A DNA stretch of 64,000 nt from positions 744,001-808,000 of the forward strand of contig NZ_CP047950.1 in the NCBI RefSeq assembly GCF_014280075.1. The letters are read 5' to 3'. The translations under genes were made by a program, and so were the position numbers. Below the pieces are notes generated by a model. It did not search any database and had not been told where the DNA came from. It saw only the letters and a program-made list of their open reading frames with translations. The stretch comes from Synechococcus sp. A15-62. GTDB lineage: Bacteria; Cyanobacteriota; Cyanobacteriia; PCC-6307; Cyanobiaceae. Below, in pieces: positions 1-64,000 of this stretch. How positions within the stretch are numbered: position 1 is the first letter of the stretch; each line of letters starts with the position of its first letter.

Positions 1-1107
1 GTGGATGAGATGCATGTTGATGGCTTCCGATTCGATGAAGGCTCTGTGTTGAGTCGTGGCGAAGACGGTTCTCCTTTGGAGCATCCTCCAGTGATTTGGG
101 CGATTGAGCTCGACGATATTCTTGGTAAGAGCAAGGTGATTGCTGAAGCTTGGGATGCTGCAGGTCTGTACCAAATTGGCTATTTCCCAGGAGCACGGTG
201 GGCTGAGTGGAACGGTAAATACAGAGATTGCATCCGTCGTTTCATCAAAGGTGATGCGGGCATTATCAGCGAGGTGGCTTCACGTATTACGGGCAGTGCA
301 GATCTCTATCAGTGGCACCACCACGAGCCTGTGAACAGCGTGAATTTCGTCACGGCACATGATGGATTTACTCTTTATGACCTAACTGCGTACAACGAAA
401 AGCACAACTGGGCGAATGGGGAAGGAAATAACGATGGTATTGATGAAAATTTAAGTTGGAACTGTGGTTTCGAAGGTGAGACTGATGACCAGTGGATTAA
501 CGACATGAGAAAAAGACAAGTTAAAAATTTCGCCACAATTCATATGCTTTCTATGGGTGTACCCATGATCGTGGGTGGTGATGAATACATGCGGAGTCAG
601 GGTGGCAACAACAACACTTACTGCCATGATAACGAGATCAATTGGTATGACTGGGATCAGATCGCATCAAAGGAAAGTCAGGAGATGATTCGTTTCTGGT
701 CTCTTCTGATCGAGAAAAGAAAAATGTATATTGACCACTTCCGTGGCCGTTATTTCAAGGGCAAATCAAATAAATTTGGACTAAACGATATTGCTTGGCA
801 CGGTACGCAGTTGAACAATCCTGGCTGGGATAACAGTGATGCTCGATGCCTTGCTATGACCCTTGGAGACACGGCTGAGGATACAGATCAGACTCACAAT
901 GTTCACATTATGTTCAATATGTTCTGGGATGCTGTCGAATTTGAGATTCCTCAAATTCCAGGATTAGCCTGGTACCGAGCAATCGACACTGCTTTGCCTT
1001 CACCTCAGGACATCGAGTCTCCCGATCAACAGGTTGCTGTTCAAGGAAACAGCTATTTGGTGACCGGCCGCAGCATCGTGACGCTTGTCTCTCGAGCGTC
1101 AAATTGA
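1..1107 (+). CDS. glgX: Glycogen debranching enzyme (GlgX/isoamylase type), C-terminal part
   Basis: Partial gene that enters the window already open; the first GTG is an internal codon. Encodes the second half of a GH13 alpha-1,6-glucan debranching enzyme that removes branches during glycogen breakdown in the cytoplasm. Three GH13 catalytic blocks are visible: DGFRFDEG near residue 7 (nucleophile Asp in the family), IAEAWD near residue 47 (acid/base Glu) and FVTAHDGFT near residue 115 (transition-state Asp). GEGNNDGIDENLSWNCG is typical of the GlgX/TreX branch. The C-terminal beta domain runs to residue 368. It is followed after 51 bp by an epimerase-family gene on the same strand, possibly a carbohydrate metabolism unit. 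Family assignment is firm; the exact substrate preference is inferred. Confidence 0.93.
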   Translation: MDEMHVDGFRFDEGSVLSRGEDGSPLEHPPVIWAIELDDILGKSKVIAEAWDAAGLYQIGYFPGARWAEWNGKYRDCIRRFIKGDAGIISEVASRITGSADLYQWHHHEPVNSVNFVTAHDGFTLYDLTAYNEKHNWANGEGNNDGIDENLSWNCGFEGETDDQWINDMRKRQVKNFATIHMLSMGVPMIVGGDEYMRSQGGNNNTYCHDNEINWYDWDQIASKESQEMIRFWSLLIEKRKMYIDHFRGRYFKGKSNKFGLNDIAWHGTQLNNPGWDNSDARCLAMTLGDTAEDTDQTHNVHIMFNMFWDAVEFEIPQIPGLAWYRAIDTALPSPQDIESPDQQVAVQGNSYLVTGRSIVTLVSRASN

Positions 1108-1158
1108 CTTTTATTTAATCCTTACACATTCTCTAGAAACCTCACATTCAACCCAGTC

Positions 1159-3318
1159 ATGGCATCTTCCAATCAGCTTAATTTCCCTTTTTCTGACCTG
1201 GTCGCTGGTTACATTCGTAGCGTTTCATACCCCGATGTTTTCGACTGTAAAGGCGAGGTAGAACTCGAAACATCCGATGGAAGGATGTACACAGTGAAAA
1301 TTACTGATGCAGCATACGCTGAGCTGGTCAGGAATCTAGGTGAGCCATTCCAAATGGCTCCCGATCTTAGTCAGATCTTGGTTGAGGGCAGATTCATTCA
1401 CGTTTATGGCCTTTTCTATCCTGAATCAGACCGGTTGAAGTTTGAAGCCAAGCATATGTTGCTGTTTGGTCGAGGGAAGGATGACCTTAGATTTGAAAAC
1501 CAGAACTGGTGGATTCATCAGATTCAGCAATTGTTGAACTTCTATTTGGAAGCACAGTTCCAAGTGGTTGAAGGTGAATCCATTGACTTCAAAAAGTTCA
1601 GAACAGATCTCAGTGCGGAAGGTAAAAAGCAGGACGGTGTTCAAAATCTTGATACCATCTCACGCTTGATCTATGGCTTTGCGACGGCCTACATGATCAC
1701 CGGCGACGAGCGGGCTTTGGAGGCAGCCAAGAACGGAACTGAATATATGCAGCGCCATTTCAGGCACCAAAACAAGAGCGAAGGGATCTGCTACTGGTAC
1801 AGCCAAATTGACATCCAAGAGGATGGTAGCGTTCGCAAATACATGGGCTCCACTGCCGGTGGTGATGAAGGTGGTAATGCAATTCCGTGTTATGAACAAA
1901 TTTATGCTCTTGCTGGTCCAACCCAGACGTGGCGACTAATCGGTGGCGAAAGTATTAAGCAAGATATTGACGACACGATCTCATTCCTTAACCGCTACTA
2001 CAAAGATCATGGTCCATACGGTGGATACTATTCACACGTTGATCCTGTCACTTTTGATGCCAAGGCTGATTCTCTTGGTGTCAACAAGGCCAAGAAAAAT
2101 TGGAACTCCGTTGGCGACCACGCTCCGGCTTATCTCATCAACTTGTATTTAGCCACTGGTGATGAGAACTATGGAACGTTCCTTGAAGATACTTTCGACA
2201 CGATTTGTGAGCATTTCCCTGATTATGGCTACAGCCCCTTCATGAACGAGAAGTTCTACGAAGACTGGACCCATGACCTGAAGTGGGGGATTCACCAAGC
2301 AAGGTGCGTGGTCGGTCACAATCTAAAAGTTGCCTGGAACCTCACCAGGATGCATAGCTTGATGCCCAAGGAGAGCTACAAGACGTTCGCTCATCAGATT
2401 GCTGATGCGATTCCAGGCGCAGGTTGTGATAACCAGCGCGGTGGCTGGTACGACATGATGGAGCGTACCCTGAAGGATGGGGAAGAGCATTACCGTCGCG
2501 TCTGGCACGATAGAAAAGCCTGGTGGCAGCAGGAACAGGGGATTCTTGCTTACTACATCATGGCTGGTGTTTACAACGACAAACCTGAATACCTCCGCTA
2601 CGCAAGGGAAGGTTCTGCCTTCTACAACGGCTGGTTCCTCGATTACGACGCTGGTGGAATCTATTTCAACGTTCTTTCGAATGGTCAACCCTATTCATTG
2701 GGTGGAGAGCGTGGAAAGGGCAGTCACTCGATGGCTGGCTATCACTCCTTCGAACTCTGCTTCCTTGCAGCAATCTACTCAAACTTATTGGTGAACAAGG
2801 AACCGATGGATTTCTACTTCAAGCCGGATCCTCAGGCTTGGCCCGAAAACAAACTCCGTGTTGCTCCTGATCTACTACCTGCTGGTAGCGTAGAACTATC
2901 GGAAGTTTGGATTGATGACAAGTCTTACACAGATTTCGATCGAGCCAACTTGATTGTCAATCTGCCTGAATCGGATATGCCCTTAAAGGTTCGTGTCAGG
3001 ATTGAACCTGCAGGCTTGGGCTTTAGTGCTGATCTGATGACCTATGAAAATAGCATTGCTAACTTTGCATTGGACGGAGATCTGACCCGCTGCAAATTGC
3101 CACTTCTTAAGAAGGAAGTGGAGAAACTGAGCTGCCTGAAGGGCATGGTCCTCGATATGACCAATCTCAAGACTGTTGACGACACAGGCTGGAATTACCT
3201 GTTATTCACAAAGCAACAAAGAGGTGCTGATTTCAGCCTCTCACTCAAGGGTTTGAACGCAGAAATCGCACAGTCCCTAAAAGATGCAGAACTAGACGAA
3301 GAGTTTACAACTCTCTAA
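1159..3318 (+). CDS. N-acylglucosamine 2-epimerase family protein with extra N-terminal domain and STAS-like C-terminus
   Basis: 719 residues, much longer than ordinary AGE-family sugar epimerases (about 390-420). Residues 1-115 form an extra N-terminal domain that I do not recognise. Residues 116-550 look like an alpha/alpha-barrel AGE domain: GHNLKVAWNL near 386 matches the family GHxxExAW block, WWQQEQ near 455, and HSMAGYH near 523 contains likely catalytic histidines. Residues 600-715 resemble a STAS domain (VLDMTNLKTVDDTGW near 664, then a glycine before a helical end). AGE enzymes interconvert hexoses or their N-acyl forms at C2; the substrate here is unknown. ATG start at 1159. A strong terminator follows at 3353, so it probably ends a transcript beginning upstream with glgX. 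Confidence 0.8.
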   Translation: MASSNQLNFPFSDLVAGYIRSVSYPDVFDCKGEVELETSDGRMYTVKITDAAYAELVRNLGEPFQMAPDLSQILVEGRFIHVYGLFYPESDRLKFEAKHMLLFGRGKDDLRFENQNWWIHQIQQLLNFYLEAQFQVVEGESIDFKKFRTDLSAEGKKQDGVQNLDTISRLIYGFATAYMITGDERALEAAKNGTEYMQRHFRHQNKSEGICYWYSQIDIQEDGSVRKYMGSTAGGDEGGNAIPCYEQIYALAGPTQTWRLIGGESIKQDIDDTISFLNRYYKDHGPYGGYYSHVDPVTFDAKADSLGVNKAKKNWNSVGDHAPAYLINLYLATGDENYGTFLEDTFDTICEHFPDYGYSPFMNEKFYEDWTHDLKWGIHQARCVVGHNLKVAWNLTRMHSLMPKESYKTFAHQIADAIPGAGCDNQRGGWYDMMERTLKDGEEHYRRVWHDRKAWWQQEQGILAYYIMAGVYNDKPEYLRYAREGSAFYNGWFLDYDAGGIYFNVLSNGQPYSLGGERGKGSHSMAGYHSFELCFLAAIYSNLLVNKEPMDFYFKPDPQAWPENKLRVAPDLLPAGSVELSEVWIDDKSYTDFDRANLIVNLPESDMPLKVRVRIEPAGLGFSADLMTYENSIANFALDGDLTRCKLPLLKKEVEKLSCLKGMVLDMTNLKTVDDTGWNYLLFTKQQRGADFSLSLKGLNAEIAQSLKDAELDEEFTTL

Positions 3319-3352
3319 CATTCTGAAAAAGGCTGACTTCAATCGTTAAATT

Positions 3353-3383
3353 AAGAGGGCATGTTTATCATGCCCTCTTTTTT
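3353..3383 (+). terminator. Rho-independent terminator after the epimerase-like gene
   Basis: An 11-bp perfect stem (3353-3363 with 3369-3379), loop of 5 bases, ending in a run of six T. It lies 35 bp after the stop at 3318 and 12 bp before the next ATG at 3395, so the TPR/oxygenase gene needs read-through or a promoter overlapping the hairpin. Confidence 0.85.
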
Positions 3384-3394
3384 GTAACAAGACC

Positions 3395-4795
3395 ATGACA
3401 GCAAGCAATATCTCCAACAATAGAAAGGGTGTTGAGGCTGCCATGGCAGGTAACCATATTGAAGCAGAAAAATTTTTTCGGCAGGCAATAAAAGAGAATG
3501 AAACCGCTATTGAAGGGTGTATGAACCTTATCAGACTTCTACATATGCAAGGAAGACACGCTGAGACAATTAGTGCATTCAAAGAGCTTCAAATAAATGT
3601 TCAAATAGAAAAGATCCATCCACAAATTTTGTATATGGTCACTCAAAGTGCTTTGGATATTGGCGACCAGAAAATAGCAATCCAGAACCTCAGCGTACTA
3701 TCCCCACAGCATCCTGGAAATAGTGAGATCCAGTGCATGCTTTCTGAGGCATTCATCAAAAGTGGAAGACTAGTAGATTCCCAAAAATTACTAGAGAGAG
3801 TAATACAACTCAACCCAGAGGATCCCAGTATTGCCACACAACTAGCTATTACGGAAAGTGAGCTTGGGAATTACAACAAGGCGGAGAAAATACACAAGCA
3901 ACTTGTAGGCAAATTTGAGAATGCATTTTTAAGTCACTTTAACTATGGTCTTTTTTTGGCAAACATAGGCGAAACAAAAAGGGCATTAAGATGTTTCGAA
4001 CGGTGTAAGCAAATCGTTCCAAATGCACCAGAGGCACAAGAGCAAATCGAGAAGTTAATCCAAAATGAAAGCAACGGATTGACAGAGATCTATCAAGATA
4101 TCGAGAAAAAATATTGGGTTGAAGCTGAAAAAAAGCTTAGAAAAAATAAAGAGGTAATAGAGCCAATTCAGTTTTGGGCTGCAGTTAATGAGTTACCAAA
4201 AGAAAATCAGCAAAAACTAGGAAGTATTCAGGCTTTTGACGCAGAAATACAGATCAGAATAGTTGAACTCTATTCCGTCTCGGAAAAAGAAAAGTTTTTG
4301 GCTGAACTTGTCGATAACGTGAAGAATGCAGAAAGCTTGATTTGGAATCGAGCTGGCAAACCAACACGGCATGGACTACAAAGCCATGAAATATTGAATG
4401 GTAGTCAATCAACCGCCATTCAGGATTTATGTAGGCGTCTCAAGGAAGCCTCACTTGACTACATCAAAAACAAACCACTTCTGCAAAAAATTAGAAATCA
4501 AAAAAAGGGAAATAAAGAATTGAGTGGCTGGAGTGTGGTGTTGAAGAAAGGGGGACATCAAAAACGTCATATCCATCCAGAATCCATTGTGAGTGGAGTC
4601 GTCTACATACAACTTCCAAAAGAGAGCGCTAACGAGGAAAAAAAAGAAGGGAACCTAGTGTTCCCTTCAAATAATATGAAAATGGTCACCCCGAAAGAAG
4701 GTATGGCGGTAATATTCCCGAGCTATCTAGCCCATGAAACGGTACCAATTAATAGCAACGAAGAGCGAATCTGTATCGCTTTTAATTGGACATAA
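3395..4795 (+). CDS. TPR-repeat protein with C-terminal putative 2OG-Fe(II) oxygenase domain
   Basis: 466 residues. Residues 10-220 read as tandem helical TPR units (for example AAMAGNHIEAEKFFRQAI, then SGRLVDSQKLLERVIQLNP). Residues 325-466 match the putative 2OG-Fe(II) oxygenase family often found behind TPRs: HIHPESIVSGVVYIQLP with H392 and H394, then FPSYLAHETVP with distal H447 and R458 as probable cosubstrate ligand. The fold would hydroxylate an unknown target; TPRs suggest a protein or glycan partner. The gene is AT-rich and lysine-rich compared with the core part of the window, suggesting transfer. It is convergent with, and only 2 bp from, the next gene on the other strand. Function beyond the fold is not known. 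Confidence 0.75.
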   Translation: MTASNISNNRKGVEAAMAGNHIEAEKFFRQAIKENETAIEGCMNLIRLLHMQGRHAETISAFKELQINVQIEKIHPQILYMVTQSALDIGDQKIAIQNLSVLSPQHPGNSEIQCMLSEAFIKSGRLVDSQKLLERVIQLNPEDPSIATQLAITESELGNYNKAEKIHKQLVGKFENAFLSHFNYGLFLANIGETKRALRCFERCKQIVPNAPEAQEQIEKLIQNESNGLTEIYQDIEKKYWVEAEKKLRKNKEVIEPIQFWAAVNELPKENQQKLGSIQAFDAEIQIRIVELYSVSEKEKFLAELVDNVKNAESLIWNRAGKPTRHGLQSHEILNGSQSTAIQDLCRRLKEASLDYIKNKPLLQKIRNQKKGNKELSGWSVVLKKGGHQKRHIHPESIVSGVVYIQLPKESANEEKKEGNLVFPSNNMKMVTPKEGMAVIFPSYLAHETVPINSNEERICIAFNWT

Positions 4796-4797
4796 GT

Positions 4798-6441
4798 TCA
4801 GCTATATGGTCGTACGGAATATCCACCATGCACGGCATCTACAAAGAAACGATAGTTACCTGTGTGAGTCGGTGTGAACTCCAGGGCAGGAGGATTGCCG
4901 TGAGATGTCAGCTGTCCAAAGCGCTTGAGAGAGCGTCTTGAAGGATCTGCCGCATCAGGGTTACTACCACTGAAATCAAATCCATAACAGTCGAGTTCAT
5001 AATCAGCATAAACAAGTGCCCAGGGTGAGCGATTGGCGACGTATTTATAGTTGTAAGTTTTTCCAGCAGTTAAGGGAACGACACGATCAAAACAGCCGGG
5101 TTGAAGAGGATTCATCAAGTTCAAAGCTGACTCTGGATTCCAAGCTTCGAGAGTTTCTGTATCGTCAAACGATCCGACAAGAGACATCGAATCAAGAGAG
5201 GAAACAGGAAGAAGTTGACCAGGTCCGGCAACCACACGAATCGAGAGCCGATCTGTCTCAGGGTCAAAGACAAATTCGAGGTCACTATTAACATCAAGCT
5301 TGAAGCAGATATTTAATTCATGCGGCTTCCCATGCCAAGTCACACATTCGAGTGAAGAGGAAGGTATGCCGTCATTGATATCAATCCAACAGCCTAGCCC
5401 CATCGTGTCAAGAAAGAGCTCAGAACTGATCCCAACATTTACGACATGAAAGCCAGACTTAACAGACGTTTTGAGTGAAAACTTGTCAGAGTTTGCAATT
5501 GGCTTCATCAAGCGTTCAGGATCCGTTGGATCAAACTGGTTGGCTTCAAAGATACTCCCAAGAAGTTGAAAAGAAATTCGGTCGTTCAAAACATCCGGCG
5601 TTTTAAGTGAGGGATTGGCGGGAGATGGAATTACGCTGAAGTGAGGTGAATTTGAGGTCGGATCGTGAAGATTAAAACGATACTCGCCGTCTTCAAATAC
5701 CTGAATCGTGCAACCTGAATGCATGGAAGAACCGTGACTGCTACCAAAACCAGTCCCTTGAACAAGCGACGATTTGCCATCATTTAAGGCAGAAAAACCA
5801 TAATCTTCATCGTGGTTGGCAGAGATCAGAAACTGATAAATACCATCAGCACGAAAATCGATACCACCAGTCTTCAATAAGGGGACATCGATAGTCCATA
5901 GCTGATCAGACTGCTTGACAAACTCACGTCCTTTGAGACGAGGGTCAAATTTGTCAAACATATTGAGACTATCCCATGGAAAACCATTCAATTGGAAGGA
6001 ATCAAATGAATCAACATGGTGAAAAGTATTATGCCCAGCATTGGGCTTACAAGTTAACTGCATTGACTCAGAGTCAAACTCAAAGACGATGAGCTGAGAG
6101 ACATCAACGCGAAAATTGATGTTGTAGGTTGATCTCCCATCACGAGTTTCGATCAGATCGAAAACCCCAGACTGCTTCTTGGATAATGATGTTTTGAGTT
6201 GGCGTTTAGGAGAATGATTGATTACAAGACGGAGACTATAAAGGCCATTAACATCTGGAAGTTGTGGACCATCGACAGCATGACAAATACGCCAGGTGGT
6301 TTCCGACACCCTGACCATATCAAGAGCTGTTTCAAACGGATTCCATCGCCAACGACGTCGATGGATTGTGCCAAGCAGGCTGACTGATTCAATCGTCTCA
6401 GAGTCAATATGTTGTTGAGTGAAGCGTGGCAACAAAAACAT
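4798..6441 (-). CDS. Protein of four tandem carbohydrate-binding-like modules, function unknown
   Basis: 547 residues with no signal peptide and no catalytic domain that I can find. Four diverged repeats are visible at about residues 18-135, 144-270, 287-405 and 414-545. Each begins with a strand like SxxLxGS followed by W/FxP and a Leu-Met pair, and continues with beta strands ending in an aromatic-rich YxFxxD-type strand. The last module (SMSLVGSF, WNPESALNLM, AGKTYNYKYVANRS) resembles X25/CBM48-like alpha-glucan-binding modules of pullulanases. Position close to a glycogen debranching gene makes an alpha-glucan-binding role plausible, but this is inference. ATG start at 6441; an intergenic region of 250 bp separates it from the divergent DJ-1 gene. 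Confidence 0.6.
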   Translation of the reverse strand: MFLLPRFTQQHIDSETIESVSLLGTIHRRRWRWNPFETALDMVRVSETTWRICHAVDGPQLPDVNGLYSLRLVINHSPKRQLKTSLSKKQSGVFDLIETRDGRSTYNINFRVDVSQLIVFEFDSESMQLTCKPNAGHNTFHHVDSFDSFQLNGFPWDSLNMFDKFDPRLKGREFVKQSDQLWTIDVPLLKTGGIDFRADGIYQFLISANHDEDYGFSALNDGKSSLVQGTGFGSSHGSSMHSGCTIQVFEDGEYRFNLHDPTSNSPHFSVIPSPANPSLKTPDVLNDRISFQLLGSIFEANQFDPTDPERLMKPIANSDKFSLKTSVKSGFHVVNVGISSELFLDTMGLGCWIDINDGIPSSSLECVTWHGKPHELNICFKLDVNSDLEFVFDPETDRLSIRVVAGPGQLLPVSSLDSMSLVGSFDDTETLEAWNPESALNLMNPLQPGCFDRVVPLTAGKTYNYKYVANRSPWALVYADYELDCYGFDFSGSNPDAADPSRRSLKRFGQLTSHGNPPALEFTPTHTGNYRFFVDAVHGGYSVRPYS

Positions 6442-6691
6442 CGAGACTGGTGTGAAGGCTCAAACCACTGATAGCCAGAAGCAGGACATAACGCAATCAT
6501 TGAGGAATGAAGCGACCTTGAGTGAACCAGGGATAATAAAAGCCTAAAGAATCAAAGTACTGGTCAGCGAGTCAACACAATGGGGTCACGAAGCGTGAAA
6601 GCATCTTTGGCTTTAATGATGCCAAATGGAAAGCTTGTGACTATCGTTGATTTGAGTGAAAGCAACACTCTGACCTTATCTACCATTGGCT
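6442..6691. promoter_or_regulatory. Divergent intergenic region
   Basis: 250 bp between two divergently transcribed genes, so it should carry promoters for both. It is AT-rich with elements such as GATAATAAAA near 6531, but I could not define a convincing -35/-10 pair or a terminator. No supported coding sequence lies in it. Confidence 0.35.
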
Positions 6692-7549
6692 ATGGCAAAA
6701 AGAATTCTGGTCGTCCTGTCTGAGTGGGGCTACTGGGGCGAAGAGCTGATTGGCCCCCTTGATGTGCTGACGAAAGCTGGTTATCAGCTTGATTTCATGA
6801 CTTCGTTTGGCAGGAAGCCGCCGGCGTTGCCCCCTAGCATGGAAGAAGGATATCTTGATCCACCGCTAAACAAGGTTGTTACCGACGCACACTATGCGAA
6901 GCGGACAACCGAGGTACATGAATCAAATCTTCTCGATAATCCAATTAATTTGTCTGAGAAGATTTCGTTGATGCCTTATTTCAACGGACTAAATTTTGGA
7001 TTAGAACTAGCAGCATTTCATGAAAGAAGAGAGGAATTCTGGAAAGAATTCGTTGATCCATACGATGCGCTGCTGCTCCCTGGAGGTAGCGGACCTATGG
7101 CAGACATGGTTAACAACGAAAGGCTGCATAACCTAATTCTTGGATATGTTGATCGTGACAAGCTGATTGCAGCTGAGTGCTATTGCGTCACGTGTCTGGC
7201 ATTTGCCAGGGACTGGACTGATAGAAAGAGCATTATTTGGGGCAAGCATGTCACTGGACACGCCAGGGAGTACGACTACAAAGAAAACACTGGCTTTGCA
7301 CAAATGTACGGCTTTGATGGTGAACCGATGAACACTACGGCTAACTTCGGGCCTCCGTTCTACCCATTGGAATATATCCTTCGTGATGCCACTGGCCCTC
7401 ATGGCAAATATCACGGTGGTGTCGGGAAGAATCTTTCAACGATTTTGGATTACCCCTTCCTTACGGGTCGTTCCACACAGGACTCCGCGTTGGTTGGAGA
7501 CCTGGTGCGGAAGGTGCTGGAAGACGGTCTTCGCCGCTACGGCTGGTAA
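6692..7549 (+). CDS. DJ-1/PfpI (Hsp31-like) family protein
   Basis: 285 residues from the ATG at 6692 (a TTG six bases upstream is possible). Class I glutamine-amidotransferase-like fold of the DJ-1/PfpI superfamily, whose members act as glyoxalase III, deglycase, chaperone or protease. The nucleophile elbow is LIAAECYCVTC with the expected Cys at 163; two further Cys at 165 and 168 sit beside it. GEELIGPLDVL near residue 16 holds the expected acidic partner, and DALLLPGGSGPM near 125 is the conserved loop. It precedes the ThDP decarboxylase-like gene on the same strand, with a weak hairpin between. Biochemical activity cannot be chosen from sequence alone. Confidence 0.82.
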   Translation: MAKRILVVLSEWGYWGEELIGPLDVLTKAGYQLDFMTSFGRKPPALPPSMEEGYLDPPLNKVVTDAHYAKRTTEVHESNLLDNPINLSEKISLMPYFNGLNFGLELAAFHERREEFWKEFVDPYDALLLPGGSGPMADMVNNERLHNLILGYVDRDKLIAAECYCVTCLAFARDWTDRKSIIWGKHVTGHAREYDYKENTGFAQMYGFDGEPMNTTANFGPPFYPLEYILRDATGPHGKYHGGVGKNLSTILDYPFLTGRSTQDSALVGDLVRKVLEDGLRRYGW

Positions 7550-7564
7550 AGCAAACAACTAAAA

Positions 7565-7589
7565 GGGCGCCTTAGTAGGCGCCTCGTTC
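7565..7589 (+). terminator. Hairpin after the DJ-1 gene, weak terminator or processing site
   Basis: GGCGCCT (7566-7572) pairs with AGGCGCC (7577-7583) around a 4-base loop; the downstream tract CGTTCTTT is only partly T-rich. It may attenuate rather than stop transcription into the ThDP-enzyme gene. Confidence 0.5.
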
Positions 7590-7611
7590 TTTACTCACAT
7601 CTCGAGAAATT

Positions 7612-9333
7612 ATGAAAGGACATGAGGCGATCCTGAGGCAGTTTCTTGCCAACGACCTGGACCATATGTTCGGGAACCCAGGGACTGTGGAACAGGGTTT
7701 TCTGGATGCTTTGGCAGATGTGCCAGAGATGAAGTACATCCTTACCCTTCAAGAATCAATTGCAGTGCTGTGTGCAGACGGCTACGCGAGGGCACGGTTG
7801 AAGCCAGCATTGGTACAGATCCACAGTTCACCGGGACTCGGCAATGCAATCGGTAATCTTTATCAAGCGATGCGAGGACAGGCTCCACTGGTTGTCATCG
7901 GCGGAGATGCGGGAATCAAGTATCAGGCCATGGATGCACAGATGGCAGCTGATCTTGTCGCCATGGCAGAGCCAGTAACCAAATGGTCTGCCATGGTTCA
8001 ACATCCGTCAAGCTTGCTGCGGATGGTGAGACGAGCTATCAAAATCGCCTCAACTCCTCCCTGTGGCCCTGTTTATCTCTGTCTACCTGAAGACATTCTG
8101 GATGCTGAGGTCACGGAAGAAATCTTCCCCGCCCATGTACCAAGCTTGGCGACGACGCCACGGGGTGATGATCTGGAGAAGTTGGCCTCAGCGATTGAGC
8201 AGGCCAGCAACCCAATCATCCTGGTAGGCGATGGAGTTGCTTGGACCGGCGGGGTCGACCGGGTGGTTGAGTTGGCGGAAACCATGGGGGCAAAAGTCTA
8301 TTCAGCCGACGGTGGTGAGATTAACTTTCCCGATGATCACCTACTTAACTACGGAAGTACAGGACACATGTTCGGAGATGCAAGTCTTCCGATCATGAGA
8401 GGTTGTGATTTCTGTATCACTCTCGGAGCCTACTTACTACCAGAAGTATTTCCCCATCTAGGTGATATCTTTGACCCGAAGGCAACGGTCATTCATGTGG
8501 ATACCGATGTCAATAATATCGCCAAAAATCATCGGGTCGACATCTCCTACGTTGCCCATCCACATACAGTGATCGAGGGATTGATACCCCTAGTAAAGCA
8601 GTTGCCACAGAGTTGGCACAATGCCGCTCAGGAGAGAAGAAAAAAGCTGGAAAGCGAGTCACCTGTGGTCAATAATGACGTCGATATCAATTATGAAGTT
8701 GTACCGAAACATGCAAGTGGAGAATATGACGGCAAAAAGTTATCAATGCGGTCGGGGTATTTCATCAAAACGCTCTCTGAAATGATTCCCGAAAATAGAA
8801 TTATTTTTGACGAGGCATTGACCAATTCACCACCTGTCAACAAATACCTGCCAGGGCGTGCACCCGGTGAACGAATGTTGACACGAGGTGGGTCATTGGG
8901 TACTGGATTCCCCGGAGCCATTGGTGCCAAGATTGCTCATCCTGATCGATGCGTTGTTGGCTTCTCTGGTGATGGAGGAAGCATGTACACCATCCAGTGC
9001 CTGTGGACAGCAGCACGTCACAACGTTGCAGCAAAATTTGTGGTCTGTCAAAACAGATCGTACAAACTTCTGCAGGCAAACATTAGCCAATTCTGGAAGG
9101 AGAGAGGCATTGAAGGTAGGGAGTTCCCCATTCCTTTTGATCTATCCAAGCCTGAAATCTGCTTCAACGAAATTGCAAATAGCTTTGGTGTTGCAGGAGA
9201 GCAAGTTGTTCGACCTGATCAAGTTAAAGATGCAATTACAAGAATGTTGTCTCATGATGGGCCGTATCTTATCAATCTTGTACTTGATGGCACCATTAGA
9301 CCCGACTTAATTGGAGTTAAGTGCGGCCAATAA
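7612..9333 (+). CDS. Thiamine-diphosphate-dependent enzyme, benzoylformate-decarboxylase-like
   Basis: 573 residues with the three-domain layout of 2-keto-acid decarboxylases and acetolactate synthases. FGNPGT near 20, LQES with the cofactor-activating Glu48, and IHSSPGLGNA near 84 follow benzoylformate decarboxylase closely (its active-site His is kept, its active-site Ser of FGNPGS is Thr here). The ThDP/metal motif begins at GDGGSMYTIQ near 452 and ends with CQN about 27 residues later. It probably decarboxylates or ligates a 2-oxo acid; the substrate is unknown. No FAD-associated acetolactate synthase features stand out and no small subunit gene is adjacent. It follows the DJ-1 gene and leads into the NTF2/VOC/MBL series. 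Confidence 0.83.
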   Translation: MKGHEAILRQFLANDLDHMFGNPGTVEQGFLDALADVPEMKYILTLQESIAVLCADGYARARLKPALVQIHSSPGLGNAIGNLYQAMRGQAPLVVIGGDAGIKYQAMDAQMAADLVAMAEPVTKWSAMVQHPSSLLRMVRRAIKIASTPPCGPVYLCLPEDILDAEVTEEIFPAHVPSLATTPRGDDLEKLASAIEQASNPIILVGDGVAWTGGVDRVVELAETMGAKVYSADGGEINFPDDHLLNYGSTGHMFGDASLPIMRGCDFCITLGAYLLPEVFPHLGDIFDPKATVIHVDTDVNNIAKNHRVDISYVAHPHTVIEGLIPLVKQLPQSWHNAAQERRKKLESESPVVNNDVDINYEVVPKHASGEYDGKKLSMRSGYFIKTLSEMIPENRIIFDEALTNSPPVNKYLPGRAPGERMLTRGGSLGTGFPGAIGAKIAHPDRCVVGFSGDGGSMYTIQCLWTAARHNVAAKFVVCQNRSYKLLQANISQFWKERGIEGREFPIPFDLSKPEICFNEIANSFGVAGEQVVRPDQVKDAITRMLSHDGPYLINLVLDGTIRPDLIGVKCGQ

Positions 9334-9423
9334 CCATGCATATTTCATTATTGCTTCTTAATTATTTCCCTTCCGGATAAGTTTATCCAATTTTACTTTC
9401 AAACACTCATTCTGGTTTTCAAA

Positions 9424-9849
9424 ATGTTCACTCATCCCGAAATTTGGTCCTTTGCATCGAATTGGTATCGTTATCTGGATGTTCATGCTCCCCTCGATAG
9501 TTTTAGGCCTCTTTTGACTGAGGACGTTCAGCTTGTTTTTCCAGAGGCTACAGTAACTGGCTTTGAAGGATACTCTACCTGGTACAACAAGGTTATTGAT
9601 ATATTTTTTGACGAACAACATACCCTAAAGATTGCAGACATAACCAGTCAATCTGACCAGGCTGCTGAGGTTCATGTTGTTGTTAATTGGCACGCAAGTA
9701 TCTGGAATGCACCTGATGCCCGTAGTACCCGTTTGATGATGGATGCTGATCAAACTTGGGAAGTAATGCGAAATTCTGTAGGTCAACCTGTCGTTTCTAA
9801 ATACATTGTTAACTATATGACATACGAGCCTGGCTCTTGTAAACTTTAA
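9424..9849 (+). CDS. NTF2-like (SnoaL-type) protein 1
   Basis: 141 residues, single-domain cone-shaped NTF2-like fold by pattern: an N-terminal helix with WYRYLD, then DSFRPLLTEDVQLVFP, GFEGYSTWYNKVID and a C-terminal beta sheet ending in SKYIVNYMTYEPG. Such folds serve as cyclases, isomerases, dehydratases or binding proteins. No catalytic residues can be assigned. First of a series of same-strand, AT-rich small genes; 90 bp separate it from the ThDP gene and 38 bp from the next NTF2-like gene. ATG start at 9424 follows a pyrimidine-rich stretch without an obvious ribosome binding site. Confidence 0.7.
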   Translation: MFTHPEIWSFASNWYRYLDVHAPLDSFRPLLTEDVQLVFPEATVTGFEGYSTWYNKVIDIFFDEQHTLKIADITSQSDQAAEVHVVVNWHASIWNAPDARSTRLMMDADQTWEVMRNSVGQPVVSKYIVNYMTYEPGSCKL

Positions 9850-9887
9850 TCAGTCACTTATTTTTTCACTTAGTTTGTATTTTTGCC

Positions 9888-10283
9888 ATGAAAAATGTCC
9901 CTCAAACCAAGCTTGGTAATCTTTACCGAGAGCACATCAGCTTGATTCTTAAAAAGGATATTGATGGTCTTCTTGCTCAGTATGCAGACGATGCATTGTT
10001 GATTTCAAGTTTTGAAAAATCACCTAAATATTTCCGTGGTAGTAAAGAACTTGAGATCCATTTTCAGGGAATTCTTGGTATTCAAGGCCTTGATACTGAA
10101 ATCGCATTCTGGGGTGAAACAGAAAATCCAACGACACTTATGATCGTTGAGGCTATAACGATGCAAACTCCAGGTGGTGAAGCAAAAATGCGCTTTGCCG
10201 ACAGCTGGGTTCTTAATGAAGAGGGTCGGATACAGATCCATTTCGCTGGTATGACTCAGTATCCTGATGGTTCAGTTGCTTGA
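9888..10283 (+). CDS. NTF2-like (SnoaL-type) protein 2
   Basis: 131 residues. Pattern LYREHISLILKKDIDGLLAQYADDALLIS at the start is the classic SnoaL-like opening (helix, short turn, then the first strand), followed by FRGSKELEIHFQGIL and a sheet ending in WVLNEEGRIQIHFAGMT. It is clearly paralogous in fold to the neighbours at 9424 and 10744 but well diverged. Its stop lies 7 bp before the likely start of the VOC gene, and the ribosome binding sequence GAGGAT for that gene begins inside the gap, indicating one transcript. Possible roles are isomerase, cyclase or small-molecule binding; none can be chosen. Confidence 0.72.
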   Translation: MKNVPQTKLGNLYREHISLILKKDIDGLLAQYADDALLISSFEKSPKYFRGSKELEIHFQGILGIQGLDTEIAFWGETENPTTLMIVEAITMQTPGGEAKMRFADSWVLNEEGRIQIHFAGMTQYPDGSVA

Positions 10284-10290
10284 GGATAAT

Positions 10291-10704
10291 ATGCTTCAAA
10301 TTATTTCCCAATTAGCTCTCACTTGTAGAGACCAGAAAGTTACAGAGGATTGGTACGTCAGAAATTTTGGTTTTCGTCGTGCTCGCGTCGCTACATTACC
10401 TGATGGTTCTCAAATTATATTTATCAAAATGGCTGATTCAAGTTTTTATCTAGAATTATTCGCCGCAGATAGCGAGAATCCGTTGCCTGATCCCATCAAT
10501 GATGGTCCAACATATCCGGCATTTAGGCATTTAGCTTTTAAGGTTGATGACGTTGACAAAAAACTCTCACAGATTAGTCCTTTGGACATCACACTTGGAC
10601 CACTAGACTTCGATGCCTTTATCCCAGGGTGGAGAACAGCTTGGTTGAAAGACCCTGATGGTCGAATTATTGAAGTTAGTCAAGGCTTCGTGGATGAATA
10701 TTGA
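10291..10704 (+). CDS. VOC-superfamily (glyoxalase I fold) protein
   Basis: 137 residues from ATG 10291, which has GAGGAT just upstream; an ATG at 10267 inside the previous gene is less likely. Two beta-alpha-beta-beta-beta modules are visible. The four positions that bind metal in this fold are Gln7 (SQLAL), Glu55 (YLELF), His80 (FRHLAF) and Glu128 (RIIEV). A Gln/Glu/His/Glu set is the one known for human-type glyoxalase I, though many other VOC enzymes vary here. The protein could be an isomerase, lyase, dioxygenase or epoxide-opening enzyme. It sits between NTF2-like genes in the same orientation and is AT-rich like them. Confidence 0.8.
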   Translation: MLQIISQLALTCRDQKVTEDWYVRNFGFRRARVATLPDGSQIIFIKMADSSFYLELFAADSENPLPDPINDGPTYPAFRHLAFKVDDVDKKLSQISPLDITLGPLDFDAFIPGWRTAWLKDPDGRIIEVSQGFVDEY

Positions 10705-10743
10705 GATCGTTCTTTTTAATTAAAACACCTCACTATCTATTTC

Positions 10744-11172
10744 ATGTCAGTTTATTCATCACCACAAGAAGAAGCTCAATTCAAATCTAGAACCGTTGAG
10801 CAACTCTGGAACCATCATAATAAATCTTTGGCTGCTCGAGATATCGATGAGTTCATAAAAGATTTTAGTCCATCTTGCATTTTTATCAACAATCCCAAGA
10901 GTGGTCATGCTCAAGGTACTTTTCTTGGTGCTGAAGGTGTCGCTAAATGGTGCAAAGAATTTTTTGACTTATTCCAAGATATTTCAGAGTTTAAAGTTCC
11001 TTTTGGTGCTCACATCGATTCCCCCCATGAATCCGACGGTGTTGTGATGATTAGCTGGGAGATTTTCAATTCTTCTTTCAATGTCAGGAACGGGGTTGAT
11101 ACATTTATTGTTAAACAAGGTAGGTTTGAAATTGTAACTGTTGTATACGATGTTCAATCTGCTCTGAATTGA
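10744..11172 (+). CDS. NTF2-like (SnoaL-type) protein 3
   Basis: 142 residues with the opening pattern VEQLWNHHNKSLAARDIDEF followed by DFSPSCIFINNP, LGAEGVAKWCKEFFDLF and strands ending in VSW- and VRNGVDTFIVKQGRFEIVTVVYD-like segments, typical of NTF2-like nuclear-transport-factor/SnoaL proteins. It starts 39 bp after the VOC gene and ends 32 bp before the two-domain NTF2-like gene. No signal peptide, so a cytoplasmic role is expected. Enzymatic activity is unassigned. Confidence 0.7.
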   Translation: MSVYSSPQEEAQFKSRTVEQLWNHHNKSLAARDIDEFIKDFSPSCIFINNPKSGHAQGTFLGAEGVAKWCKEFFDLFQDISEFKVPFGAHIDSPHESDGVVMISWEIFNSSFNVRNGVDTFIVKQGRFEIVTVVYDVQSALN

Positions 11173-11204
11173 ATTTGTACATCTAACAACCTTTTCTTTT
11201 TATC

Positions 11205-12068
11205 ATGTCTGCTTTTCCTGTGTTTAATGATGTCAAGCTTGATTCCAATAATCAGCAAACTCAAGCTTCATACTACAAATCAGCTGCCACGGGTGATTTT
11301 GAGGGTACTTTAGATACTCTTGCTGATGATGTGTTTTTTGAGATTTCAGGTGATCGTTCTACCCTTCCTTTTGCTGGTAGGTGGGAGGGTAAAGAAAATG
11401 TCAAAACATTATTTTCTACTTTTGGTTCCGCGTTTAGGCTCTTAAATCTTACCGAAACTGACATTGTTGAATCTGCTTCGGTTTCTTATTCTTTCAATGA
11501 TGAGTCTTTTTTTGTTTATCAAACTGGCATCTATTACCGTGTTCCTGTACTTCATATCATGTCTTTCAACTCAGATAACAAAATATCTTCGTTAGTTAAT
11601 ATCCATGATACAAGTTCAGCTTATCAAGCCTTTACATCTTCACCTTCATCTCTTATCCCAATATCCCCAAAAATTGCTCCACCATCTGACTCATCTGTCC
11701 TGGATGATGCGTATTTGGAGGATATTTCTACTTCTTTGGTTAAGGCCATTTTTTCCGGTGAGACCGCTTCTTCTCTCTTTGCTGAGAATCTCACTTTTTA
11801 TATTCCTGGTTTGCAAGATAGGGACAAGATCGCTGGTGTCTGGACTCTTGATGAACTTAAATTAGTTTACCCAGATCGCATTAAAAAGTTAAACAAGTTT
11901 AGTTCAAGTTCTTCAATTCACTCTATTACTAAGTCTGAAAATCGTATTGCTATTCATGGTTCTGGGGGCTTCTCCAGTCAAAATCCCTGGGTAATTTTGG
12001 CTTCTGTCGATTCTAATAAATTGTGCAGTCAGTCTTCTTTATATTTTGATTTTCAGTTTTCACTTTGA
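11205..12068 (+). CDS. Two-domain (tandem) NTF2-like protein
   Basis: 287 residues that appear to hold two NTF2-like domains. The first (about 15-140) has QASYYKSAATGDFEGTLDTLADDVFFEISG, then GRWEGKENVKTLFSTFG and ISSLVNIHDTSSAYQ. After a Pro/Ser-rich linker (about 145-165) a second helix-strand opening appears (SLVKAIFSGETASSLFAENLTFYIPG), followed by DRDKIAGVWTLDEL and strands to the end. The second domain is more degraded. G+C is very low: the 60 bases from 11461 contain only 18 G or C. It lies 17 bp upstream of the MBL-fold gene, so the two are probably cotranscribed. Confidence 0.62.
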   Translation: MSAFPVFNDVKLDSNNQQTQASYYKSAATGDFEGTLDTLADDVFFEISGDRSTLPFAGRWEGKENVKTLFSTFGSAFRLLNLTETDIVESASVSYSFNDESFFVYQTGIYYRVPVLHIMSFNSDNKISSLVNIHDTSSAYQAFTSSPSSLIPISPKIAPPSDSSVLDDAYLEDISTSLVKAIFSGETASSLFAENLTFYIPGLQDRDKIAGVWTLDELKLVYPDRIKKLNKFSSSSSIHSITKSENRIAIHGSGGFSSQNPWVILASVDSNKLCSQSSLYFDFQFSL

Positions 12069-12085
12069 CCCTTTTTTTCTAAGTC

Positions 12086-12931
12086 ATGTCTGTTTCAACA
12101 CAACGTTTCGTTGATCCTTTTCTTGTTATTCACCGATTTGAATCTCCTCATATTGATGGTGGTGAGGGCGTTAATAGCTATATTATCGAAACAAGTAATT
12201 GTTTAATTATTCTTGATTTACCTCTCCTTGATTCTGTTGCTAAAAATATAAGGGAATATGCTGATCAACTCCAGAAGCCTATCAAAAAAGTATTTATTAC
12301 TCATGCTCATCCGGATCATTGGTTTGGTCTTTATCGATTTAAAGATTTTGAAAGCTTTTCTACCCCGAAGACTATTGATGAAATAAAAAATTTAGGATCC
12401 CAATACCTTGATTTTAAAAGATCTTCTCTTGGTGGCGATGATGCTGACTTGCCTCCTGAAGTGATTGTGCCGAATAACTCTGTTGAGACTTTTGATGAAA
12501 CTATTGATGGAGTTAGGTTTTCGTGGAAACTTATTTCTAATGTTGAATTCCTCGAAGGTCTCTATTTGATTTTTGATCAACATAAAATATTTATGGCTGG
12601 TGATTTAGTCTATAATGGAGTACACCACTATGTCGGACAACGTGACGAATCGGGTTCTCTATGTGTCACCAACTGGATAGATTTTCTATCATCACTTGAA
12701 GCTTCCTCTTTTAACTATGTTTACGCTGGACACGGTCCTAATGCTGGGTTTGAGCTAATAGGATTCTCTGTTGATTACCTTAAATGTGTTCGAGATATTA
12801 TTACTGACCCGAAAAAATCACGTGTGGATTATCGAGATTTTGTCAACACACGATTTCCCGATCATAAAGTTTCTGAAATGATAGACATATCTGACTTTTT
12901 TGTTTATGGTCCTCCCGACTCAAATTCCTGA
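12086..12931 (+). CDS. Metallo-beta-lactamase-fold hydrolase
   Basis: 281 residues. The zinc motif HAHPDH is present (H73, H75, D77, H78), the bridging Asp is in FMAGDLVYNG near 172 and the last His in VYAGHGPNAG near 212. At the third motif, where most family members have a His before the GD strand (PGH-like), this protein reads ISNVEFLEGLYLIF, so a Glu seems to occupy that place, as in some other MBL branches. Likely substrates include esters, thioesters or lactones, but none can be chosen. Last gene of the AT-rich same-strand series; a 178-bp gap with porin promoter signals follows. Confidence 0.8.
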   Translation: MSVSTQRFVDPFLVIHRFESPHIDGGEGVNSYIIETSNCLIILDLPLLDSVAKNIREYADQLQKPIKKVFITHAHPDHWFGLYRFKDFESFSTPKTIDEIKNLGSQYLDFKRSSLGGDDADLPPEVIVPNNSVETFDETIDGVRFSWKLISNVEFLEGLYLIFDQHKIFMAGDLVYNGVHHYVGQRDESGSLCVTNWIDFLSSLEASSFNYVYAGHGPNAGFELIGFSVDYLKCVRDIITDPKKSRVDYRDFVNTRFPDHKVSEMIDISDFFVYGPPDSNS

Positions 12932-13082
12932 TTCATAACTAATTTCTTTCATAGCATTGAATCATCGCTTTGAGGTGCTGCTTTTTTGTATCGCATACTT
13001 CTTGTAGTATTTATTTATTTTAAATTTGACTTTATTTAATGCTCCTTTCCTGACTTTAGGCTTTGTACTGCTCTTGTTGCAT

Positions 13083-13088
13083 TATAAT
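13083..13088 (+). promoter_or_regulatory. Candidate -10 element for the porin gene
   Basis: A perfect TATAAT lies 22 bp before the porin ATG at 13110. A matching -35 is not clear (TTGTAC at 13063 leaves a 14-base spacer), so this is a tentative sigma-70-type promoter with a short leader. Confidence 0.4.
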
Positions 13089-13109
13089 TTTTTCAACTAA
13101 TTCTCTATT

Positions 13110-14687
13110 ATGTACAAACTGCCTATCCTTTGTTCGCTTCTGTTGTTACCACCTGCTGCCATGGCAGAGGATCGAACCTTAGATATTTCTCCCTCTATAA
13201 GTTCTTACGTCCAGCAAGATCAAATTTCCTCAGTATCACAATTCTCTGATGTATTGCCTTCCGACTGGGCATATCAGGCATTGTCCAATTTGGTTGAACA
13301 GTATGGATGTGTTGCTGGCTACCCCAATGGAATATTTCGTTCTTCTCGTGCAATTACTCGCTACGAGGCGGCGGCCCTCTTGAATGCTTGTCTCGATAGA
13401 GTTTCTGAATTAACAGATGAATTGCGTCGTCTTCTGAAGGAATTTGAAGTAGAGTTATCTACCTTGAAGGGTCGTGTTGATGGTTTAGAGGCTCGAGTTG
13501 GTGAGCTTGAAGCTACCCAATTTTCAACAACTACTAAACTTTCCGGTACAGCTGCATTTTTATTTGGAGGAACAAAATACCTTGGTTCTGGTGCTCATAA
13601 TGTAAGTTCAGGAAAGAGAAATTCTCAGCTTCCTAATTATGGTGCTGGGCCGACAGATGGTTTACATTTTGTTTACGATCTTCGTCTCGACTTGAATACA
13701 AGTTTTACAGGCAAGGATCTTTTGAAAACACGTCTTGAAGCTGGAAATATGAATAGCAGCAGTTTTGGATTGGGTACAGCTACTCCTTTGTCCTATTATT
13801 CATGGATTGCGCCCTTAGGCGGAAATGATAATGAAGTCTCTATTTCTCGGTTGTGGTACAACTTTCCTTTAGGTGACTCTTTCCGTTTTACCATTGGTCC
13901 TCGTGTCCGCCAGGATGAACTTCTTGCAACATGGCCTGTTCGTTATCCTTCAGAAATACCTCTTTTCGGTATACCTTGGTATGCTGGGAATCCTGGAGTC
14001 TATAATTTAAATACCGGTCCGGGTGCTGGTATTACTTATAATGCCAAATTAAATGATACAAAGTTTAGTGCCGCAGCTATCTATGTTGCAGGTTCTGGTC
14101 AATCTAGTTCTCCTACCACCGGTGGTTTGGGCACTGAATCTTCGAAGGCCACATCTACTTTTCAGGCATCTTTCTTCGATGATGAGTGGAACTTTACCCT
14201 TGCGTATAACTATACTCAGGCTGGGGTATATCCAGGAATGGGTACTCCCTATTTTACGCAGAACCTAAATAATCCAATGCACTCCTGGGCCGTTTCTGGT
14301 TTCTATGATTTCAATATTAATAATAAATATCTTCCAACATTCAATCTTGGTGCTGGTATGAACCATTTTGAAGATGATGATTATGGTCGCCTATCATCAG
14401 CTTCATGGTACTCAGCTTTCATGTGGAAAGATTTGATTTCTGATGGTCAAGATTTTGGTATATCTTTTGGTCAGCCCACTTTTGTGACTGACGTCAAGAA
14501 TGGTACGCCCCGCGATGGTGGCTTTTTTGTCGAGACATATTATCGTTTTTCTGTAACCGACAATATCTCCGTTACACCTACGCTTCTTTGGCTTTCTAGG
14601 CCTTATGGTGAGCAAACTAAAGCAATTACTGGCAAGGATACCTTCCGAACTCTCGCTTTTATGCTCAAGACAAACTTCTATTTTTGA
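13110..14687 (+). CDS. SLH-domain outer-membrane porin (SomA/SomB-like, iron-uptake porin family)
   Basis: 525 residues. Signal peptide of about 19 residues ending AMA before EDRT. An S-layer-homology domain follows (QFSDVLPSDWAYQALSNL, then VAGYPNGIFR and ITRYEAAALLNACLDR, residues 44-100), which in cyanobacteria anchors to the peptidoglycan-linked polymer. A coiled coil rich in Leu/Glu covers about 100-135. The rest is an OprB-like beta barrel of alternating aromatic strands ending in the terminal Phe of LKTNFYF. This is the standard layout of the major cyanobacterial porins. It is AT-rich like the preceding genes but follows its own promoter and ends at a strong terminator. Confidence 0.9.
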   Translation: MYKLPILCSLLLLPPAAMAEDRTLDISPSISSYVQQDQISSVSQFSDVLPSDWAYQALSNLVEQYGCVAGYPNGIFRSSRAITRYEAAALLNACLDRVSELTDELRRLLKEFEVELSTLKGRVDGLEARVGELEATQFSTTTKLSGTAAFLFGGTKYLGSGAHNVSSGKRNSQLPNYGAGPTDGLHFVYDLRLDLNTSFTGKDLLKTRLEAGNMNSSSFGLGTATPLSYYSWIAPLGGNDNEVSISRLWYNFPLGDSFRFTIGPRVRQDELLATWPVRYPSEIPLFGIPWYAGNPGVYNLNTGPGAGITYNAKLNDTKFSAAAIYVAGSGQSSSPTTGGLGTESSKATSTFQASFFDDEWNFTLAYNYTQAGVYPGMGTPYFTQNLNNPMHSWAVSGFYDFNINNKYLPTFNLGAGMNHFEDDDYGRLSSASWYSAFMWKDLISDGQDFGISFGQPTFVTDVKNGTPRDGGFFVETYYRFSVTDNISVTPTLLWLSRPYGEQTKAITGKDTFRTLAFMLKTNFYF

Positions 14688-14735
14688 TCAACAGATATTT
14701 CTATAGAGACTTCCTTCGTTTCCTTGTACCCTTTT

Positions 14736-14766
14736 AAGCATTATTGATATTCAATAATGCTTTTTT
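14736..14766 (+). terminator. Rho-independent terminator of the porin gene
   Basis: A 12-bp perfect stem (14736-14747 with 14751-14762) around a 3-base loop, ending in six T (14761-14766). It lies about 50 bp after the porin stop. The gene on the other strand ends at 14775, so the hairpin may serve both directions. Confidence 0.88.
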
Positions 14767-14774
14767 ATTTTTGG

Positions 14775-15890
14775 TTATCTAAATTCTTTTGTATTGAGAG
14801 GAGGTTGATACCTTTTGTTGCCGTGCTCTCTTTGATAACTTGTGATTCCGTCAGGGTGCCATACGCCAGGGGAGTTAATTTCTTGGTCTTTGCTTACAAT
14901 TCTAAGTTCTGATCTCACATCGGCAATCTGTATGTTTTTATATTCAAAGTAATCGACCCCATACATCACATCTCGATTACATATTCTCCCTCGACGTATT
15001 GCATCAGCCACTCTTTCTGGCATTCCAGGTATCTCAAGGTGTCCTTTATCTACATTTAGAACTCCTCCACCCCAGGACTCAAGTCGGCCTGTTTCGAACA
15101 AACTCACAATGGCAACCAGGAAGGAAAATCCTTTGATATCAGGGATTGCTGAGCCAATGAAGGAGAACACTTCCAGTTCTCCCTCAATAGTGGTGTTGTA
15201 ATCACAAAGTAAGTGAATCCAATCGTGTTGGGCAATTGATGGGTTGACACTCCCTTGTTGCCCTGTGAAAACGAATCCACGGCCTTGGTAGTACTCCCAA
15301 ATGTTTCGACCTAATGATCCTTTCGGGCAATGCTCAAGCGCTAACCACTGATTTAATAATTCTGGATCATCCTCATCAAGCTCAAAAGGATCGGTCAATG
15401 GTTTGTGCACATGCATCAGTTTTCCGCCCTGCTTCACTAAATCTGGATTGCCCATGTATCCCTTGCGTGCCAGGTCTGAAGCTGCTATCCCGTAAGCACC
15501 TTGACTGTATTCGCGCGCAATTTCAATAAATTCGTCCTCAACACCCAGTGCATCTGCGGCATGTTCTAGGGTTTCTGTTGCTTTTAAAGGCAATGGGTCA
15601 AGAATTAGCTCGGCAAGTGTGAACAGTTGAAACAGCCTGTGGCGAATGGGTTCGCTGACGTCTTTGAACTCTTCTCGTAGACCATCTAGGGAATTGTGAT
15701 CAACTGCTGCTTCTTTTACATCCAGATCCAAGCCCAATAAGGCTGTTCCGATGGCATGCACAAGATGAATTTGCGTCAGGCCTGAGGTGCGTTGTTCGTT
15801 TGCATGCTGCGTAAGGCTATAAAGACACCGCAAAGCAATGTCACGCTGACACGTACTCAGGGTTTTGAAATCTGGATCGAGATGAATCAC
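14775..15890 (-). CDS. TerB-like / Coq4-like two-domain protein, function unknown
   Basis: 371 residues from a GTG start. The N-terminal half (about 12-140) is all-helical and acidic and resembles TerB/tellurite-resistance-like domains (IHLVHAIGTALLGLDLDVKE, then HRLFQLFTLAELILDP). The C-terminal half carries HDWIH (H222, D223, H226) and, exactly eleven residues later, E238. This HDxxH-x11-E pattern is the metal motif of Coq4, an accessory protein of ubiquinone biosynthesis in other organisms; cyanobacteria make plastoquinone instead. A role in quinone or lipid chemistry is only inference. Stand-alone gene, convergent with the porin. Confidence 0.6.
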   Translation of the reverse strand: MIHLDPDFKTLSTCQRDIALRCLYSLTQHANEQRTSGLTQIHLVHAIGTALLGLDLDVKEAAVDHNSLDGLREEFKDVSEPIRHRLFQLFTLAELILDPLPLKATETLEHAADALGVEDEFIEIAREYSQGAYGIAASDLARKGYMGNPDLVKQGGKLMHVHKPLTDPFELDEDDPELLNQWLALEHCPKGSLGRNIWEYYQGRGFVFTGQQGSVNPSIAQHDWIHLLCDYNTTIEGELEVFSFIGSAIPDIKGFSFLVAIVSLFETGRLESWGGGVLNVDKGHLEIPGMPERVADAIRRGRICNRDVMYGVDYFEYKNIQIADVRSELRIVSKDQEINSPGVWHPDGITSYQREHGNKRYQPPLNTKEFR

Positions 15891-16073
15891 TTTGACGCCA
15901 GAAAATGTTAAGGAGTCTATTAAGAACCTTTGCTAAATCACTTGGGTTGGCTCTCTGAGATGAAGCTTCCCAAGCCATTTAGGTGTCTCTCCACGCAAGC
16001 TAGCCAAGTTGATGGGGAGTGTCAGCAGCGATTGTTTGACCCGTTTCCCTTCTCTTTTACATCTGTTTCTTTC

Positions 16074-16343
16074 TTATGAATGGAACAACAGCACCAGTCC
16101 CTGTTCCACTTGATGGAACTCCCGTTCCTCTCGGCTGAGGTCGAGCCCCACATTGAGCCCCTCTTTGAGCGCATCCTCAAAGGGAGGTATCGACGGGGGT
16201 GCATTGTCAATCCACAGTGCGGCGATGCCTACTGCCGTGGCATGCCAACGGAATCGGCTCGTTGTGCCGATGTCCGGTTCGTTCAACGCCTCCTCCAGGA
16301 GGATGTTGATCGTGAGGTTCGTGCTTGACATGTGCACCAGCAT
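16074..16343 (-). CDS. Small conserved-looking hypothetical protein
   Basis: About 89 residues from the ATG at 16343, which has AGGA five bases upstream; a second ATG at 16331 is also possible. The sequence is protein-like in composition (helical, acidic, with FEDALKEGLNVGLDLSREER near the end) and has no membrane segment or signal peptide. It is divergent from the glycosyltransferase gene that starts at 16409. I do not recognise the family. The competing frames over this stretch are Arg/Ser/Cys-rich and look like shadows. Confidence 0.5.
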   Translation of the reverse strand: MLVHMSSTNLTINILLEEALNEPDIGTTSRFRWHATAVGIAALWIDNAPPSIPPFEDALKEGLNVGLDLSREEREFHQVEQGLVLLFHS

Positions 16344-16408
16344 CGTGATCCTGGCCTGCTCCTGCAATGAGCTGAGAGACTTTGTATCGTTCGCTCCACA
16401 CAAGCTGG

Positions 16409-17638
16409 ATGCCGCCGTCTTCGGACCACTTACCGCAACGCATCGCTCTTGTTCATGAATGGTTTTCGCCCCGCTCAGTCGGCGGAGCTGAACAGGTTGT
16501 TCAAGAGGTTGATGCTCTTCTTCAGCGTCTTGGTTGTGAGCCTCAGCTCGCCGCTCTGATCGATGCTGAATCCCGGCGGTCAGGTAGTTGGTTGCATGGC
16601 CGATCCGTTTTCACCAGTCCGATTCAGAACCTCCCATGGGGAAGCAGCCACGTTCAGCAGTATCTGCCGCTGTTGCCCTTTGCAATTGAACAGATCGATC
16701 TCGGTTCATTTGAGTTGGTGATCAGCAGCAGTCATCTTGTGGCCAAGGGTGTGCTCACTTCTCCAGAGCAATTGCATGTCAGCTACGTGCACACCCCCGT
16801 GCGTTACGCCTGGGACCAGATGCACGCTTATTTGCAGCGTTCTTCGCTGGCTCGGCGTGGTCTGGGCCCTTTGATTCGCTGGCAGTTGCATGCTTTGCGG
16901 CAATGGGACCAACTCAGTGCAAAGCGGGTGGATCATCTCATTGCCAACTCCCGTTTCACGGCGCGTCGAATCCGCAAGTACTGGGGGCGCGAGGCCAGCG
17001 TGATCCATCCCCCCGTGGAGGTGGAACGCTTTCGCTGGAACGCTGATCGAGACGACGTCTACCTCTGCCTGTGCCGTTTGGTTCCTTACAAGCGGGTGAA
17101 TCTGGTGGTGGAAGCCTTCAACCGCTTGGGTCTACCTCTTCTTGTGGTTGGGGATGGTCCAGAGCGGGCGCGATTGGAGGCTTTGGCAGGTCCAACGGTC
17201 ACCTTGCTCGGCCGTCAGTCCCAGCAGCAGGTGGAAGAGCTCATGGCCCGTTGTCGGGCCTTTGTGTATGCCGGTCTTGAAGACTTCGGCATCGCTCCGG
17301 TGGAAGCGATGGCGTCCGGAGCGCCGGTGATCGGTTTGGGCCGGGGTGGTCTGTTGGACACGGTTCGTTGTGCAGCTGCCGGGATTCCTGAGCCCACTGG
17401 GGTGTTGTTTCCGGAACAAACCGTGCAGTCGTTGGTTGAGGCCGTGGAGTGGTTTGAGCAAGATCGACTTTGGCGCTCTCTGGATGCGGAAGCCATTCGT
17501 GCCTGGGCTGAGCGCTTTCGGCCGGAAGCCTTCGCGACGCGCTTTGAATCCGCTCTGCGAACAGCCTGGAGCGCCCATCAACGGGGCTGTGCCGTTGCAG
17601 CGAGTGACCCTGCGGAGATGCCAGGGCTCCGCTGGTGA
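16409..17638 (+). CDS. Glycosyltransferase, GT4 (group 1) family
   Basis: 409 residues from ATG 16409. GT-B fold retaining glycosyltransferase: N-terminal IALVHEWFSPRSVGGAEQVV with the acceptor-side Gly-Gly loop, VSYVHTPVRYAWD near 130, and in the second domain VVGDGPERARLEAL and the EX7E-like block EDFGIAPVEAMASGAPVIGLGRGG read in pieces near 300-325. Similar to mannosyltransferases of O-antigen and exopolysaccharide assembly. Its end overlaps the likely start of the sugar transferase gene by about 35 bp, so both belong to one surface-polysaccharide unit. Confidence 0.88.
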   Translation: MPPSSDHLPQRIALVHEWFSPRSVGGAEQVVQEVDALLQRLGCEPQLAALIDAESRRSGSWLHGRSVFTSPIQNLPWGSSHVQQYLPLLPFAIEQIDLGSFELVISSSHLVAKGVLTSPEQLHVSYVHTPVRYAWDQMHAYLQRSSLARRGLGPLIRWQLHALRQWDQLSAKRVDHLIANSRFTARRIRKYWGREASVIHPPVEVERFRWNADRDDVYLCLCRLVPYKRVNLVVEAFNRLGLPLLVVGDGPERARLEALAGPTVTLLGRQSQQQVEELMARCRAFVYAGLEDFGIAPVEAMASGAPVIGLGRGGLLDTVRCAAAGIPEPTGVLFPEQTVQSLVEAVEWFEQDRLWRSLDAEAIRAWAERFRPEAFATRFESALRTAWSAHQRGCAVAASDPAEMPGLRW

Positions 17639-18428
17639 CGTTGAGTGTGGTGAGTCCCAGGTTGAGCCTTTGACCTCGGCCTCCCGGCCTTCCTTGATTC
17701 AGACCGCAGGGCGTGCGCCTCGCCGCGGCAAGTACAAGCCTCATCTTGCCCTGATCTCAGCGCCGCCCTCGGTTCTCTCGACCGGCACGCTGATCCGCCA
17801 TCAGAACCGTTGGGGCCGCGTCTTCAAGCGCACCGGCGACATTTTGTTTTCTCTGGCCGTACTCAGCATCGGTTCACCGGTGTTGCTGCTTTTGGCGGGT
17901 TTGGTGAAGCTCAGTTCGCCAGGGCCTGTGTTTTACGTCCAGCGACGGGTGGGCCGGAGCTACCAGCGTTTTGGCTGCATCAAGTTCCGCACCATGCGGG
18001 CGGATGCGGATGCCGTTCTTGCGCGTGTTCTGGAGGCAGATTCCTCGTTGCGCGCTGAGTTCGAGCGTGACTTCAAGCTGAAGCGTGATCCAAGGATCAC
18101 CCCCTTCGGTCGTTTCCTTCGCCGTTCCAGCCTCGATGAGCTGCCGCAGTTCCTGAACGTTTTGCGTGGGGAAATGAGCGTTGTGGGGCCGCGCCCGATT
18201 GTTGATAAGGAGCTTGTTCGTTATGGCCCCTACATGGACGAAGTTGCCTCAGTTCGTCCTGGGTTGACCGGGCTCTGGCAGGTGAGTGGCAGGAACAACT
18301 TGAGCTACAAGAAGCGCGTCAAGCTAGACCTGGCCTACGCCCGCGGTCGTTCCTTCGGCCTCGACTTCGCGATCATCCTGCGCACCTTTGGTGTGTTGCT
18401 TTTGCCGATGGATCGCGGTGCTTACTGA
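17604..18428 (+). CDS. Polyprenyl-phosphate sugar-1-phosphate transferase (bacterial sugar transferase family)
   Basis: About 274 residues if translation begins at GTG 17604; TTG 17670 or 17694 are alternatives because no ATG is present upstream of the conserved domain. The domain starts with KRTGDILFSLAVLSIGSP and a membrane helix, continues with GPVFYVQRRVGR, FGCIKFRTMRADAD, the RRSSLDELPQFLNVLRGEMS block in pieces near 18120-18180, and VGPRPI, then RPGLTGLWQVSGRN. These are hallmark motifs of WcaJ/RfbP-type initiating transferases that load the first sugar onto undecaprenyl phosphate at the inner membrane. It overlaps the upstream glycosyltransferase and is convergent with cbiB, 7 bp away. 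Confidence 0.88.
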   Translation: MTLRRCQGSAGDVECGESQVEPLTSASRPSLIQTAGRAPRRGKYKPHLALISAPPSVLSTGTLIRHQNRWGRVFKRTGDILFSLAVLSIGSPVLLLLAGLVKLSSPGPVFYVQRRVGRSYQRFGCIKFRTMRADADAVLARVLEADSSLRAEFERDFKLKRDPRITPFGRFLRRSSLDELPQFLNVLRGEMSVVGPRPIVDKELVRYGPYMDEVASVRPGLTGLWQVSGRNNLSYKKRVKLDLAYARGRSFGLDFAIILRTFGVLLLPMDRGAY

Positions 18429-18435
18429 GTCGTGT

Positions 18436-19455
18436 TCAGCGGCTGATCGCCCATTGGATGATCACAAGAGCACTGAGCCAAACAACCTCTAGCCGGCTGG
18501 ATGCCTTCAGAACACTTTTGACGAGGGTCACGTTGGGGTTGGCTTGGCCTGCCCCCAGCAGCGGTTTCTGAACCAGGCGCTCTCCGTAACGGTTTTCTCC
18601 GCCGAGTTGGATTCCGATGCAGTGGGCGTAGATCGCTTCTGAACGTCCTGCATTGGGTGATGGATCTGCAGATCCATCCCGTTCTGCAGCTCGCACCCGT
18701 TGTGCCCAGTGCCTCCAGGGAGGGCAGACCAGAGGCAGCGTCAGCATGACCAGACGGCAGGGCAGCCAGGTGAGCAGATCATCGAGGCGTGCGCCCGCTG
18801 TCCCCAACCAGCGCAGCCGACCGCTGCGGTACCCGAGCATGGAATCCAGCGTGCTGCTGGCCTTGAAGCCCCAGGCCAGCGCCAGCGGACCAGGCCCAGT
18901 GGGCATGACCATCCAAAGCAGCGCACCGATCCCCATCCAGAACAGCGGTGCGAACACACCATCCACAGCATTTTCTGAGGCTGTTTCGGCTGCTGCCCTT
19001 AGCAGTCCCTCTCGATTCAAGTTTTGAACGTCTCGTCCGACGATCCAGCTCAAGTTCCGGCGGGCTGGCTCGAGATCCACCTCCGCCGCTGATGGCAGCG
19101 CATTCAGCACCGCGAGCACGCTGTCTCTGAGGCTTCGAGCCGCCAGGGCGCTGGCAAGGCTCAGGGTCAGTACCGGAATACTGAGCCATCCCCATGGGGA
19201 GGGAAGCCACAGCAGCCGCTCCAGACACCAGCCCGTCAGGACGCTGCCAAGCACCAGGATCAGGCTGATCAAGCCTCCCCCGATCCGCAGCTTGATCGGA
19301 TGGTCCCCCGCCCATGGTTCGGCCCAATGGCGCAACTGCTTAATGCTCCACCCCATCACCACCACGGGGTGGAGCAACCGGCGCGGGTCACCGATCAGCT
19401 GATCCAGCAGTGCTGCCCCAAGCACCAGCAGGCCTCCCACCGCTTCTGAGCTCAT
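18436..19455 (-). CDS. cbiB: Adenosylcobinamide-phosphate synthase (CbiB/CobD)
   Basis: 339 residues from ATG 19455; an upstream TTG at 19482 would run into the ilvC terminator and is less likely. Integral membrane enzyme of cobalamin synthesis that attaches aminopropanol (phosphate) to cobyric acid. Family hallmarks: DQLIGDPRRLLHPVVVMG at the start, TASENAVDGVFAPLFW near 170, TLDSMLGYR near 210 and the PNAGRSEAIYAHCIGIQLGG block. Several hydrophobic helices are visible. It follows ilvC on the minus strand but is separated from it by a strong terminator. Confidence 0.92.
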   Translation of the reverse strand: MSSEAVGGLLVLGAALLDQLIGDPRRLLHPVVVMGWSIKQLRHWAEPWAGDHPIKLRIGGGLISLILVLGSVLTGWCLERLLWLPSPWGWLSIPVLTLSLASALAARSLRDSVLAVLNALPSAAEVDLEPARRNLSWIVGRDVQNLNREGLLRAAAETASENAVDGVFAPLFWMGIGALLWMVMPTGPGPLALAWGFKASSTLDSMLGYRSGRLRWLGTAGARLDDLLTWLPCRLVMLTLPLVCPPWRHWAQRVRAAERDGSADPSPNAGRSEAIYAHCIGIQLGGENRYGERLVQKPLLGAGQANPNVTLVKSVLKASSRLEVVWLSALVIIQWAISR

Positions 19456-19481
19456 GGGAGGGGCGTGGCCAGAAACCAACA

Positions 19482-19520
19482 AAAATCCCCGCTCTGCTGC
19501 CCGAACGGTGCAGAGCGGGG
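19482..19520 (-). terminator. Rho-independent terminator of ilvC
   Basis: On the minus strand an 11-bp perfect GC-rich stem (19510-19520 with 19487-19497), loop of 12 bases, followed by ATTTTTG. It lies about 55 bp beyond the ilvC stop and just upstream of cbiB. Confidence 0.88.
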
Positions 19521-19574
19521 GGTGATGTGAGTGATGGTGTTTGATGCCACCTGCTATTCAGGGCTTGCGCTGGA

Positions 19575-20606
<1,032 letters not shown>

Positions 20607-20632
20607 TTACGCAGCGGCCTGCCCCATTCGGT

Positions 20633-21235
20633 TCAGGCCTCGTTCGGATGGGAGATGACGCGGTCGATCAGGCCGTATTCCTTGGCTTCTTCGGCACTGA
20701 GGAAGTAGTCCCGGTCGGTGTCCTTCTCGATCTTCTCGAAGCTCTGGCCACTCATGTCGGATAGGGAGCGGTTGAGCATCTCCTTCATCCGCAGGATCTC
20801 CCGTGCCTCGATTTCGATGTCACTGGCCTGGCGACGGCTGGTGCCACCAAGGGGCTGGTGGATCATGATCCGGCTGTGGGGCAGGGCAACCCGCTTGCCC
20901 TTGGTGCCAGCGGCAAGAAGAAATGCGCCCATGGATGCCGCAAGGCCAACGCAGATGGTCACCACCTCGCTCTTGACGTACTGGATGGTGTCGTAGATCG
21001 CCAGGCCGGCCGTGACGGAGCCCCCCGGGGAGTTGATATACAGGTAGATCGGCTTGCTGCTGTCTTCCGAATCCAGATAGAGCATCTGGGCCACCAGGCT
21101 GTTGGCGATGCCGTCATTCACTTCAGAGCCGAGGAAGAGGATGCGCTCCACCCCGAGACGGGTGTAGATGTCGACCCAGCGCTCCATCTGGCTGCCGGGC
21201 AGGCGGTAGGGAACGCTGGGGGTACCGATCGGCAT
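20633..21235 (-). CDS. clpP3: ATP-dependent Clp protease proteolytic subunit
   Basis: 200 residues. Serine protease subunit of the Clp complex. The catalytic Ser lies in [11 protein letters not shown] near 99, His in [13 protein letters not shown] near 124 and Asp in the [11 protein letters not shown] region near 173. Located directly downstream of a ClpR-type inactive paralogue, an arrangement known in cyanobacteria as clpR-clpP3, whose products form a mixed essential core. The specific number P3 is inferred from that context, not from alignment. Confidence 0.9.
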
Positions 21236-21288
21236 GGTTCAGAACGTTGAAGAAAGAAGTGCAGGAGGGTTGGGTCTGATGCCGTCGG

Positions 21289-21966
21289 TCAGACGGGGGG
21301 ATTGCCAGGCAGATCCTTGCGGCTGCTGAGCACGCGGTCGATGAGTCCGTACTCAACGGCTTGTTGCGGGGTCAGGTAGCTCATTCGGTCGGAGTCCTTG
21401 CTCAGTTCCTCCACAGAACGACCTGTGTTGGTGGAGAGAATTTCAAGCATCGCCTGCTTGTTGTGCAGCACTTCTTTGGCACGGATTTGGATGTCCGTCG
21501 CCTGGCCGCGGGCACCGCTGCGCGGCTGGTGCAGGACGATGGAAGAGTTCGGGAGAGCGGCCCGTTGACCTTTCGTACCTGCCGAGAGGATCACCGCGGC
21601 TGTACCCATTGCCTGGCCGATGCAGATGGTGTGCACCGGAGGCTTCACATAGCGAAGGGTGTCGCAGATGGCGAAGGCTTCGGTCTCGAAGCCGATCGCT
21701 TCACCTGAGTACCAGCTGGTTCCAGTGGAGTTGATGTAGAAGTAAATCGGCTTCTCTGGGTTGTCGAATTCCAGATAAAGCAGCTGAGCAATGATCAGCT
21801 CAGTTACGTCGATGCCCATCTGACGCTTGGCGTCGTCGTCAGAGAACAGGGGCAAGCCCAAATAAACGATTCGCTCCTTCAGCAGGAGTGAGGGAAGGTC
21901 AGGAGGTGGTGTGCGCATCACGGCGCTGTCGCCGTAGTACGGGGCCGAAGTTGTCATCTCCACCAT
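21289..21966 (-). CDS. clpR: ClpR, catalytically inactive ClpP-like subunit
   Basis: 225 residues. Aligns with the neighbouring ClpP along its length, but where ClpP has GLAASMGA this protein has GQAMGTAA, so the active-site Ser is Gly. The His (SSIVLHQPRSG) and Asp regions are retained. It also carries an extra insert FYINSTGTSWYSGEAIGFE between strands, as ClpR proteins do. ATG at 21966 (or 21957). It is transcribed before clpP3 with a 53-bp gap, consistent with one operon encoding a mixed ClpP3/R ring. Confidence 0.9.
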   Translation of the reverse strand: MVEMTTSAPYYGDSAVMRTPPPDLPSLLLKERIVYLGLPLFSDDDAKRQMGIDVTELIIAQLLYLEFDNPEKPIYFYINSTGTSWYSGEAIGFETEAFAICDTLRYVKPPVHTICIGQAMGTAAVILSAGTKGQRAALPNSSIVLHQPRSGARGQATDIQIRAKEVLHNKQAMLEILSTNTGRSVEELSKDSDRMSYLTPQQAVEYGLIDRVLSSRKDLPGNPPV

Positions 21967-21981
21967 CGCGGTGGGGCGAGC

Positions 21982-23139
21982 CTAGCCGGGGTCAGCGGGC
22001 TTGCGGTTGCTGGTTTTGGCCGGTTTTCCCTGACTTTTCGATTTGGATGAAGGCTTGGTGTCGGTTGATGCATCGTTCTCGTCCAAGCGTGCGAACACCA
22101 TGCGGCCGGTTGGGGTTTGCAGGGCACCGGTCACCACCACTGGCTTGCGTTGGCCGATCAGCGATTTCGCCTCGTTGACCACAACCATCGTTCCGTCATC
22201 GAGGTAGCCGACCCCCTGGCTGTCCTCCTTGCCCTCACGCACGATTTTGAGTTTGAGCTCGTCTCCGGGTTGCACTTCAGGCCGCAACGCGATCACCAGC
22301 TCACTCAGGTTCATCACCTTCAGGTCTTTGACCTGGGCCACCTGCGCCAGGTTGAAGTCTGCGGTCACCAGCGTGCCGCCGGTGTCAGAGGCCAACTGCA
22401 GCAGTCGGTCGTCCGTTCCCTTGCCGTCGTATCGGGTGCTGTTGATCACCAACCGCCGCCCGTAGGTTTCCCGCAGATCTTTCAGAAGCTTCAGGCCACG
22501 TCGGCCCTTGGCTCGCTTTTCGATGTTGGTGGAATCCGACAGCTGTTGCATCTCATCGATCACCGATTCGGCAACGATCACCTGCCCTTCCAGCAATCCG
22601 CAGGCGAGCATTCCGCGGATCCGGCCATCGATGATCACGCTGGTGTCCAGGATCTTGGCCGTGGCGGGGGTCAGCACCCCATCAGCCACCAGCAGCGCCT
22701 CCGTGCTGGCGGGATTGAACAGGCGCAGCAGCGTGCGGCCGTGAACTTCCGCCAGGTTGCTTCCCAGAATTCCGAAAAAGACGTTGCTCACCACCGCCAG
22801 AAGGGGTTTGAGCAGAACAATTCCCCCGGAAAACGGAAGCAGCAGAACAGGCAGCAGCAGCAGGTTGGCCACCAGCAGCCCCAGGATCAGTCCGACAGCC
22901 CGGCTCACCAGCAGATCGGTTGGCATGGTGCGCACCTGTTGCATCAGGCGCACCCGCAGCCTTTTGAACACCAGGCCTGCGATTAAGCCAATGCCACCGC
23001 TAGCTCCGCTGAGCTGGAGACGCAGCTGTTCAGCATTGGTGGTTGCACTAACCAGCCCGTCGGGCAGCAAGTGAATCCCCATCCAGCCAGCAGCTGCACC
23101 GGAAACCACAAACAGAAGCAGGATGAGCGGATCCACCAT
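21982..23139 (-). CDS. PIN/TRAM-domain membrane protein (YacL-like)
   Basis: 385 residues from ATG 23139. N-terminal membrane part with about four helices (residues 1-140, for example MVDPLILLLFVVSGAAAGW and GLILGLLVANLLLLPVLLL). A PIN nuclease-like domain follows: ILDTSVIIDGRI near 168, VIDEMQQL near 200, TDDRLLQLA near 245 and VTADFNLAQVAQ near 263, giving the acidic residues of the active site. A C-terminal TRAM RNA-binding domain is near 290-350, followed by a Ser/Lys-rich tail. Predicted membrane-bound RNase or RNA-binding protein. It is divergent from the HemW-like gene with 39 bp between starts. Confidence 0.85.
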   Translation of the reverse strand: MVDPLILLLFVVSGAAAGWMGIHLLPDGLVSATTNAEQLRLQLSGASGGIGLIAGLVFKRLRVRLMQQVRTMPTDLLVSRAVGLILGLLVANLLLLPVLLLPFSGGIVLLKPLLAVVSNVFFGILGSNLAEVHGRTLLRLFNPASTEALLVADGVLTPATAKILDTSVIIDGRIRGMLACGLLEGQVIVAESVIDEMQQLSDSTNIEKRAKGRRGLKLLKDLRETYGRRLVINSTRYDGKGTDDRLLQLASDTGGTLVTADFNLAQVAQVKDLKVMNLSELVIALRPEVQPGDELKLKIVREGKEDSQGVGYLDDGTMVVVNEAKSLIGQRKPVVVTGALQTPTGRMVFARLDENDASTDTKPSSKSKSQGKPAKTSNRKPADPG

Positions 23140-23178
23140 GGGTTCAGGTCGTGGCAGCTCGATCCGGATGCCAGAAGC

Positions 23179-24378
23179 ATGCCTTATCCCATCCCGCCCC
23201 GCAGCGCCTATCTCCACATTCCCTTCTGCCATCGGCGCTGTTACTACTGCGATTTCGCTGTGGTTCCCCTGGGAGACCAGGCCCGTGCTGACCACGGGCC
23301 TGGCAGCCGCTCGATCCGTGAGTACCTGAACCTGCTGCATCGTGAAATCGCCTCTGCCCCAAGCGGTCCGCCCCTATCGACGGTGTACATCGGTGGGGGA
23401 ACACCATCACTTTTGTGCCCCGATCAGATCGGAACACTGATCGATGCCTTGACCAACAAATTTGGTCTTCAACCGGGTGCGGAAATCACCCTTGAGATGG
23501 ATCCGGCCACCTTTGATGCCGCGCAGTTGGCCTCCGTTCTGGCCCATGGCGTGAACCGCGTCAGCCTGGGGGGCCAGAGCTTTGATGATGCGGTGCTCGA
23601 GCAGCTGGGGCGTCGGCACCGCCTGAGCGACCTCCATGCAGCGATCGACTGGCTGGTTCAGGCCTGGCGCGATGGGGCACTGCGGTCCTGGAGTCTCGAT
23701 CTCATCCAGAACCTCCCAGGCCAGACCCTGGCCGGGTGGGATACGCAGTTGGATCAGGCCATTGCCAGTCAGGCCCCCCATCTCTCGATCTACGACCTTT
23801 CGGTGGAACCGGGCACGGTGTTTGATCGCCAACGCTCGCTTGGCCTGTTGAAGCTGCCGGAGGACGACCTTGCCGTTGCCTTGATGGAGCGAACCACACA
23901 ACGGCTTTCGGCTGCTGGCCTCAGCCGCTACGAGATTTCCAACCACGCCCGTCCAGGCCATGCCTCCCGTCACAACCGGGTGTACTGGAGTGGTGCCGGT
24001 TGGTGGGGATTTGGCATGGGAGCGACATCCGCACCCTGGGGGGTGCGCTTGGCACGACCCCGAACCCGCGCTGCCTATGCGGCGTGGCTGGATCACCCTC
24101 CCGTGGAATCAATCGCCGAGGCTGGTCTTCCCCTGGATGATCAATTTCTGGTGGGTCTGCGGCGCCGCGAAGGGGTGACCCTTCAAGGACTTGATGCTGA
24201 TGCGCTGGTGCGCCGTTGGACACCGTTCGTTGAGCGTGGATGGCTGCAGCAGCGGGCAGGCCGTTGGTGTCTCACCGACCCCGAGGGCATGGCCCTCAGC
24301 AATCAGGTGTTGATCGAGGTGATTCTGTGGTGGGAAGAGACTTTAGAAGAACAAAGCCAGTCACAGCAAGCGATCTGA
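23179..24378 (+). CDS. hemW: HemW-like radical SAM protein (coproporphyrinogen III oxidase homologue)
   Basis: 399 residues from ATG 23179. AYLHIPFCHRRCYYCDF near 10 is the radical SAM CxxxCxxC motif with the HemN/HemW family CDF ending. YIGGGTPSLL near 70 and ISIYDLSVEPGT-like block near 200 are family landmarks. True HemN adds a second-cofactor region not evident here; the length and lack of an N-terminal extension suit HemW, a heme chaperone, though annotation as anaerobic coproporphyrinogen oxidase is common. Promoter space is only 39 bp, shared with the PIN-TRAM gene. Confidence 0.85.
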   Translation: MPYPIPPRSAYLHIPFCHRRCYYCDFAVVPLGDQARADHGPGSRSIREYLNLLHREIASAPSGPPLSTVYIGGGTPSLLCPDQIGTLIDALTNKFGLQPGAEITLEMDPATFDAAQLASVLAHGVNRVSLGGQSFDDAVLEQLGRRHRLSDLHAAIDWLVQAWRDGALRSWSLDLIQNLPGQTLAGWDTQLDQAIASQAPHLSIYDLSVEPGTVFDRQRSLGLLKLPEDDLAVALMERTTQRLSAAGLSRYEISNHARPGHASRHNRVYWSGAGWWGFGMGATSAPWGVRLARPRTRAAYAAWLDHPPVESIAEAGLPLDDQFLVGLRRREGVTLQGLDADALVRRWTPFVERGWLQQRAGRWCLTDPEGMALSNQVLIEVILWWEETLEEQSQSQQAI

Positions 24379-24478
24379 TTGATCAGCGGCTGCTCTTGCG
24401 TTTGGCTCGTAGTGCAACGACCTTGCGATCGTTAGGGCTGATTGGGTCAGAAGTGTGAATGAATTCGCCCGAAATCTC

Positions 24479-24508
24479 AAAAAAAAGAGGTAGGCCCCTC
24501 AGCCCACC
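24479..24508 (-). terminator. Rho-independent terminator on the minus strand
   Basis: Reading the minus strand, GGTGGGC pairs with GCCTACC (plus positions 24502-24508 with 24489-24495, one G-U pair) around a 6-base loop, followed by TC and eight T (24479-24486). No coding gene ends within 260 bp, so it marks the 3-prime end of a long UTR or of a noncoding RNA. Confidence 0.7.
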
Positions 24509-24774
24509 CCCAAACGACGCATTGAAGGCACCACTGCCTTCTGATCCATCATCACTGACGGATGGGCCCTTGCCCGGTATCAGTTGCATCTAATTAGGCA
24601 TTAATGCTTAGCCAGATCTTCTCAAGTTGACTGTGAGGATGGCTAAGGCGCTAGCACCACTGCAAACGCTTGGGAGACGGAATGTTCGCGGGTTCCCTCG
24701 CCCGCGTCTCCCTAAACGCTTGAGACAGTCGAGCCAAGGCTCGATGGCCGACCCCATCCCTGTTGTCGAGCAGA
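24509..24774 (-). ncRNA. Gene-free structured stretch, candidate noncoding RNA or long 3-prime UTR
   Basis: Within the 396-bp gap 24379-24774 no convincing protein gene is seen. It contains a nested hairpin: GGGAGA (24672-24677) with TCTCCC (24707-24712) enclosing CGCGGG (24687-24692) with CCCGCG (24701-24706). Nearby lies CGAGC/GCTCG (24730-24734 with 24739-24743), and a direct repeat AAACGCTT flanks the large hairpin. Together with the minus-strand terminator at 24479-24508 this suggests a minus-strand transcript with stable structure. Strand and boundaries are inference. Confidence 0.35.
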
Positions 24775-24933
24775 TCAAGCAGGGTCAGCCAGTAACTCTG
24801 AGATGTTGGGCATGGGATCAGGCTTCCCATCAGCAATTGCCCGGGCACGAAGGTAAAACCAGCTCTCGGTATCGCCCTTGGCTTCCATGCTTTCGGCGAT
24901 CGATTTCCAGTTGTTGATCTCAGCTTGATCCAT
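24775..24933 (-). CDS. Small hypothetical protein, 52 residues
   Basis: ATG at 24933 followed by MDQAEINNWKSIAES, then a helical ending with KPDPMPNISELLADPA. Composition is soluble and protein-like, and small proteins of this style occur in marine Synechococcus, but I cannot name it. No ribosome binding site is seen: the start lies 9 bp beyond the T-run of a strong terminator. Either it is made from read-through transcripts or from a promoter hidden in the terminator region. A longer in-frame start at 25005 would place the terminator inside the gene and is unlikely. Confidence 0.6.
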   Translation of the reverse strand: MDQAEINNWKSIAESMEAKGDTESWFYLRARAIADGKPDPMPNISELLADPA

Positions 24934-24941
24934 AGGGAAGC

Positions 24942-24976
24942 AAAAAAAATCTCCGGAACCCCTCAGAACCGGAGAT
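24942..24976 (-). terminator. Rho-independent terminator downstream of panB
   Basis: On the minus strand ATCTCCGG pairs with CCGGAGAT (24969-24976 with 24949-24956), loop of 12 bases, then eight T (24942-24949). It is about 160 bp past the panB stop and 9 bp before the start of the 52-residue gene. Confidence 0.85.
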
Positions 24977-25138
24977 CGTCCAACGGTCTGGTTGCAGCTC
25001 TGCATTCAGACGAGCTGACCCTAAAAATCGAGAGCAGACGACTGAGGTACGGATGACCGTTGTCGTCTCTCGAAACCCAGCTATTTCTTTCCAGGCTTCG
25101 CTTCACACACAGCCCTGTGGCGCTTTTAGGGCTGTGAT

Positions 25139-25954
25139 TCAAGTTTTATCGGCTTGGGTGATCTCCCCTTTGCTGGGAGGAGTGTGATTCCGGGTCTGGT
25201 TGACCCAACCCTTCAACGCGTCGATGAACAGGCGGCGGCCATCCACGAGTGCTGGGCTGAAGGGAGGTTGTTTGGCGGTGAGCCCCAGTAGATCTGCCGT
25301 CACGCGCACTTGGCCGTCGCAGCCATCACCTGCCCCGATGCCGATCACAGGGATGGTCAGGGCCTGCTGCACCCGGCACGCCAGCTCGGCTGGAACATGT
25401 TCCAGCACCAAGGAGAAGCAGCCCTTCTGCTCGAGGGTGCATGCTTGCTCGAGCAGGCGTTCCTGGCTGATGGCGTCCGTGGCCTGACGGCGGTACCCCA
25501 GACGATGCACGGCCTGAGGCGTGAGGCCCAGGTGCCCCATCACGGGAATGCCCATGCGCACCAGACGGTCGATCACAGCGACAACCTCGGGTTCCGCTCC
25601 CTCCAACTTCACCGCCGCAGCGCTGGACTCCTTCAGCAGACGTCCTGCGGCCGCCACAGCACGGTCTTCGCCGCACTGGTAGCTGAGAAAGGGCAGGTCG
25701 CAGACCAACAGCGGCTGATCGGCGGGCATGGTCGTCAATCCCCGGGCCACCGCCTGGGTGTGATGGAGCATCTGGTCCAGGCTCACCGGGAGGGTTGTGG
25801 CATGGCCCAGCGCCACCATCGCCAGTGAATCACCGATCAGCAGCACATCTGCACCGGCGGCTTCGGCCAGAGCCGCAGAGAGGCTGTCCCAAGCGGTGAG
25901 CACGGCGATGGGTTGGCCCTTCTGCTTGAAGCGGGTCAGATCAGAAGGACGCAT
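25139..25954 (-). CDS. panB: 3-methyl-2-oxobutanoate hydroxymethyltransferase
   Basis: 271 residues. First committed enzyme of pantothenate synthesis, adding a hydroxymethyl group from methylene-tetrahydrofolate to 2-oxoisovalerate. Family blocks: LTAWDSLSA near 19 (usual TAYD), [14 protein letters not shown] near 38, VKLEGAEPE near 116, [12 protein letters not shown] near 134, and [15 protein letters not shown] near 204. ATG at 25954. It sits between the SRP RNA gene upstream and a 52-residue gene downstream, and has its own terminator about 160 bp after the stop. Confidence 0.95.
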
Positions 25955-26002
25955 GCAGCTTCGGAACCCCTGGTCGGCTCATTGCTAGCATTCGACCGAT
26001 TC

Positions 26003-26086
26003 GGGCCCATGCGGCTCTGACGCCCAAATCTGGTCAGGACCGGAAGGGAGCAGCCACACGGGATGCTCAGGGCAGGCGTGGGTTCC
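26003..26086 (+). ncRNA. ffs: Signal recognition particle RNA (small 4.5S type)
   Basis: Contains the diagnostic tetraloop segment GGTCAGGACCGGAAGGGAGC (26032-26051) followed by AGCC. The ends pair: GGGCCCATGC (26003-26012) with GCGTGGGTTCC (26076-26086), ten pairs with one bulge. The size and hairpin shape fit the short bacterial SRP RNA. Its protein partner Ffh is also in the window at 55812. It lies between the 3-prime end of ftsZ and the start of panB, both on the opposite strand. Exact ends are uncertain by several bases. Confidence 0.9.
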
Positions 26087-26136
26087 GGGTCACCACATTG
26101 AGATAGCCCGTCAAATAGAAAGTTCTGACGGGGTAC

Positions 26137-27246
26137 TCACACCGCGCCATTGTCCTGTTGCTGACGACGACGCAGGAATTCAGGAATGCGGGCGCCGTTT
26201 TCTTCAGGTTCCGCACGGTTCACCATGGATGGCATGGAGCGGCTGCGCTCGCTGCGGTAAGGCTGCTTGTTTTCGAATCCTGTGGCGATCACTGTGACGT
26301 GAATTTCGCCTTCGAGGGCTTCATCCACCACAGCGCCCACGATGATGTTCGCTTCGGGGTCAACGACGTCGTAGATGACCTCAGAAGCAGTGGTCATGTC
26401 CTCCAGGGTCATGTCCTTACCGCCGCTGATGTTGATCACACAGCCCTTCGCACCATCGATGCGCTCGGTTTCCAGCAGTGGACTTGCAATAGCGGCTTGG
26501 GCTGCTTCCACGGCTCTGGAGCGGCCGGAACCGATGCCAATGCCCAGGAGTGCCGTGCCAGCTTCAGTCATAACGGAGCGAACGTCCGCAAAGTCAACGT
26601 TCACCAGTCCAGGGCAGGTGATGATGTCACTGATGCCCTTGACGCCCATGCGCAGGACGTCGTCCGCACTGCGGAAGGCCTCCTGAAGGGGGGCTCCGCC
26701 GATGGCATCACGCAGGCGGTCGTTGGGGATCACGATCAGGGTGTCCACGTGTTCTGCCAAACGAGCGATGCCTTCGTCGGCCTGACGCATGCGACGACGG
26801 CCCTCGAAGCTGAACGGCTTGGTCACGATGCCGACGGTGAGAGCACCGACTTCACGGGCGACTTCGGCGACCACTGGTGCGGCACCAGTGCCCGTTCCAC
26901 CGCCCATGCCCGCGGCAATGAACACAAGATCGGAGCCCTGCAGTGCCTCGTGGAGATCAGTGCGGGATTCCTCGGCTGCTTTCTGGCCGATTGTGGGATT
27001 GCCGCCGGCGCCAAGCCCGCGCGTCAGGGTCTGCCCCAACTGCAGACGTTGCTGGGCTTGCGATTGGATCAGGGCCTGCGCGTCGGTGTTGAGAACGCGG
27101 TAGCCAACCCCCTCAAGGTCACTGAGGATCATGCGGTTGACGGCATTGCTGCCACCTCCGCCAACGCCGATGACCTCGATGCGGGCGGACTGGCTGGGCT
27201 GGATTCCCGCTGCCGTGTAAGACCCTGAGCCGCTCACCATCTCCAT
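26137..27246 (-). CDS. ftsZ: Cell division protein FtsZ
   Basis: 369 residues. Tubulin-like GTPase that forms the division ring. [17 protein letters not shown] near 23, NTDAQAL near 53 and the tubulin signature [14 protein letters not shown] near 115 bind GTP; the T7 synergy loop region [12 protein letters not shown] is near 218. The C-terminal conserved peptide [10 protein letters not shown], which binds partners such as Ftn2/ZipN and SepF, is near the end after a short linker. ATG at 27246, with a second ATG two codons on. Transcribed after ftsQ with 117 bp between them. Confidence 0.98.
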
Positions 27247-27363
27247 CGTCGAGGCAGAACCGTGTGGTTGCGTTGCATTATGTCCCTGAAGCCTGGTCTC
27301 GGCTTCAACTGATCACAAACCAGGCCCTGAGGTTGTGGTCTCCAGATTTTCCACCCTCTTGTT

Positions 27364-28209
27364 TCAGGGTTGGGTTTGGACTTTCTTGGGCGCTGGTGGC
27401 GATGGCAGTTGCAGCTCCGGTCGCTCCGGATTGCTGAGATCAAGGTTGCTTTGATGGGCCTGGCGCATGTGCTTCGGCAACGTATTGTTGAGGTGGACGA
27501 TCGTGTCGATCTGGGTGTTCAGAAGGGCTGGTTCGCCTCCGAGGTCGATTCGGCCCAATCCCGTGGTGATCAGACTGACGCTGCCGTCGGGGTGAAGCAC
27601 GATCGCTTTTAGTCGCCCCTCGAAGCGATCCCGTTGTTGCAGCAATGCGGCGATCTGGCCGCTTTTCCGATCGTTCCAACCTCGAACCATGATGTTGGTG
27701 AGCGGTTCTGGTGATGCTTCGCTGAGGGGAATCCATTGCCCGTCGGCGTTCAGCAGTCCCCTCTCCCGTCCGTCGGGACCCTGACGCATCGCCTTGGCAA
27801 CGGGAATCTCGGGTTTCAGGCTGATGATGAGGCGAGCGGGCAGCATTCGGCGCTCCACCTGAGCAGTTCGCACGGGCAGCTCCCTGACCAGCTGGTTTTC
27901 AAGTGCCCTGGGACTGATCTCCAGCAGCGGTTGGGGAAAGCGCAGCTTGGCGGCCTCAATGACTTGACTGGTCTCGAGGGCAGCGCCGCCGGTTAGTACC
28001 ACCACATCGGAGCTTCGCAGCGTCCAGCCATGGCGCAAGAGGATCCATGTGCATCCTCCACCGAGGAGCAGCAAGGCCACCAAGCGCCAGAGCTGGAGCA
28101 AAAGAATCTGCCGACGCTGCCGGCGCAGCTCCCTGCGACGGGCCACCTGAGCGGAAACCGGCCGTTGGGAGGATTGGGTTTTGGTCGATGCCCGACTCAA
28201 AGGTCGCAC
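27364..28209 (-). CDS. ftsQ: FtsQ-type division protein
   Basis: 281 residues from a GTG start. Basic cytoplasmic tail of about 33 residues, one membrane helix (ILLLQLWRLVALLLLGGG, about 35-56), then a periplasmic POTRA-like domain beginning VVVLTGGAALETSQVIEAA, and a beta domain with MLPARLIISLKPEIPVA. This is the FtsQ/DivIB layout; FtsQ links early and late division proteins. Its start overlaps the end of the preceding gene by 13 bp, so the two are translationally coupled. Cyanobacterial FtsQ diverges strongly from that of enterics; the position beside ftsZ supports the call. Confidence 0.88.
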   Translation of the reverse strand: MRPLSRASTKTQSSQRPVSAQVARRRELRRQRRQILLLQLWRLVALLLLGGGCTWILLRHGWTLRSSDVVVLTGGAALETSQVIEAAKLRFPQPLLEISPRALENQLVRELPVRTAQVERRMLPARLIISLKPEIPVAKAMRQGPDGRERGLLNADGQWIPLSEASPEPLTNIMVRGWNDRKSGQIAALLQQRDRFEGRLKAIVLHPDGSVSLITTGLGRIDLGGEPALLNTQIDTIVHLNNTLPKHMRQAHQSNLDLSNPERPELQLPSPPAPKKVQTQP

Positions 28210-28607
28210 CGGGCCCGCGCCATCAGTTGCTCACCCCAGCTGCGCGCGCGGTCCGCATCAGAGAAGGGCACATCCATCTGCAGATCCTTGCCAACGAGGC
28301 GCAGCCGACAACGCCCCTGGGATTCATCGGTGAGTGGCGCATCACCGGAGGCCAGCGACATCAGTTCCACCAGTTCGAGTTTGCAGATATCAAACGAGCC
28401 TTGTTCCTGAAAGCTGCCTGCTTCGAAGCTGCTCCAGTGCAGTGCACCGTCTTTCAGACGCGCACCACCACAACCGTCGAGCTTGGCGAGTTCGGAGCCT
28501 TCAGCCCAGGCGCGAAACAGGGTTTGGCGCCGGCGTTCCAACCATCCGAGCGACGCCAGCAGCACAAAGGCCAGTAGCAATGGAAACCAGAGCAGTCCGT
28601 GGCTCAT
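28197..28607 (-). CDS. Membrane-anchored hypothetical protein between ddl and ftsQ
   Basis: 136 residues. One N-terminal membrane helix (GLLWFPLLLAFVLLASLGW, about 4-22) followed by a soluble domain with several Leu-rich strands (RLKDGALHWSSFEAG, CRLRLVGKDLQMDVPF) and a C-terminal helix. No family recognised. It overlaps ftsQ by 13 bp and starts 23 bp after ddl, so it is embedded in the wall/division operon ddl-this gene-ftsQ-ftsZ. A role in envelope or division is inference from position only. Confidence 0.75.
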   Translation of the reverse strand: MSHGLLWFPLLLAFVLLASLGWLERRRQTLFRAWAEGSELAKLDGCGGARLKDGALHWSSFEAGSFQEQGSFDICKLELVELMSLASGDAPLTDESQGRCRLRLVGKDLQMDVPFSDADRARSWGEQLMARARCDL

Positions 28608-28630
28608 GGGTCAGGCGAAGGACGCTGCGC

Positions 28631-29683
28631 TCATTCTCCTGCTGTTTGGATCAGTTTGTGCACCAACTGTTCGAGTGTTACGCCGCTGGCGGCCCACAGC
28701 ATCGGGAACATGCTCTGGGCCGTGAAACCAGGCAGGGTGTTGATTTCGTTGATCCACAGCTGATCGTTGGCGTCGTCGTAGAAGAAGTCCACCCGACCCA
28801 TGCCCTTAACGCCAACAGCTGCGCAAGCCTGCAAGGCCTGCTCACGGATGCGGTCACGTACCGGATCTGGCAAGGGAGCTGGAATCAACGTGGTGCTGCG
28901 GCCTGCGGTGTATTTCGTCTCATAGTCGTACCAGTCCGCATCAAAACGAACCTCCCCGATCACCGATGCTTCGAGCGTCCGTCCTCCCAGAACGGCGCAT
29001 TCCACTTCTCTGGCGTTGACGCCCTGCTCCACCACCAGCCTTGGATCGAGTGCTGCTGCCTGCTCGAGTCCCGCTTCCAGTTCTTGGCGGGAACGCACTT
29101 TGCTGATGCCCACTGATGAGCCGAGATTGGCGGGCTTCACAAAACAGGGGTAGTTCAGTTCGCGTTCAATCCGGTCCAAGAGAGCCGATCGGCTCTTGGC
29201 GTCCTCGAGTTCCGACGCGTGAAGAGCCACATAGGGCACCTGGGACAGCCCGGCGCTGGAGAAAGCAGATTTCATCGCCTGTTTGTCCATACTGACGGCT
29301 GAGCCGAGCACGCCGGCGCCCACGAAGGGTTTGCCGGTCAGCTGAAACAACCCCTGAATCGTTCCGTCCTCGCCGTTGGGACCATGCAGCACCGGGTACC
29401 AGAGGTCGATCGCATCGCAGCCCTCCGGGAACCCCTGGAATCCTGAGGGTGGCCTAGGTGTTGTGAGCTCCGGTGCGACTTCAGAGGCCAGGGTTGCCTC
29501 GGCCAGATCCGTTCCCCACCAGCGACCATCACGGTCGATGTAGATCGGCTGCACCGTGTACCGCTCGTTGTTTTTACCGCTGCGCAGGCCGCGAATGACA
29601 GTCGCTGCAGATCGGATCGAAACGTCGTGCTCTCCAGAGCGGCCTCCAAAGACGAGGCCGACCGTGATGGGACTGGACGGCAT
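28631..29683 (-). CDS. ddl: D-alanine--D-alanine ligase
   Basis: 350 residues. ATP-grasp enzyme joining two D-alanines for peptidoglycan. Motifs: [16 protein letters not shown] at the N-terminus, [13 protein letters not shown] near 100, [14 protein letters not shown] near 180, and [17 protein letters not shown] near 315 that holds the Mg ligands. ATG at 29683. Downstream genes of the same unit encode a membrane protein, FtsQ and FtsZ. The miaB gene lies 51 bp upstream on the same strand. Confidence 0.97.
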
Positions 29684-29734
29684 GAATGCTGCGACCCCTG
29701 AGCGCTGGGAGCGCCAAACGTATCAGCGTTGTGC

Positions 29735-31129
29735 TCAGTGGGGCAGGGGGCTGCCGCTGAGTGAAAAGGAGCGCACCGCATCGATGCGCACCTGAACAAG
29801 ATCGCCAGCTTTGTAGGCATGACCATCTGCGCCGGCGGCACTGAAGAAGGTCAGGCGATTGGTGCGGGTACGCCCCATCAGCTGTGATGGGTCCTTGGGA
29901 TTGATGCCCTCCGCAAGCACTTCTTCCGTGCGCCCCTCGTAGCGGGCATTGGCTTTGCGAGCGCAGCGTTCCACCAGGGCATTGATTTCGCGCAGGCGTT
30001 CCACCTTCACCTCTTCTGGCAGCTGGTTGTCCCAATTGGCTGCAGGGGTATTGGGCCGGGGTGAATAGGCCGCTGTGTTTACCTGATCGAAGCCAATCTC
30101 TTCGATCAGGTCGAGGGTGCGGCGGTACTGCGCATCAGTCTCTCCGGGGAAGGCAACGATCACATCGGCACTGAGGGAGGCATCGGGCATGCGCTCACGG
30201 ATGCGGTCGATGATCCGCCGGTAGCGCTCAACGGTGTAGCCCCGGGCCATGGCCTGCAATACGTCGTTGTCTCCGCTCTGAAACGGAATGTGGAAGTGTT
30301 CACAGAGCTTGGGCAGGTCGGCACAGGCATCGATCAGCCGCTCGGTGAAGTAGCGCGGATGACTGGTGGCAAAACGGATCCGTTCAATGCCCTCCACGTC
30401 GTGGACGTGATGGAGCAGATCGGTGAGGGTGTGTTGGCGGCGACCCTCCGGCGTGATGCCTGGCAGATCCCGGCCATAGGCATCAATGTTCTGGCCGAGC
30501 AGGGTGATTTCCTTGTAGCCCTGGGCGGCGAGACCCTCCATTTCCAGCTTGATCGCCTGGGGCAGCCGTGATTGTTCCTTGCCGCGCACGGAGGGCACCA
30601 CGCAGTAGGTGCAACGTTCGTTGCAGCCATAGATCACGTTCACCCAGCCGCAGATGCTGCTGTCTCGGCGGGCTGTGGTGATGTCTTCAAGGATGTGGTG
30701 GTCTTCAGTGGCGACCACTTGCTGACCGCTGTCCACCTGCAGCAGCAGGGTTTCCAGGCGATTGGCGTGTTGCGGTCCCATCACCAGATCCAGCTCCGGC
30801 ACCCGCCGCAGCAGGGATTCGCCCTCCTGCTGGGCAACACAGCCCGCCACCACCAGGGTGAGATTGGGGTTGCTGCGTTTCCTCTGGGCCTGTCTGCCGA
30901 GGTAGCTGTAAACCTTCTGCTCGGCGTTGTCCCGGATGGTGCAGGTGTTGTAGAGCACCAGATCGGCATCCAGTTCGGCTGACGCCTCCCGGTAGCCCAT
31001 GGCCTCAAGGATTCCCGCCATCCGTTCGGAATCCGCCTTGTTCATCTGGCAGCCGAACGTGGTGATCCAATAGCTGCCCCGCTGGGGGTTGGTGGTGGCG
31101 TCAGTGGCGAGGGGGGCGGAGGCGACCAA
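29735..31129 (-). CDS. miaB: tRNA-2-methylthio-N6-isopentenyladenosine37 synthase
   Basis: 464 residues from a TTG start. Methylthiotransferase with UPF0004 domain ([16 protein letters not shown] near 22, with further Cys in [10 protein letters not shown] and [10 protein letters not shown]), radical SAM domain ([12 protein letters not shown] near 165) and a C-terminal TRAM domain. Adds a methylthio group to modified A37 of tRNAs. The gene is divergent from the dipeptide-epimerase gene at 31198 and precedes ddl. Confidence 0.96.
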
Positions 31130-31197
31130 ATCTCTGGCTCAAGCCTTCTCAGTGTGAGTCACAGCGGTGTTGTGTCAGTTTGGAGATTGACAGCCGG

Positions 31198-32292
31198 ATG
31201 GCGATGGGCTGGGCCCTCACACGGTTTTCGCTCACCAAGGCCGTGCCCCTCACGATCAGCCGGGGCACCACCGCTGCCGTGGTGCGGTTGCAGCTCAGGT
31301 TGGAAGGTGATGGGCTGGTGGGTTGCGGCGAGACCGGTGGATTTGAGACCGGCCACCGTGCCTTTGCCCTTGAGGCTGTGGAGCAGGAGCTGCTGGCGCT
31401 GTTGCCGCAACTGGAAGCTCTGGATCACCACCGTCCGCAACGGTTCGAGCCCCTGCTTGCATCCCTGAGTCCCCCGGCCCGTTGTGCCATTGACCTGGCC
31501 TTGTGGGACTGGCATGGCCAACGGCTCGGCCATCCGCTGTGGCGGCTCTGGGGATTGGACCCAGCCGAGGGTGTGGCCACCAGCGTCACCCTGGGACTTG
31601 CTTCTGTAGATGCCGTGTTGGATCGTCTCCAACGCTGGTGGACGCAGCTGCCGGCGACGCGGGTGAAGCTCAAGCTGGGCAGCCCTGATGGATTGGACCA
31701 CGACCTCAGCCTGTTAGAGGCGGTGGCCCAAGCCATCACGGATCGATCCCAGCGGCAGGGTGTGGCCATCGAACTGCAGGTGGATGCCAACGGCGGATGG
31801 ACCGTGGATCAGGCCAGGCAAATGCTGGAGCCCTTGGCCGCACACCGGGTGGTGCTGCTGGAGCAACCCCTGGCTCCCGATCTGGATCCCACGCAGGACA
31901 CAGCGGGATTCGCGGCGCTTCACCCGCAATGTCCGATGGCCCTGGTGGCGGATGAAAGTTGTTGGGATCTGGACGATCTGCTGCGCCTGGCTCCCGTGGT
32001 GGATGGTGTGAATCTCAAGCTGCTGAAGACCGGCGGGCTCAGTCAGGCCCTGCTGATGGCCCAGGTGGCGCAGACGAAGGGGCTGAACCTGATGGTGGGG
32101 TGTTATTCCGACAGCTCGTTGTTGAACGGCGCAGCGGCCCAGATGTTGCCTCTGATTCGTTGGCCGGATCTCGACAGCCACCTCAACTTGGTGGATGACC
32201 CCTTTGTGGGCCTTGAGTTGCAGAACGATCGTTTGCGACCTTCGGCGATGGCTGGATTGGGGATCCGTCCTGCAGGAGGCACAGAAGCGTGA
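31198..32292 (+). CDS. Enolase-superfamily epimerase/racemase (dipeptide epimerase or DgcA-like)
   Basis: 364 residues from ATG 31198 (a TTG at 31180 or ATG 31204 are alternatives). Mandelate racemase/muconate lactonizing enzyme fold with the complete catalytic set: VKLKLG (KxK) near 160, then metal ligands VDANGGW, LLEQPLA and ADESCW, and final Lys in NLKLLKTGG. This matches L-Ala-D/L-Glu epimerases and the N-acetyl-D-glutamate racemase DgcA. The stop overlaps the start of a DUF1611 gene, a pairing that supports a shared pathway. Confidence 0.85.
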   Translation: MAMGWALTRFSLTKAVPLTISRGTTAAVVRLQLRLEGDGLVGCGETGGFETGHRAFALEAVEQELLALLPQLEALDHHRPQRFEPLLASLSPPARCAIDLALWDWHGQRLGHPLWRLWGLDPAEGVATSVTLGLASVDAVLDRLQRWWTQLPATRVKLKLGSPDGLDHDLSLLEAVAQAITDRSQRQGVAIELQVDANGGWTVDQARQMLEPLAAHRVVLLEQPLAPDLDPTQDTAGFAALHPQCPMALVADESCWDLDDLLRLAPVVDGVNLKLLKTGGLSQALLMAQVAQTKGLNLMVGCYSDSSLLNGAAAQMLPLIRWPDLDSHLNLVDDPFVGLELQNDRLRPSAMAGLGIRPAGGTEA

Positions 32293-33374
32293 TGAGCGGG
32301 ATTCAGGCGCCGCCGGGATTTCGGGACATGCGGTTGGTGCTGCTCCAACATGGCGGATTGGCCAGCCTCACCGGCAAGACCGGTCTGGCCATGCTCCGCC
32401 ACCGTGCCGGACCGATCGTCGCTGTGATCGATCCCGACCATGCGGGTCAGTCTCTGCAACGCGTCACCGGTATCGAGCGGGACGTGCCGGTGGTGGCGGA
32501 TTTGGCTGCGGCGCTGCCCTACGAGCCTGAGGTTGCTGTGGTCGGCCTGGCTCCCTCGGGGGGGCGGCTACCTGATCCTGTCCGCCACGACGCCTTGGCG
32601 GCGTTGCGCGCCGGCCTTCACCTCGCCAGCGGACTCCACACCCGGCTGGCCGATAATCCTGAGCTGGCAGAAGCCTGCTGGCCTGACCGTTGGATCTGGG
32701 ATCTTCGCCGGGAGCCGGAAGGTCTCAACGTTGGCCAGGCACGCGCCGCAGCACTCCCTTGTCGGCGGTTTCTGGCGGTTGGCACCGATATGGCTGTCGG
32801 CAAGATGAGCGCATGCCTGTCTTTGTTGGAGGCGGCCCAACGCTCCGGGATTCCCGCGCGCTTTGTGGGGACAGGTCAGGCGGGAATCCTGATCAGCGGG
32901 GAAGGGGTCGCCCTGGATGCTGTGCGCATTGATTACGCCGCCGGTGCGGTGGAGGCGGCGGTGCTTCGGGCCGCGGATGCTCTACCGAAGCAGGGCCTTG
33001 TGCTGGTGGAGGGGCAGGGGTCGCTCTGCCATCCGGCCTCAACAGCCACCCTGCCCCTGTTGCGCGGCACCCAGCCGACGGCTCTGTTGCTCGTGCATCG
33101 GGCAGCACAGCAGACCATCGACCGGCTTCCTCAGATTCCTCTCCCCAGCCTGGAGGCTTTGGTGGCCACCACCGAAACCCTGGCAAGTTGGGCTCGGCCT
33201 GATGGGGCCGGTGAGCCAGCCAAGGTGGCCGCTGTCGCCCTCAACACAGCACGCCTTGATGAGGCTCAGGCTCGAGAGGAGGTGGAGCGCATTCGCCTAA
33301 CCCTGGGTCTGCCCTGCACGGATCCAATCCGCTGGGGTGCAGAACCTCTCCTGGACGCTTTGTTGAATTGTTAG
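32292..33374 (+). CDS. DUF1611 family protein (DgcN-like N-acetyltransferase candidate)
   Basis: About 360 residues from ATG 32292, overlapping the stop of the previous gene. N-terminal Rossmann-like domain, then a P-loop-like block LAVGTDMAVGKMSACLSLL near 165 followed by FVGTGQAGILISGEG and DYAAGAVEAAVL, all landmarks of DUF1611. In some marine bacteria a DUF1611 protein (DgcN) acetylates D-glutamate and the neighbouring racemase (DgcA) converts the product to the L form; the gene pair here has the same composition. Alternatively both work in murein-peptide recycling. The tRNA-His gene follows on the other strand. Confidence 0.82.
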   Translation: MSGIQAPPGFRDMRLVLLQHGGLASLTGKTGLAMLRHRAGPIVAVIDPDHAGQSLQRVTGIERDVPVVADLAAALPYEPEVAVVGLAPSGGRLPDPVRHDALAALRAGLHLASGLHTRLADNPELAEACWPDRWIWDLRREPEGLNVGQARAAALPCRRFLAVGTDMAVGKMSACLSLLEAAQRSGIPARFVGTGQAGILISGEGVALDAVRIDYAAGAVEAAVLRAADALPKQGLVLVEGQGSLCHPASTATLPLLRGTQPTALLLVHRAAQQTIDRLPQIPLPSLEALVATTETLASWARPDGAGEPAKVAAVALNTARLDEAQAREEVERIRLTLGLPCTDPIRWGAEPLLDALLNC

Positions 33375-33377
33375 AAG

Positions 33378-33451
33378 GGCGAGCGAGGGGATTCGAACCC
33401 CCGAATAGCGGCGCCACAAGCCGCTGCCTTAACCACTTGGCGACGCCCGCC
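33378..33451 (-). tRNA. tRNA-His (GTG)
   Basis: Minus-strand cloverleaf: acceptor GCGGGCG pairs with CGCTCGC (one G-U), D arm CCAAGTGGTTAAGG, anticodon loop TTGTGGC with anticodon GTG, and T arm GGGGGTTCGAATCCCC. The extra 5-prime G typical of tRNA-His (G-1) is encoded and faces C73. Confidence 0.95.
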
Positions 33452-33492
33452 GCGTCCGTGAGAATCTACCAACACGAGCTGCAGCCTGCCTG

Positions 33493-33924
33493 GTGTCACG
33501 TTCATCGCGTCCGCAAGGTCGTTCTGCTCTGGCGATGTTGGCGGGGGGGATTGCGGCGGCCGGGGTGCTGTCGCTGGTGGTATCCAACCCATCGTTGGAG
33601 GACTATCAGGCCCATGCCGGAGACCAGCTGGTCCGGTTGGGCACCAAGGAACTGTGCGACGAACCAACCCTGCCGATGGTCCTGCGTCTCTGGATTCGCA
33701 ATTGCCCTGAACTGATTGCCTCCCAGCGGGATGCACTGGGGGCATTGGCAGGCCAGTTCACCACCCGCCGCAACCTGTTTGTGGCCAGTCTTTATTCCAC
33801 GCGGATGGAACGGAAGGAGATGTTGCCGGGTCTGCGCCTGCCTGGTTTTGAAGTGCTCAGCCTTGGTGTGGCCGGTCGTTTCGTCGTCCTCCGCACCGAT
33901 GCCAGCAATGGTGCTGAGCGGTGA
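33493..33924 (+). CDS. DUF4359-like membrane-anchored hypothetical protein
   Basis: 143 residues from a GTG start. One N-terminal hydrophobic helix (LAMLAGGIAAAGVLSLVV, about 13-30) followed by NPSLEDYQAHAGDQLVRLG, a pattern I associate with the DUF4359 family common in cyanobacteria. The remainder is soluble and probably faces the periplasm or lumen; two Cys (near 55 and 70) might form a disulfide. Its stop overlaps the start of the amidohydrolase gene (TGATG). No function known. Confidence 0.65.
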   Translation: MSRSSRPQGRSALAMLAGGIAAAGVLSLVVSNPSLEDYQAHAGDQLVRLGTKELCDEPTLPMVLRLWIRNCPELIASQRDALGALAGQFTTRRNLFVASLYSTRMERKEMLPGLRLPGFEVLSLGVAGRFVVLRTDASNGAER

Positions 33925-35201
33925 TGGACACCCCGTCGCTTGAGACCCAGCCGGGGAGTGGTTCCCTTGAGGCCTGGGCACCCCTGGGACTGCTGGATTT
34001 CGCCCCTTCAGCGCCCCTGCCTGATGGCGAGAAGCAAGGGCTGACGCCTGTGCGGCTTGCCTGGCATCAAGGGCGCTTGAGGGAGCCCATGCCCCTGGCC
34101 GCCGAACACGTGTCTCCTTCTCGGATGGTGCTGCCGCGCTTGGTCGACTGCCATGTCCATTTGGACAAGGCCTACACCTGGCAGGAGCATCCAAACCTCA
34201 GCGGCAGCTATGGCGGTGCCCTGGAGGCCAACCTGCGGGAGCACAGCAGCCGAACCGTGGCCTGTGTGCTTCAACGCGGAGAGCGCGCGATGGAGAGGGC
34301 ATTCGCCAATGGTCTGCGGGCCATGCGTAGCCATGTGGACAGTGGAGGCCCCGGTGCTGAGCCCAGTTGGGAGGCCTTGCTCACCCTGCAGCAGCGCTGG
34401 CGCACCCGCATTGATCTCCAGCTGGTGGCGCTGGTGCCCTTGGAATTCTGGTGTTCAGCTGAAGCGGATGCTCTGGCGCGTCGTGTGGCCGCCAGTGGCG
34501 GCTGTCTTGGTGGTGTGCTGACCCCTCCTTGTGGATCGGCTCTGGTCACCGAGCAGTTGGAGGCGTTGTTGCGCCTGGCAGATCGCCACAACTGCGGTGT
34601 CGATCTGCACATCGATGAGGCGGATCACGGCCCGGCGGAGGGAATGGTTCAGCTGCTGAAGGCTCTGCAGCGCGTGCCGGTGCAGGTTCCCGTTACTTGC
34701 AGCCATGCCAGCAGTCTTTCCCTGCTGCCGGCGTCACGCCTGATGCGATTGGCAGAGCGCATGGCAGCAGCGCAGCTCAGTGTGATTGCGCTTCCCCTCA
34801 CCAATGCCTGGTTGCTGGCGCGGGCGGATCACGCCACACCACTTCAGCGTCCGCAGGCTCCGATCCGTCAGTTGCAACGTTGTGGTGTTCCGGTGGCGGT
34901 GGCGGGTGACAACGTGGCCGACCCCTGGTTCCCGGGAGGTGACTTCGATCCCTTGGCCCTGCTGGCCGCATCGATGCCTTTGACCCAGTTGCTCCCCTGG
35001 CAGCGCCTGGGCTTGGCCCCCTTCACCACGGCACCGCCCGCCATTCTTCAGTTGGAGTGGGATGGAGTGCTGCGGGCTGGTGCTCCAGCCGATCTGATCT
35101 GCATGGAGGGCCAGGGATGGTCGGACCTGATCCGCTCTGCTCCCCAGCGTCAGGTTCTTGTGGACGGCCACTGGCAGTCGTCACCGGGCGCTAGACCCTG
35201 A
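33924..35201 (+). CDS. Amidohydrolase, cytosine-deaminase-like
   Basis: 425 residues from ATG 33924 (a GTG three bases upstream is possible). Metal-dependent TIM-barrel hydrolase: VDCHVHLDKAYTW near 75 gives the HxH metal pair, LHIDEADHG near 230 the next His and Glu, VTCSHASSLS near 255 the following His, and VAGDNVADPWFPGGDFDPL near 330 the catalytic Asp. The set is that of the CodA/cytosine deaminase branch, though this protein has a long N-terminal beta region and the substrate could be another cyclic amide or amine. It is in one operon with the DUF4359-like gene before it and the FAD oxidase 3 bp behind it. Confidence 0.82.
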   Translation: MDTPSLETQPGSGSLEAWAPLGLLDFAPSAPLPDGEKQGLTPVRLAWHQGRLREPMPLAAEHVSPSRMVLPRLVDCHVHLDKAYTWQEHPNLSGSYGGALEANLREHSSRTVACVLQRGERAMERAFANGLRAMRSHVDSGGPGAEPSWEALLTLQQRWRTRIDLQLVALVPLEFWCSAEADALARRVAASGGCLGGVLTPPCGSALVTEQLEALLRLADRHNCGVDLHIDEADHGPAEGMVQLLKALQRVPVQVPVTCSHASSLSLLPASRLMRLAERMAAAQLSVIALPLTNAWLLARADHATPLQRPQAPIRQLQRCGVPVAVAGDNVADPWFPGGDFDPLALLAASMPLTQLLPWQRLGLAPFTTAPPAILQLEWDGVLRAGAPADLICMEGQGWSDLIRSAPQRQVLVDGHWQSSPGARP

Positions 35202-35204
35202 CCA

Positions 35205-36569
35205 GTGTTCCGCCACGCCATGGGTCGCGCCGAAGCCTTGATTGCCCTGCGGCAAGCCCTCAGTGCTGTTCCGGAACTGGAGCTGTTGGAGGAACCGGGG
35301 GAGCTGCAGCGCCATTCCCGGGACGCCTTTGAGTACTCACCCGTTCTGACGCCGCGGCTGGAGGCCTGCCGTGCTGAGTTGGTGGTCCGCCCGCGCACGG
35401 TGGATGCCGTTGAACGGCTGGCTTCGGCCTGCGCTGAGCACCAGGTTCCCTTAACCCTGCGCGGCTCCGGGACAGGGAACTACGGCCAGTGTGTGCCTCT
35501 GCAGGGCGGTGTGGTGATGCTCACCACGGCCCTGCGGCAGATCCGCTCGATTGATCCGATCACCGGGGTGGTGACCGTGGAACCGGGCTGTGTGATGCGC
35601 GATCTGGATCAGGAGTTGCGCCGGCATGGACGCCAGCTGCGCTTGATGCCCAGCACCTGGCGCAGCGCCACCATCGGTGGCTTTGTGGCAGGGGGCTCCG
35701 GGGGCATCGGTTCGCTGCGCTGGGGCTTTCTGCGGGATCCAGGCCATCTGCTCGGGTTGGAGATCGTGCCGCTACGTGCCGATGCCCAGCGCCATCAACT
35801 CGGCGAGATGGATGCTGAGGCCTTGAATCACGCCTATGGCACCAACGGCATCATCACGGCCCTCAGCCTGGCCACAGCTCCAGCGGTCAACTGGCACCAG
35901 GTGAGTGTCGACTGCGAGCACTGGGAGCAGGCGATTGAGCTGATGCAACGGATCGCTGCCTCGGCCTTGGATCTCCATCTGGCGAGCCTGCTGGAACAGC
36001 CGCTGCTGTCGCGTTTGCCCAGCTGGGGTGGACCTGCCGTCTCGGCGCACCGTCTTCTGTTGCTCGTCGCCCCCGATGGGCTTAACAGCCTGCATCGGAT
36101 GGCGCAGTCAGCCGGCGCCATCCTGCGGGATCTCGGCCCTGAGGATCTCTCCGGGGGCAATGGCTTGCGCGAGCTGAGCTGGAACCACACCACCCTGCAT
36201 GTAAGGGCTTCAGAGCCGGGATGGACCTACCTGCAGATGCTGTTGCCGCAACCGGAGGCCCCAGCGATGGGGGCACTGAAGCAGCGCTGGGGTGATGCCC
36301 TGCTCTGGCATCTTGAGCTTGTGCGTCAGCAGGGCAGTCCCCGTCTGGCGGCGCTGCCGTTGGTGCGTTGGCAGGGGGCGGATCAGCTGAACCGGTTGAT
36401 GGACGACTGCAGGGCCGCGGGTGCGGTGTTGTTCAACCCCCACGTGATCACCGTGGAAGACGGCGGCCTTGGTGTGATCGATGCCGATCAGGTGGCGGCC
36501 AAGATGCGATTTGACCATGCCGGCCTGCTTAATCCTGGCAAGCTTCGGGGATGGGAGGAGCGCACCTGA
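35205..36569 (+). CDS. FAD-linked oxidase, GlcD-like
   Basis: 454 residues from GTG 35205, or 449 from ATG 35220. N-terminal FAD-binding (PCMH-type) domain: TLRGSGTGNYGQCVPLQGG near 85 and SATIGGFVAGGSGGIGS near 150. C-terminal lobe is of the FAD-oxidase type. Such flavoenzymes oxidise 2-hydroxy acids (glycolate, lactate) but substrate cannot be read off here; the usual C-terminal cysteine-rich partner (GlcF) is not adjacent. It follows the amidohydrolase by 3 bp, so the two are probably cotranslated. Confidence 0.8.
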   Translation: MFRHAMGRAEALIALRQALSAVPELELLEEPGELQRHSRDAFEYSPVLTPRLEACRAELVVRPRTVDAVERLASACAEHQVPLTLRGSGTGNYGQCVPLQGGVVMLTTALRQIRSIDPITGVVTVEPGCVMRDLDQELRRHGRQLRLMPSTWRSATIGGFVAGGSGGIGSLRWGFLRDPGHLLGLEIVPLRADAQRHQLGEMDAEALNHAYGTNGIITALSLATAPAVNWHQVSVDCEHWEQAIELMQRIAASALDLHLASLLEQPLLSRLPSWGGPAVSAHRLLLLVAPDGLNSLHRMAQSAGAILRDLGPEDLSGGNGLRELSWNHTTLHVRASEPGWTYLQMLLPQPEAPAMGALKQRWGDALLWHLELVRQQGSPRLAALPLVRWQGADQLNRLMDDCRAAGAVLFNPHVITVEDGGLGVIDADQVAAKMRFDHAGLLNPGKLRGWEERT

Positions 36570-36572
36570 GGA

Positions 36573-37094
36573 TCAGCAGCCCAAGCTGTCGAATGTGGCA
36601 ACTCCGGTGCTGGGATTGATGCCATCTGCCTCGCCGCACAGTCGGCGTTGATCATCTCGATCGAGCAGGGCGTCAGTGAAATCGGCCCCCTCGATCTGAG
36701 CGTTGCTGAAGCTGCTGCCCGACGCAATGATCCCGGTCAGGACGGCATTGCGGAGATCGGTGGCGACGAAGTCGGCGCGGTCCATCAGGGCATCGGAGAG
36801 GTCAGCACCCTGGAAATCAGCCTCGGCGAAGGCCCCTTGGGTGAGGATTGCTCCATGCAGGTTGGCGCCCCGGAAATTCGCACCGCGGCCCACGGCTCCG
36901 GCGAAGGATGTATTGGCCAGGTTCTGTCCTTCGAAATCGCCATTGCTCTGGTTGGTGAGCGTGTAATCCACCTTTTCCTGGAACAGGGCGCGGTCCTGCA
37001 GACCCACTCCAGCTGAGGTGTCCAGGGCCTGGGCAGGTGATGCCATGAGCAGGAGGGGCAGGAGAAGGCCCAGCAACCAGGAGATTCGCAGCAC
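36573..37094 (-). CDS. Exported pentapeptide-repeat protein (likely thylakoid lumen or periplasm)
   Basis: 173 residues from a GTG start. Signal peptide with hydrophobic core LLGLLLPLLLMA and cleavage after AQA (about residue 23). Residues 50-150 form pentapeptide repeats of the A(D/N)LxX type (for example GANFRGANLHGA, EADFQGADLSDA), which fold into a right-handed beta helix. Similar small lumenal pentapeptide proteins occur in cyanobacteria and plants. The C-terminus carries RRLCGEADGINP and a last Cys, which may form a disulfide. Convergent with the FAD oxidase, 3 bp from it. Confidence 0.85.
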   Translation of the reverse strand: MLRISWLLGLLLPLLLMASPAQALDTSAGVGLQDRALFQEKVDYTLTNQSNGDFEGQNLANTSFAGAVGRGANFRGANLHGAILTQGAFAEADFQGADLSDALMDRADFVATDLRNAVLTGIIASGSSFSNAQIEGADFTDALLDRDDQRRLCGEADGINPSTGVATFDSLGC

Positions 37095-37114
37095 AGTTCA
37101 CGCGCAAGCTGTGC

Positions 37115-38329
37115 TCACTCTGCCGTTACAACGCCGCGAGCGAACAGGTCACCGATCAGATACAGCGATCCGGCAACAATTGGCACCGGTGTCGGCCATC
37201 CATTGCTGCTGAGCTGGTGCAGCACGGTTTCGAGGTTGTCGGCCTCCTGCATCTGGTGCTCGAGCTGAGGCAGTTCCTGGAGGAGGGCCGACCGGTTCCA
37301 GCTCCTGTGGCTTGGCACCGGAATGATCCAGGCCTGGTCCTGCGGCTGTAGCAGCGTCCGGAGCATGGCGACAGCGTCCTTGTGGGCCTGGATTGCCAGG
37401 ATCCACACCACACCATTGGCGGCATGGCTCCAGAGGCTGCGTTCTTCGGCCAGTTGCACTGCGGCCGGTGGATTGTGGGCTCCATCAAGGCGAAGCCTGT
37501 GGTCACCCCAACGCACGCTTTGCAGCCGACCGGGCCAGTGGGCTGTGGCGAAGCCCTCCTGAATCACAGCCTCAGGCAACGTCCAGCTCAAGCCCGAGAG
37601 GGCTTGCAGGGCACCAAGGGCCACAGCGGCGTTGCTGCGCTGAATGGCGCCGGGCAAGCCCAGTTGCCAGATTGGATCCAGGGGCTTCACCCAGTGGAGC
37701 CTGGCCTGCTGGGTCCGGCAGGTTGTCTCCAGGACGTCCCGCACTTCAGGGGCTTGGGCGCCACTGATCACGGTAGCCTGAGGCGGGATTGCTGCCGCTT
37801 TTTCAGTTGCGATGGCGGTGAGGCTGTGGCCCAGGTGCTCGCAGTGGTCCAGGCCAATGCTGGCGACGGCCACGACAGGACGGCAGGGATGGGCCGTGGT
37901 GGCATCAAGCCGTCCCCCCAGCCCAACCTCCAGCACCAGCAGCTCGCAGGCGTGCTGTTGGAACTCCAACAAGGCGGCGGTCACCAGCAGTTCAAACGGA
38001 GTGAGCCGATGCCGTTCGTTCAGCGGCTGGAGTTCCTGCAACCGGCTGCGCAGGGTTTCAATCGCAATGGGTTTCCCCTGGATCCGGATGCGTTCGCACC
38101 AGCTCACCAGGTGGGGGGAGGTGGTGACACCGCAGCGGAGGCCAGCGGCACAAAGGGCTGATTCCAGAAAGCTGACGATGGAACCCTTCCCGTTGGTGCC
38201 CAGCACCTGGATCGCTGGAATCGTCCGACAGGGATGGTCGAGCTCGCGCAGGGCCGCATCCATGCGATCCAACTGCAGATCCATGCCACGCAGATCGAAG
38301 CGCGGGATCAGATCAGACAGATCGTCCAC
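37115..38329 (-). CDS. folC: Folylpolyglutamate synthase / dihydrofolate synthase
   Basis: 404 residues from a GTG start. Mur-ligase-fold enzyme that adds glutamate to folates. ATP-binding LGTNGKGSIVSFLESAL near 45 and TTSPHLVSWCERIRI near 74 are the folC landmarks, with LEVGLGGRLDATT near 135 and LDGAHNPPA near 280. Starts immediately after the argD stop codon on the minus strand, and the lumenal protein gene follows after 20 bp. Confidence 0.93.
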   Translation of the reverse strand: MDDLSDLIPRFDLRGMDLQLDRMDAALRELDHPCRTIPAIQVLGTNGKGSIVSFLESALCAAGLRCGVTTSPHLVSWCERIRIQGKPIAIETLRSRLQELQPLNERHRLTPFELLVTAALLEFQQHACELLVLEVGLGGRLDATTAHPCRPVVAVASIGLDHCEHLGHSLTAIATEKAAAIPPQATVISGAQAPEVRDVLETTCRTQQARLHWVKPLDPIWQLGLPGAIQRSNAAVALGALQALSGLSWTLPEAVIQEGFATAHWPGRLQSVRWGDHRLRLDGAHNPPAAVQLAEERSLWSHAANGVVWILAIQAHKDAVAMLRTLLQPQDQAWIIPVPSHRSWNRSALLQELPQLEHQMQEADNLETVLHQLSSNGWPTPVPIVAGSLYLIGDLFARGVVTAE

Positions 38330-39511
38330 TCAGCTGAGGCTGGAGAGGGTTGTCGCCAGACGGCGCAGCAGTTCGCGCACCTCGCGCTTGTTGATGGTCA
38401 GTGGGGGCACCATGCGCAGCACTGAGGGGCCGGCCGCCACGAGCAGCAGGCCGTGATCGATGGCGGCTTTCGCCAGCGCGGGTGCCGTCCAACTGCTGCC
38501 TTCCCGGATCACGATGCCCTGCAGCAGGCCCCAGCCGCGCACGCCTTGCAGGTGCTCCGGGAAGCAGTTCACGAGCTCTTGGAGTCCATTGCGCAGTTGT
38601 TCGCCACGGGCTGTGACGTTGGTCAGCAGATCGCGGCGTTCGATTTCGGTGGCCACTGTCAACCCCGCTCTGCAGGCGAAAGGATTGCCTCCGAAGGTGC
38701 TGGCGTGGTCGCCGGGTTCGAACACATCAGCTGATGCATTCACCAACAAGGCACCAATGGCATGGCCACCGCCCAGGCCCTTGGCCAGGGTGAAGGCGTC
38801 AGGGGTGATGCCCAGCTGCTCATAGCCCCAGAGGCGTCCACTCCGCCCCATGCCCACCTGAACTTCATCAAGGATCAGCAGGATGTTTCGCTCCGTGCAG
38901 ATCTCGCGCAGGCGTGAAAAGAAAACGCGATCTCCAGGGTTGACGCCACCCTCCCCCTGCAGGGGTTCAACCAGAACGGCCGCGATCGAGGGGCCGGCCT
39001 GTTCGTAGCGGTTGATCAGGGCTTCGAGGGCCTTCAGATCGTTGTAAGGGAAATAATCAAACCCGGTCACCATGGGTTCAAAACCCTTGTGGTACTTGGG
39101 TTGACCCGTGGCGGTGACCGCCGCAAGCGTGCGGCCATGGAAGCTGGCTGCTGCCGTGAGAATCACGGGCTGTTCGATACCGCGCCGTTGATGGCCGTGT
39201 TTGCGGGCCAGCTTGATCGCGGCTTCATTGGCCTCGGCGCCGGAATTGCAGAAGAAGACGCTGTCGGCACAGCTGTTGTTCACCAGCCAGCTGGCCAGCT
39301 CTTCCTGTTCCGGAATCCGATAGAGGTTGGACACGTGCTGGAGCCGTCCCAGCTGCTTTCGCAGAGCCCGCTGCATAGCCCTGTCGCTGTGGCCCAGGGT
39401 GCAGGTGGCAATGCCGGCGACGGCATCCAGGTAGCGCCTGCCTTGAGTGTCCTTGACCCAGCAGCCGTTCCCTTGGGCCAGAGCCAAAGGGAACCGGCCG
39501 TAGGTGTTCAT
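38330..39511 (-). CDS. argD: Acetylornithine aminotransferase
   Basis: 393 residues from ATG 39511. Class III PLP-dependent transaminase of arginine synthesis. Landmarks: RYLDAVAGIATCTLGH near 25, FFCNSGAEANEAAIKLAR near 90, LILDEVQVGMGRSG near 210, and AFTLAKGLGGGHAIGA near 235 with the PLP lysine. An in-frame extension upstream would run through the tRNA-Leu gene and is rejected. The tRNA lies 14 bp upstream in the same orientation. Confidence 0.95.
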   Translation of the reverse strand: MNTYGRFPLALAQGNGCWVKDTQGRRYLDAVAGIATCTLGHSDRAMQRALRKQLGRLQHVSNLYRIPEQEELASWLVNNSCADSVFFCNSGAEANEAAIKLARKHGHQRRGIEQPVILTAAASFHGRTLAAVTATGQPKYHKGFEPMVTGFDYFPYNDLKALEALINRYEQAGPSIAAVLVEPLQGEGGVNPGDRVFFSRLREICTERNILLILDEVQVGMGRSGRLWGYEQLGITPDAFTLAKGLGGGHAIGALLVNASADVFEPGDHASTFGGNPFACRAGLTVATEIERRDLLTNVTARGEQLRNGLQELVNCFPEHLQGVRGWGLLQGIVIREGSSWTAPALAKAAIDHGLLLVAAGPSVLRMVPPLTINKREVRELLRRLATTLSSLS

Positions 39512-39524
39512 CACAGCGGAGGGA

Positions 39525-39607
39525 TGGGAGCCGGGGGACTTGAACCCCCAAGACCAGTGGCCGGCTGATTTTGAGTCAGCTGCGTCTACCAATTCCGCCA
39601 GGCTCCC
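39525..39607 (-). tRNA. tRNA-Leu (CAA)
   Basis: Class II tRNA with long variable arm on the minus strand. Acceptor GGGAGCC pairs with GGCTCCC, D region GGCGGAATTGGTAGACGC, anticodon stem GCTGA/TCAGC with loop CTCAAAA giving CAA, and T arm GGGGGTTCAAGTCCCC, discriminator A. Confidence 0.95.
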
Positions 39608-39640
39608 GCACAGGGATTGTATTGATTGAAGGGCCCCACT

Positions 39641-40942
39641 TCAGGGGATGTTGCGCTTCACCTCAGCGCCAGCAGTGCTGAGCTTGGCTTCGAGGTCGTC
39701 GTAGCCCCGGTCCAGGTGCTTCAGACCAGCCACTTCGGTGATTCCTTTGGCGGAGAGGCCAGCCAGCACCATGGCTGCGGCTGCACGGAGGTCGGTGCCG
39801 GTGACGGGAGCTGCGCTCAGCTGAGCCACTCCTTCAACGATGGCGGTGCTGCCCTCGAGTCGAATCGATGCCCCCATGCGCTGCAGTTCGGCCACATGCT
39901 GCAGACGGTTTTCGTAGATCTTTTCGCTGATCACACTGGTGCCCTTCGCGGTGCACATCAGGGCCATGAACGGTGCCTGGAGATCGGTTGGAAACCCGGG
40001 GAACGGTTGGGTGGTGATGTCCACGGCCGTGATCTCGCCAGGGGTGATCGTCACGGCCCTCCCCTTGATCTCGATGGAGCAGCCGCAATCACGAAGTTTT
40101 TGGATCACAGCGCTGAGGTGTTCGGGAATGACGGGCTCCACCACCAGTGGTGAGCGCGTGATTGCCGCCGCCATCAGGAATGTTCCGGCTTCGATGCGAT
40201 CCGGGATCACCGGGTAGTTGCTGCAACCACGGAGACGCTCTACGCCTTGAACGGTGATCATCGGGCCGCCAGCGCCGCTGACCTGGGCTCCCATGCTGTT
40301 GAGCAGGTTGGCCAGGTCCTGCACTTCAGGTTCCTGAGCAGCGTTTTCAATGGTGGAGACCCCATCGGCCAAAACCGCTGCCATCAGAATGGTTTCGGTG
40401 GCGCCAACGCTGGGGCAGTCGAGCACGATCTGAGCGCCCGTAAGGCGTTTTTTGCTGCCGGGCACTGAGGCCGTGACAATCCCGTGCTCGACATTGACGA
40501 CGGCACCGAGGGCTTTGAGTCCGCGGATGTGCTCCACCACGGGACGAGCCCCGATACGGCACCCTCCAGGGAGAGGGACCCGAGCGTGTCCCAGGCGTCC
40601 AAGCAGCGGACCAATGCTGAAGAAACTGGCGCGCAGGCTGTTGACCAGTTCGTAGGGAGGGGCCGAGCCACTGAGCTCGGCTGCGGTGAGGCGAATGCAA
40701 TCCGACTGCCTGTCGACTTGAACCCCCAGAGATTCGAGGATGGCACTCATGCCATCGATATCTGTGAGAGAGGGAATGTTGGTCAGCTCAATGGTCTCCT
40801 CGCTGAGGAGGCTGGCTGTCATCAGCACCAGAGCAGAGTTTTTCGCACCGCTGACGCGAAGTGTCCCCTTCAAGCCATTGCCACCGCTGACATTGAGGCG
40901 TTGCTTGAGACTCTCCTGAGACGCTTCTGCAACGGCCATCAT
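39641..40942 (-). CDS. murA: UDP-N-acetylglucosamine 1-carboxyvinyltransferase
   Basis: 433 residues. First committed step of peptidoglycan synthesis, transferring enolpyruvate to UDP-GlcNAc. Landmarks: LRVSGAKNSALVLM near 28, the catalytic loop PLPGGCRIGARPVVEH near 125 with the fosfomycin-target Cys, and FPGFPTDLQAPFMAL near 320. ATG at 40942 (second ATG next codon). The tRNA-Leu(CAA) gene lies just downstream on the same strand. Confidence 0.97.
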   Translation of the reverse strand: MMAVAEASQESLKQRLNVSGGNGLKGTLRVSGAKNSALVLMTASLLSEETIELTNIPSLTDIDGMSAILESLGVQVDRQSDCIRLTAAELSGSAPPYELVNSLRASFFSIGPLLGRLGHARVPLPGGCRIGARPVVEHIRGLKALGAVVNVEHGIVTASVPGSKKRLTGAQIVLDCPSVGATETILMAAVLADGVSTIENAAQEPEVQDLANLLNSMGAQVSGAGGPMITVQGVERLRGCSNYPVIPDRIEAGTFLMAAAITRSPLVVEPVIPEHLSAVIQKLRDCGCSIEIKGRAVTITPGEITAVDITTQPFPGFPTDLQAPFMALMCTAKGTSVISEKIYENRLQHVAELQRMGASIRLEGSTAIVEGVAQLSAAPVTGTDLRAAAAMVLAGLSAKGITEVAGLKHLDRGYDDLEAKLSTAGAEVKRNIP

Positions 40943-41093
40943 CGGTGAGCTGATCCCCTATGTCCGGAGTTTGGCAACAGTTTTTGAGACCGTCTAGACG
41001 GCCGGCGTTCAAAGTGGACAGTTTGTTACGAGCGGCTGGGGCCGTCAGGGATCGGCGATGGCCTATGGTCTTGCGGTCGAAAACGACACGCCA

Positions 41094-41177
41094 GCGGATG
41101 TGGCGGAATTGGTAGACGCGCTAGTTTCAGGTACTAGTGGTGGCAACATCGTGGGAGTTCAAGTCTCCCCATCCGCA
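41094..41177 (+). tRNA. tRNA-Leu (CAG)
   Basis: Class II tRNA. Acceptor GCGGATG pairs with CATCCGC, D region GGCGGAATTGGTAGACGC, anticodon stem CTAGT/ACTAG with loop TTCAGGT giving CAG, long variable arm, T arm GGGAGTTCAAGTCTCC, discriminator A. Start of the 82-residue gene lies 32 bp downstream. Confidence 0.95.
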
Positions 41178-41183
41178 CTAACT

Positions 41184-41207
41184 TTGTCGGGTAACGACAC
41201 CCGACAA
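41184..41207 (+). promoter_or_regulatory. Perfect hairpin between tRNA-Leu and the 82-residue gene
   Basis: Nine-pair perfect stem TTGTCGGGT/ACCCGACAA (41184-41192 with 41199-41207), loop of 6, ending 2 bp before the ATG at 41210. No T-run follows, so it is not a typical terminator; it would occlude the ribosome binding region or guide tRNA trimming. Confidence 0.55.
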
Positions 41208-41209
41208 CC

Positions 41210-41458
41210 ATGATCGTTCTGAAAATTTCCAACGCTTCGGAAGTCGTTGCTTCGAAGGTGGGGAAATTTCTTGAGTTTCTCACCCCTGATTCCATCGACC
41301 ATGCAACCGTCGAAGATCAGGTGATTAAAAAGATGATTGAAAATCTGGCAGCGGAAGGAATCAAAGGCGAAATCGCAGCCATCAATGGCCTCGAGCTCGA
41401 CGGAGAAGATCTGAGCGTTCACAAGGGCCTGAACGTGCGCAAACACGCAGCGTTCTGA
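41210..41458 (+). CDS. Conserved-looking small hypothetical protein
   Basis: 82 residues: MIVLKISNASEVVASKVGKF at the start, then TVEDQVIKKMIENLAAEGIKGE and a strand-rich end with VHKGLNVRKH. Alternating strand-helix-strand pattern, soluble, no signal. I recall similar unnamed proteins in cyanobacteria but cannot give a function. It follows a tRNA-Leu gene and a hairpin, and is followed closely by the SpoU-family methyltransferase in another frame. Confidence 0.75.
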   Translation: MIVLKISNASEVVASKVGKFLEFLTPDSIDHATVEDQVIKKMIENLAAEGIKGEIAAINGLELDGEDLSVHKGLNVRKHAAF

Positions 41459-41484
41459 GTCGTTCTCTGGATTCCTCTTTCCCC

Positions 41485-42315
41485 CTGATCAGCAGCCGAC
41501 GTAATCCCCTGGTCAAACGGCTGCGAACCCTGGCCACCCGTGCTGGGCGAGAGGCCGAGGGGCTGTTGCTTCTCGAGGGCACCCACCTGTTGCAGGAAGT
41601 TCTCAGGCAGGGCAACGCACCCGTTGAAATCATCTCGACTGAAGCCTGGTGGCAAGGTCATCCGGCCCTGGCTGAACGTTGTGTCCAGGCGCGATTGCGG
41701 ATCGTCACAGATGAGGTGTTGCGGGCTGCTCTCACAACAGTCACACCTGATGGCGTTGCCTGCCTGAGCCCCCTGGATCGACTGCCCGCCGTCCCACCAG
41801 AGCTGGACTTCCTCCTGGTTCTGGATCGGATTCAGGATCCAGGGAATCTGGGCACGTTGCTGCGCACGGCCCTGGCCGCTGACCTCAACGCGGTTTGGAT
41901 GGGGGCTGGCGTTGATCCCCTTGGCACGAAGGTGTTGCGGGCCTCTGCCGGTGCTCTGCTTCAACTGCCGCATCAACGCTTTGGACCCAGCGAAGCGATG
42001 GCGATTTCACAGCTTCGGCAGGAACTGAAGCAGCTGGCAGCTTTGGGTGTGCAAGTGGTGGCCACCCTGGTGCCCGATTCGACCCAAGCTTCTCCGATTC
42101 CCTATTGGGATCTCGACTGGACGCTGCCGACGGCGCTGGTGCTGGGAACCGAGGGCGCAGGTCTGCATCCGGATCTGCAGGCCTGCTGCACCCATGCCGT
42201 CACGCTCCCCCATAGCGCACGGGTGGAATCCCTGAATGTGGCGTCTGCCGCTGTTCCTCTCCTTCTGGAGCGGCGAAGAGCGACAATGACCGCCACATCG
42301 CAGCAGTTCGGGTGA
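41485..42315 (+). CDS. SpoU/TrmH-family RNA 2-O-methyltransferase, likely non-canonical start
   Basis: Knotted methyltransferase. C-terminal SPOUT blocks are clear: LVLDRIQDPGNLGTLLRTA near 110, ALVLGTEGAGL near 220 and HSARVESLNVASAAVPLLLE near 250. The N-terminal substrate-binding part begins LISSRRNPLVKRLRTLATR, where relatives normally start MI-S. In this frame there is no ATG, GTG or TTG between the preceding in-frame stop and TTG 41566, and starting there would delete conserved sequence. CTG 41485 sits exactly where the usual ATG would be; CTG 41455 or 41467 are alternatives. Its end overlaps the lpd start (GTGA). Target base (rRNA or tRNA) is not known. Confidence 0.8.
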   Translation: MISSRRNPLVKRLRTLATRAGREAEGLLLLEGTHLLQEVLRQGNAPVEIISTEAWWQGHPALAERCVQARLRIVTDEVLRAALTTVTPDGVACLSPLDRLPAVPPELDFLLVLDRIQDPGNLGTLLRTALAADLNAVWMGAGVDPLGTKVLRASAGALLQLPHQRFGPSEAMAISQLRQELKQLAALGVQVVATLVPDSTQASPIPYWDLDWTLPTALVLGTEGAGLHPDLQACCTHAVTLPHSARVESLNVASAAVPLLLERRRATMTATSQQFG

Positions 42316-43754
42316 GCGACGCCAGCTTCGACTTCGACGTCATTGTTATTGGAGCCGGCTACGGCGGCTTCGATGCTGCCAAACATGCCGCCGAGCACGG
42401 CTTGAAGACGGCGATCGTTGAATCCCGCGACATGGGTGGCACTTGTGTGAACCGGGGCTGCGTGCCCTCCAAGGCGCTGCTGGCCGCCAGTGGAAAGGTG
42501 CGGGAACTGGCAGACGACAAACACCTCTCGAGCTTCGGCATTCACGCTGCTCCCGTCCGGTTCGAGCGGCAGAAGATCGCTGATCACGCCAATCAGCTGG
42601 TTCAGACCATCCGCACCAACCTCACCAAAACCCTCGAACGGGCCGGGGTGACCATCCTTCGTGGGCACGGCCGTCTTGAGGGCAGCCAGAAGGTGGGACT
42701 GCGGGAACCCAGCGGGGTCGACAGGGTGCTGACCGCCAAGGACGTGATCATCGCCACCGGATCAGATCCCTTTGTTCCGCCAGGCATCGAAACCGATGGC
42801 CGCACGGTGTTCACCAGTGACGAGGCCATCAACCTGGAATGGCTGCCCCGCTGGATCGCCATCATCGGCAGCGGTTACATCGGCCTTGAATTCGCTGATG
42901 TGTACACCGCCCTCGGTTGCGAGGTGACGATGATCGAGGCCATGGACAAGGTGATGCCCACCTTTGATCCCGACATCGCCAAGATCGCTGGGCGTCATTT
43001 GATTGATGGTCGTGATATCGATGCGCGTTCCGGTCTGCTGGCCCGCAAGGTCACCCCGGGCTGTCCGGTGCAGATCGAACTGGCTGATTTCAACAGCCGT
43101 GAACTGGTGGAGACCCTTGAGGTGGATGCCGTTCTGGTGGCCACAGGGCGTGTTCCCAGCAGCAAGGGTCTCAACCTGGAGTCGCTGAATGTGGAAACGA
43201 ACCATGGTTTCGTCCCGATCGACGACGCCATGCGCGTTCTGGTCAACGACCAGCCTGTTCCTCATCTCTGGGCCGTGGGCGATGTAACCGGCAAGCTGAT
43301 GCTGGCCCACACGGCTGCTGCCCAAGGCACCGTTGCGGTGGACAACATCCTTGGCCATGCGCGCGAGATCGATTACCGGAGCATTCCGGCGGCCACCTTC
43401 ACCCATCCCGAGATCAGCTCGGTTGGCCTGACCGAGGCGGATGCCAAAGCTTTGGCAGAGAAGGATGGCTTCCAGCTCGGTTCCGTTCGCAGCTACTTCA
43501 AGGCCAATTCCAAAGCTCTGGCTGAACTGGACAGCGATGGCCTGATGAAGCTGCTGTTCAACAAAACCAGCGGTGAAGTGCTTGGCGCCCACATCTATGG
43601 GCTTCACGCCGCCGACCTGATCCAGGAGGTGGCCAATGCCGTTGCCCGGCGCCAGAGCGTGCGTCAGCTCGCCACCGAAGTGCACACCCACCCAACCCTC
43701 AGCGAGGTGGTGGAGGTTGCTTACAAGCAGGCTGCCGCCCAGGTGGCCGCCTGA
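42312..43754 (+). CDS. lpd: Dihydrolipoamide dehydrogenase (E3)
   Basis: 480 residues from a GTG that overlaps the previous stop. FAD flavoenzyme that reoxidises lipoyl groups of pyruvate dehydrogenase and the glycine cleavage system. Landmarks: [12 protein letters not shown] near 12, redox disulfide [15 protein letters not shown] near 43, NAD-binding [13 protein letters not shown] near 187, and the C-terminal His-Glu pair in [12 protein letters not shown] near 460. The pdhA gene for the E1 alpha subunit is elsewhere in this window (52580). trpC follows after 40 bp. Confidence 0.96.
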
Positions 43755-43794
43755 TCCCGCCCCACGTTTTTCGTTCCAGTCTTTTTCCTCTTCT

Positions 43795-44682
43795 ATGGAG
43801 ATCCGCCGTCGTCCCCCCAACCCCAAGGTGAGGGTGGCCCATCTCGAATATGCGGTGCCCCACGATGACGAGGAACCGCGTCACATTCTCGAGAAAATTG
43901 TCTGGGAAAAAGACCGTGAGATCGATGCCGCCCGCGAAAAGGTTCCCCTCGACAACCTGAAGCAGCAGATTGCCAAGCTTCCTCCCACCAAGGATTTCCT
44001 GGGGGCGCTTCAGGCGGCCGCCACGAAACCTGCGGTGATCGCTGAGGTGAAAAAAGCGAGCCCCAGCAAAGGGGTGATCCGTGAGGATTTCGACCCGGTG
44101 GCGATTGCTAAGGCCTATGCCGCTGGTGGTGCAAGCTGCCTCTCGGTGCTCACCGACAAGACCTTCTTCCAGGGCGGCTTTGATGTCTTGGTGGAGGTGC
44201 GTCAGGCCGTTGACCTGCCTCTGCTCTGCAAGGAGTTTGTGCTGAGCCCTTACCAGCTGTTCCAGGCCAGAGCGGCCGGGGCTGATGCGGTGCTGCTGAT
44301 CGCTGCCATCCTCTCGGATCAGGATCTTCGTTATCTCAACAAGGCTGCGGCGGCACTGGGCCTCACCGTGCTGGTGGAGGTTCATGACGCCACCGAAATG
44401 GACCGGGTGCTCAACATTGGCGGCTTTCCCTTGATCGGAATCAACAACCGCGATCTCACCAGCTTCGAGACGGATCTGGCCACGACCGAGCGGCTGCTGG
44501 TCGACTTCAACGACCGGTTGAAGCAACAGGGGGTGCTGCTGGTGAGTGAATCGGGTCTGTTCAGCCGGGCCGATCTCGATCGCGTGCAAGCCGCCGGTGC
44601 GGGGGCTGTGCTGGTGGGGGAAGCCTTGATGCGGCAGCAGGATGTTGAAGCTGGTCTGGTGCAGTTGATCCAGGCCGGTTAA
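43795..44682 (+). CDS. trpC: Indole-3-glycerol phosphate synthase
   Basis: 295 residues from ATG 43795. TIM-barrel enzyme of tryptophan synthesis. Landmarks: [13 protein letters not shown] near 83, [13 protein letters not shown] near 117, [11 protein letters not shown] near 143, [10 protein letters not shown] near 217, and [11 protein letters not shown] near 252. The N-terminus has a polar extension (about 30 residues) common in cyanobacterial TrpC. A longer frame upstream overlaps lpd and is rejected. The sodT gene lies 53 bp downstream. Confidence 0.96.
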
Positions 44683-44735
44683 GGCCGTTGCCGTTTCACT
44701 GCTGATGCAGAATTGCGACATTCAGGCGGTTCTTT

Positions 44736-45404
44736 GTGCTGATTAGCCTTTTGACCGGTGTTGCAGCCGGGGCCGTTCATGTCGTGGGTGGTGCTGATCA
44801 CCTGGTGGCCATGGCGCCTTTCTCCCTGAGCAAGCCATGGGCCGCCTTTCGTCACGCCCTGGCGTGGGGTGCTGGTCACTCCACCGGAGTCGTGGTTCTT
44901 GCGTTGATCGCCATTGGTCTGAAAGACCTGGCCCATGTGGAGGCGATGTCGTCTTGGGCGGAATTTTTGGTGGGTGTTGCCCTGCTGGTGGTGGGTGCCC
45001 TGGCCGTCCGCACGGCGTTCGGGCTGGAACTGCACACCCATCAGCACCGCCACGACGGTGCCGCAGAGCATCGTCATCTTCACTTGCATGTGCGCGGCGC
45101 CAGCAACCACCGTCGCCACGTCCACGCCTCCTCCGGCCTGGGCTTGCTGCATGGCCTGGCGGGGGCCAGTCACCTGCTTGCAGTGATCCCTGCGTTGGCC
45201 CTGCCGCCCCACGCCGCTGTGGGCTACCTCGTGGCTTACTTGCTTGGATCCATTGGCGCCATGGTGGCCGTGGTGTCTGTGGTGTCGTTCCTCACGCTCC
45301 GCAGCGGTGCCCGGCTGATGCCTTTTCTTGTGGGCGGTACGGGTGCTCTCTCGATCATCACCGGGGCCATCTGGCTGCAGAAGACCTCACCGGCTCTGTT
45401 CTGA
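44736..45404 (+). CDS. sodT: Candidate nickel transporter SodT (NicO/UreH-like)
   Basis: 222 residues from a GTG start, with about six membrane helices. The first helix contains HVVGGADHLVA, resembling the HX4DH-type metal motif of nickel/cobalt transporters (spacing differs by one), and a second copy-like block GLLHGLAGASHLLAV is near 137. Between helices 3 and 4 lies a His-rich loop (HTHQHRHDG, HRHLHLHV) that can bind metal. It is convergent with sodX and sodN, which make a nickel superoxide dismutase, so supply of Ni to SodN is the likely role. Name follows that context; direct evidence is absent. Confidence 0.75.
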   Translation: MLISLLTGVAAGAVHVVGGADHLVAMAPFSLSKPWAAFRHALAWGAGHSTGVVVLALIAIGLKDLAHVEAMSSWAEFLVGVALLVVGALAVRTAFGLELHTHQHRHDGAAEHRHLHLHVRGASNHRRHVHASSGLGLLHGLAGASHLLAVIPALALPPHAAVGYLVAYLLGSIGAMVAVVSVVSFLTLRSGARLMPFLVGGTGALSIITGAIWLQKTSPALF

Positions 45405-45719
45405 TTCCCTACGCGGCAACCGACCCACCACTTCGCCGATCAGCAGGCTTGTGGGCACAGCTCCAAGTTGGCGGCTGTCGGTGCTTTCGCCTGGGTTGTC
45501 TCCCAGCAACCAAAGCCCCGTTTCCTCAACGCTCTTCAGACGCTTGATCAGGCGCAGCTTGCTGCGCTGGGGATGCCAGGTCACGACCACGGATCCCAGG
45601 CAGGGTGCGGTCTTCCGTCCCAGCCGCCTGACCAGAACCCGATCTCCGGGTTCAAGGGTGGGTTGCATCGATCGTCCTTCGATGCGAAGAAGCAGGCGTC
45701 GGCCACAAAAAAGCAGCAA
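45387..45719 (-). CDS. sodX: Nickel-type superoxide dismutase maturation peptidase SodX
   Basis: 110 residues from TTG 45719; no ATG or GTG lies upstream in frame. Minimal type I signal-peptidase fold: EGRSMQPTLEPGD near 14 with the nucleophilic Ser, LRLIKRLKSVEE near 56 with the general-base Lys, and WLLGDNPGESTDSRQ near 70 as the third box. In marine cyanobacteria this peptidase removes the SodN leader so that His1 becomes the Ni ligand. It follows sodN by 50 bp on the same strand; its 3-prime end overlaps the end of the convergent transporter gene by 18 bp. Confidence 0.88.
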   Translation of the reverse strand: MLLFCGRRLLLRIEGRSMQPTLEPGDRVLVRRLGRKTAPCLGSVVVTWHPQRSKLRLIKRLKSVEETGLWLLGDNPGESTDSRQLGAVPTSLLIGEVVGRLPRRESEQSR

Positions 45720-45769
45720 CAGGTCGCGAAGACCTGCTGCTGCGATGGAGGGATTGGTTCTGTTCGAAC

Positions 45770-46243
45770 TCAGGATGCGGTGACCCAGGCGTCGGAACGG
45801 CCCTTGGATTGCCAGAACATGCCGTGGATTTTCTCAACGGCGGCCATCAGTTCCTCGGCCTTGGCCTGATCGATGTTCACCTTGCAGGCGCTGCAGAGTT
45901 TGGCTGCTTTCCAGAAGGTGTAGTGCAGGTCGGGGAAGGTGGCCAGGTGATCGGGCTTGAAGTAGTCGGTCCAGAGGATCAACAGCTCTTTCTTGGTCTT
46001 CTGTGCTTCCTCTTCTTTGATGGCCACGTAGCGGCCGAAGGTGTTGTTGTAAGCGGCCAGGGCAGCAGCGGCACCAGAGGCGGGAGCTTCCATCGCCTTC
46101 AGCTTTTTGGTCATGGACAGCACGGCTTCGGCTGCCACACGAGCGGAAGCCGGGTCGTACACGCCACAAGGACCGTCGCAATGGGCTTCTGCCACGGGGG
46201 CAGGGAGTGCACATGCAAGGGCGGAAAGGGCCGAGCGCAGCAT
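45770..46243 (-). CDS. sodN: Nickel superoxide dismutase
   Basis: 157 residues. A 20-residue leader (MLRSALSALACALPAPVAEA) precedes the nickel hook HCDGPCGVY, in which His1, Cys2 and Cys6 of the mature protein bind nickel. The mature 137 residues form the four-helix bundle of the family, including YNNTFGRYVAIKEEE near 68 and WTDYFKPDHLATFPDL near 95. Marine Synechococcus and Prochlorococcus use this enzyme in place of Fe-SOD. sodX follows it, and the candidate transporter is convergent with both. Confidence 0.96.
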   Translation of the reverse strand: MLRSALSALACALPAPVAEAHCDGPCGVYDPASARVAAEAVLSMTKKLKAMEAPASGAAAALAAYNNTFGRYVAIKEEEAQKTKKELLILWTDYFKPDHLATFPDLHYTFWKAAKLCSACKVNIDQAKAEELMAAVEKIHGMFWQSKGRSDAWVTAS

Positions 46244-46285
46244 CGGTTCAGAGCGGAATTGGCTTGGGTTGAGCCTAGCTTCCGC

Positions 46286-46885
46286 TCACTTCTTCACGTC
46301 GAGCAGTTCCACCTCGAAGATCAAGGTTGCGTTGGGGGGAATCACGCCACCGGCGCCCCGGCTTCCGTAGGCCAGGTCGGAAGGGATCACCAGCTTGCGT
46401 TTGCCACCAACTTTCATGCCGGCAACACCTTCATCCCAACCCTTGATCACCCGACCAGCCCCGAGGGGGAAGCTGAAGGGTGTGCCCCGGTCGTAGCTGG
46501 CATCGAACTGGAGTCCGTCTTCCAGGGTGCCGCGGTAATGCACCACAACCGTTTGGCCGGGGGTGGCCTCTTCGCCGCTGCCCACCTCCAACTCAATGAT
46601 TTTCAGACCACTGGCGGTGATGGTGGTGTCGGGGGCATCGAGGGGGCCACCGAGAGCTGATGCGTCTGCGGAAGCGGAATCGTTGGCCATGGCGAAAAGA
46701 GTCGGGTTGGGGTCGTCAGGGTCGAGTTCGAAGCTCAACGCCTGTTTGGGTTTCGAAGCTTCGCTGCGAACGGCAGCAGGTTGCACCGGGGCTGCGGAAA
46801 CGGTGGAGGGGGCCACGATCTGGCTGACCAGCGCCAGGAGCAGGCAGGCCACACAGACCGTTGTGCTGATGATGATGTCGCGCAC
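46286..46885 (-). CDS. FKBP-type peptidyl-prolyl cis-trans isomerase, exported
   Basis: 199 residues from a GTG start. N-terminal hydrophobic segment ([20 protein letters not shown]) acts as signal or anchor, followed by a linker of about 55 residues. FKBP domain from about residue 88: [42 protein letters not shown], and [23 protein letters not shown], all read in pieces. Acts on prolyl bonds of secreted or lumenal proteins. Downstream gene on the same strand is sodN, about 40 bp away. Confidence 0.93.
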
Positions 46886-46936
46886 GGAAAGGCTTCTGTT
46901 GCGCTGATTCTGACCTCCGGTCCGCGGCGTCGGCGT

Positions 46937-47266
46937 TCATTCAGGCCGGTTCATCTGCCGCAGCTGTTGCTCGAGGCGATCAATGCGACCGCGCAGCTCG
47001 TCCACTTCCTTCTGGCTGGGAACACCAAAGTCCTGGAGCAGGTTGTCGCGGTTGCGTTCCAGGTTGCGCCCCACCTGCTGTTCCAGCTCGGGGGTTTCAC
47101 CGCGCAGGGCCTTGAGCACGTCGTCCACCAGAGCGGATGCTTCATTCGGATCCAGCCGGCCACTGCTCACCCAGTTCTGGGTGACGCCGCGCAGACGCTC
47201 AGCAACGAGGGTGGTGGTGCCCAGGCCGCGGAGCAGCAGTTGCTGGAGAGGATTCGCGGCATCCAT
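46937..47266 (-). CDS. Small helical protein with C-terminal coiled coil (phasin-like?)
   Basis: 109 residues from ATG 47266. Mostly alpha-helical with LLLRGLGTTTLVAERLRGVTQNW at the start and a C-terminal heptad-rich helix VDELRGRIDRLEQQLRQM. This layout resembles poly(3-hydroxyalkanoate) synthase subunit PhaE/phasin-like or ubiquinone-accessory-factor (UbiK-like) proteins, but I cannot distinguish them. Divergent from lnt with 53 bp between starts. No signal peptide. Confidence 0.7.
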   Translation of the reverse strand: MDAANPLQQLLLRGLGTTTLVAERLRGVTQNWVSSGRLDPNEASALVDDVLKALRGETPELEQQVGRNLERNRDNLLQDFGVPSQKEVDELRGRIDRLEQQLRQMNRPE

Positions 47267-47319
47267 GGCGACAGGTGGGCGGGTCCGATCCAGGATGCCT
47301 TCGGCCGGGACTGCTGACC

Positions 47320-48732
47320 ATGGGCAATCACCAACTGAAGGCCGGATCGCGGGCGCTGCTTGGCGGCGTCCTGGCCGGCGTGGCTCCATCCCTTGGCGGG
47401 CCATTGCTGATGGTCCCCGCCCTGGCGCTGCTCTGGTCCGTGGCTGAGCGTCCCCGGTGGTCGGCCGGCTGGGGACTGCTGGCCGTTTTAATCAGTCACA
47501 GTTGGCTTCTGGCCCTGCATCCACTTACCTGGATGGGCGTCCCCGCCTGGCTGAGCCTGCCTGTGGCACTGGCCATCTGGCTGGCCTGCGGGAGCCTTGC
47601 CGCTCTGCTTCTGGCCGGATGGTCTGTGCTGGCGCGGTGGCTGCCTCATCACTGGCCGCGTCCAGTGCGGCTGATGTTGCTGGCCGGGGTCTGGGCCCTG
47701 GCCGAACTGGTGCTTTCGGGCTCGCCGCTGTTCTGGATCGGCGTCGGCGGCACCACCCTGCCCTGGGACCGTCCCCTGGCGGGATTGGCCCGCTGGTTCG
47801 GTTCCGGAGGGCTGACATGGCTGCAGTTGTGCTGGGGCTGCTGCCTGCTGGCGCTGTTCGAGCAACCCGCTGCCTGGCGTCGCTGGGGCATGCTCGGATT
47901 GGCCAGTGTGCTTCTAGCCCATGGTTTGGGCAGCTGGCTGTTGTCGGCGCCGCCGCCGGTCGGCTCCGTTGCTCTGGGGGTCTGGCAACCCGCCGTTCCC
48001 ACCCGAGAAAAATTCGATCTGGAACGTCAACAGGCGCTTCCAATGGCTCTGGTGGATGCGATGCGTCAGCTGGAGCCCAACAATCCAGCCGCTGTGGTTG
48101 CTCCGGAGGGAGCGCTTCCGGCGCGTTTTCAGCTGCCGGCCGAAGCTCCAGCCGTTCCTCTGATCAGTGGCGGATTCCGTTGGGTGCGGGGTCAGCAACG
48201 AAGTTCCTTGTTGCTTTACGAGCCGTCCGACTGGTTTCCCGTTCCTCTGGCAGACAAGCACCGTCTCGTGCCGATCGGGGAATGGATTCCGCCTCTTCCT
48301 GCCGGGCTGACGGCGGGACTGTCTGCGGTGGGGGGACTGTCCCCCGGTCCGGCCCCGAGAACGATGGCGGTGGTGGAACCCCCTGCGGCCGTTGCGATCT
48401 GCTACGAGATCGCCGATGGTCTGGCTCTGGCCCGCGCCGCTGCCGATGGAGCGACCTGGCTCCTGGCTATCGCCAATCTCGACCCCTATCCGCTCCAATT
48501 GCAGGAGCAGTTTCTGGCTCTCGCGCAGTTACGGGCGATCGAGACAGGACGGGATCTGCTCAGCGTTGGCAATACGGGCCCCACGGCGCTGATTTCGGCC
48601 AACGGGTCGGTGCAGAGGTTGTTAGCGCCGGAAGCCCCTGGGGTCGCCGAGGCCGTCGTTCAGGTGCGTCAGCGCGTCACGCCCTATTCCCGTTGGATCA
48701 GCCCCCCACCCAGAACGGTTTCACCGTCGTAG
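47320..48732 (+). CDS. lnt: Apolipoprotein N-acyltransferase
   Basis: 470 residues from ATG 47320. Membrane enzyme that N-acylates lipoproteins. Six to seven N-terminal helices, then a nitrilase-type domain with catalytic Glu in VVAPEGALP, Lys in [15 protein letters not shown] and Cys in [11 protein letters not shown]. The spacing matches Lnt. Its 3-prime end overlaps the convergent mnmA gene by 49 bp; both ends are protein-like, so this overlap looks real. Confidence 0.92.
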
Positions 48733-49835
48733 AACACAGCCGCCTGGCCTGGTGTGATCGAGAACTGCTCCTCCTCAAAGCTGAGACGGCAGCGGTGGGG
48801 CCGGTCCCGCTGCTGATCTGCTTCGGTTGCTGGAAGGGGTGAAAGCTCCGCACGCACCGGCGTACTGCGGTAGCGCACCTGCACCTCAACGGTTCGCGGC
48901 GCCTCGATCGGGTCAATTGAGACCCAGTTCACCGCACCCACCACGCAGCTGTCTCGGCCGGCCTCGGCCCGGGGTGCCACGACCACCCGATTCATGGCAG
49001 CGTCAAGGCGGATGACGTGAAGGGGCTCGCGCCAGGCCACACCGAGCCCTTTGCGCTGACCGATGGTGAAGTGTTCAATGCCGTCGTGCTCGCCCACAAC
49101 AGTCCCGTCCGCCAGCACGATTTCCCCCTGCCGCGGTGGCAGATAGGCATCCAGGAACGCCCGCATCGATCCGTGGTGGTCAGCCAGGCAAAGATCCTGG
49201 CTCTCCGGTTTTTCTGCGGTGCGCAGACCGTGGCGGGCGGCTTCGAGTCGCGTGTCGGGTTTGGTCAGCTCCCCCAAGGGAAAAACGATGCGTCCAAGAA
49301 CCTCCTGGGGCAGGTCATAGAGGAAGTAACTCTGGTCTTTGCGGGTATCGAGGCCCCGCAGCAGCTGATGTCGCCCTCGATCGCCGCCATGGCGGATCCG
49401 GGCGTAGTGGCCAGTGGCGATGCGGGGCAGTTTGCGCTCCTGCAGAGCCCAATCGAGCATCGGTCCGAATTTCACCGATCGATTGCACTGGGAGCAGGGC
49501 AACGGCGTGATCCCATCGCGATAGCCATCCACCAGCCGTTGAACGATTTCCTGTTGGAACGTTTCGCGCGTGTCCACCACGTGGTGGGGAATGCCCAGCT
49601 GTTCACAGATGCCGGCCGCATCCACCAGCCCCTCGGCGCAACAGGCTCCTTTCCCGCTCATCAGCCAGAGGGTCAGGCCTTCCACCTGCCAGCCCGCTTC
49701 CACCAGCAGTGCCGCCGTCAGGGAACTGTCGACGCCTCCAGAGAGACCAACGGCCACACGATGCTCCCCGGGCCATTGCCTGAGGCGCTCAAGAGCAGCC
49801 TCTCCAGCGCGGGTTGTGGTGGATCCGACGGCCAT
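48684..49835 (-). CDS. mnmA: tRNA-specific 2-thiouridylase
   Basis: 383 residues from ATG 49835. Adds sulfur to U34 of Lys, Glu and Gln tRNAs. PP-loop [16 protein letters not shown] near 30, the first catalytic Cys in [13 protein letters not shown] near 115, [10 protein letters not shown] near 165 and the second Cys in ESQDLCLAD near 210; the C-terminal beta domain ends [15 protein letters not shown] longer frame upstream is rejected since it runs into the divergent nnr gene. The 3-prime end overlaps lnt by 49 bp. Confidence 0.95.
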
Positions 49836-49886
49836 GGGCGGCGCAGGGAGTTCTCTCCATAGTGAGGTCCCGGCAACCTTCAACTG

Positions 49887-51416
49887 GTGTGGCCTCCCGC
49901 TGATTCCGATCACGTGCTGGTGGATGCCGCGTCCATGGGGGCTGCGGAACAGAGGTTGTTCGAGAGCGGAATGCCCGTCGCCGCCTTGATGGAGAAGGTG
50001 GGGCTGGCCATGGCGGCTTGGCTTCTGGCACGCCGGGATCTGCTGCGCCATGGCGTGGTTGTCCTGGTGGGACCGGGTCACAACGGTGGCGATGGTCTGG
50101 TGGTGGCCCGGGAGTTGCACCTGGCTGGCATCGAGGTGTCGTTGTGGTGTCCCTTGCCGATTCGCAAGACCCTCACCGCTGAACATCTGCGCCACGGGGA
50201 GTGGCTTGGTCTGCGCCAACGGATTCAAGAGCCCGATCCAGGCGGATCCGAACTGTGGCTGGATGCGGTCTTCGGGCTCGGCCAGAGTCGGCCGCTGCCA
50301 GAGCTCTTGGCGGACCTGTTCCGGCGCCGCCAGCAGCTTCGGCCAGGGGCCTTGATCAGCCTGGATGTGCCGTCGGGCCTTTGCTCCGACCAGGGAACCG
50401 TGTTGGGCGAGCAGGCGGCCTGTGCCTCGGTCACCCTCAGTGTTGGCTGGTTGAAGCGCGGGTTGTCTCTGGACCCGGCCCGTTCCTGGGTTGGAGCATT
50501 GGTGCGGATTGATCTGGGGTTGCCGTCTGCGGTGTTGGGCAACGCCGCAGCGGTCTTGCCGCGCCGTCTACCGGTGAGCGAGTCCTGCTCGGCCCCGTTA
50601 CCGCCGTTGCCGCCCACGGCGATGAAGTACGAACGGGGCCGCTGCCTGGTGGTGGCTGGCAGTGATCGCTACCCCGGCGCAGCACATCTGGCGCTGCGGG
50701 GTGCCATGGCCAGTGGCTGCGGCTGCGGCTGCGTTCAGGCCGTTGTGCCGCCCCGTCTTCAATCCAGCTTGTGGCAGGTGTTGCCGGAGGCGATGCAACT
50801 GGAGGACGGGGTGATTCCAGAGCGGCTGGATGCGGTTTTGGTCGGTCCCGGGCTGGGGGAGTCCACCCATTGGTGGAGCCAGTGGTCGGAGCAGATGCTC
50901 AGCGTTGCCGGTTTGCTGGTGCTCGATGCCGATGGCCTCAATGGCCTGGCGGCCAGCCCTCAGGGGTGGCGCTGGTTGTTGAAGCGGCGGGGGCCGACAT
51001 GTCTGACACCCCATGCGGCTGAGTTTTCCCAGTTGTTTCCAGACTGTGATGCGGGTGATGCGCTTGAGAAGGCGATCGCCGCGGCCCGCTGCAGCCGTTG
51101 CTGCATTTTGCTGAAGGGTGCGCATTCCGTGCTGGCTGATCCATCGGGTGCGGCGGTGGTGCTGGCCGGCACATCCCCCCGGGTGGCCCGCACGGGTCTG
51201 GGCGATCTTCTGGCCGGTTTCGTCATCGGTTGGGGCGCCCAGGGAGTTGCGGCACAGCAGCAGCCCGGGCTTGAAAGCTTCGCTGCCGCTGCGGCTTTGC
51301 ACGGTTTGGCGGCAGCTCGTGCTCGATCCAGTGATGCTTCAACGATTGCGGATTGTTTGAAAATCAATACAGCGCGGTGTCAGAAAAAGCAAACAACGAT
51401 GTTCAACGAAGTCTGA
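49887..51416 (+). CDS. nnr: Bifunctional NAD(P)H-hydrate epimerase / ADP-dependent dehydratase
   Basis: 509 residues from a GTG start. Repairs hydrated NAD(P)H. N-terminal YjeF_N epimerase domain: [21 protein letters not shown] near 56 and [15 protein letters not shown] near 155. C-terminal carbohydrate-kinase-like dehydratase domain: [15 protein letters not shown] near 255, [10 protein letters not shown] near 345, [11 protein letters not shown] near 370 and [17 protein letters not shown] near 430. Fused form is normal in bacteria. Promoter space shared with mnmA is 51 bp. Confidence 0.95.
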
Positions 51417-51595
51417 ATAAATGATTCGTTTTGATTGCCTCGGCGTGCAGGTCCCAAAAGAGCTTTTCTTGGTTTTTAAATCTTTCGCAAATCTGAAATG
51501 TTGCGGTTTGCTGTTCTGAATCTGAAGGGTTGCTGAAAACACTTCGACATTCTTTCTGTTCGTAGGAAAGTCAACTCACTTCCGCAGCACCCAAG

Positions 51596-52534
51596 GTGTC
51601 CACAGCTTCCAAGCCGCTGGAGACGCAACGTCGGCGCAGCAGCGACCCCGTCAGTTGGTATCTCGCCACCATCGGCAGAATTCCACTGCTGACCCCAGCC
51701 GAAGAAATCGAGCTGGGCAATCAGGTGCAGGCGATGATGGCCCTCACCGAAGACGGTTCTCGTGAGTTCGAGGATGGAGAACTCACCACGGCACAGCGCC
51801 GTCTTCTGAGGATCGGTCGCCGCGCCAAAGAGCGGATGATGAAGGCCAACCTTCGTCTTGTGGTCAGCGTCGCCAAGAAATATCAAGGCAAGGGTCTGGA
51901 ATTGCTCGATCTGATTCAGGAGGGCTCACTGGGCCTGGAGCGTGCTGTTGAAAAATTTGATCCCACCCGCGGTTACAAGTTTTCCACCTATGCCTTCTGG
52001 TGGATCCGCCAGAGCATGACCCGGGCGATTGCCTGCCAGTCGCGCACGATTCGTCTTCCCGTTCATCTCAGTGAGCGGCTCACCACGATTCGCAAGGTCA
52101 GTCTTGATCTGGCCCACAAGCTCGGCGCCATGCCCAGCCGTGTGGAGATCGCTGAAGCCATGGATATCCCCTTGGATGAGCTGGATTCGCTGCTGCGCCA
52201 GGCGCTCACCACCAGCAGCCTGGATGCTCCCGTCAACGGTGAGGAGGGTCGCAGTTTCCTTGGGGATCTGATCGCTGATTCATCCCTTGATGAACCGCTC
52301 GACATCGTTGAACAGCGGATTCATCACGAGCAGCTGGGCCGCTGGCTGAGTCATCTGAGCGAGCAGGAGCAGCACGTTCTGCGCATGCGCTTCGGGCTTG
52401 AGGGCAACGAGCGTCACACGCTTGCTGAAATCGGACGCTTGATGGAGGTGTCCCGCGAGCGGGTGCGTCAGGTTGAACTCAAGGCGCTGCGGAAGTTGCG
52501 CAATCTCACCCGACGGCTTCCGAGCGGCATCTGA
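51596..52534 (+). CDS. Group 2 RNA polymerase sigma factor (sigma-70 family)
   Basis: 312 residues from a GTG start. Begins SDPVSWYLATIGRIPLLTPAEEIELG (region 1.2, read in pieces), then KANLRLVVSVAKKYQ and LDLIQEGSLGLERAVEKFDPTRGYKFSTYAFWWIRQ (regions 2.1-2.4, in pieces), regions 3 and 4 with ERVRQVELKALRKLR at the end. Region 1.1 is absent, which places it with group 2 (non-essential, condition-specific) sigma factors numerous in cyanobacteria. A 179-bp leader precedes it without a recognised motif. The exact Sig subgroup is not assigned. Confidence 0.9.
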   Translation: MSTASKPLETQRRRSSDPVSWYLATIGRIPLLTPAEEIELGNQVQAMMALTEDGSREFEDGELTTAQRRLLRIGRRAKERMMKANLRLVVSVAKKYQGKGLELLDLIQEGSLGLERAVEKFDPTRGYKFSTYAFWWIRQSMTRAIACQSRTIRLPVHLSERLTTIRKVSLDLAHKLGAMPSRVEIAEAMDIPLDELDSLLRQALTTSSLDAPVNGEEGRSFLGDLIADSSLDEPLDIVEQRIHHEQLGRWLSHLSEQEQHVLRMRFGLEGNERHTLAEIGRLMEVSRERVRQVELKALRKLRNLTRRLPSGI

Positions 52535-52579
52535 GCCGCCACGGGAGTCGATTGATTCGGTTGATCCAGGTCAGCTGAA

Positions 52580-53665
52580 TCAGTCTTCAGCCCAGATGTA
52601 TCGGGTGAGTTCTGCTGGGTCTGGCTCGGGTGCGGAGAGGGCGAAGTCAACGCAGTCCTGAACGATCCCGTCGATGTCCTTTTCGATGGCGCGCAGTTCA
52701 TCGCTGTTCACCAGACCCGCTTCGGTCAGGTCCCGCTCGAGGGCTTTGAGGGGATCACGCTTGGCCCAGAACTGCTTTTCTTCCTCCGCCCGCAGTTCGT
52801 CCGGATCAGCCAGAGAATGCCCGCGGAAGCGGTAGGTGAGGCATTCCAGCAAGGTAGGACCTTCACCCGCCCTGGCACGTTCCACGGCGCGTTGGGCCGC
52901 TGCCCGCACCGCCAGAACGTCCATGCCATCCACTTCCTCTCCGGCCATGCCGAAGGAACTGGCCTTGCGCCAGATCTCCGGGTCGCTGGTGGCCCGGTCG
53001 TGGGCCATGCCGATGGCCCACTTGTTGTTCTCGACCACGAAGATGATCGGCAGCTTCCACAGCTGCGCCATGTTCATGCATTCGAAGAACTGACCGTTGT
53101 TGCAGGTTCCATCGCCAAAGAAAGCTGCTGTCACGGCGTTGCTTGAGGCATCACCAAGGGCGTCGCGCTTGTAGCGGCTGGTGAAGGCAGATCCGAGCGC
53201 TACGGGAATGCCTTCGGCGATGAAGGCAAAGCCGCCAAGAAGGTGGTGCTCCTTGGAGAACAGGTGCATCGAACCGCCGCGGCCTTTGCTGCAACCGGTC
53301 TCCTTGCCGAAGAGTTCGCTCATGACTTCGCGGGCCGGCACACCGGCGCTTAAGGCATGCACGTGGTCGCGATAGGTGCTGCAGAACCAGTCGTGCTGCC
53401 GTTTCATCGCACCGATCACGCCGGTGCTGACCGCTTCCTGACCGTTGTAGAGGTGCACGAAGCCGAACATTTTGCCCCGGTAGTACATCTCGGCGCACTT
53501 GTCCTCAAAGCGCCGGCCCAGGGTCATGTCCCGGTAGAGCTCCAAGCCGGTGTCCCGGTTCACGGTGGCCCGTTGTGTGGTGACCAGCTTCGAGAGCCGT
53601 TCGGCGTGGGGACCAGCAGTCGCAGTGCCAATCGGAGCGGAATCGACAGCGAGGTCCTGACCCAT
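52580..53665 (-). CDS. pdhA: Pyruvate dehydrogenase E1 component, alpha subunit
   Basis: 361 residues from ATG 53665, which has CAGGTGG upstream; TTG 53689 would add 8 residues. ThDP-dependent decarboxylation of pyruvate. ThDP motif starts [15 protein letters not shown] near 188 and ends [22 protein letters not shown] near 104 contains residues of the active-site loop. The E3 gene lpd is in the same window; E1 beta and E2 are not. Convergent with the sigma factor gene. Confidence 0.95.
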
Positions 53666-53766
53666 GTCCACCTGAGGGATTGCGTTCAACTTTAAGGGCC
53701 AGCCGATGAGCGATGGGCAAAACCCCTGACACTGACTAAGATCCGCGTCTCCTCGCAGCGGCGCTG

Positions 53767-55743
53767 TTGGATCTGCCCATTGATCATTTCCGACTTCTGG
53801 GCGTCAGTCCATCGGCAGACCCTGAGGCAATCCTGCGCCGCTTGGAAACCCGCTGTGACAGTCCACCAGATCAGGGCTTCACCCATGAGGCTCTGCTCCA
53901 ACGCGCCGATCTGCTGCGTCGCTCCGCCGATTTGCTGACCGATCCCGCGGACAGGGCTGAGTATGAAGCCGCTCTGTTGCGCCTCAGCGAATCCCATCCG
54001 AACGGCACGGTGGGATTGGACCTCCCCACCAGCAGTGAGGTGGCGGGTCTGATTCTGCTCTGGGAAGCCCATGGAGCTCTCGAGGCCTTTCAGCTGGCAA
54101 AGCAGGGGCTCCAGCCCCCCCAGGCTCCAGCCCTCGGCAGTGGCCGTGAAGCGGATCTGACGCTTCTGGCCGCCCTGGCCTGCCGCGATGCTGCCTTGGA
54201 GGAACAGGAGCAACGGCGCTATGAGTCGGCGGCCCAGCTGTTGATCGAGGGCATTCAGCTGCAACAGCGGATGGGCAAGCTGCCCGACCAGCAGCGCCGG
54301 CTGGAAAACGATTTGCAGGGCCTCACTCCCTTTAGGATTCTCGATCTGCTGAGTCGTGATCTTGGCGATCAGGCCTCCCATCAACAGGGTTTGACGCTGC
54401 TTGATGAGTTGGTCGTGGCCCGGGGCGGCTTGGAGGCCGCTGATGTTGATGACGATCAGCCCGGCAGCCTCAGCCAGGAGGATTTCGAATCGTTTTTTCA
54501 CCAGATCCGCCGCTTCCTGACCGTTCAGGAGCAGATCGATCTGTACAGCCGCTGGTTTGAGGCGGGCGCCGCCGATGCCGGTTTCCTCACGGTTCTGGCC
54601 CTCACTGCTGCAGGCTTCTCCCGGCGCAAGCCCGAGTTTCTCGAGCAGGCGCGTGAGCGGATGCAGACGCTTGCCAATGCTGATCTCGATCCCATGCCTC
54701 TGCTGGGGTGTCTGGATCTGCTGCTGGGCAACGTCAAGGATGCGGATCGGCATTTCGCCGTCCTGCGGGATCCGGATCTGCAGGCCTGGTTCCTCAATCA
54801 CCCGGGTGATCGGCTGGCCGCGCAGTGCGAGTACTGCCGGGCCTGGCTTGAACGTGATGTCTTGCCGGGATATCGCGACGTGGATGCCTCGGGTGCCGAT
54901 CTCGATGCCTGGTTCGCTGATCGTGATGTTCAGGGCTTTGTCGATCGTCTCGATCGCAAGGCGTCGCGGCAGATCGGATCCGACGACATGACCTTGGCTT
55001 GGGCAACGGCAGGCGATGCCTCCCTTGGGGAGCCGAGCGAACCAGCTGAATCAGACCAGGCGGTTGACTCCGAAGAAGCGGATGCCACACCGCTCTGGCA
55101 GCAACGTTGGGTCCGCCCCGCTGCTGCAGCGCTTGCACTGATCGGAATCACCGTTGCAGGTTTTGCCCTGGTTCGACGCAACTGGAATCCCGCGTCGCAG
55201 ATGGCGCAAAGCGCTTCACCGTCCGCTTTGGAAGAGGAGGTTGAAGCGAAGCTGGAGCTCGACGCTGCTTCATCTCCCGTGGATGAAGAGCCCATGGATG
55301 ACGAGCCCGTGGCGAGTCTGAAGCCCGATCTTGAGCCTTCAGCTCTTTCTGAGCCACTGGTGAGTGATGCCCCGACGGAAGCCGAGCTTCAGGCCTTGCT
55401 CCAGGGATGGCTTGATGCCAAAGCGTTGACACTGTCCGGCCAGGCAGCGGATCTGTCCGTCGTGGCGAGGCAGCCCCTGGTGAAGCGCGTGGAGCAGGAG
55501 CGGGCAGCTGATCAGGCTGCAGGGCGATCCAAGTCGATTGATGCATCCATCACCACCATTGAGGTGGTCGACCGCAAGCCTCAGAGGATTGAATTGCTGG
55601 CCCAGGTGGCCTACAGCGATCGCTTGACGTCTGGCGACGGAACCGTCATTGAAGAGACAGCGCCGACTGATTTCATCGTCACCTACGTGCTCGGCAGGGA
55701 TGGAACCCAATGGCGTTTGCACGACTACATCCCAGGCTCCTGA
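53767..55743 (+). CDS. ftn2: Cell division protein Ftn2/ZipN (ARC6 family)
   Basis: 658 residues from a TTG start. J-domain-like N-terminus ([21 protein letters not shown], in pieces), then a long helical cytoplasmic part with Leu-rich repeats, one membrane helix at about 448-467 ([18 protein letters not shown]), an acidic linker and a C-terminal IMS/DUF4101-like domain from about 540 ([17 protein letters not shown] and [15 protein letters not shown]). This is the layout of ARC6/Ftn2, the FtsZ tether unique to cyanobacteria and plastids. Divergent from pdhA; ffh follows after 68 bp. Confidence 0.92.
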
Positions 55744-55811
55744 GTTGCTGAATCGGATTGCATGACCGTCGCTTTTTACGATCACCCCATTGATCCAGGG
55801 GCGTAACGCCG

Positions 55812-57299
55812 ATGTTCGACGAGCTTTCAGCCCGTTTTGAGGATGCGGTCAAAGGGCTGCGCGGCCAAGACAGCATTAGCGAAACCAACGTCGATGGGGC
55901 TCTGAAGGACGTCCGTCGGGCCTTGCTTGAAGCCGACGTCAGCCTGCCGGTGGTGAAGGAGTTCGTGGCTGATGTCCGCGACAAAGCCGTTGGTGCCGAG
56001 GTGGTGCGCGGTGTCAGCCCGGATCAGAAGTTCATCCAGGTGGTCCACGAACAGCTGGTGGAGGTCATGGGGGGCGATAACGCTCCTCTGGCCAAGGCGG
56101 CTGACGCCCCCACCGTCGTGTTGATGGCCGGTCTTCAGGGTGCTGGTAAAACCACCGCAACGGCCAAGTTGGGCCTCCACCTCAAGGATCAGGGACGTCG
56201 GGCCTTGATGGTTGGTGCCGACGTCTACCGACCAGCCGCCATCGAGCAGCTGAAAACGCTCGGTGCTCAGATCGATGTGGAGGTGTTCAGCCTCGGTGCT
56301 GAGGCCAAGCCTGAAGACATTGCGGCCGCTGGTCTGGCCAAGGCGAAGGAGGAAGGGTTCGACACGCTCCTGGTCGACACCGCCGGTCGCCTCCAGATCG
56401 ACACCGAGATGATGGAGGAGATGGTGCGGATCCGCACCGCTGTGCAGCCCGATGAGGTGCTGCTGGTGGTGGATTCGATGATCGGCCAGGAAGCAGCCGA
56501 ACTCACCCGCGCCTTCCACGACCAGGTGGGGATCACCGGTGCGGTGCTCACCAAGCTCGACGGTGATTCCCGTGGAGGTGCCGCCCTCTCGATCCGCAAG
56601 GTGAGCGGTCAGCCGATCAAGTTCATCGGCACCGGCGAGAAGGTTGAGGCCCTGCAGCCGTTCCATCCCGAACGGATGGCCAGTCGCATCCTCGGCATGG
56701 GTGACGTGCTGACGCTGGTGGAGAAGGCCCAGAAGGAGGTCGAACTCGCCGACGTCGAAAAGATGCAGAAGAAGCTGCAGGAGGCGACGTTTGATTTCTC
56801 GGACTTCGTCAAGCAGATGCGCCTAATCAAGCGCATGGGCTCGCTGGGGGGTCTGATGAAAATGATCCCGGGCATGAACAAGATCGATGACGGCATGCTC
56901 AAGCAGGGGGAGCAGCAGCTCAAGCGCATCGAGGCCATGATTGGTTCGATGACCCAGCAGGAGCGGGAAAATCCCGACCTTCTGGCGAGTCAACCCTCAA
57001 GGCGTCGCCGGATCGCCAGCGGCAGCGGTCATCAGGCTGCAGATGTGGACAAGGTGCTGGCCGACTTTCAGAAGATGCGCGGCTTCATGCAGCAGATGAG
57101 CCAGGGCAACATGCCCGGAATGGGCGGAATGCCGGGGATGGGTGGAATGCCGGGGATGGGTGGAATGCCGGGGATGGGTGGAATGCCGGGAATGCCCGGA
57201 ATGAGCGGCATGCCTGGAGGTGGTGGTCGTCCCGGTCGTGGGGGACCACCGAAGCGACAGCGACCCGCCAAGAAGAAGAAGGGCTTCGGGGACCTGTGA
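55812..57299 (+). CDS. ffh: Signal recognition particle protein
   Basis: 495 residues. SRP54-type GTPase: N-domain, then G1 MAGLQGAGKTTATAKLG near 102, DTAGRLQ near 188, G4 TKLDGDSRGGAALS near 245, and the methionine-rich M domain from about 325 that binds the SRP RNA. After the M domain a long tail contains four GGMPGM-type repeats, from an 18-bp DNA repeat, then a basic end RPAKKKKGFGDL. Partner RNA gene is at 26003. rpsP follows 78 bp downstream. Confidence 0.97.
   Translation: MFDELSARFEDAVKGLRGQDSISETNVDGALKDVRRALLEADVSLPVVKEFVADVRDKAVGAEVVRGVSPDQKFIQVVHEQLVEVMGGDNAPLAKAADAPTVVLMAGLQGAGKTTATAKLGLHLKDQGRRALMVGADVYRPAAIEQLKTLGAQIDVEVFSLGAEAKPEDIAAAGLAKAKEEGFDTLLVDTAGRLQIDTEMMEEMVRIRTAVQPDEVLLVVDSMIGQEAAELTRAFHDQVGITGAVLTKLDGDSRGGAALSIRKVSGQPIKFIGTGEKVEALQPFHPERMASRILGMGDVLTLVEKAQKEVELADVEKMQKKLQEATFDFSDFVKQMRLIKRMGSLGGLMKMIPGMNKIDDGMLKQGEQQLKRIEAMIGSMTQQERENPDLLASQPSRRRRIASGSGHQAADVDKVLADFQKMRGFMQQMSQGNMPGMGGMPGMGGMPGMGGMPGMGGMPGMPGMSGMPGGGGRPGRGGPPKRQRPAKKKKGFGDL
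57126..57191 (+). repeat. 18-bp tandem repeat inside ffh
   Basis: GGAATGCCGGGGATGGGT occurs in three perfect tandem copies (57126-57143, 57144-57161, 57162-57179) plus a partial fourth. It encodes the GMPGMG repeats of the Ffh tail. Number of copies may vary between strains by slippage. Confidence 0.9.
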
Positions 57300-57377
57300 G
57301 GGCGGAACGGTATGGTGGTTGTTTGGCAGGCGTTTAGGCGCCGCCGGACCACCTCTTTCCTTCACTCCAGGGCCACG

Positions 57378-57785
57378 ATGATCAAGCTCCGCCTGAAGCG
57401 GTTTGGCAAGAAGCGGGAAGCGAGCTTCCGCCTCGTGGCCTGCAACAGCACCTCACGTCGGGACGGTCGTCCTCTGCAGGAGCTGGGCTTCTACAATCCG
57501 CGGACGAAGGAAACGCGTCTCGACACCGAGGCCATTCGTGAGCGTCTGGGTCAGGGTGCCCAACCCACTGATGTGGTGCGCACGCTGCTCGAGCGCGGCG
57601 GTCTTCTGGAAAAGACCGTGCGTCCTGCCGAGACCGTTGGCAAGGCCAAGCAAGCGGCCAAGCGTGAGGCTGATGCCAAGCAAGCCGCCAAGGAGGCTGC
57701 TGAGGCCAAGGCTGCAGCAGCTGAAGAGAAAGCTGCAGAAGCTGAAGCTTCTGATTCCGCAGAATCCGAATCCACCGAGGGCTGA
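57378..57785 (+). CDS. rpsP: 30S ribosomal protein S16 with long C-terminal extension
   Basis: 135 residues from ATG 57378. S16 core is residues 1-82 ([34 protein letters not shown]). Usual bacterial S16 ends near residue 80-90; here an Ala/Glu/Lys-rich helical extension of about 50 residues follows ([21 protein letters not shown], in pieces) and ends in an acidic Ser-rich tail. Such extensions exist in several marine picocyanobacteria. The gene sits between ffh and the PhoH-like gene, 8 bp from the latter. Confidence 0.95.
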
Positions 57786-57793
57786 TCATTCCG

Positions 57794-58789
57794 GTGTCTG
57801 ACGACGGCGAACGCGGCCGTTTCGTTCTCGACCTGCCTGATCCCGATGCTGCACTGGCCTTGGCTGGTGAAGCGGAAACAACCCTGCATCGCCTGGAAGC
57901 TCTGACAGGAGCCTCCATGGTGTTGCGGGGTCTTCAACTGGTGATCACCGGGCGGCCAACGCAGATTGAGAGGGCTGCTGCGGTTGTGGAATTGGTGCGC
58001 CCGATCTGGCAGGACGGCCAGTCGGTGTCACCGGTGGACCTCCAGTCGGCGCTGGGAGCGCTCAACACCGGCCGCGGCGATGACCACGCCGCTATGGGCG
58101 AGCAGGTGTTGGCGAAGAGCCAGAAGGGCAATCTGCTGCGCCCGCGCACCCTGCGCCAGAAGAAATACGTGGATGCCATGGAGCGCCACGATCTCACCTT
58201 TGCCCTCGGCCCTGCCGGCACCGGCAAAACCTTTCTCGCCACCGTTCTCGCGGTTCGGATGCTTACCGAACGCAAGGTGGAGCGCTTGATTCTCACCCGG
58301 CCGGCCGTTGAAGCTGGGGAGCGGCTGGGGTTCCTGCCCGGCGACCTGCAGCAGAAGGTGGACCCATATCTGCGGCCGCTCTATGACGCCTTGCATTCCC
58401 TGCTCGGCGCGGAGAAAACCACTGTGCTGCTGGAGAAGGGTGTGATTGAGGTCGCTCCCCTGGCCTACATGCGGGGCCGCACCCTCAGCGATGCCTTTGT
58501 GATCCTGGATGAGGCGCAGAACACCACGCCGGCCCAGATGCGCATGGTGCTCACCCGTCTTGGAGAGCGTTCGCGAATGGTCGTGACCGGTGACATCACC
58601 CAGGTGGATCTGCCCGCCACCGTGCAAAGCGGTTTGGTGGAGGCATCCGAGGTGTTGGAGGGCGTTGAAGGGGTCGCTGTCTGCCGCCTCACTGCGGCGG
58701 ATGTGGTGCGTCACCCTCTCGTGCAGCGGGTGGTGGAGGCCTATGCCCGACGGGACGAACGCAAAACGCCAAAAGTTCAACGTCGATAG
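57794..58789 (+). CDS. PhoH-like ATPase
   Basis: 331 residues from GTG 57794. KH-like N-terminus of about 100 residues, then PhoH domain: Walker A GPAGTGKTFLATVLAV near 139, LTRPAVEAGERLGFLPGD near 170, Walker B FVILDEAQNTTPAQM near 236, and VTGDITQVDLP near 262. This PhoL/YbeZ-type protein is tied to RNA metabolism and ribosome maturation in other bacteria. It is cotranscribed with rpsP 8 bp upstream. Not regulated by phosphate as far as the sequence shows. Confidence 0.93.
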   Translation: MSDDGERGRFVLDLPDPDAALALAGEAETTLHRLEALTGASMVLRGLQLVITGRPTQIERAAAVVELVRPIWQDGQSVSPVDLQSALGALNTGRGDDHAAMGEQVLAKSQKGNLLRPRTLRQKKYVDAMERHDLTFALGPAGTGKTFLATVLAVRMLTERKVERLILTRPAVEAGERLGFLPGDLQQKVDPYLRPLYDALHSLLGAEKTTVLLEKGVIEVAPLAYMRGRTLSDAFVILDEAQNTTPAQMRMVLTRLGERSRMVVTGDITQVDLPATVQSGLVEASEVLEGVEGVAVCRLTAADVVRHPLVQRVVEAYARRDERKTPKVQRR

Positions 58790-58857
58790 GGAGATCCACA
58801 CCCCAATCCCTTGTCAACGCTGGCAGGATGTGATGAGTCTTTGGTGACCTGGTCGAC

Positions 58858-59589
58858 ATGCCAGCAAGCAGCAATTTCCAGGAGGCGATCCGCGAGGCGC
58901 AATCGAGTGCCCTCGTCGGCCCCAACGTTGTCAATAAAGCGCTGCCCTACGTCGGCGGCGGCATGGTGCTCACCTCAATCGGGGTGATTGGTGGTCTCTC
59001 GATGATGGCGACACCGCTGTTCATGCCCCTGTTCTGGGTGGCTGTGATAGGCAACCTGGTGCTGTTCTTCGTGGCGCAGAACGTCGCCTTGAAGGGCAAC
59101 AACGCCACAGCCTTGCCGCTGTTGTCGATCTACAGCTTGATCACCGGGTTCACCTTGAGTGGTCTCGTGGCTTTGGCGGGAGCCGTTGCGGGTGTGGGTG
59201 CGGTCGGCACCGCTGCCCTGGCCACCGGCATCACCTTCGTGATTGCCTCGATCGTCGGCCGCCGCATGAGCGATTCCGTTGGTCAGGCGCTGTCCGGCGT
59301 GGTGGGTCTCGGCCTGGTCGGCCTGATCCTGGCGATGGTCGTCCAGTTCATCGGCGGCATCTTTGCCCCTGCCATGTTCCATGGCACCAGCTTTGAGCTG
59401 ATGATCGCGGGCTTTGGCACCGTGCTCTTCGTGGGAGCCGCCTTCGTCGACTTCTACACGATGCCCCGCTCCTACCGGGATGACCAATATCTGGCAGGCG
59501 CTCTGAGCATGTACCTCACGTACATCAACCTGTTCATCTTCATCCTGCGTCTGATCATCGTGCTCAACGGCGGTGGTCGTCGGGACTGA
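58858..59589 (+). CDS. Bax inhibitor-1/YccA family membrane protein
   Basis: 243 residues with seven membrane helices, for example GGGMVLTSIGVIGGLSMM, FWVAVIGNLVLFFVA, LLSIYSLITGFTLSGLVAL, and the last INLFIFILRLIIVL. Helices 6-7 carry FVDFYTMPRSYRDDQYLAGALSMYLTYINLF, in pieces, with the paired Asp residues that form the putative pH-sensor/proton-calcium leak site in this family. Function in bacteria is unclear, with a role in membrane-protein quality control proposed. A strong terminator follows. Confidence 0.9.
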   Translation: MPASSNFQEAIREAQSSALVGPNVVNKALPYVGGGMVLTSIGVIGGLSMMATPLFMPLFWVAVIGNLVLFFVAQNVALKGNNATALPLLSIYSLITGFTLSGLVALAGAVAGVGAVGTAALATGITFVIASIVGRRMSDSVGQALSGVVGLGLVGLILAMVVQFIGGIFAPAMFHGTSFELMIAGFGTVLFVGAAFVDFYTMPRSYRDDQYLAGALSMYLTYINLFIFILRLIIVLNGGGRRD

Positions 59590-59630
59590 TCGTCGCGACT
59601 GACGATTTCAACGCAATCGCATCATTCCTT

Positions 59631-59657
59631 GCCCCGGCCTGTCCGGGGCTTTTTTTG
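59631..59657 (+). terminator. Rho-independent terminator after the Bax-inhibitor-1 gene
   Basis: A 7-bp GC stem GCCCCGG/CCGGGGC (59631-59637 with 59643-59649), loop CCTGT, followed by eight T (59650-59657). It lies 42 bp after the stop. The converging hypothetical gene ends at 59676. Confidence 0.92.
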
Positions 59658-59675
59658 TGGCTCAGCCTTCAACCT

Positions 59676-60197
59676 TCAGCCCTCCGCCACGGTATAAACG
59701 CTGTCTCCAATGGCTTGTTTCTGCTCGGCGTCGTACCCCCACTTCTCCAGGAAGGCGACGTCCTCACCGCGGTTGTCGAGTGCTGCGGCCAGCAGTTGCT
59801 CTAGGCGCTCTTTCACCTCCGCTGGTTCCAGCAGCCTGAGCAGTTCAATGCAGCGGCTGCTGACCCGCTCCGAGCCGGCCTGCTGCACCTCATCTCCCGC
59901 GCGCTGGTGATGAACGGCCATGGCAGTGCTCATGGCCAGATTGCGAACGCTCAGATCCACAACTTCAGAACCGGCGCCGCGCAGCTGACCGACGACGGCG
60001 TCGGGCAACCGATCCATCAGCACGCTCTCGCCCGCCAGGCTCACCACGAAAAATCCCCGGGCCCCATCGCGGCTGGCCACCATTTCACCGATGCGGTCGG
60101 CCAGCACCTCATCGCTGATCTCCTCGTTGTCCCACTGCAGCAGCCAGGCCGCTGTGATTTCCATGGCCTGCTGGAAGGTGGGCTGCTGATCCGCCAT
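59676..60197 (-). CDS. Conserved hypothetical protein
   Basis: 173 residues from ATG 60197 (an upstream ATG at 60209 is possible). Helix-rich soluble protein: QQAMEITAAWLLQWDNEEIS at the start, DRIGEMVASRDGARGFFVVSL near 40, then helices to EDVAFLEKWGYDAEQKQA at the end. I recall unnamed cyanobacterial proteins of this kind, but no domain is assigned. Convergent with the Bax-inhibitor gene and divergent from era (76 bp between starts). Confidence 0.75.
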   Translation of the reverse strand: MADQQPTFQQAMEITAAWLLQWDNEEISDEVLADRIGEMVASRDGARGFFVVSLAGESVLMDRLPDAVVGQLRGAGSEVVDLSVRNLAMSTAMAVHHQRAGDEVQQAGSERVSSRCIELLRLLEPAEVKERLEQLLAAALDNRGEDVAFLEKWGYDAEQKQAIGDSVYTVAEG

Positions 60198-60272
60198 GGA
60201 CCTGTCCAATTCCTGCTCTCAGGCTATGGGTCGATTCAACGGGTTGATTCAACGGCGGCGCAGACTTAGAAG

Positions 60273-61208
60273 ATGCATGCAACTCCCCTGCCAGAGGATT
60301 ACCGCTCTGGCTTCATAGCACTGATCGGTCGCCCGAACGTGGGCAAATCCACGCTGGTGAATCAGCTGGTGGGGGAGAAGGTGGCGATCACATCGCCCGT
60401 GGCCCAGACCACCCGCAACCGACTGCGGGCCATCCTCACCACTAAGGTGGCCCAGATGGTGCTGGTGGACACGCCTGGCATCCACAAGCCCCACCACTTG
60501 CTGGGGGAACGGCTGGTGAAGAGTGCCCGCAGCGCCATCGGTGAAGTGGATCTGGTGGTGTTGCTGTTGGAGGGGTGCGAGCGCCCGGGGCGCGGTGATG
60601 CCTTCATCGTGAATTTGCTGCAGCAGCAGTCCCTGCCGGTGCTGGTGGCCTTGAACAAGTGGGACAAGCTGGCGGAGGAGCGCCGCGCTGAAGCGGAAGA
60701 GGCCTATGCCGCTCTGCTGCAGGAGACGAATTGGCCGGTGCACCGCTGCAGCGCCCTGTCAGGCGATGGCTGCGCAGATCTCACAGCAGCGATGGCGGCT
60801 CAGTTGCCCTTGGGGCCACAGCTGTATCCGCCCGAGATGGTGAGTGATCAACCGGAGCGGGTGCTGCTGGGGGAACTCATTCGCGAGCAGGTGCTTCTGC
60901 ACACGCGGGAGGAAGTGCCCCACAGCGTTGCCGTCACCATTGATCGCGTTGAGGAGTTGCCGGCCAAGGGCAAGGGTGCGGGTCGGACGGCTGTCTTGGC
61001 CACGGTTCTGGTGGAACGGAAAAGTCAGAAGGGAATCCTGATCGGCAAAGGCGGGGCGATGCTCAAGACGATCGGCCAGGGGGCGCGGCTGCAGATGCAG
61101 GTGCTGATTGATGGTCCGGTGTATCTGGAGCTGTTCGTGAAGGTGGTGCCTGATTGGCGCAGTAAACCGGCCCGCTTGGCGGAGCTGGGTTACACGGGAG
61201 ATCAATAA
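60273..61208 (+). CDS. era: GTPase Era
   Basis: 311 residues. Ribosome-assembly GTPase that binds 16S rRNA near the 3-prime end. G1 GRPNVGKSTLVNQLVGEKVA near 13, T at the G2 position in ARTTTR-like TTRNRLR, G3 VDTPGIHKPHH near 67, G4 ALNKWDKL near 128, and a C-terminal KH domain with ILIGKGGAMLKTIG near 252. First gene of a tight same-strand unit with the PhyH gene, the lyase homologue and trmD-ispF. Confidence 0.97.
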   Translation: MHATPLPEDYRSGFIALIGRPNVGKSTLVNQLVGEKVAITSPVAQTTRNRLRAILTTKVAQMVLVDTPGIHKPHHLLGERLVKSARSAIGEVDLVVLLLEGCERPGRGDAFIVNLLQQQSLPVLVALNKWDKLAEERRAEAEEAYAALLQETNWPVHRCSALSGDGCADLTAAMAAQLPLGPQLYPPEMVSDQPERVLLGELIREQVLLHTREEVPHSVAVTIDRVEELPAKGKGAGRTAVLATVLVERKSQKGILIGKGGAMLKTIGQGARLQMQVLIDGPVYLELFVKVVPDWRSKPARLAELGYTGDQ

Positions 61209-61219
61209 CTGCCCGCTTG

Positions 61220-62149
61220 ATGGCATCAGCGCGTAATGTCGCGCCCATGCTTTCGCTGCTGACGCGCACCAAGAGCTTTCGGGACCCCTGGGTCGGTCAC
61301 CCGGATCTGAACCGACGCTGGCAGCTGCATCGACGCCGGGTTCAGCTGGCCGAGACGCTTTGTCTTTGGAGGCGGCTGCTGCGACCAGCTCAGCTGGCCA
61401 GCCTGGAGCGGGATGGCTTTGTGGTGCTGGAGAACTTTCTGGCGCAGCCGGAGTTTGAGGCCTTGCGCGATGAGGTGGAGACCGTGGTGGCTCGCGCCTC
61501 ACGCTTGCATCCGGCACCGGACAACAGCCGGCCTGGTTTTCGCCCCAAACAACCCTTCCCCGGGGGGTTTGACCGTTTCGATGGAGGAACCCTCAACCGC
61601 TTTCTGCACATCGACCCCGAGCAGATGCCTCGGGCCGCTGCCTTCTCCCATGACCAGCGGCTCAGTGCGGGATCGCGCCAGGTCATCGGCTTGCCGATGA
61701 ATCCGCGCAAGCTGGACATCTACCTCACGCTGCACGGCGAGGAGGCCCGCACGCCGGATCTGCAGAAGGTGCTGCATCGGGATACGTTCTTCCGAGCTCT
61801 GAAGTTCTGGTTCTTTCTTCGGCCGGTGCAACCCCAGGACGGCCCCTTCGAATACGTGCCGGGCAGCCATCGTCTCGATTCGTCCCGCCTGCGTTGGGAG
61901 CAGACCACAGCCATTGCAGCTGCCGAAAAACGGCGGCAGCCGGATGTGTCTGGATCGTTCCGCATTCGCGAAGAGTCCTTGGCCGAACTGGGTCTGCCAA
62001 GGCCTGTTGCCCTCACCTGCCCTGCCAACACCCTGGTGCTGGCGGATGTGTTCGGCTTTCACCGGCGCGGAGCCGCCGCCCATGGTCAGCAGCGGCTTGC
62101 GCTCTACGGCTGGAACCGCCCTTATCCCTTCCTCCCCATCAGTTGGTGA
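61220..62149 (+). CDS. Phytanoyl-CoA dioxygenase (PhyH) family protein
   Basis: 309 residues from ATG 61220; ATG 61247 is an equally possible start and gives 300 residues. Jelly-roll Fe(II)/2-oxoglutarate oxygenase: LERDGFVVLENFL near 66 opens the fold, HxD metal site in VLHRDTFFRAL near 190, GPFEYVPGSH near 211, and distal His in DVFGFHRRGAA near 279 followed by an Arg. Substrate unknown; cyanobacterial members are often unassigned. It lies 11 bp behind era and 21 bp before the lyase homologue. Confidence 0.85.
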   Translation: MASARNVAPMLSLLTRTKSFRDPWVGHPDLNRRWQLHRRRVQLAETLCLWRRLLRPAQLASLERDGFVVLENFLAQPEFEALRDEVETVVARASRLHPAPDNSRPGFRPKQPFPGGFDRFDGGTLNRFLHIDPEQMPRAAAFSHDQRLSAGSRQVIGLPMNPRKLDIYLTLHGEEARTPDLQKVLHRDTFFRALKFWFFLRPVQPQDGPFEYVPGSHRLDSSRLRWEQTTAIAAAEKRRQPDVSGSFRIREESLAELGLPRPVALTCPANTLVLADVFGFHRRGAAAHGQQRLALYGWNRPYPFLPISW

Positions 62150-62170
62150 TCCGGCTGAGAGGATGGGCGC

Positions 62171-62632
62171 ATGAGTGAACAAGCCTTTCCCCCGGAAGAC
62201 CCTGGCTCCTTTCTGAGCCTTTGCGACGGGGAGTGGATGAGCCTTCGCAGTTGCTTTGAGCTGGCTGCTGGTGGTGATGACGAGTGGCACAGCAGCGAAC
62301 GGGGTGAACTCACCGTCCGCTGCGTGAGCGAGCAAGGGGCGCTCGGCCAACTGCAGGTGCAGGCCCCTGGTGGAACCAGCAGCACCCTCACCTTCGCTGC
62401 TGATGGACGGCTGATTCTTGATGGTGATTCGCCAGGCAACTGGAGGTTCTGGCCTGACGGCAGCATGGAGCTGAACCTCAGCCGGGCTGACGGCGTGCAG
62501 GTTCAGGAGCGGATCTGGTTCACGCGGGCCAACCTGCGCCTGCGCAGCACCACGGCAGTGGATGCCCAGGGCACACCGGTGCAGGGCAGTTTCTGCACGG
62601 ACATCCGCAGGGTGTCCAAACCCGCGGCCTGA
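62171..62632 (+). CDS. CpcS/CpeS-like phycobilin lyase family protein
   Basis: 153 residues, shorter than most CpcS/CpeS lyases (about 180). FLSLCDGEWMSLRSCFEL near 14 matches the opening FxxxxGxWxSxR motif, and the ending ERIWFTRANLRLRSTTAV with SFCTDIRRV matches the C-terminal block of this lipocalin-fold family that attaches bilins to phycobiliprotein cysteines. The middle is shortened, so a divergent or non-lyase role is possible. Unlike true rod lyase genes it is not near phycobiliprotein genes here, but in an operon with era, PhyH and trmD-ispF. Confidence 0.75.
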   Translation: MSEQAFPPEDPGSFLSLCDGEWMSLRSCFELAAGGDDEWHSSERGELTVRCVSEQGALGQLQVQAPGGTSSTLTFAADGRLILDGDSPGNWRFWPDGSMELNLSRADGVQVQERIWFTRANLRLRSTTAVDAQGTPVQGSFCTDIRRVSKPAA

Positions 62633-62638
62633 GGCGGC

Positions 62639-63844
62639 ATGGCGCCCTATCGCCTTGATGTGGTGAGCCTGGCGCCGCAGGCGTTTGCTCCTCTGCTGGA
62701 GCTGGGGGTGATCGGTCGTGCCTTCAACGCGGGCATTGCCGAGTTGCACCTGCACAACCCCAGGGACTTCGCCACGGATCGCCATCGCAAGGTGGACGAC
62801 GAGCCCTATGGGGGCGGCGCCGGCATGGTGCTTAAGCCTGAGCCGGTGTTCGCCGCGATGGAGGCGATCCCCCGCAGTCCCCGCAGCCGGGTGCTGTTGA
62901 TGTCACCGCAGGGGCGTCCCCTCCTGCAGGCAGATCTGCAGCGTTGGTCCACCGACCACGATCAACTGGTCTTCCTCTGCGGTCACTACGAGGGCTTCGA
63001 CGACCGGATTCGCGGCCTGGCCGATGAGGAGGTGTCAATGGGTGATTTCGTCCTCACCGGTGGTGAGCTGCCGGCGATGACGGTGATCAACGGTGTTGTG
63101 CGCCTGCTGCCCGGCACGGTGGGGACCGCCGATTCCCTGGTGGAGGAAAGTCACAGTGCACTCCTCCTGGAACACCCGCATTACACCCGCCCCGCCGACT
63201 TCCGCGGCATGTCCGTTCCGGATGTGCTGCGCAGTGGCGACCACGGTGCCATCGCCCGGTGGCGCCAGGAGCAGCGGGAGCAGCGCACCCGCGAGCGGCG
63301 GCCCGATTTGTTTGCCCGCTGGCAGACCGCGACAATGAACAACCCTTCAGATCCCGGCATGGAGCTGCGCATCGGCAACGGATACGACATCCATCGGCTG
63401 GTGCCCGGTCGGGCCTTGATCCTGGGGGGTGTGACCCTCGACCATCCCGATGGTCTTGGTCTGGATGGCCACAGTGATGCCGATGTGTTGGTGCATGCCG
63501 TGATGGATGCGCTGCTCGGGGCCCTTGCCCTCGGCGACATCGGCAAGCACTTCCCCCCCACCGATCCCCAATGGAAAGGGGCCGACAGCTTGAAGCTGCT
63601 GGATCAGGTGGTGAAGCTGGTGAAGGAGCGCGGCTGGTCGGTAGTGAACATCGATGCGGTGGTGATTGCTGAGCGCCCCAAACTCAAGCCGCACATTGCT
63701 GAGATGAGCAGCCGGATGGCGTCTGCGATCGGCATCGCCCCCGATGCCGTGGGTGTGAAGGCCACCACCAATGAAGGCTTGGGTCCGGAGGGACGGGAAG
63801 AAGGCATCAGTTGCCAGGCTGTGGCTCTTCTGCAGCGGAGCTGA
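62639..63844 (+). CDS. trmD-ispF: TrmD-IspF fusion: tRNA (guanine37-N1) methyltransferase and 2-C-methyl-D-erythritol 2,4-cyclodiphosphate synthase
   Basis: 401 residues without an internal stop. TrmD part, residues 1-230: [14 protein letters not shown] near 60, [11 protein letters not shown] near 87, and the SAM knot [11 protein letters not shown] with [21 protein letters not shown] read in pieces near 118-160. IspF part begins after residue 240: [16 protein letters not shown] with the DxH zinc pair, [21 protein letters not shown], and the C-terminal [16 protein letters not shown] block. In-frame ATGs at 63335 and 63359 could start IspF separately; 63359 gives the usual 161-residue protein. 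So the enzymes may be made fused, separately, or both. Confidence 0.92.
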
Positions 63845-63847
63845 ACC

Positions 63848-64000
63848 GTGCATCACCTCCGGTTTGTACTGCTTAGGGTCATCGCACCTTGTTTGGCGCT
63901 GGTTCTCTTGTTGGGCGGGCTTTCGGAGACAGAGGTGCGGGCAGAGTCCGACCCGACACGTGGTGACGTGGTGGCTGTGGTTGAGCACCTGCGGCTGCAG
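63848..64000 (+). CDS. Exported protein, truncated by the window end
   Basis: GTG at 63848, 3 bp after the ispF stop; 51 codons are in the window. It begins with a hydrophobic signal (VLLRVIAPCLALVLLLGGL) ending near VRAES, then DVVAVVEHLRLQ. The last segment recalls a family of small cyanobacterial proteins of the ferredoxin-like/antibiotic-monooxygenase type, but too little is present to be sure. Confidence 0.5.
   Translation, partial: MHHLRFVLLRVIAPCLALVLLLGGLSETEVRAESDPTRGDVVAVVEHLRLQ

Follow-up and report, generated by a model that had tools for sequence, protein, structure and literature searches.

A set of DJ-1-like, ThDP-dependent, NTF2-like and VOC genes in Synechococcus sp. A15-62 is associated with an icfG-type glycogen module, and this association is well supported. 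The strongest clue lies in the GlgX and AGE-STAS genes that flank the set; these were overlooked in the preliminary description of the locus, and they recur with the set across phyla. We propose that the genes form an accessory enzyme cassette on this module, which would carry out oxo-acid/carbonyl chemistry on a glucan-derived sugar; we regard this reading as plausible, just short of probable. Recurrence beside glycogen-breakdown genes in at least six phyla suggests an undescribed processing of stored sugar and not a chance cluster. Our searches of the open-access literature, which leave out most subscription journals, found no paper describing the combined cluster.

The window, i.e., the whole 64,000-nucleotide stretch that was analysed, sits in a 2.29 Mb genome. 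Eight co-directional ORFs on the + strand, all intact, span 6692-12931 (Table 1), and the short gaps described earlier are borne out by their coordinates (7-90 bp; in order 62, 90, 38, 7, 39, 32 and 17 bp). The DJ-1 gene starts at ATG 6692, and the VOC gene most likely at ATG 10291, which matches its relatives. The block had also been described as AT-rich, which is correct in that its GC content is 36-49%, compared with about 60-65% beyond 16 kb, but this property is not specific to the block because the whole 1-16 kb region is likewise AT-rich.

Table 1. Genes and terminator-like sites of the locus (positions in the window)
Feature	Coordinates	Strand	Support
GlgX-type glycogen debranching isoamylase, C-terminal part (gene begins left of the window)	1..1107	+	homology to locus L007
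AGE (N-acylglucosamine 2-epimerase-like) with weak C-terminal STAS-like tail	1159..3318	+	Pfam GlcNAc_2-epim E 1.6e-9
Terminator-like hairpin, strong, after AGE	3353..3379	+	
TPR + 2OG-Fe(II) oxygenase protein, picocyanobacterial neighbour	3395..4795	+	Pfam 2OG-FeII_Oxy_5 E 1.7e-23
Terminator-like hairpin, strong, within TPR gene	4646-4668	-	
Starch-binding-module-like protein	4798..6441	-	weak X25/CBM20 matches; in 16 ThDP loci
DJ-1/ThiJ-like protein	6692..7549	+	PF17124 E 5.5e-22
GC-rich hairpin, weak T tail, between DJ-1 and ThDP	7565..7584	+	
ThDP-dependent 2-oxo-acid enzyme, benzoylformate decarboxylase/acetolactate synthase-like	7612..9333	+	three Pfam TPP domains
N1, NTF2/SnoaL-like	9424..9849	+	Pfam SnoaL_4 E 1.5e-4 (moderate support)
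N2, KSI-fold protein	9888..10283	+	NTF2/SnoaL Pfam E 4.8e-5 (moderate) and AlphaFold model
VOC/glyoxalase-I-like metalloprotein	10291..10704	+	PF00903 E 7.1e-9
N3, weak SnoaL-like	10744..11172	+	Pfam E 0.015 (marginal)
N4, NTF2-like domain and second domain	11205..12068	+	domain 1 Pfam E 5.9e-5 (moderate)
MBL-fold hydrolase	12086..12931	+	PF00753 E 1.5e-11
SLH-OprB porin, recurrent neighbour	13110..14687	+	7 loci
Terminator-like hairpin after porin	14736..14762	+	

The treatment of 6692-12931 as a natural unit did not survive comparison, as the conserved core ends at VOC and the associated genes start at GlgX/AGE (1-3318). We therefore reject the view that a single operon of eight genes is the natural unit, since N3, N4 and MBL are missing beside the core in two loci (L007 and L009) and GlgX/AGE are part of the set. 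No terminator-like site with a clear T-tract was found on the + strand in 9334-13110. AGE and the genes downstream of it need not be one transcript because of the terminator-like hairpin after AGE. The GlgX part in the window is 79% identical to the full-length homologue of L007, which passes TIGR02100 (691.8 vs 640.9 bits), and the AGE tail matches Pfam STAS weakly (E 0.0075, 21.9 bits vs a cut-off of 22.6). On the other side, a 371-aa protein (14775-15890, - strand) with no Pfam or NCBIfam match flanks the locus, and its relatives lie near the locus in L007 and L119.

The ThDP gene is present in 4 of 34 genomes of the genus, and a scan of GTDB genomes yielded 47 loci. Scattering of the genes in relatives, which had been named as an argument against a single pathway, was not seen for the core: DJ-1, ThDP, N1, N2 and VOC (6692-10704) occur in identical order in ten further loci from Synechococcus, Prochlorococcus (single cells included) and Cyanobium. 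The same order is retained in G015 and G021, where N3, N4 and MBL are missing, and a Nostoc locus (L115) has the same set plus an additional NTF2 gene that separates N1 from N2. DJ-1 and ThDP are no more than 822 bp apart in 40 of 41 measured loci. Four MAG contigs with bin labels of Opitutales, Gammaproteobacteria, Deltaproteobacteria and proteobacterium (L023, L024, L025 and L030) carry ThDP genes 77-93% identical to that of the window, and these are probably picocyanobacterial contigs in wrong bins.

Among 50 counted loci with both DJ-1 and ThDP, a few of which are duplicate extracts from one genome, AGE is found in 30, GlgX in 23 and PfpI in 17. Of the 50, 35 have one or more of these three genes, as do 19 of the 24 with complete flanks. 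The remaining 15 have none of them, some because of contig ends, and five loci (L032, L036, L043, L045 and L053) lack all three despite full flanks. AGE and GlgX are frequently present without ThDP. Loci combining DJ-1/ThDP with AGE, GlgX or PfpI belong to Cyanobacteria, Pseudomonadota, Planctomycetota, Bacteroidota and Actinomycetota, and also to Deinococcota, where the neighbourhood was taken from annotation because the genes were missed by ORF calling. The same neighbourhood lies on annotated plasmids of Nostoc, Gemmobacter, Runella, Deinococcus and Streptomyces, some of them with separate STAS, phosphatase (SpoIIE) or HATPase genes, or with glycogen synthesis genes. Across 386 cyanobacterial genomes, where ThDP occurs in 11, N2 in 9 and AGE in 36, the overlaps are 8/9 for ThDP and N2, 10/11 for ThDP and AGE, and 9/9 for N2 and AGE, with hypergeometric p values (which ignore shared ancestry) of 1.3e-13, 1.5e-10 and 2e-10, respectively. 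In 6 of the 10 genomes having both, ThDP and AGE are no more than about 30 kb apart, as we read the coordinates.

Pfam backs the earlier fold assignments of the DJ-1/ThiJ-like, ThDP, VOC and MBL proteins, but only three of the five NTF2 domains then claimed are solid, as N3 is marginal and Pfam gives no match for the second N4 domain. In the DJ-1-like protein, C165 and H192 of the Glu-Cys-His set are present in 49/49 aligned sequences and E20 in 48/49 (numbered from the longer 6686 start), and we take H192 to correspond to H126 of DJ-1. The VOC protein carries the (H/Q)-E-H-E ligand pattern of glyoxalase I (E63 and E136 in 21/21, H88 in 20/21, and Gln or His at position 15, numbered from the longer 10267 start), presumably matching the ligands of the human and E. 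coli enzymes. The MBL protein has HxHxDH (H73, H75, D77 and H78), D173 and H216, with an invariant Glu (E154) near the expected site of the third metal His. In its model (pLDDT 82.9) the MBL fold is a generic one; Foldseek puts lactamases first, but at identities of 11-20%, and we rejected a beta-lactamase assignment, the generic fold alone being supported. MBL relatives occur in other ThDP clusters, among them that of G002, whose MBL is 35% identical to that of the window.

These features bear on reactive-carbonyl handling, one of the two ideas put forward in the preliminary description. As an alternative to the glycogen cassette, DJ-1, VOC and MBL would be glyoxalase III-, I- and II-like enzymes clearing the dicarbonyls of fast sugar use, while ThDP would remove oxo acids. 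The glyoxalase I-type ligand set of VOC, the intact Glu-Cys-His of DJ-1, the glycogen-breakdown neighbourhood and the recurrence of a second DJ-1/PfpI gene all agree with it. Yet all scores against the NCBIfam glyoxalase models stay below the cut-offs: 16.7 vs 120 and 20.0 vs 165 bits for glyoxalase I, 14.3 vs 200.8 bits for glyoxalase II and 23.8 vs 131.25 bits for glyoxalase III (DJ-1/HchA). In addition, the MBL protein has its invariant Glu and is found in few loci only, and detoxification offers no explanation for N2 with its high conservation, or for the GMC oxidoreductases, the EthD proteins and the ThDP enzyme. We consider it unlikely.

The NTF2-like proteins and the variable partners are relevant to the other idea, small-molecule tailoring. 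N1 has a profile match to a putative scytalone dehydratase (3ef8). N2 is 63-92% identical over 16 loci and conserved far beyond ThDP at comparable distances; its AlphaFold model (pLDDT 91.7) has a ketosteroid isomerase as best fold match (TM about 0.7), and it also resembles the epoxide hydrolase/cyclases SalBIII and MonBI. N3 has no relative among the other ThDP loci, and kin of N4 domain 1 adjoin ThDP in Oscillatoria loci L036, L043 and L044 (E 2.5e-12 to 6.9e-14). Partner sets of DJ-1/ThDP are swapped between strains, being NTF2-like, VOC and MBL, or EthD/GMC/ankyrin. In G002, for example, DJ-1-ThDP is followed by NmrA, SnoaL, EthD, NTF2-ankyrin, SnoaL, GMC oxidoreductase, NTF2, a second DJ-1 and MBL. 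Similarly, G024 and G006 retain GlgX-AGE-TPR with other partners (EthD, VOC and multicopper oxidase; PfpI and one further ORF), which leads us to speak of swappable cassettes. The multicopper oxidase near GlgX-AGE-TPR of G024 (L118:14350-17769) is a 1139-aa protein with FG-GAP repeats, located where other strains have DJ-1/ThDP. Some ThDP clusters contain paired Nif11-type leader peptides between EthD and GMC, or beside EthD (L111:16528-17188; L040 and L046), with no obvious RiPP enzyme nearby.

A specialised-metabolite pathway would have ThDP making an acyloin that is tailored by the KSI-fold and VOC proteins, glycogen being the carbon source or a mere genomic neighbour. Related loci indeed bring GMC oxidoreductases, EthD, several SnoaL 'ester cyclases', Nif11 peptides and alpha/beta hydrolases, N2 is similar to KSI, SalBIII and MonBI, and the exchange of partner sets resembles that in biosynthetic clusters. 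On the other hand, no PKS, NRPS or terpene synthase scaffold-builder is labelled in the loci, and the glycogen genes are the more constant partners, so that such a pathway appears quite unlikely to us. Neither idea of the preliminary description is shown by these data, although each draws some support from them, tailoring from the GMC, EthD, SnoaL and Nif11 partners and carbonyl handling from the VOC ligands and the DJ-1 triad.

The histories of DJ-1 and ThDP conflict in L050, L051, L054 and L064 (74-75% vs 53-54% identity), and this disagreement indicates that the parts were exchanged separately. A genomic-island grab-bag of unrelated genes, joined solely by a shared integration hotspot, would fit this exchange, the AT-rich, strain-variable region and the lack of N3 relatives in other loci, but it is already disfavoured and very improbable, as the same partners recur, their order and strand conserved, in at least six phyla, both on chromosomes and on plasmids. 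A chance neighbourhood was rejected because of the recurrence across phyla. A phage origin was also rejected, as viral contigs contained no relative of ThDP or N2 and PHROGs only a generic ThDP family. A scytonemin (ScyA) pathway seems unlikely, no other scytonemin gene having been recognised.

For the accessory cassette on the glycogen module, the reaction, chemistry and product that we infer are as follows. GlgX would act on glycogen to release malto-oligosaccharides; the AGE protein would isomerise or epimerise the sugar end. The ThDP enzyme may then decarboxylate or ligate an oxidised, 2-oxo-acid or alpha-dicarbonyl sugar derivative, and reactive carbonyl intermediates might be isomerised, dehydrated or hydrolysed by DJ-1, VOC, the KSI-fold N1/N2 and MBL. 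The product could be a sugar-derived protective small molecule, or merely a safe carbon outlet. Expression is possibly coupled to carbon status, as the module of relatives includes STAS/HATPase/SpoIIE partner-switch genes. A broader version, in which a cross-phylum modular pathway would convert glycogen-derived sugar via 2-oxo-acid/carbonyl intermediates to a small molecule, with interchangeable tailoring cassettes and icfG-type partner-switch control, seems to us doubtful. Overall, the recurrence of such a cassette on the same glycogen genes, both in ocean picocyanobacteria and in five further phyla, gives the icfG genes a testable metabolic context, and points to unrecognised stored-glucan chemistry in abundant marine phototrophs.

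Comparison with known enzymes reveals both similarities and differences. The window ThDP protein has all three domains of benzoylformate decarboxylase (BFD)/acetolactate synthase, and its E48 and H71 match E47 and H70 of BFD. However, its family has Val in 43/44 sequences at the position matching BFD H281, and the protein falls far short of the BFD equivalog cut-off (296.7 vs 493 bits). The N2 model shares the fold of ketosteroid isomerase, whereas the position of the catalytic Asp (Asp40 in what we take to be the standard numbering) is an invariant Ser in all rows. VOC, MBL and DJ-1 share the folds of glyoxalases I, II and III, including glyoxalase I-type ligands and the DJ-1 Glu-Cys-His, but none passes a family cut-off, and in MBL an invariant Glu lies close to the third metal position. 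We know of no case in which glyoxalases I, II and III were shown as one set with ThDP and glycogen genes.

Links between the icfG operon and the regulation of carbon and glucose date back to the 1990s, but to our knowledge the functions of several of its genes are unsettled. In Synechocystis the operon (slr1852-slr1862) is tied to carbon/glucose metabolism and repressed by salt, and its core is AGE-STAS-GlgX-STAS (PMC12329169, PMC8670252). In another cyanobacterium (L117), NTF2, a 189-aa ORF, EthD-SnoaL, SDR, DUF4432 and PfpI are followed by AGE, STAS, GlgX, STAS, GAF-SpoIIE, HATPase and amylase, a gene order that agrees with the make-up of the operon as compared by published description. The second STAS, the SpoIIE phosphatase and the HATPase are absent from the window cluster. 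Elsewhere the source genome keeps one SpoIIE, one HATPase_c_2 and one small STAS ORF, so partner-switch regulation is possible in this organism. Like the Synechocystis operon, the window has AGE and GlgX adjacent to each other; unlike the operon, it has its STAS-like part fused to AGE and adds DJ-1, ThDP, N1, N2 and VOC.
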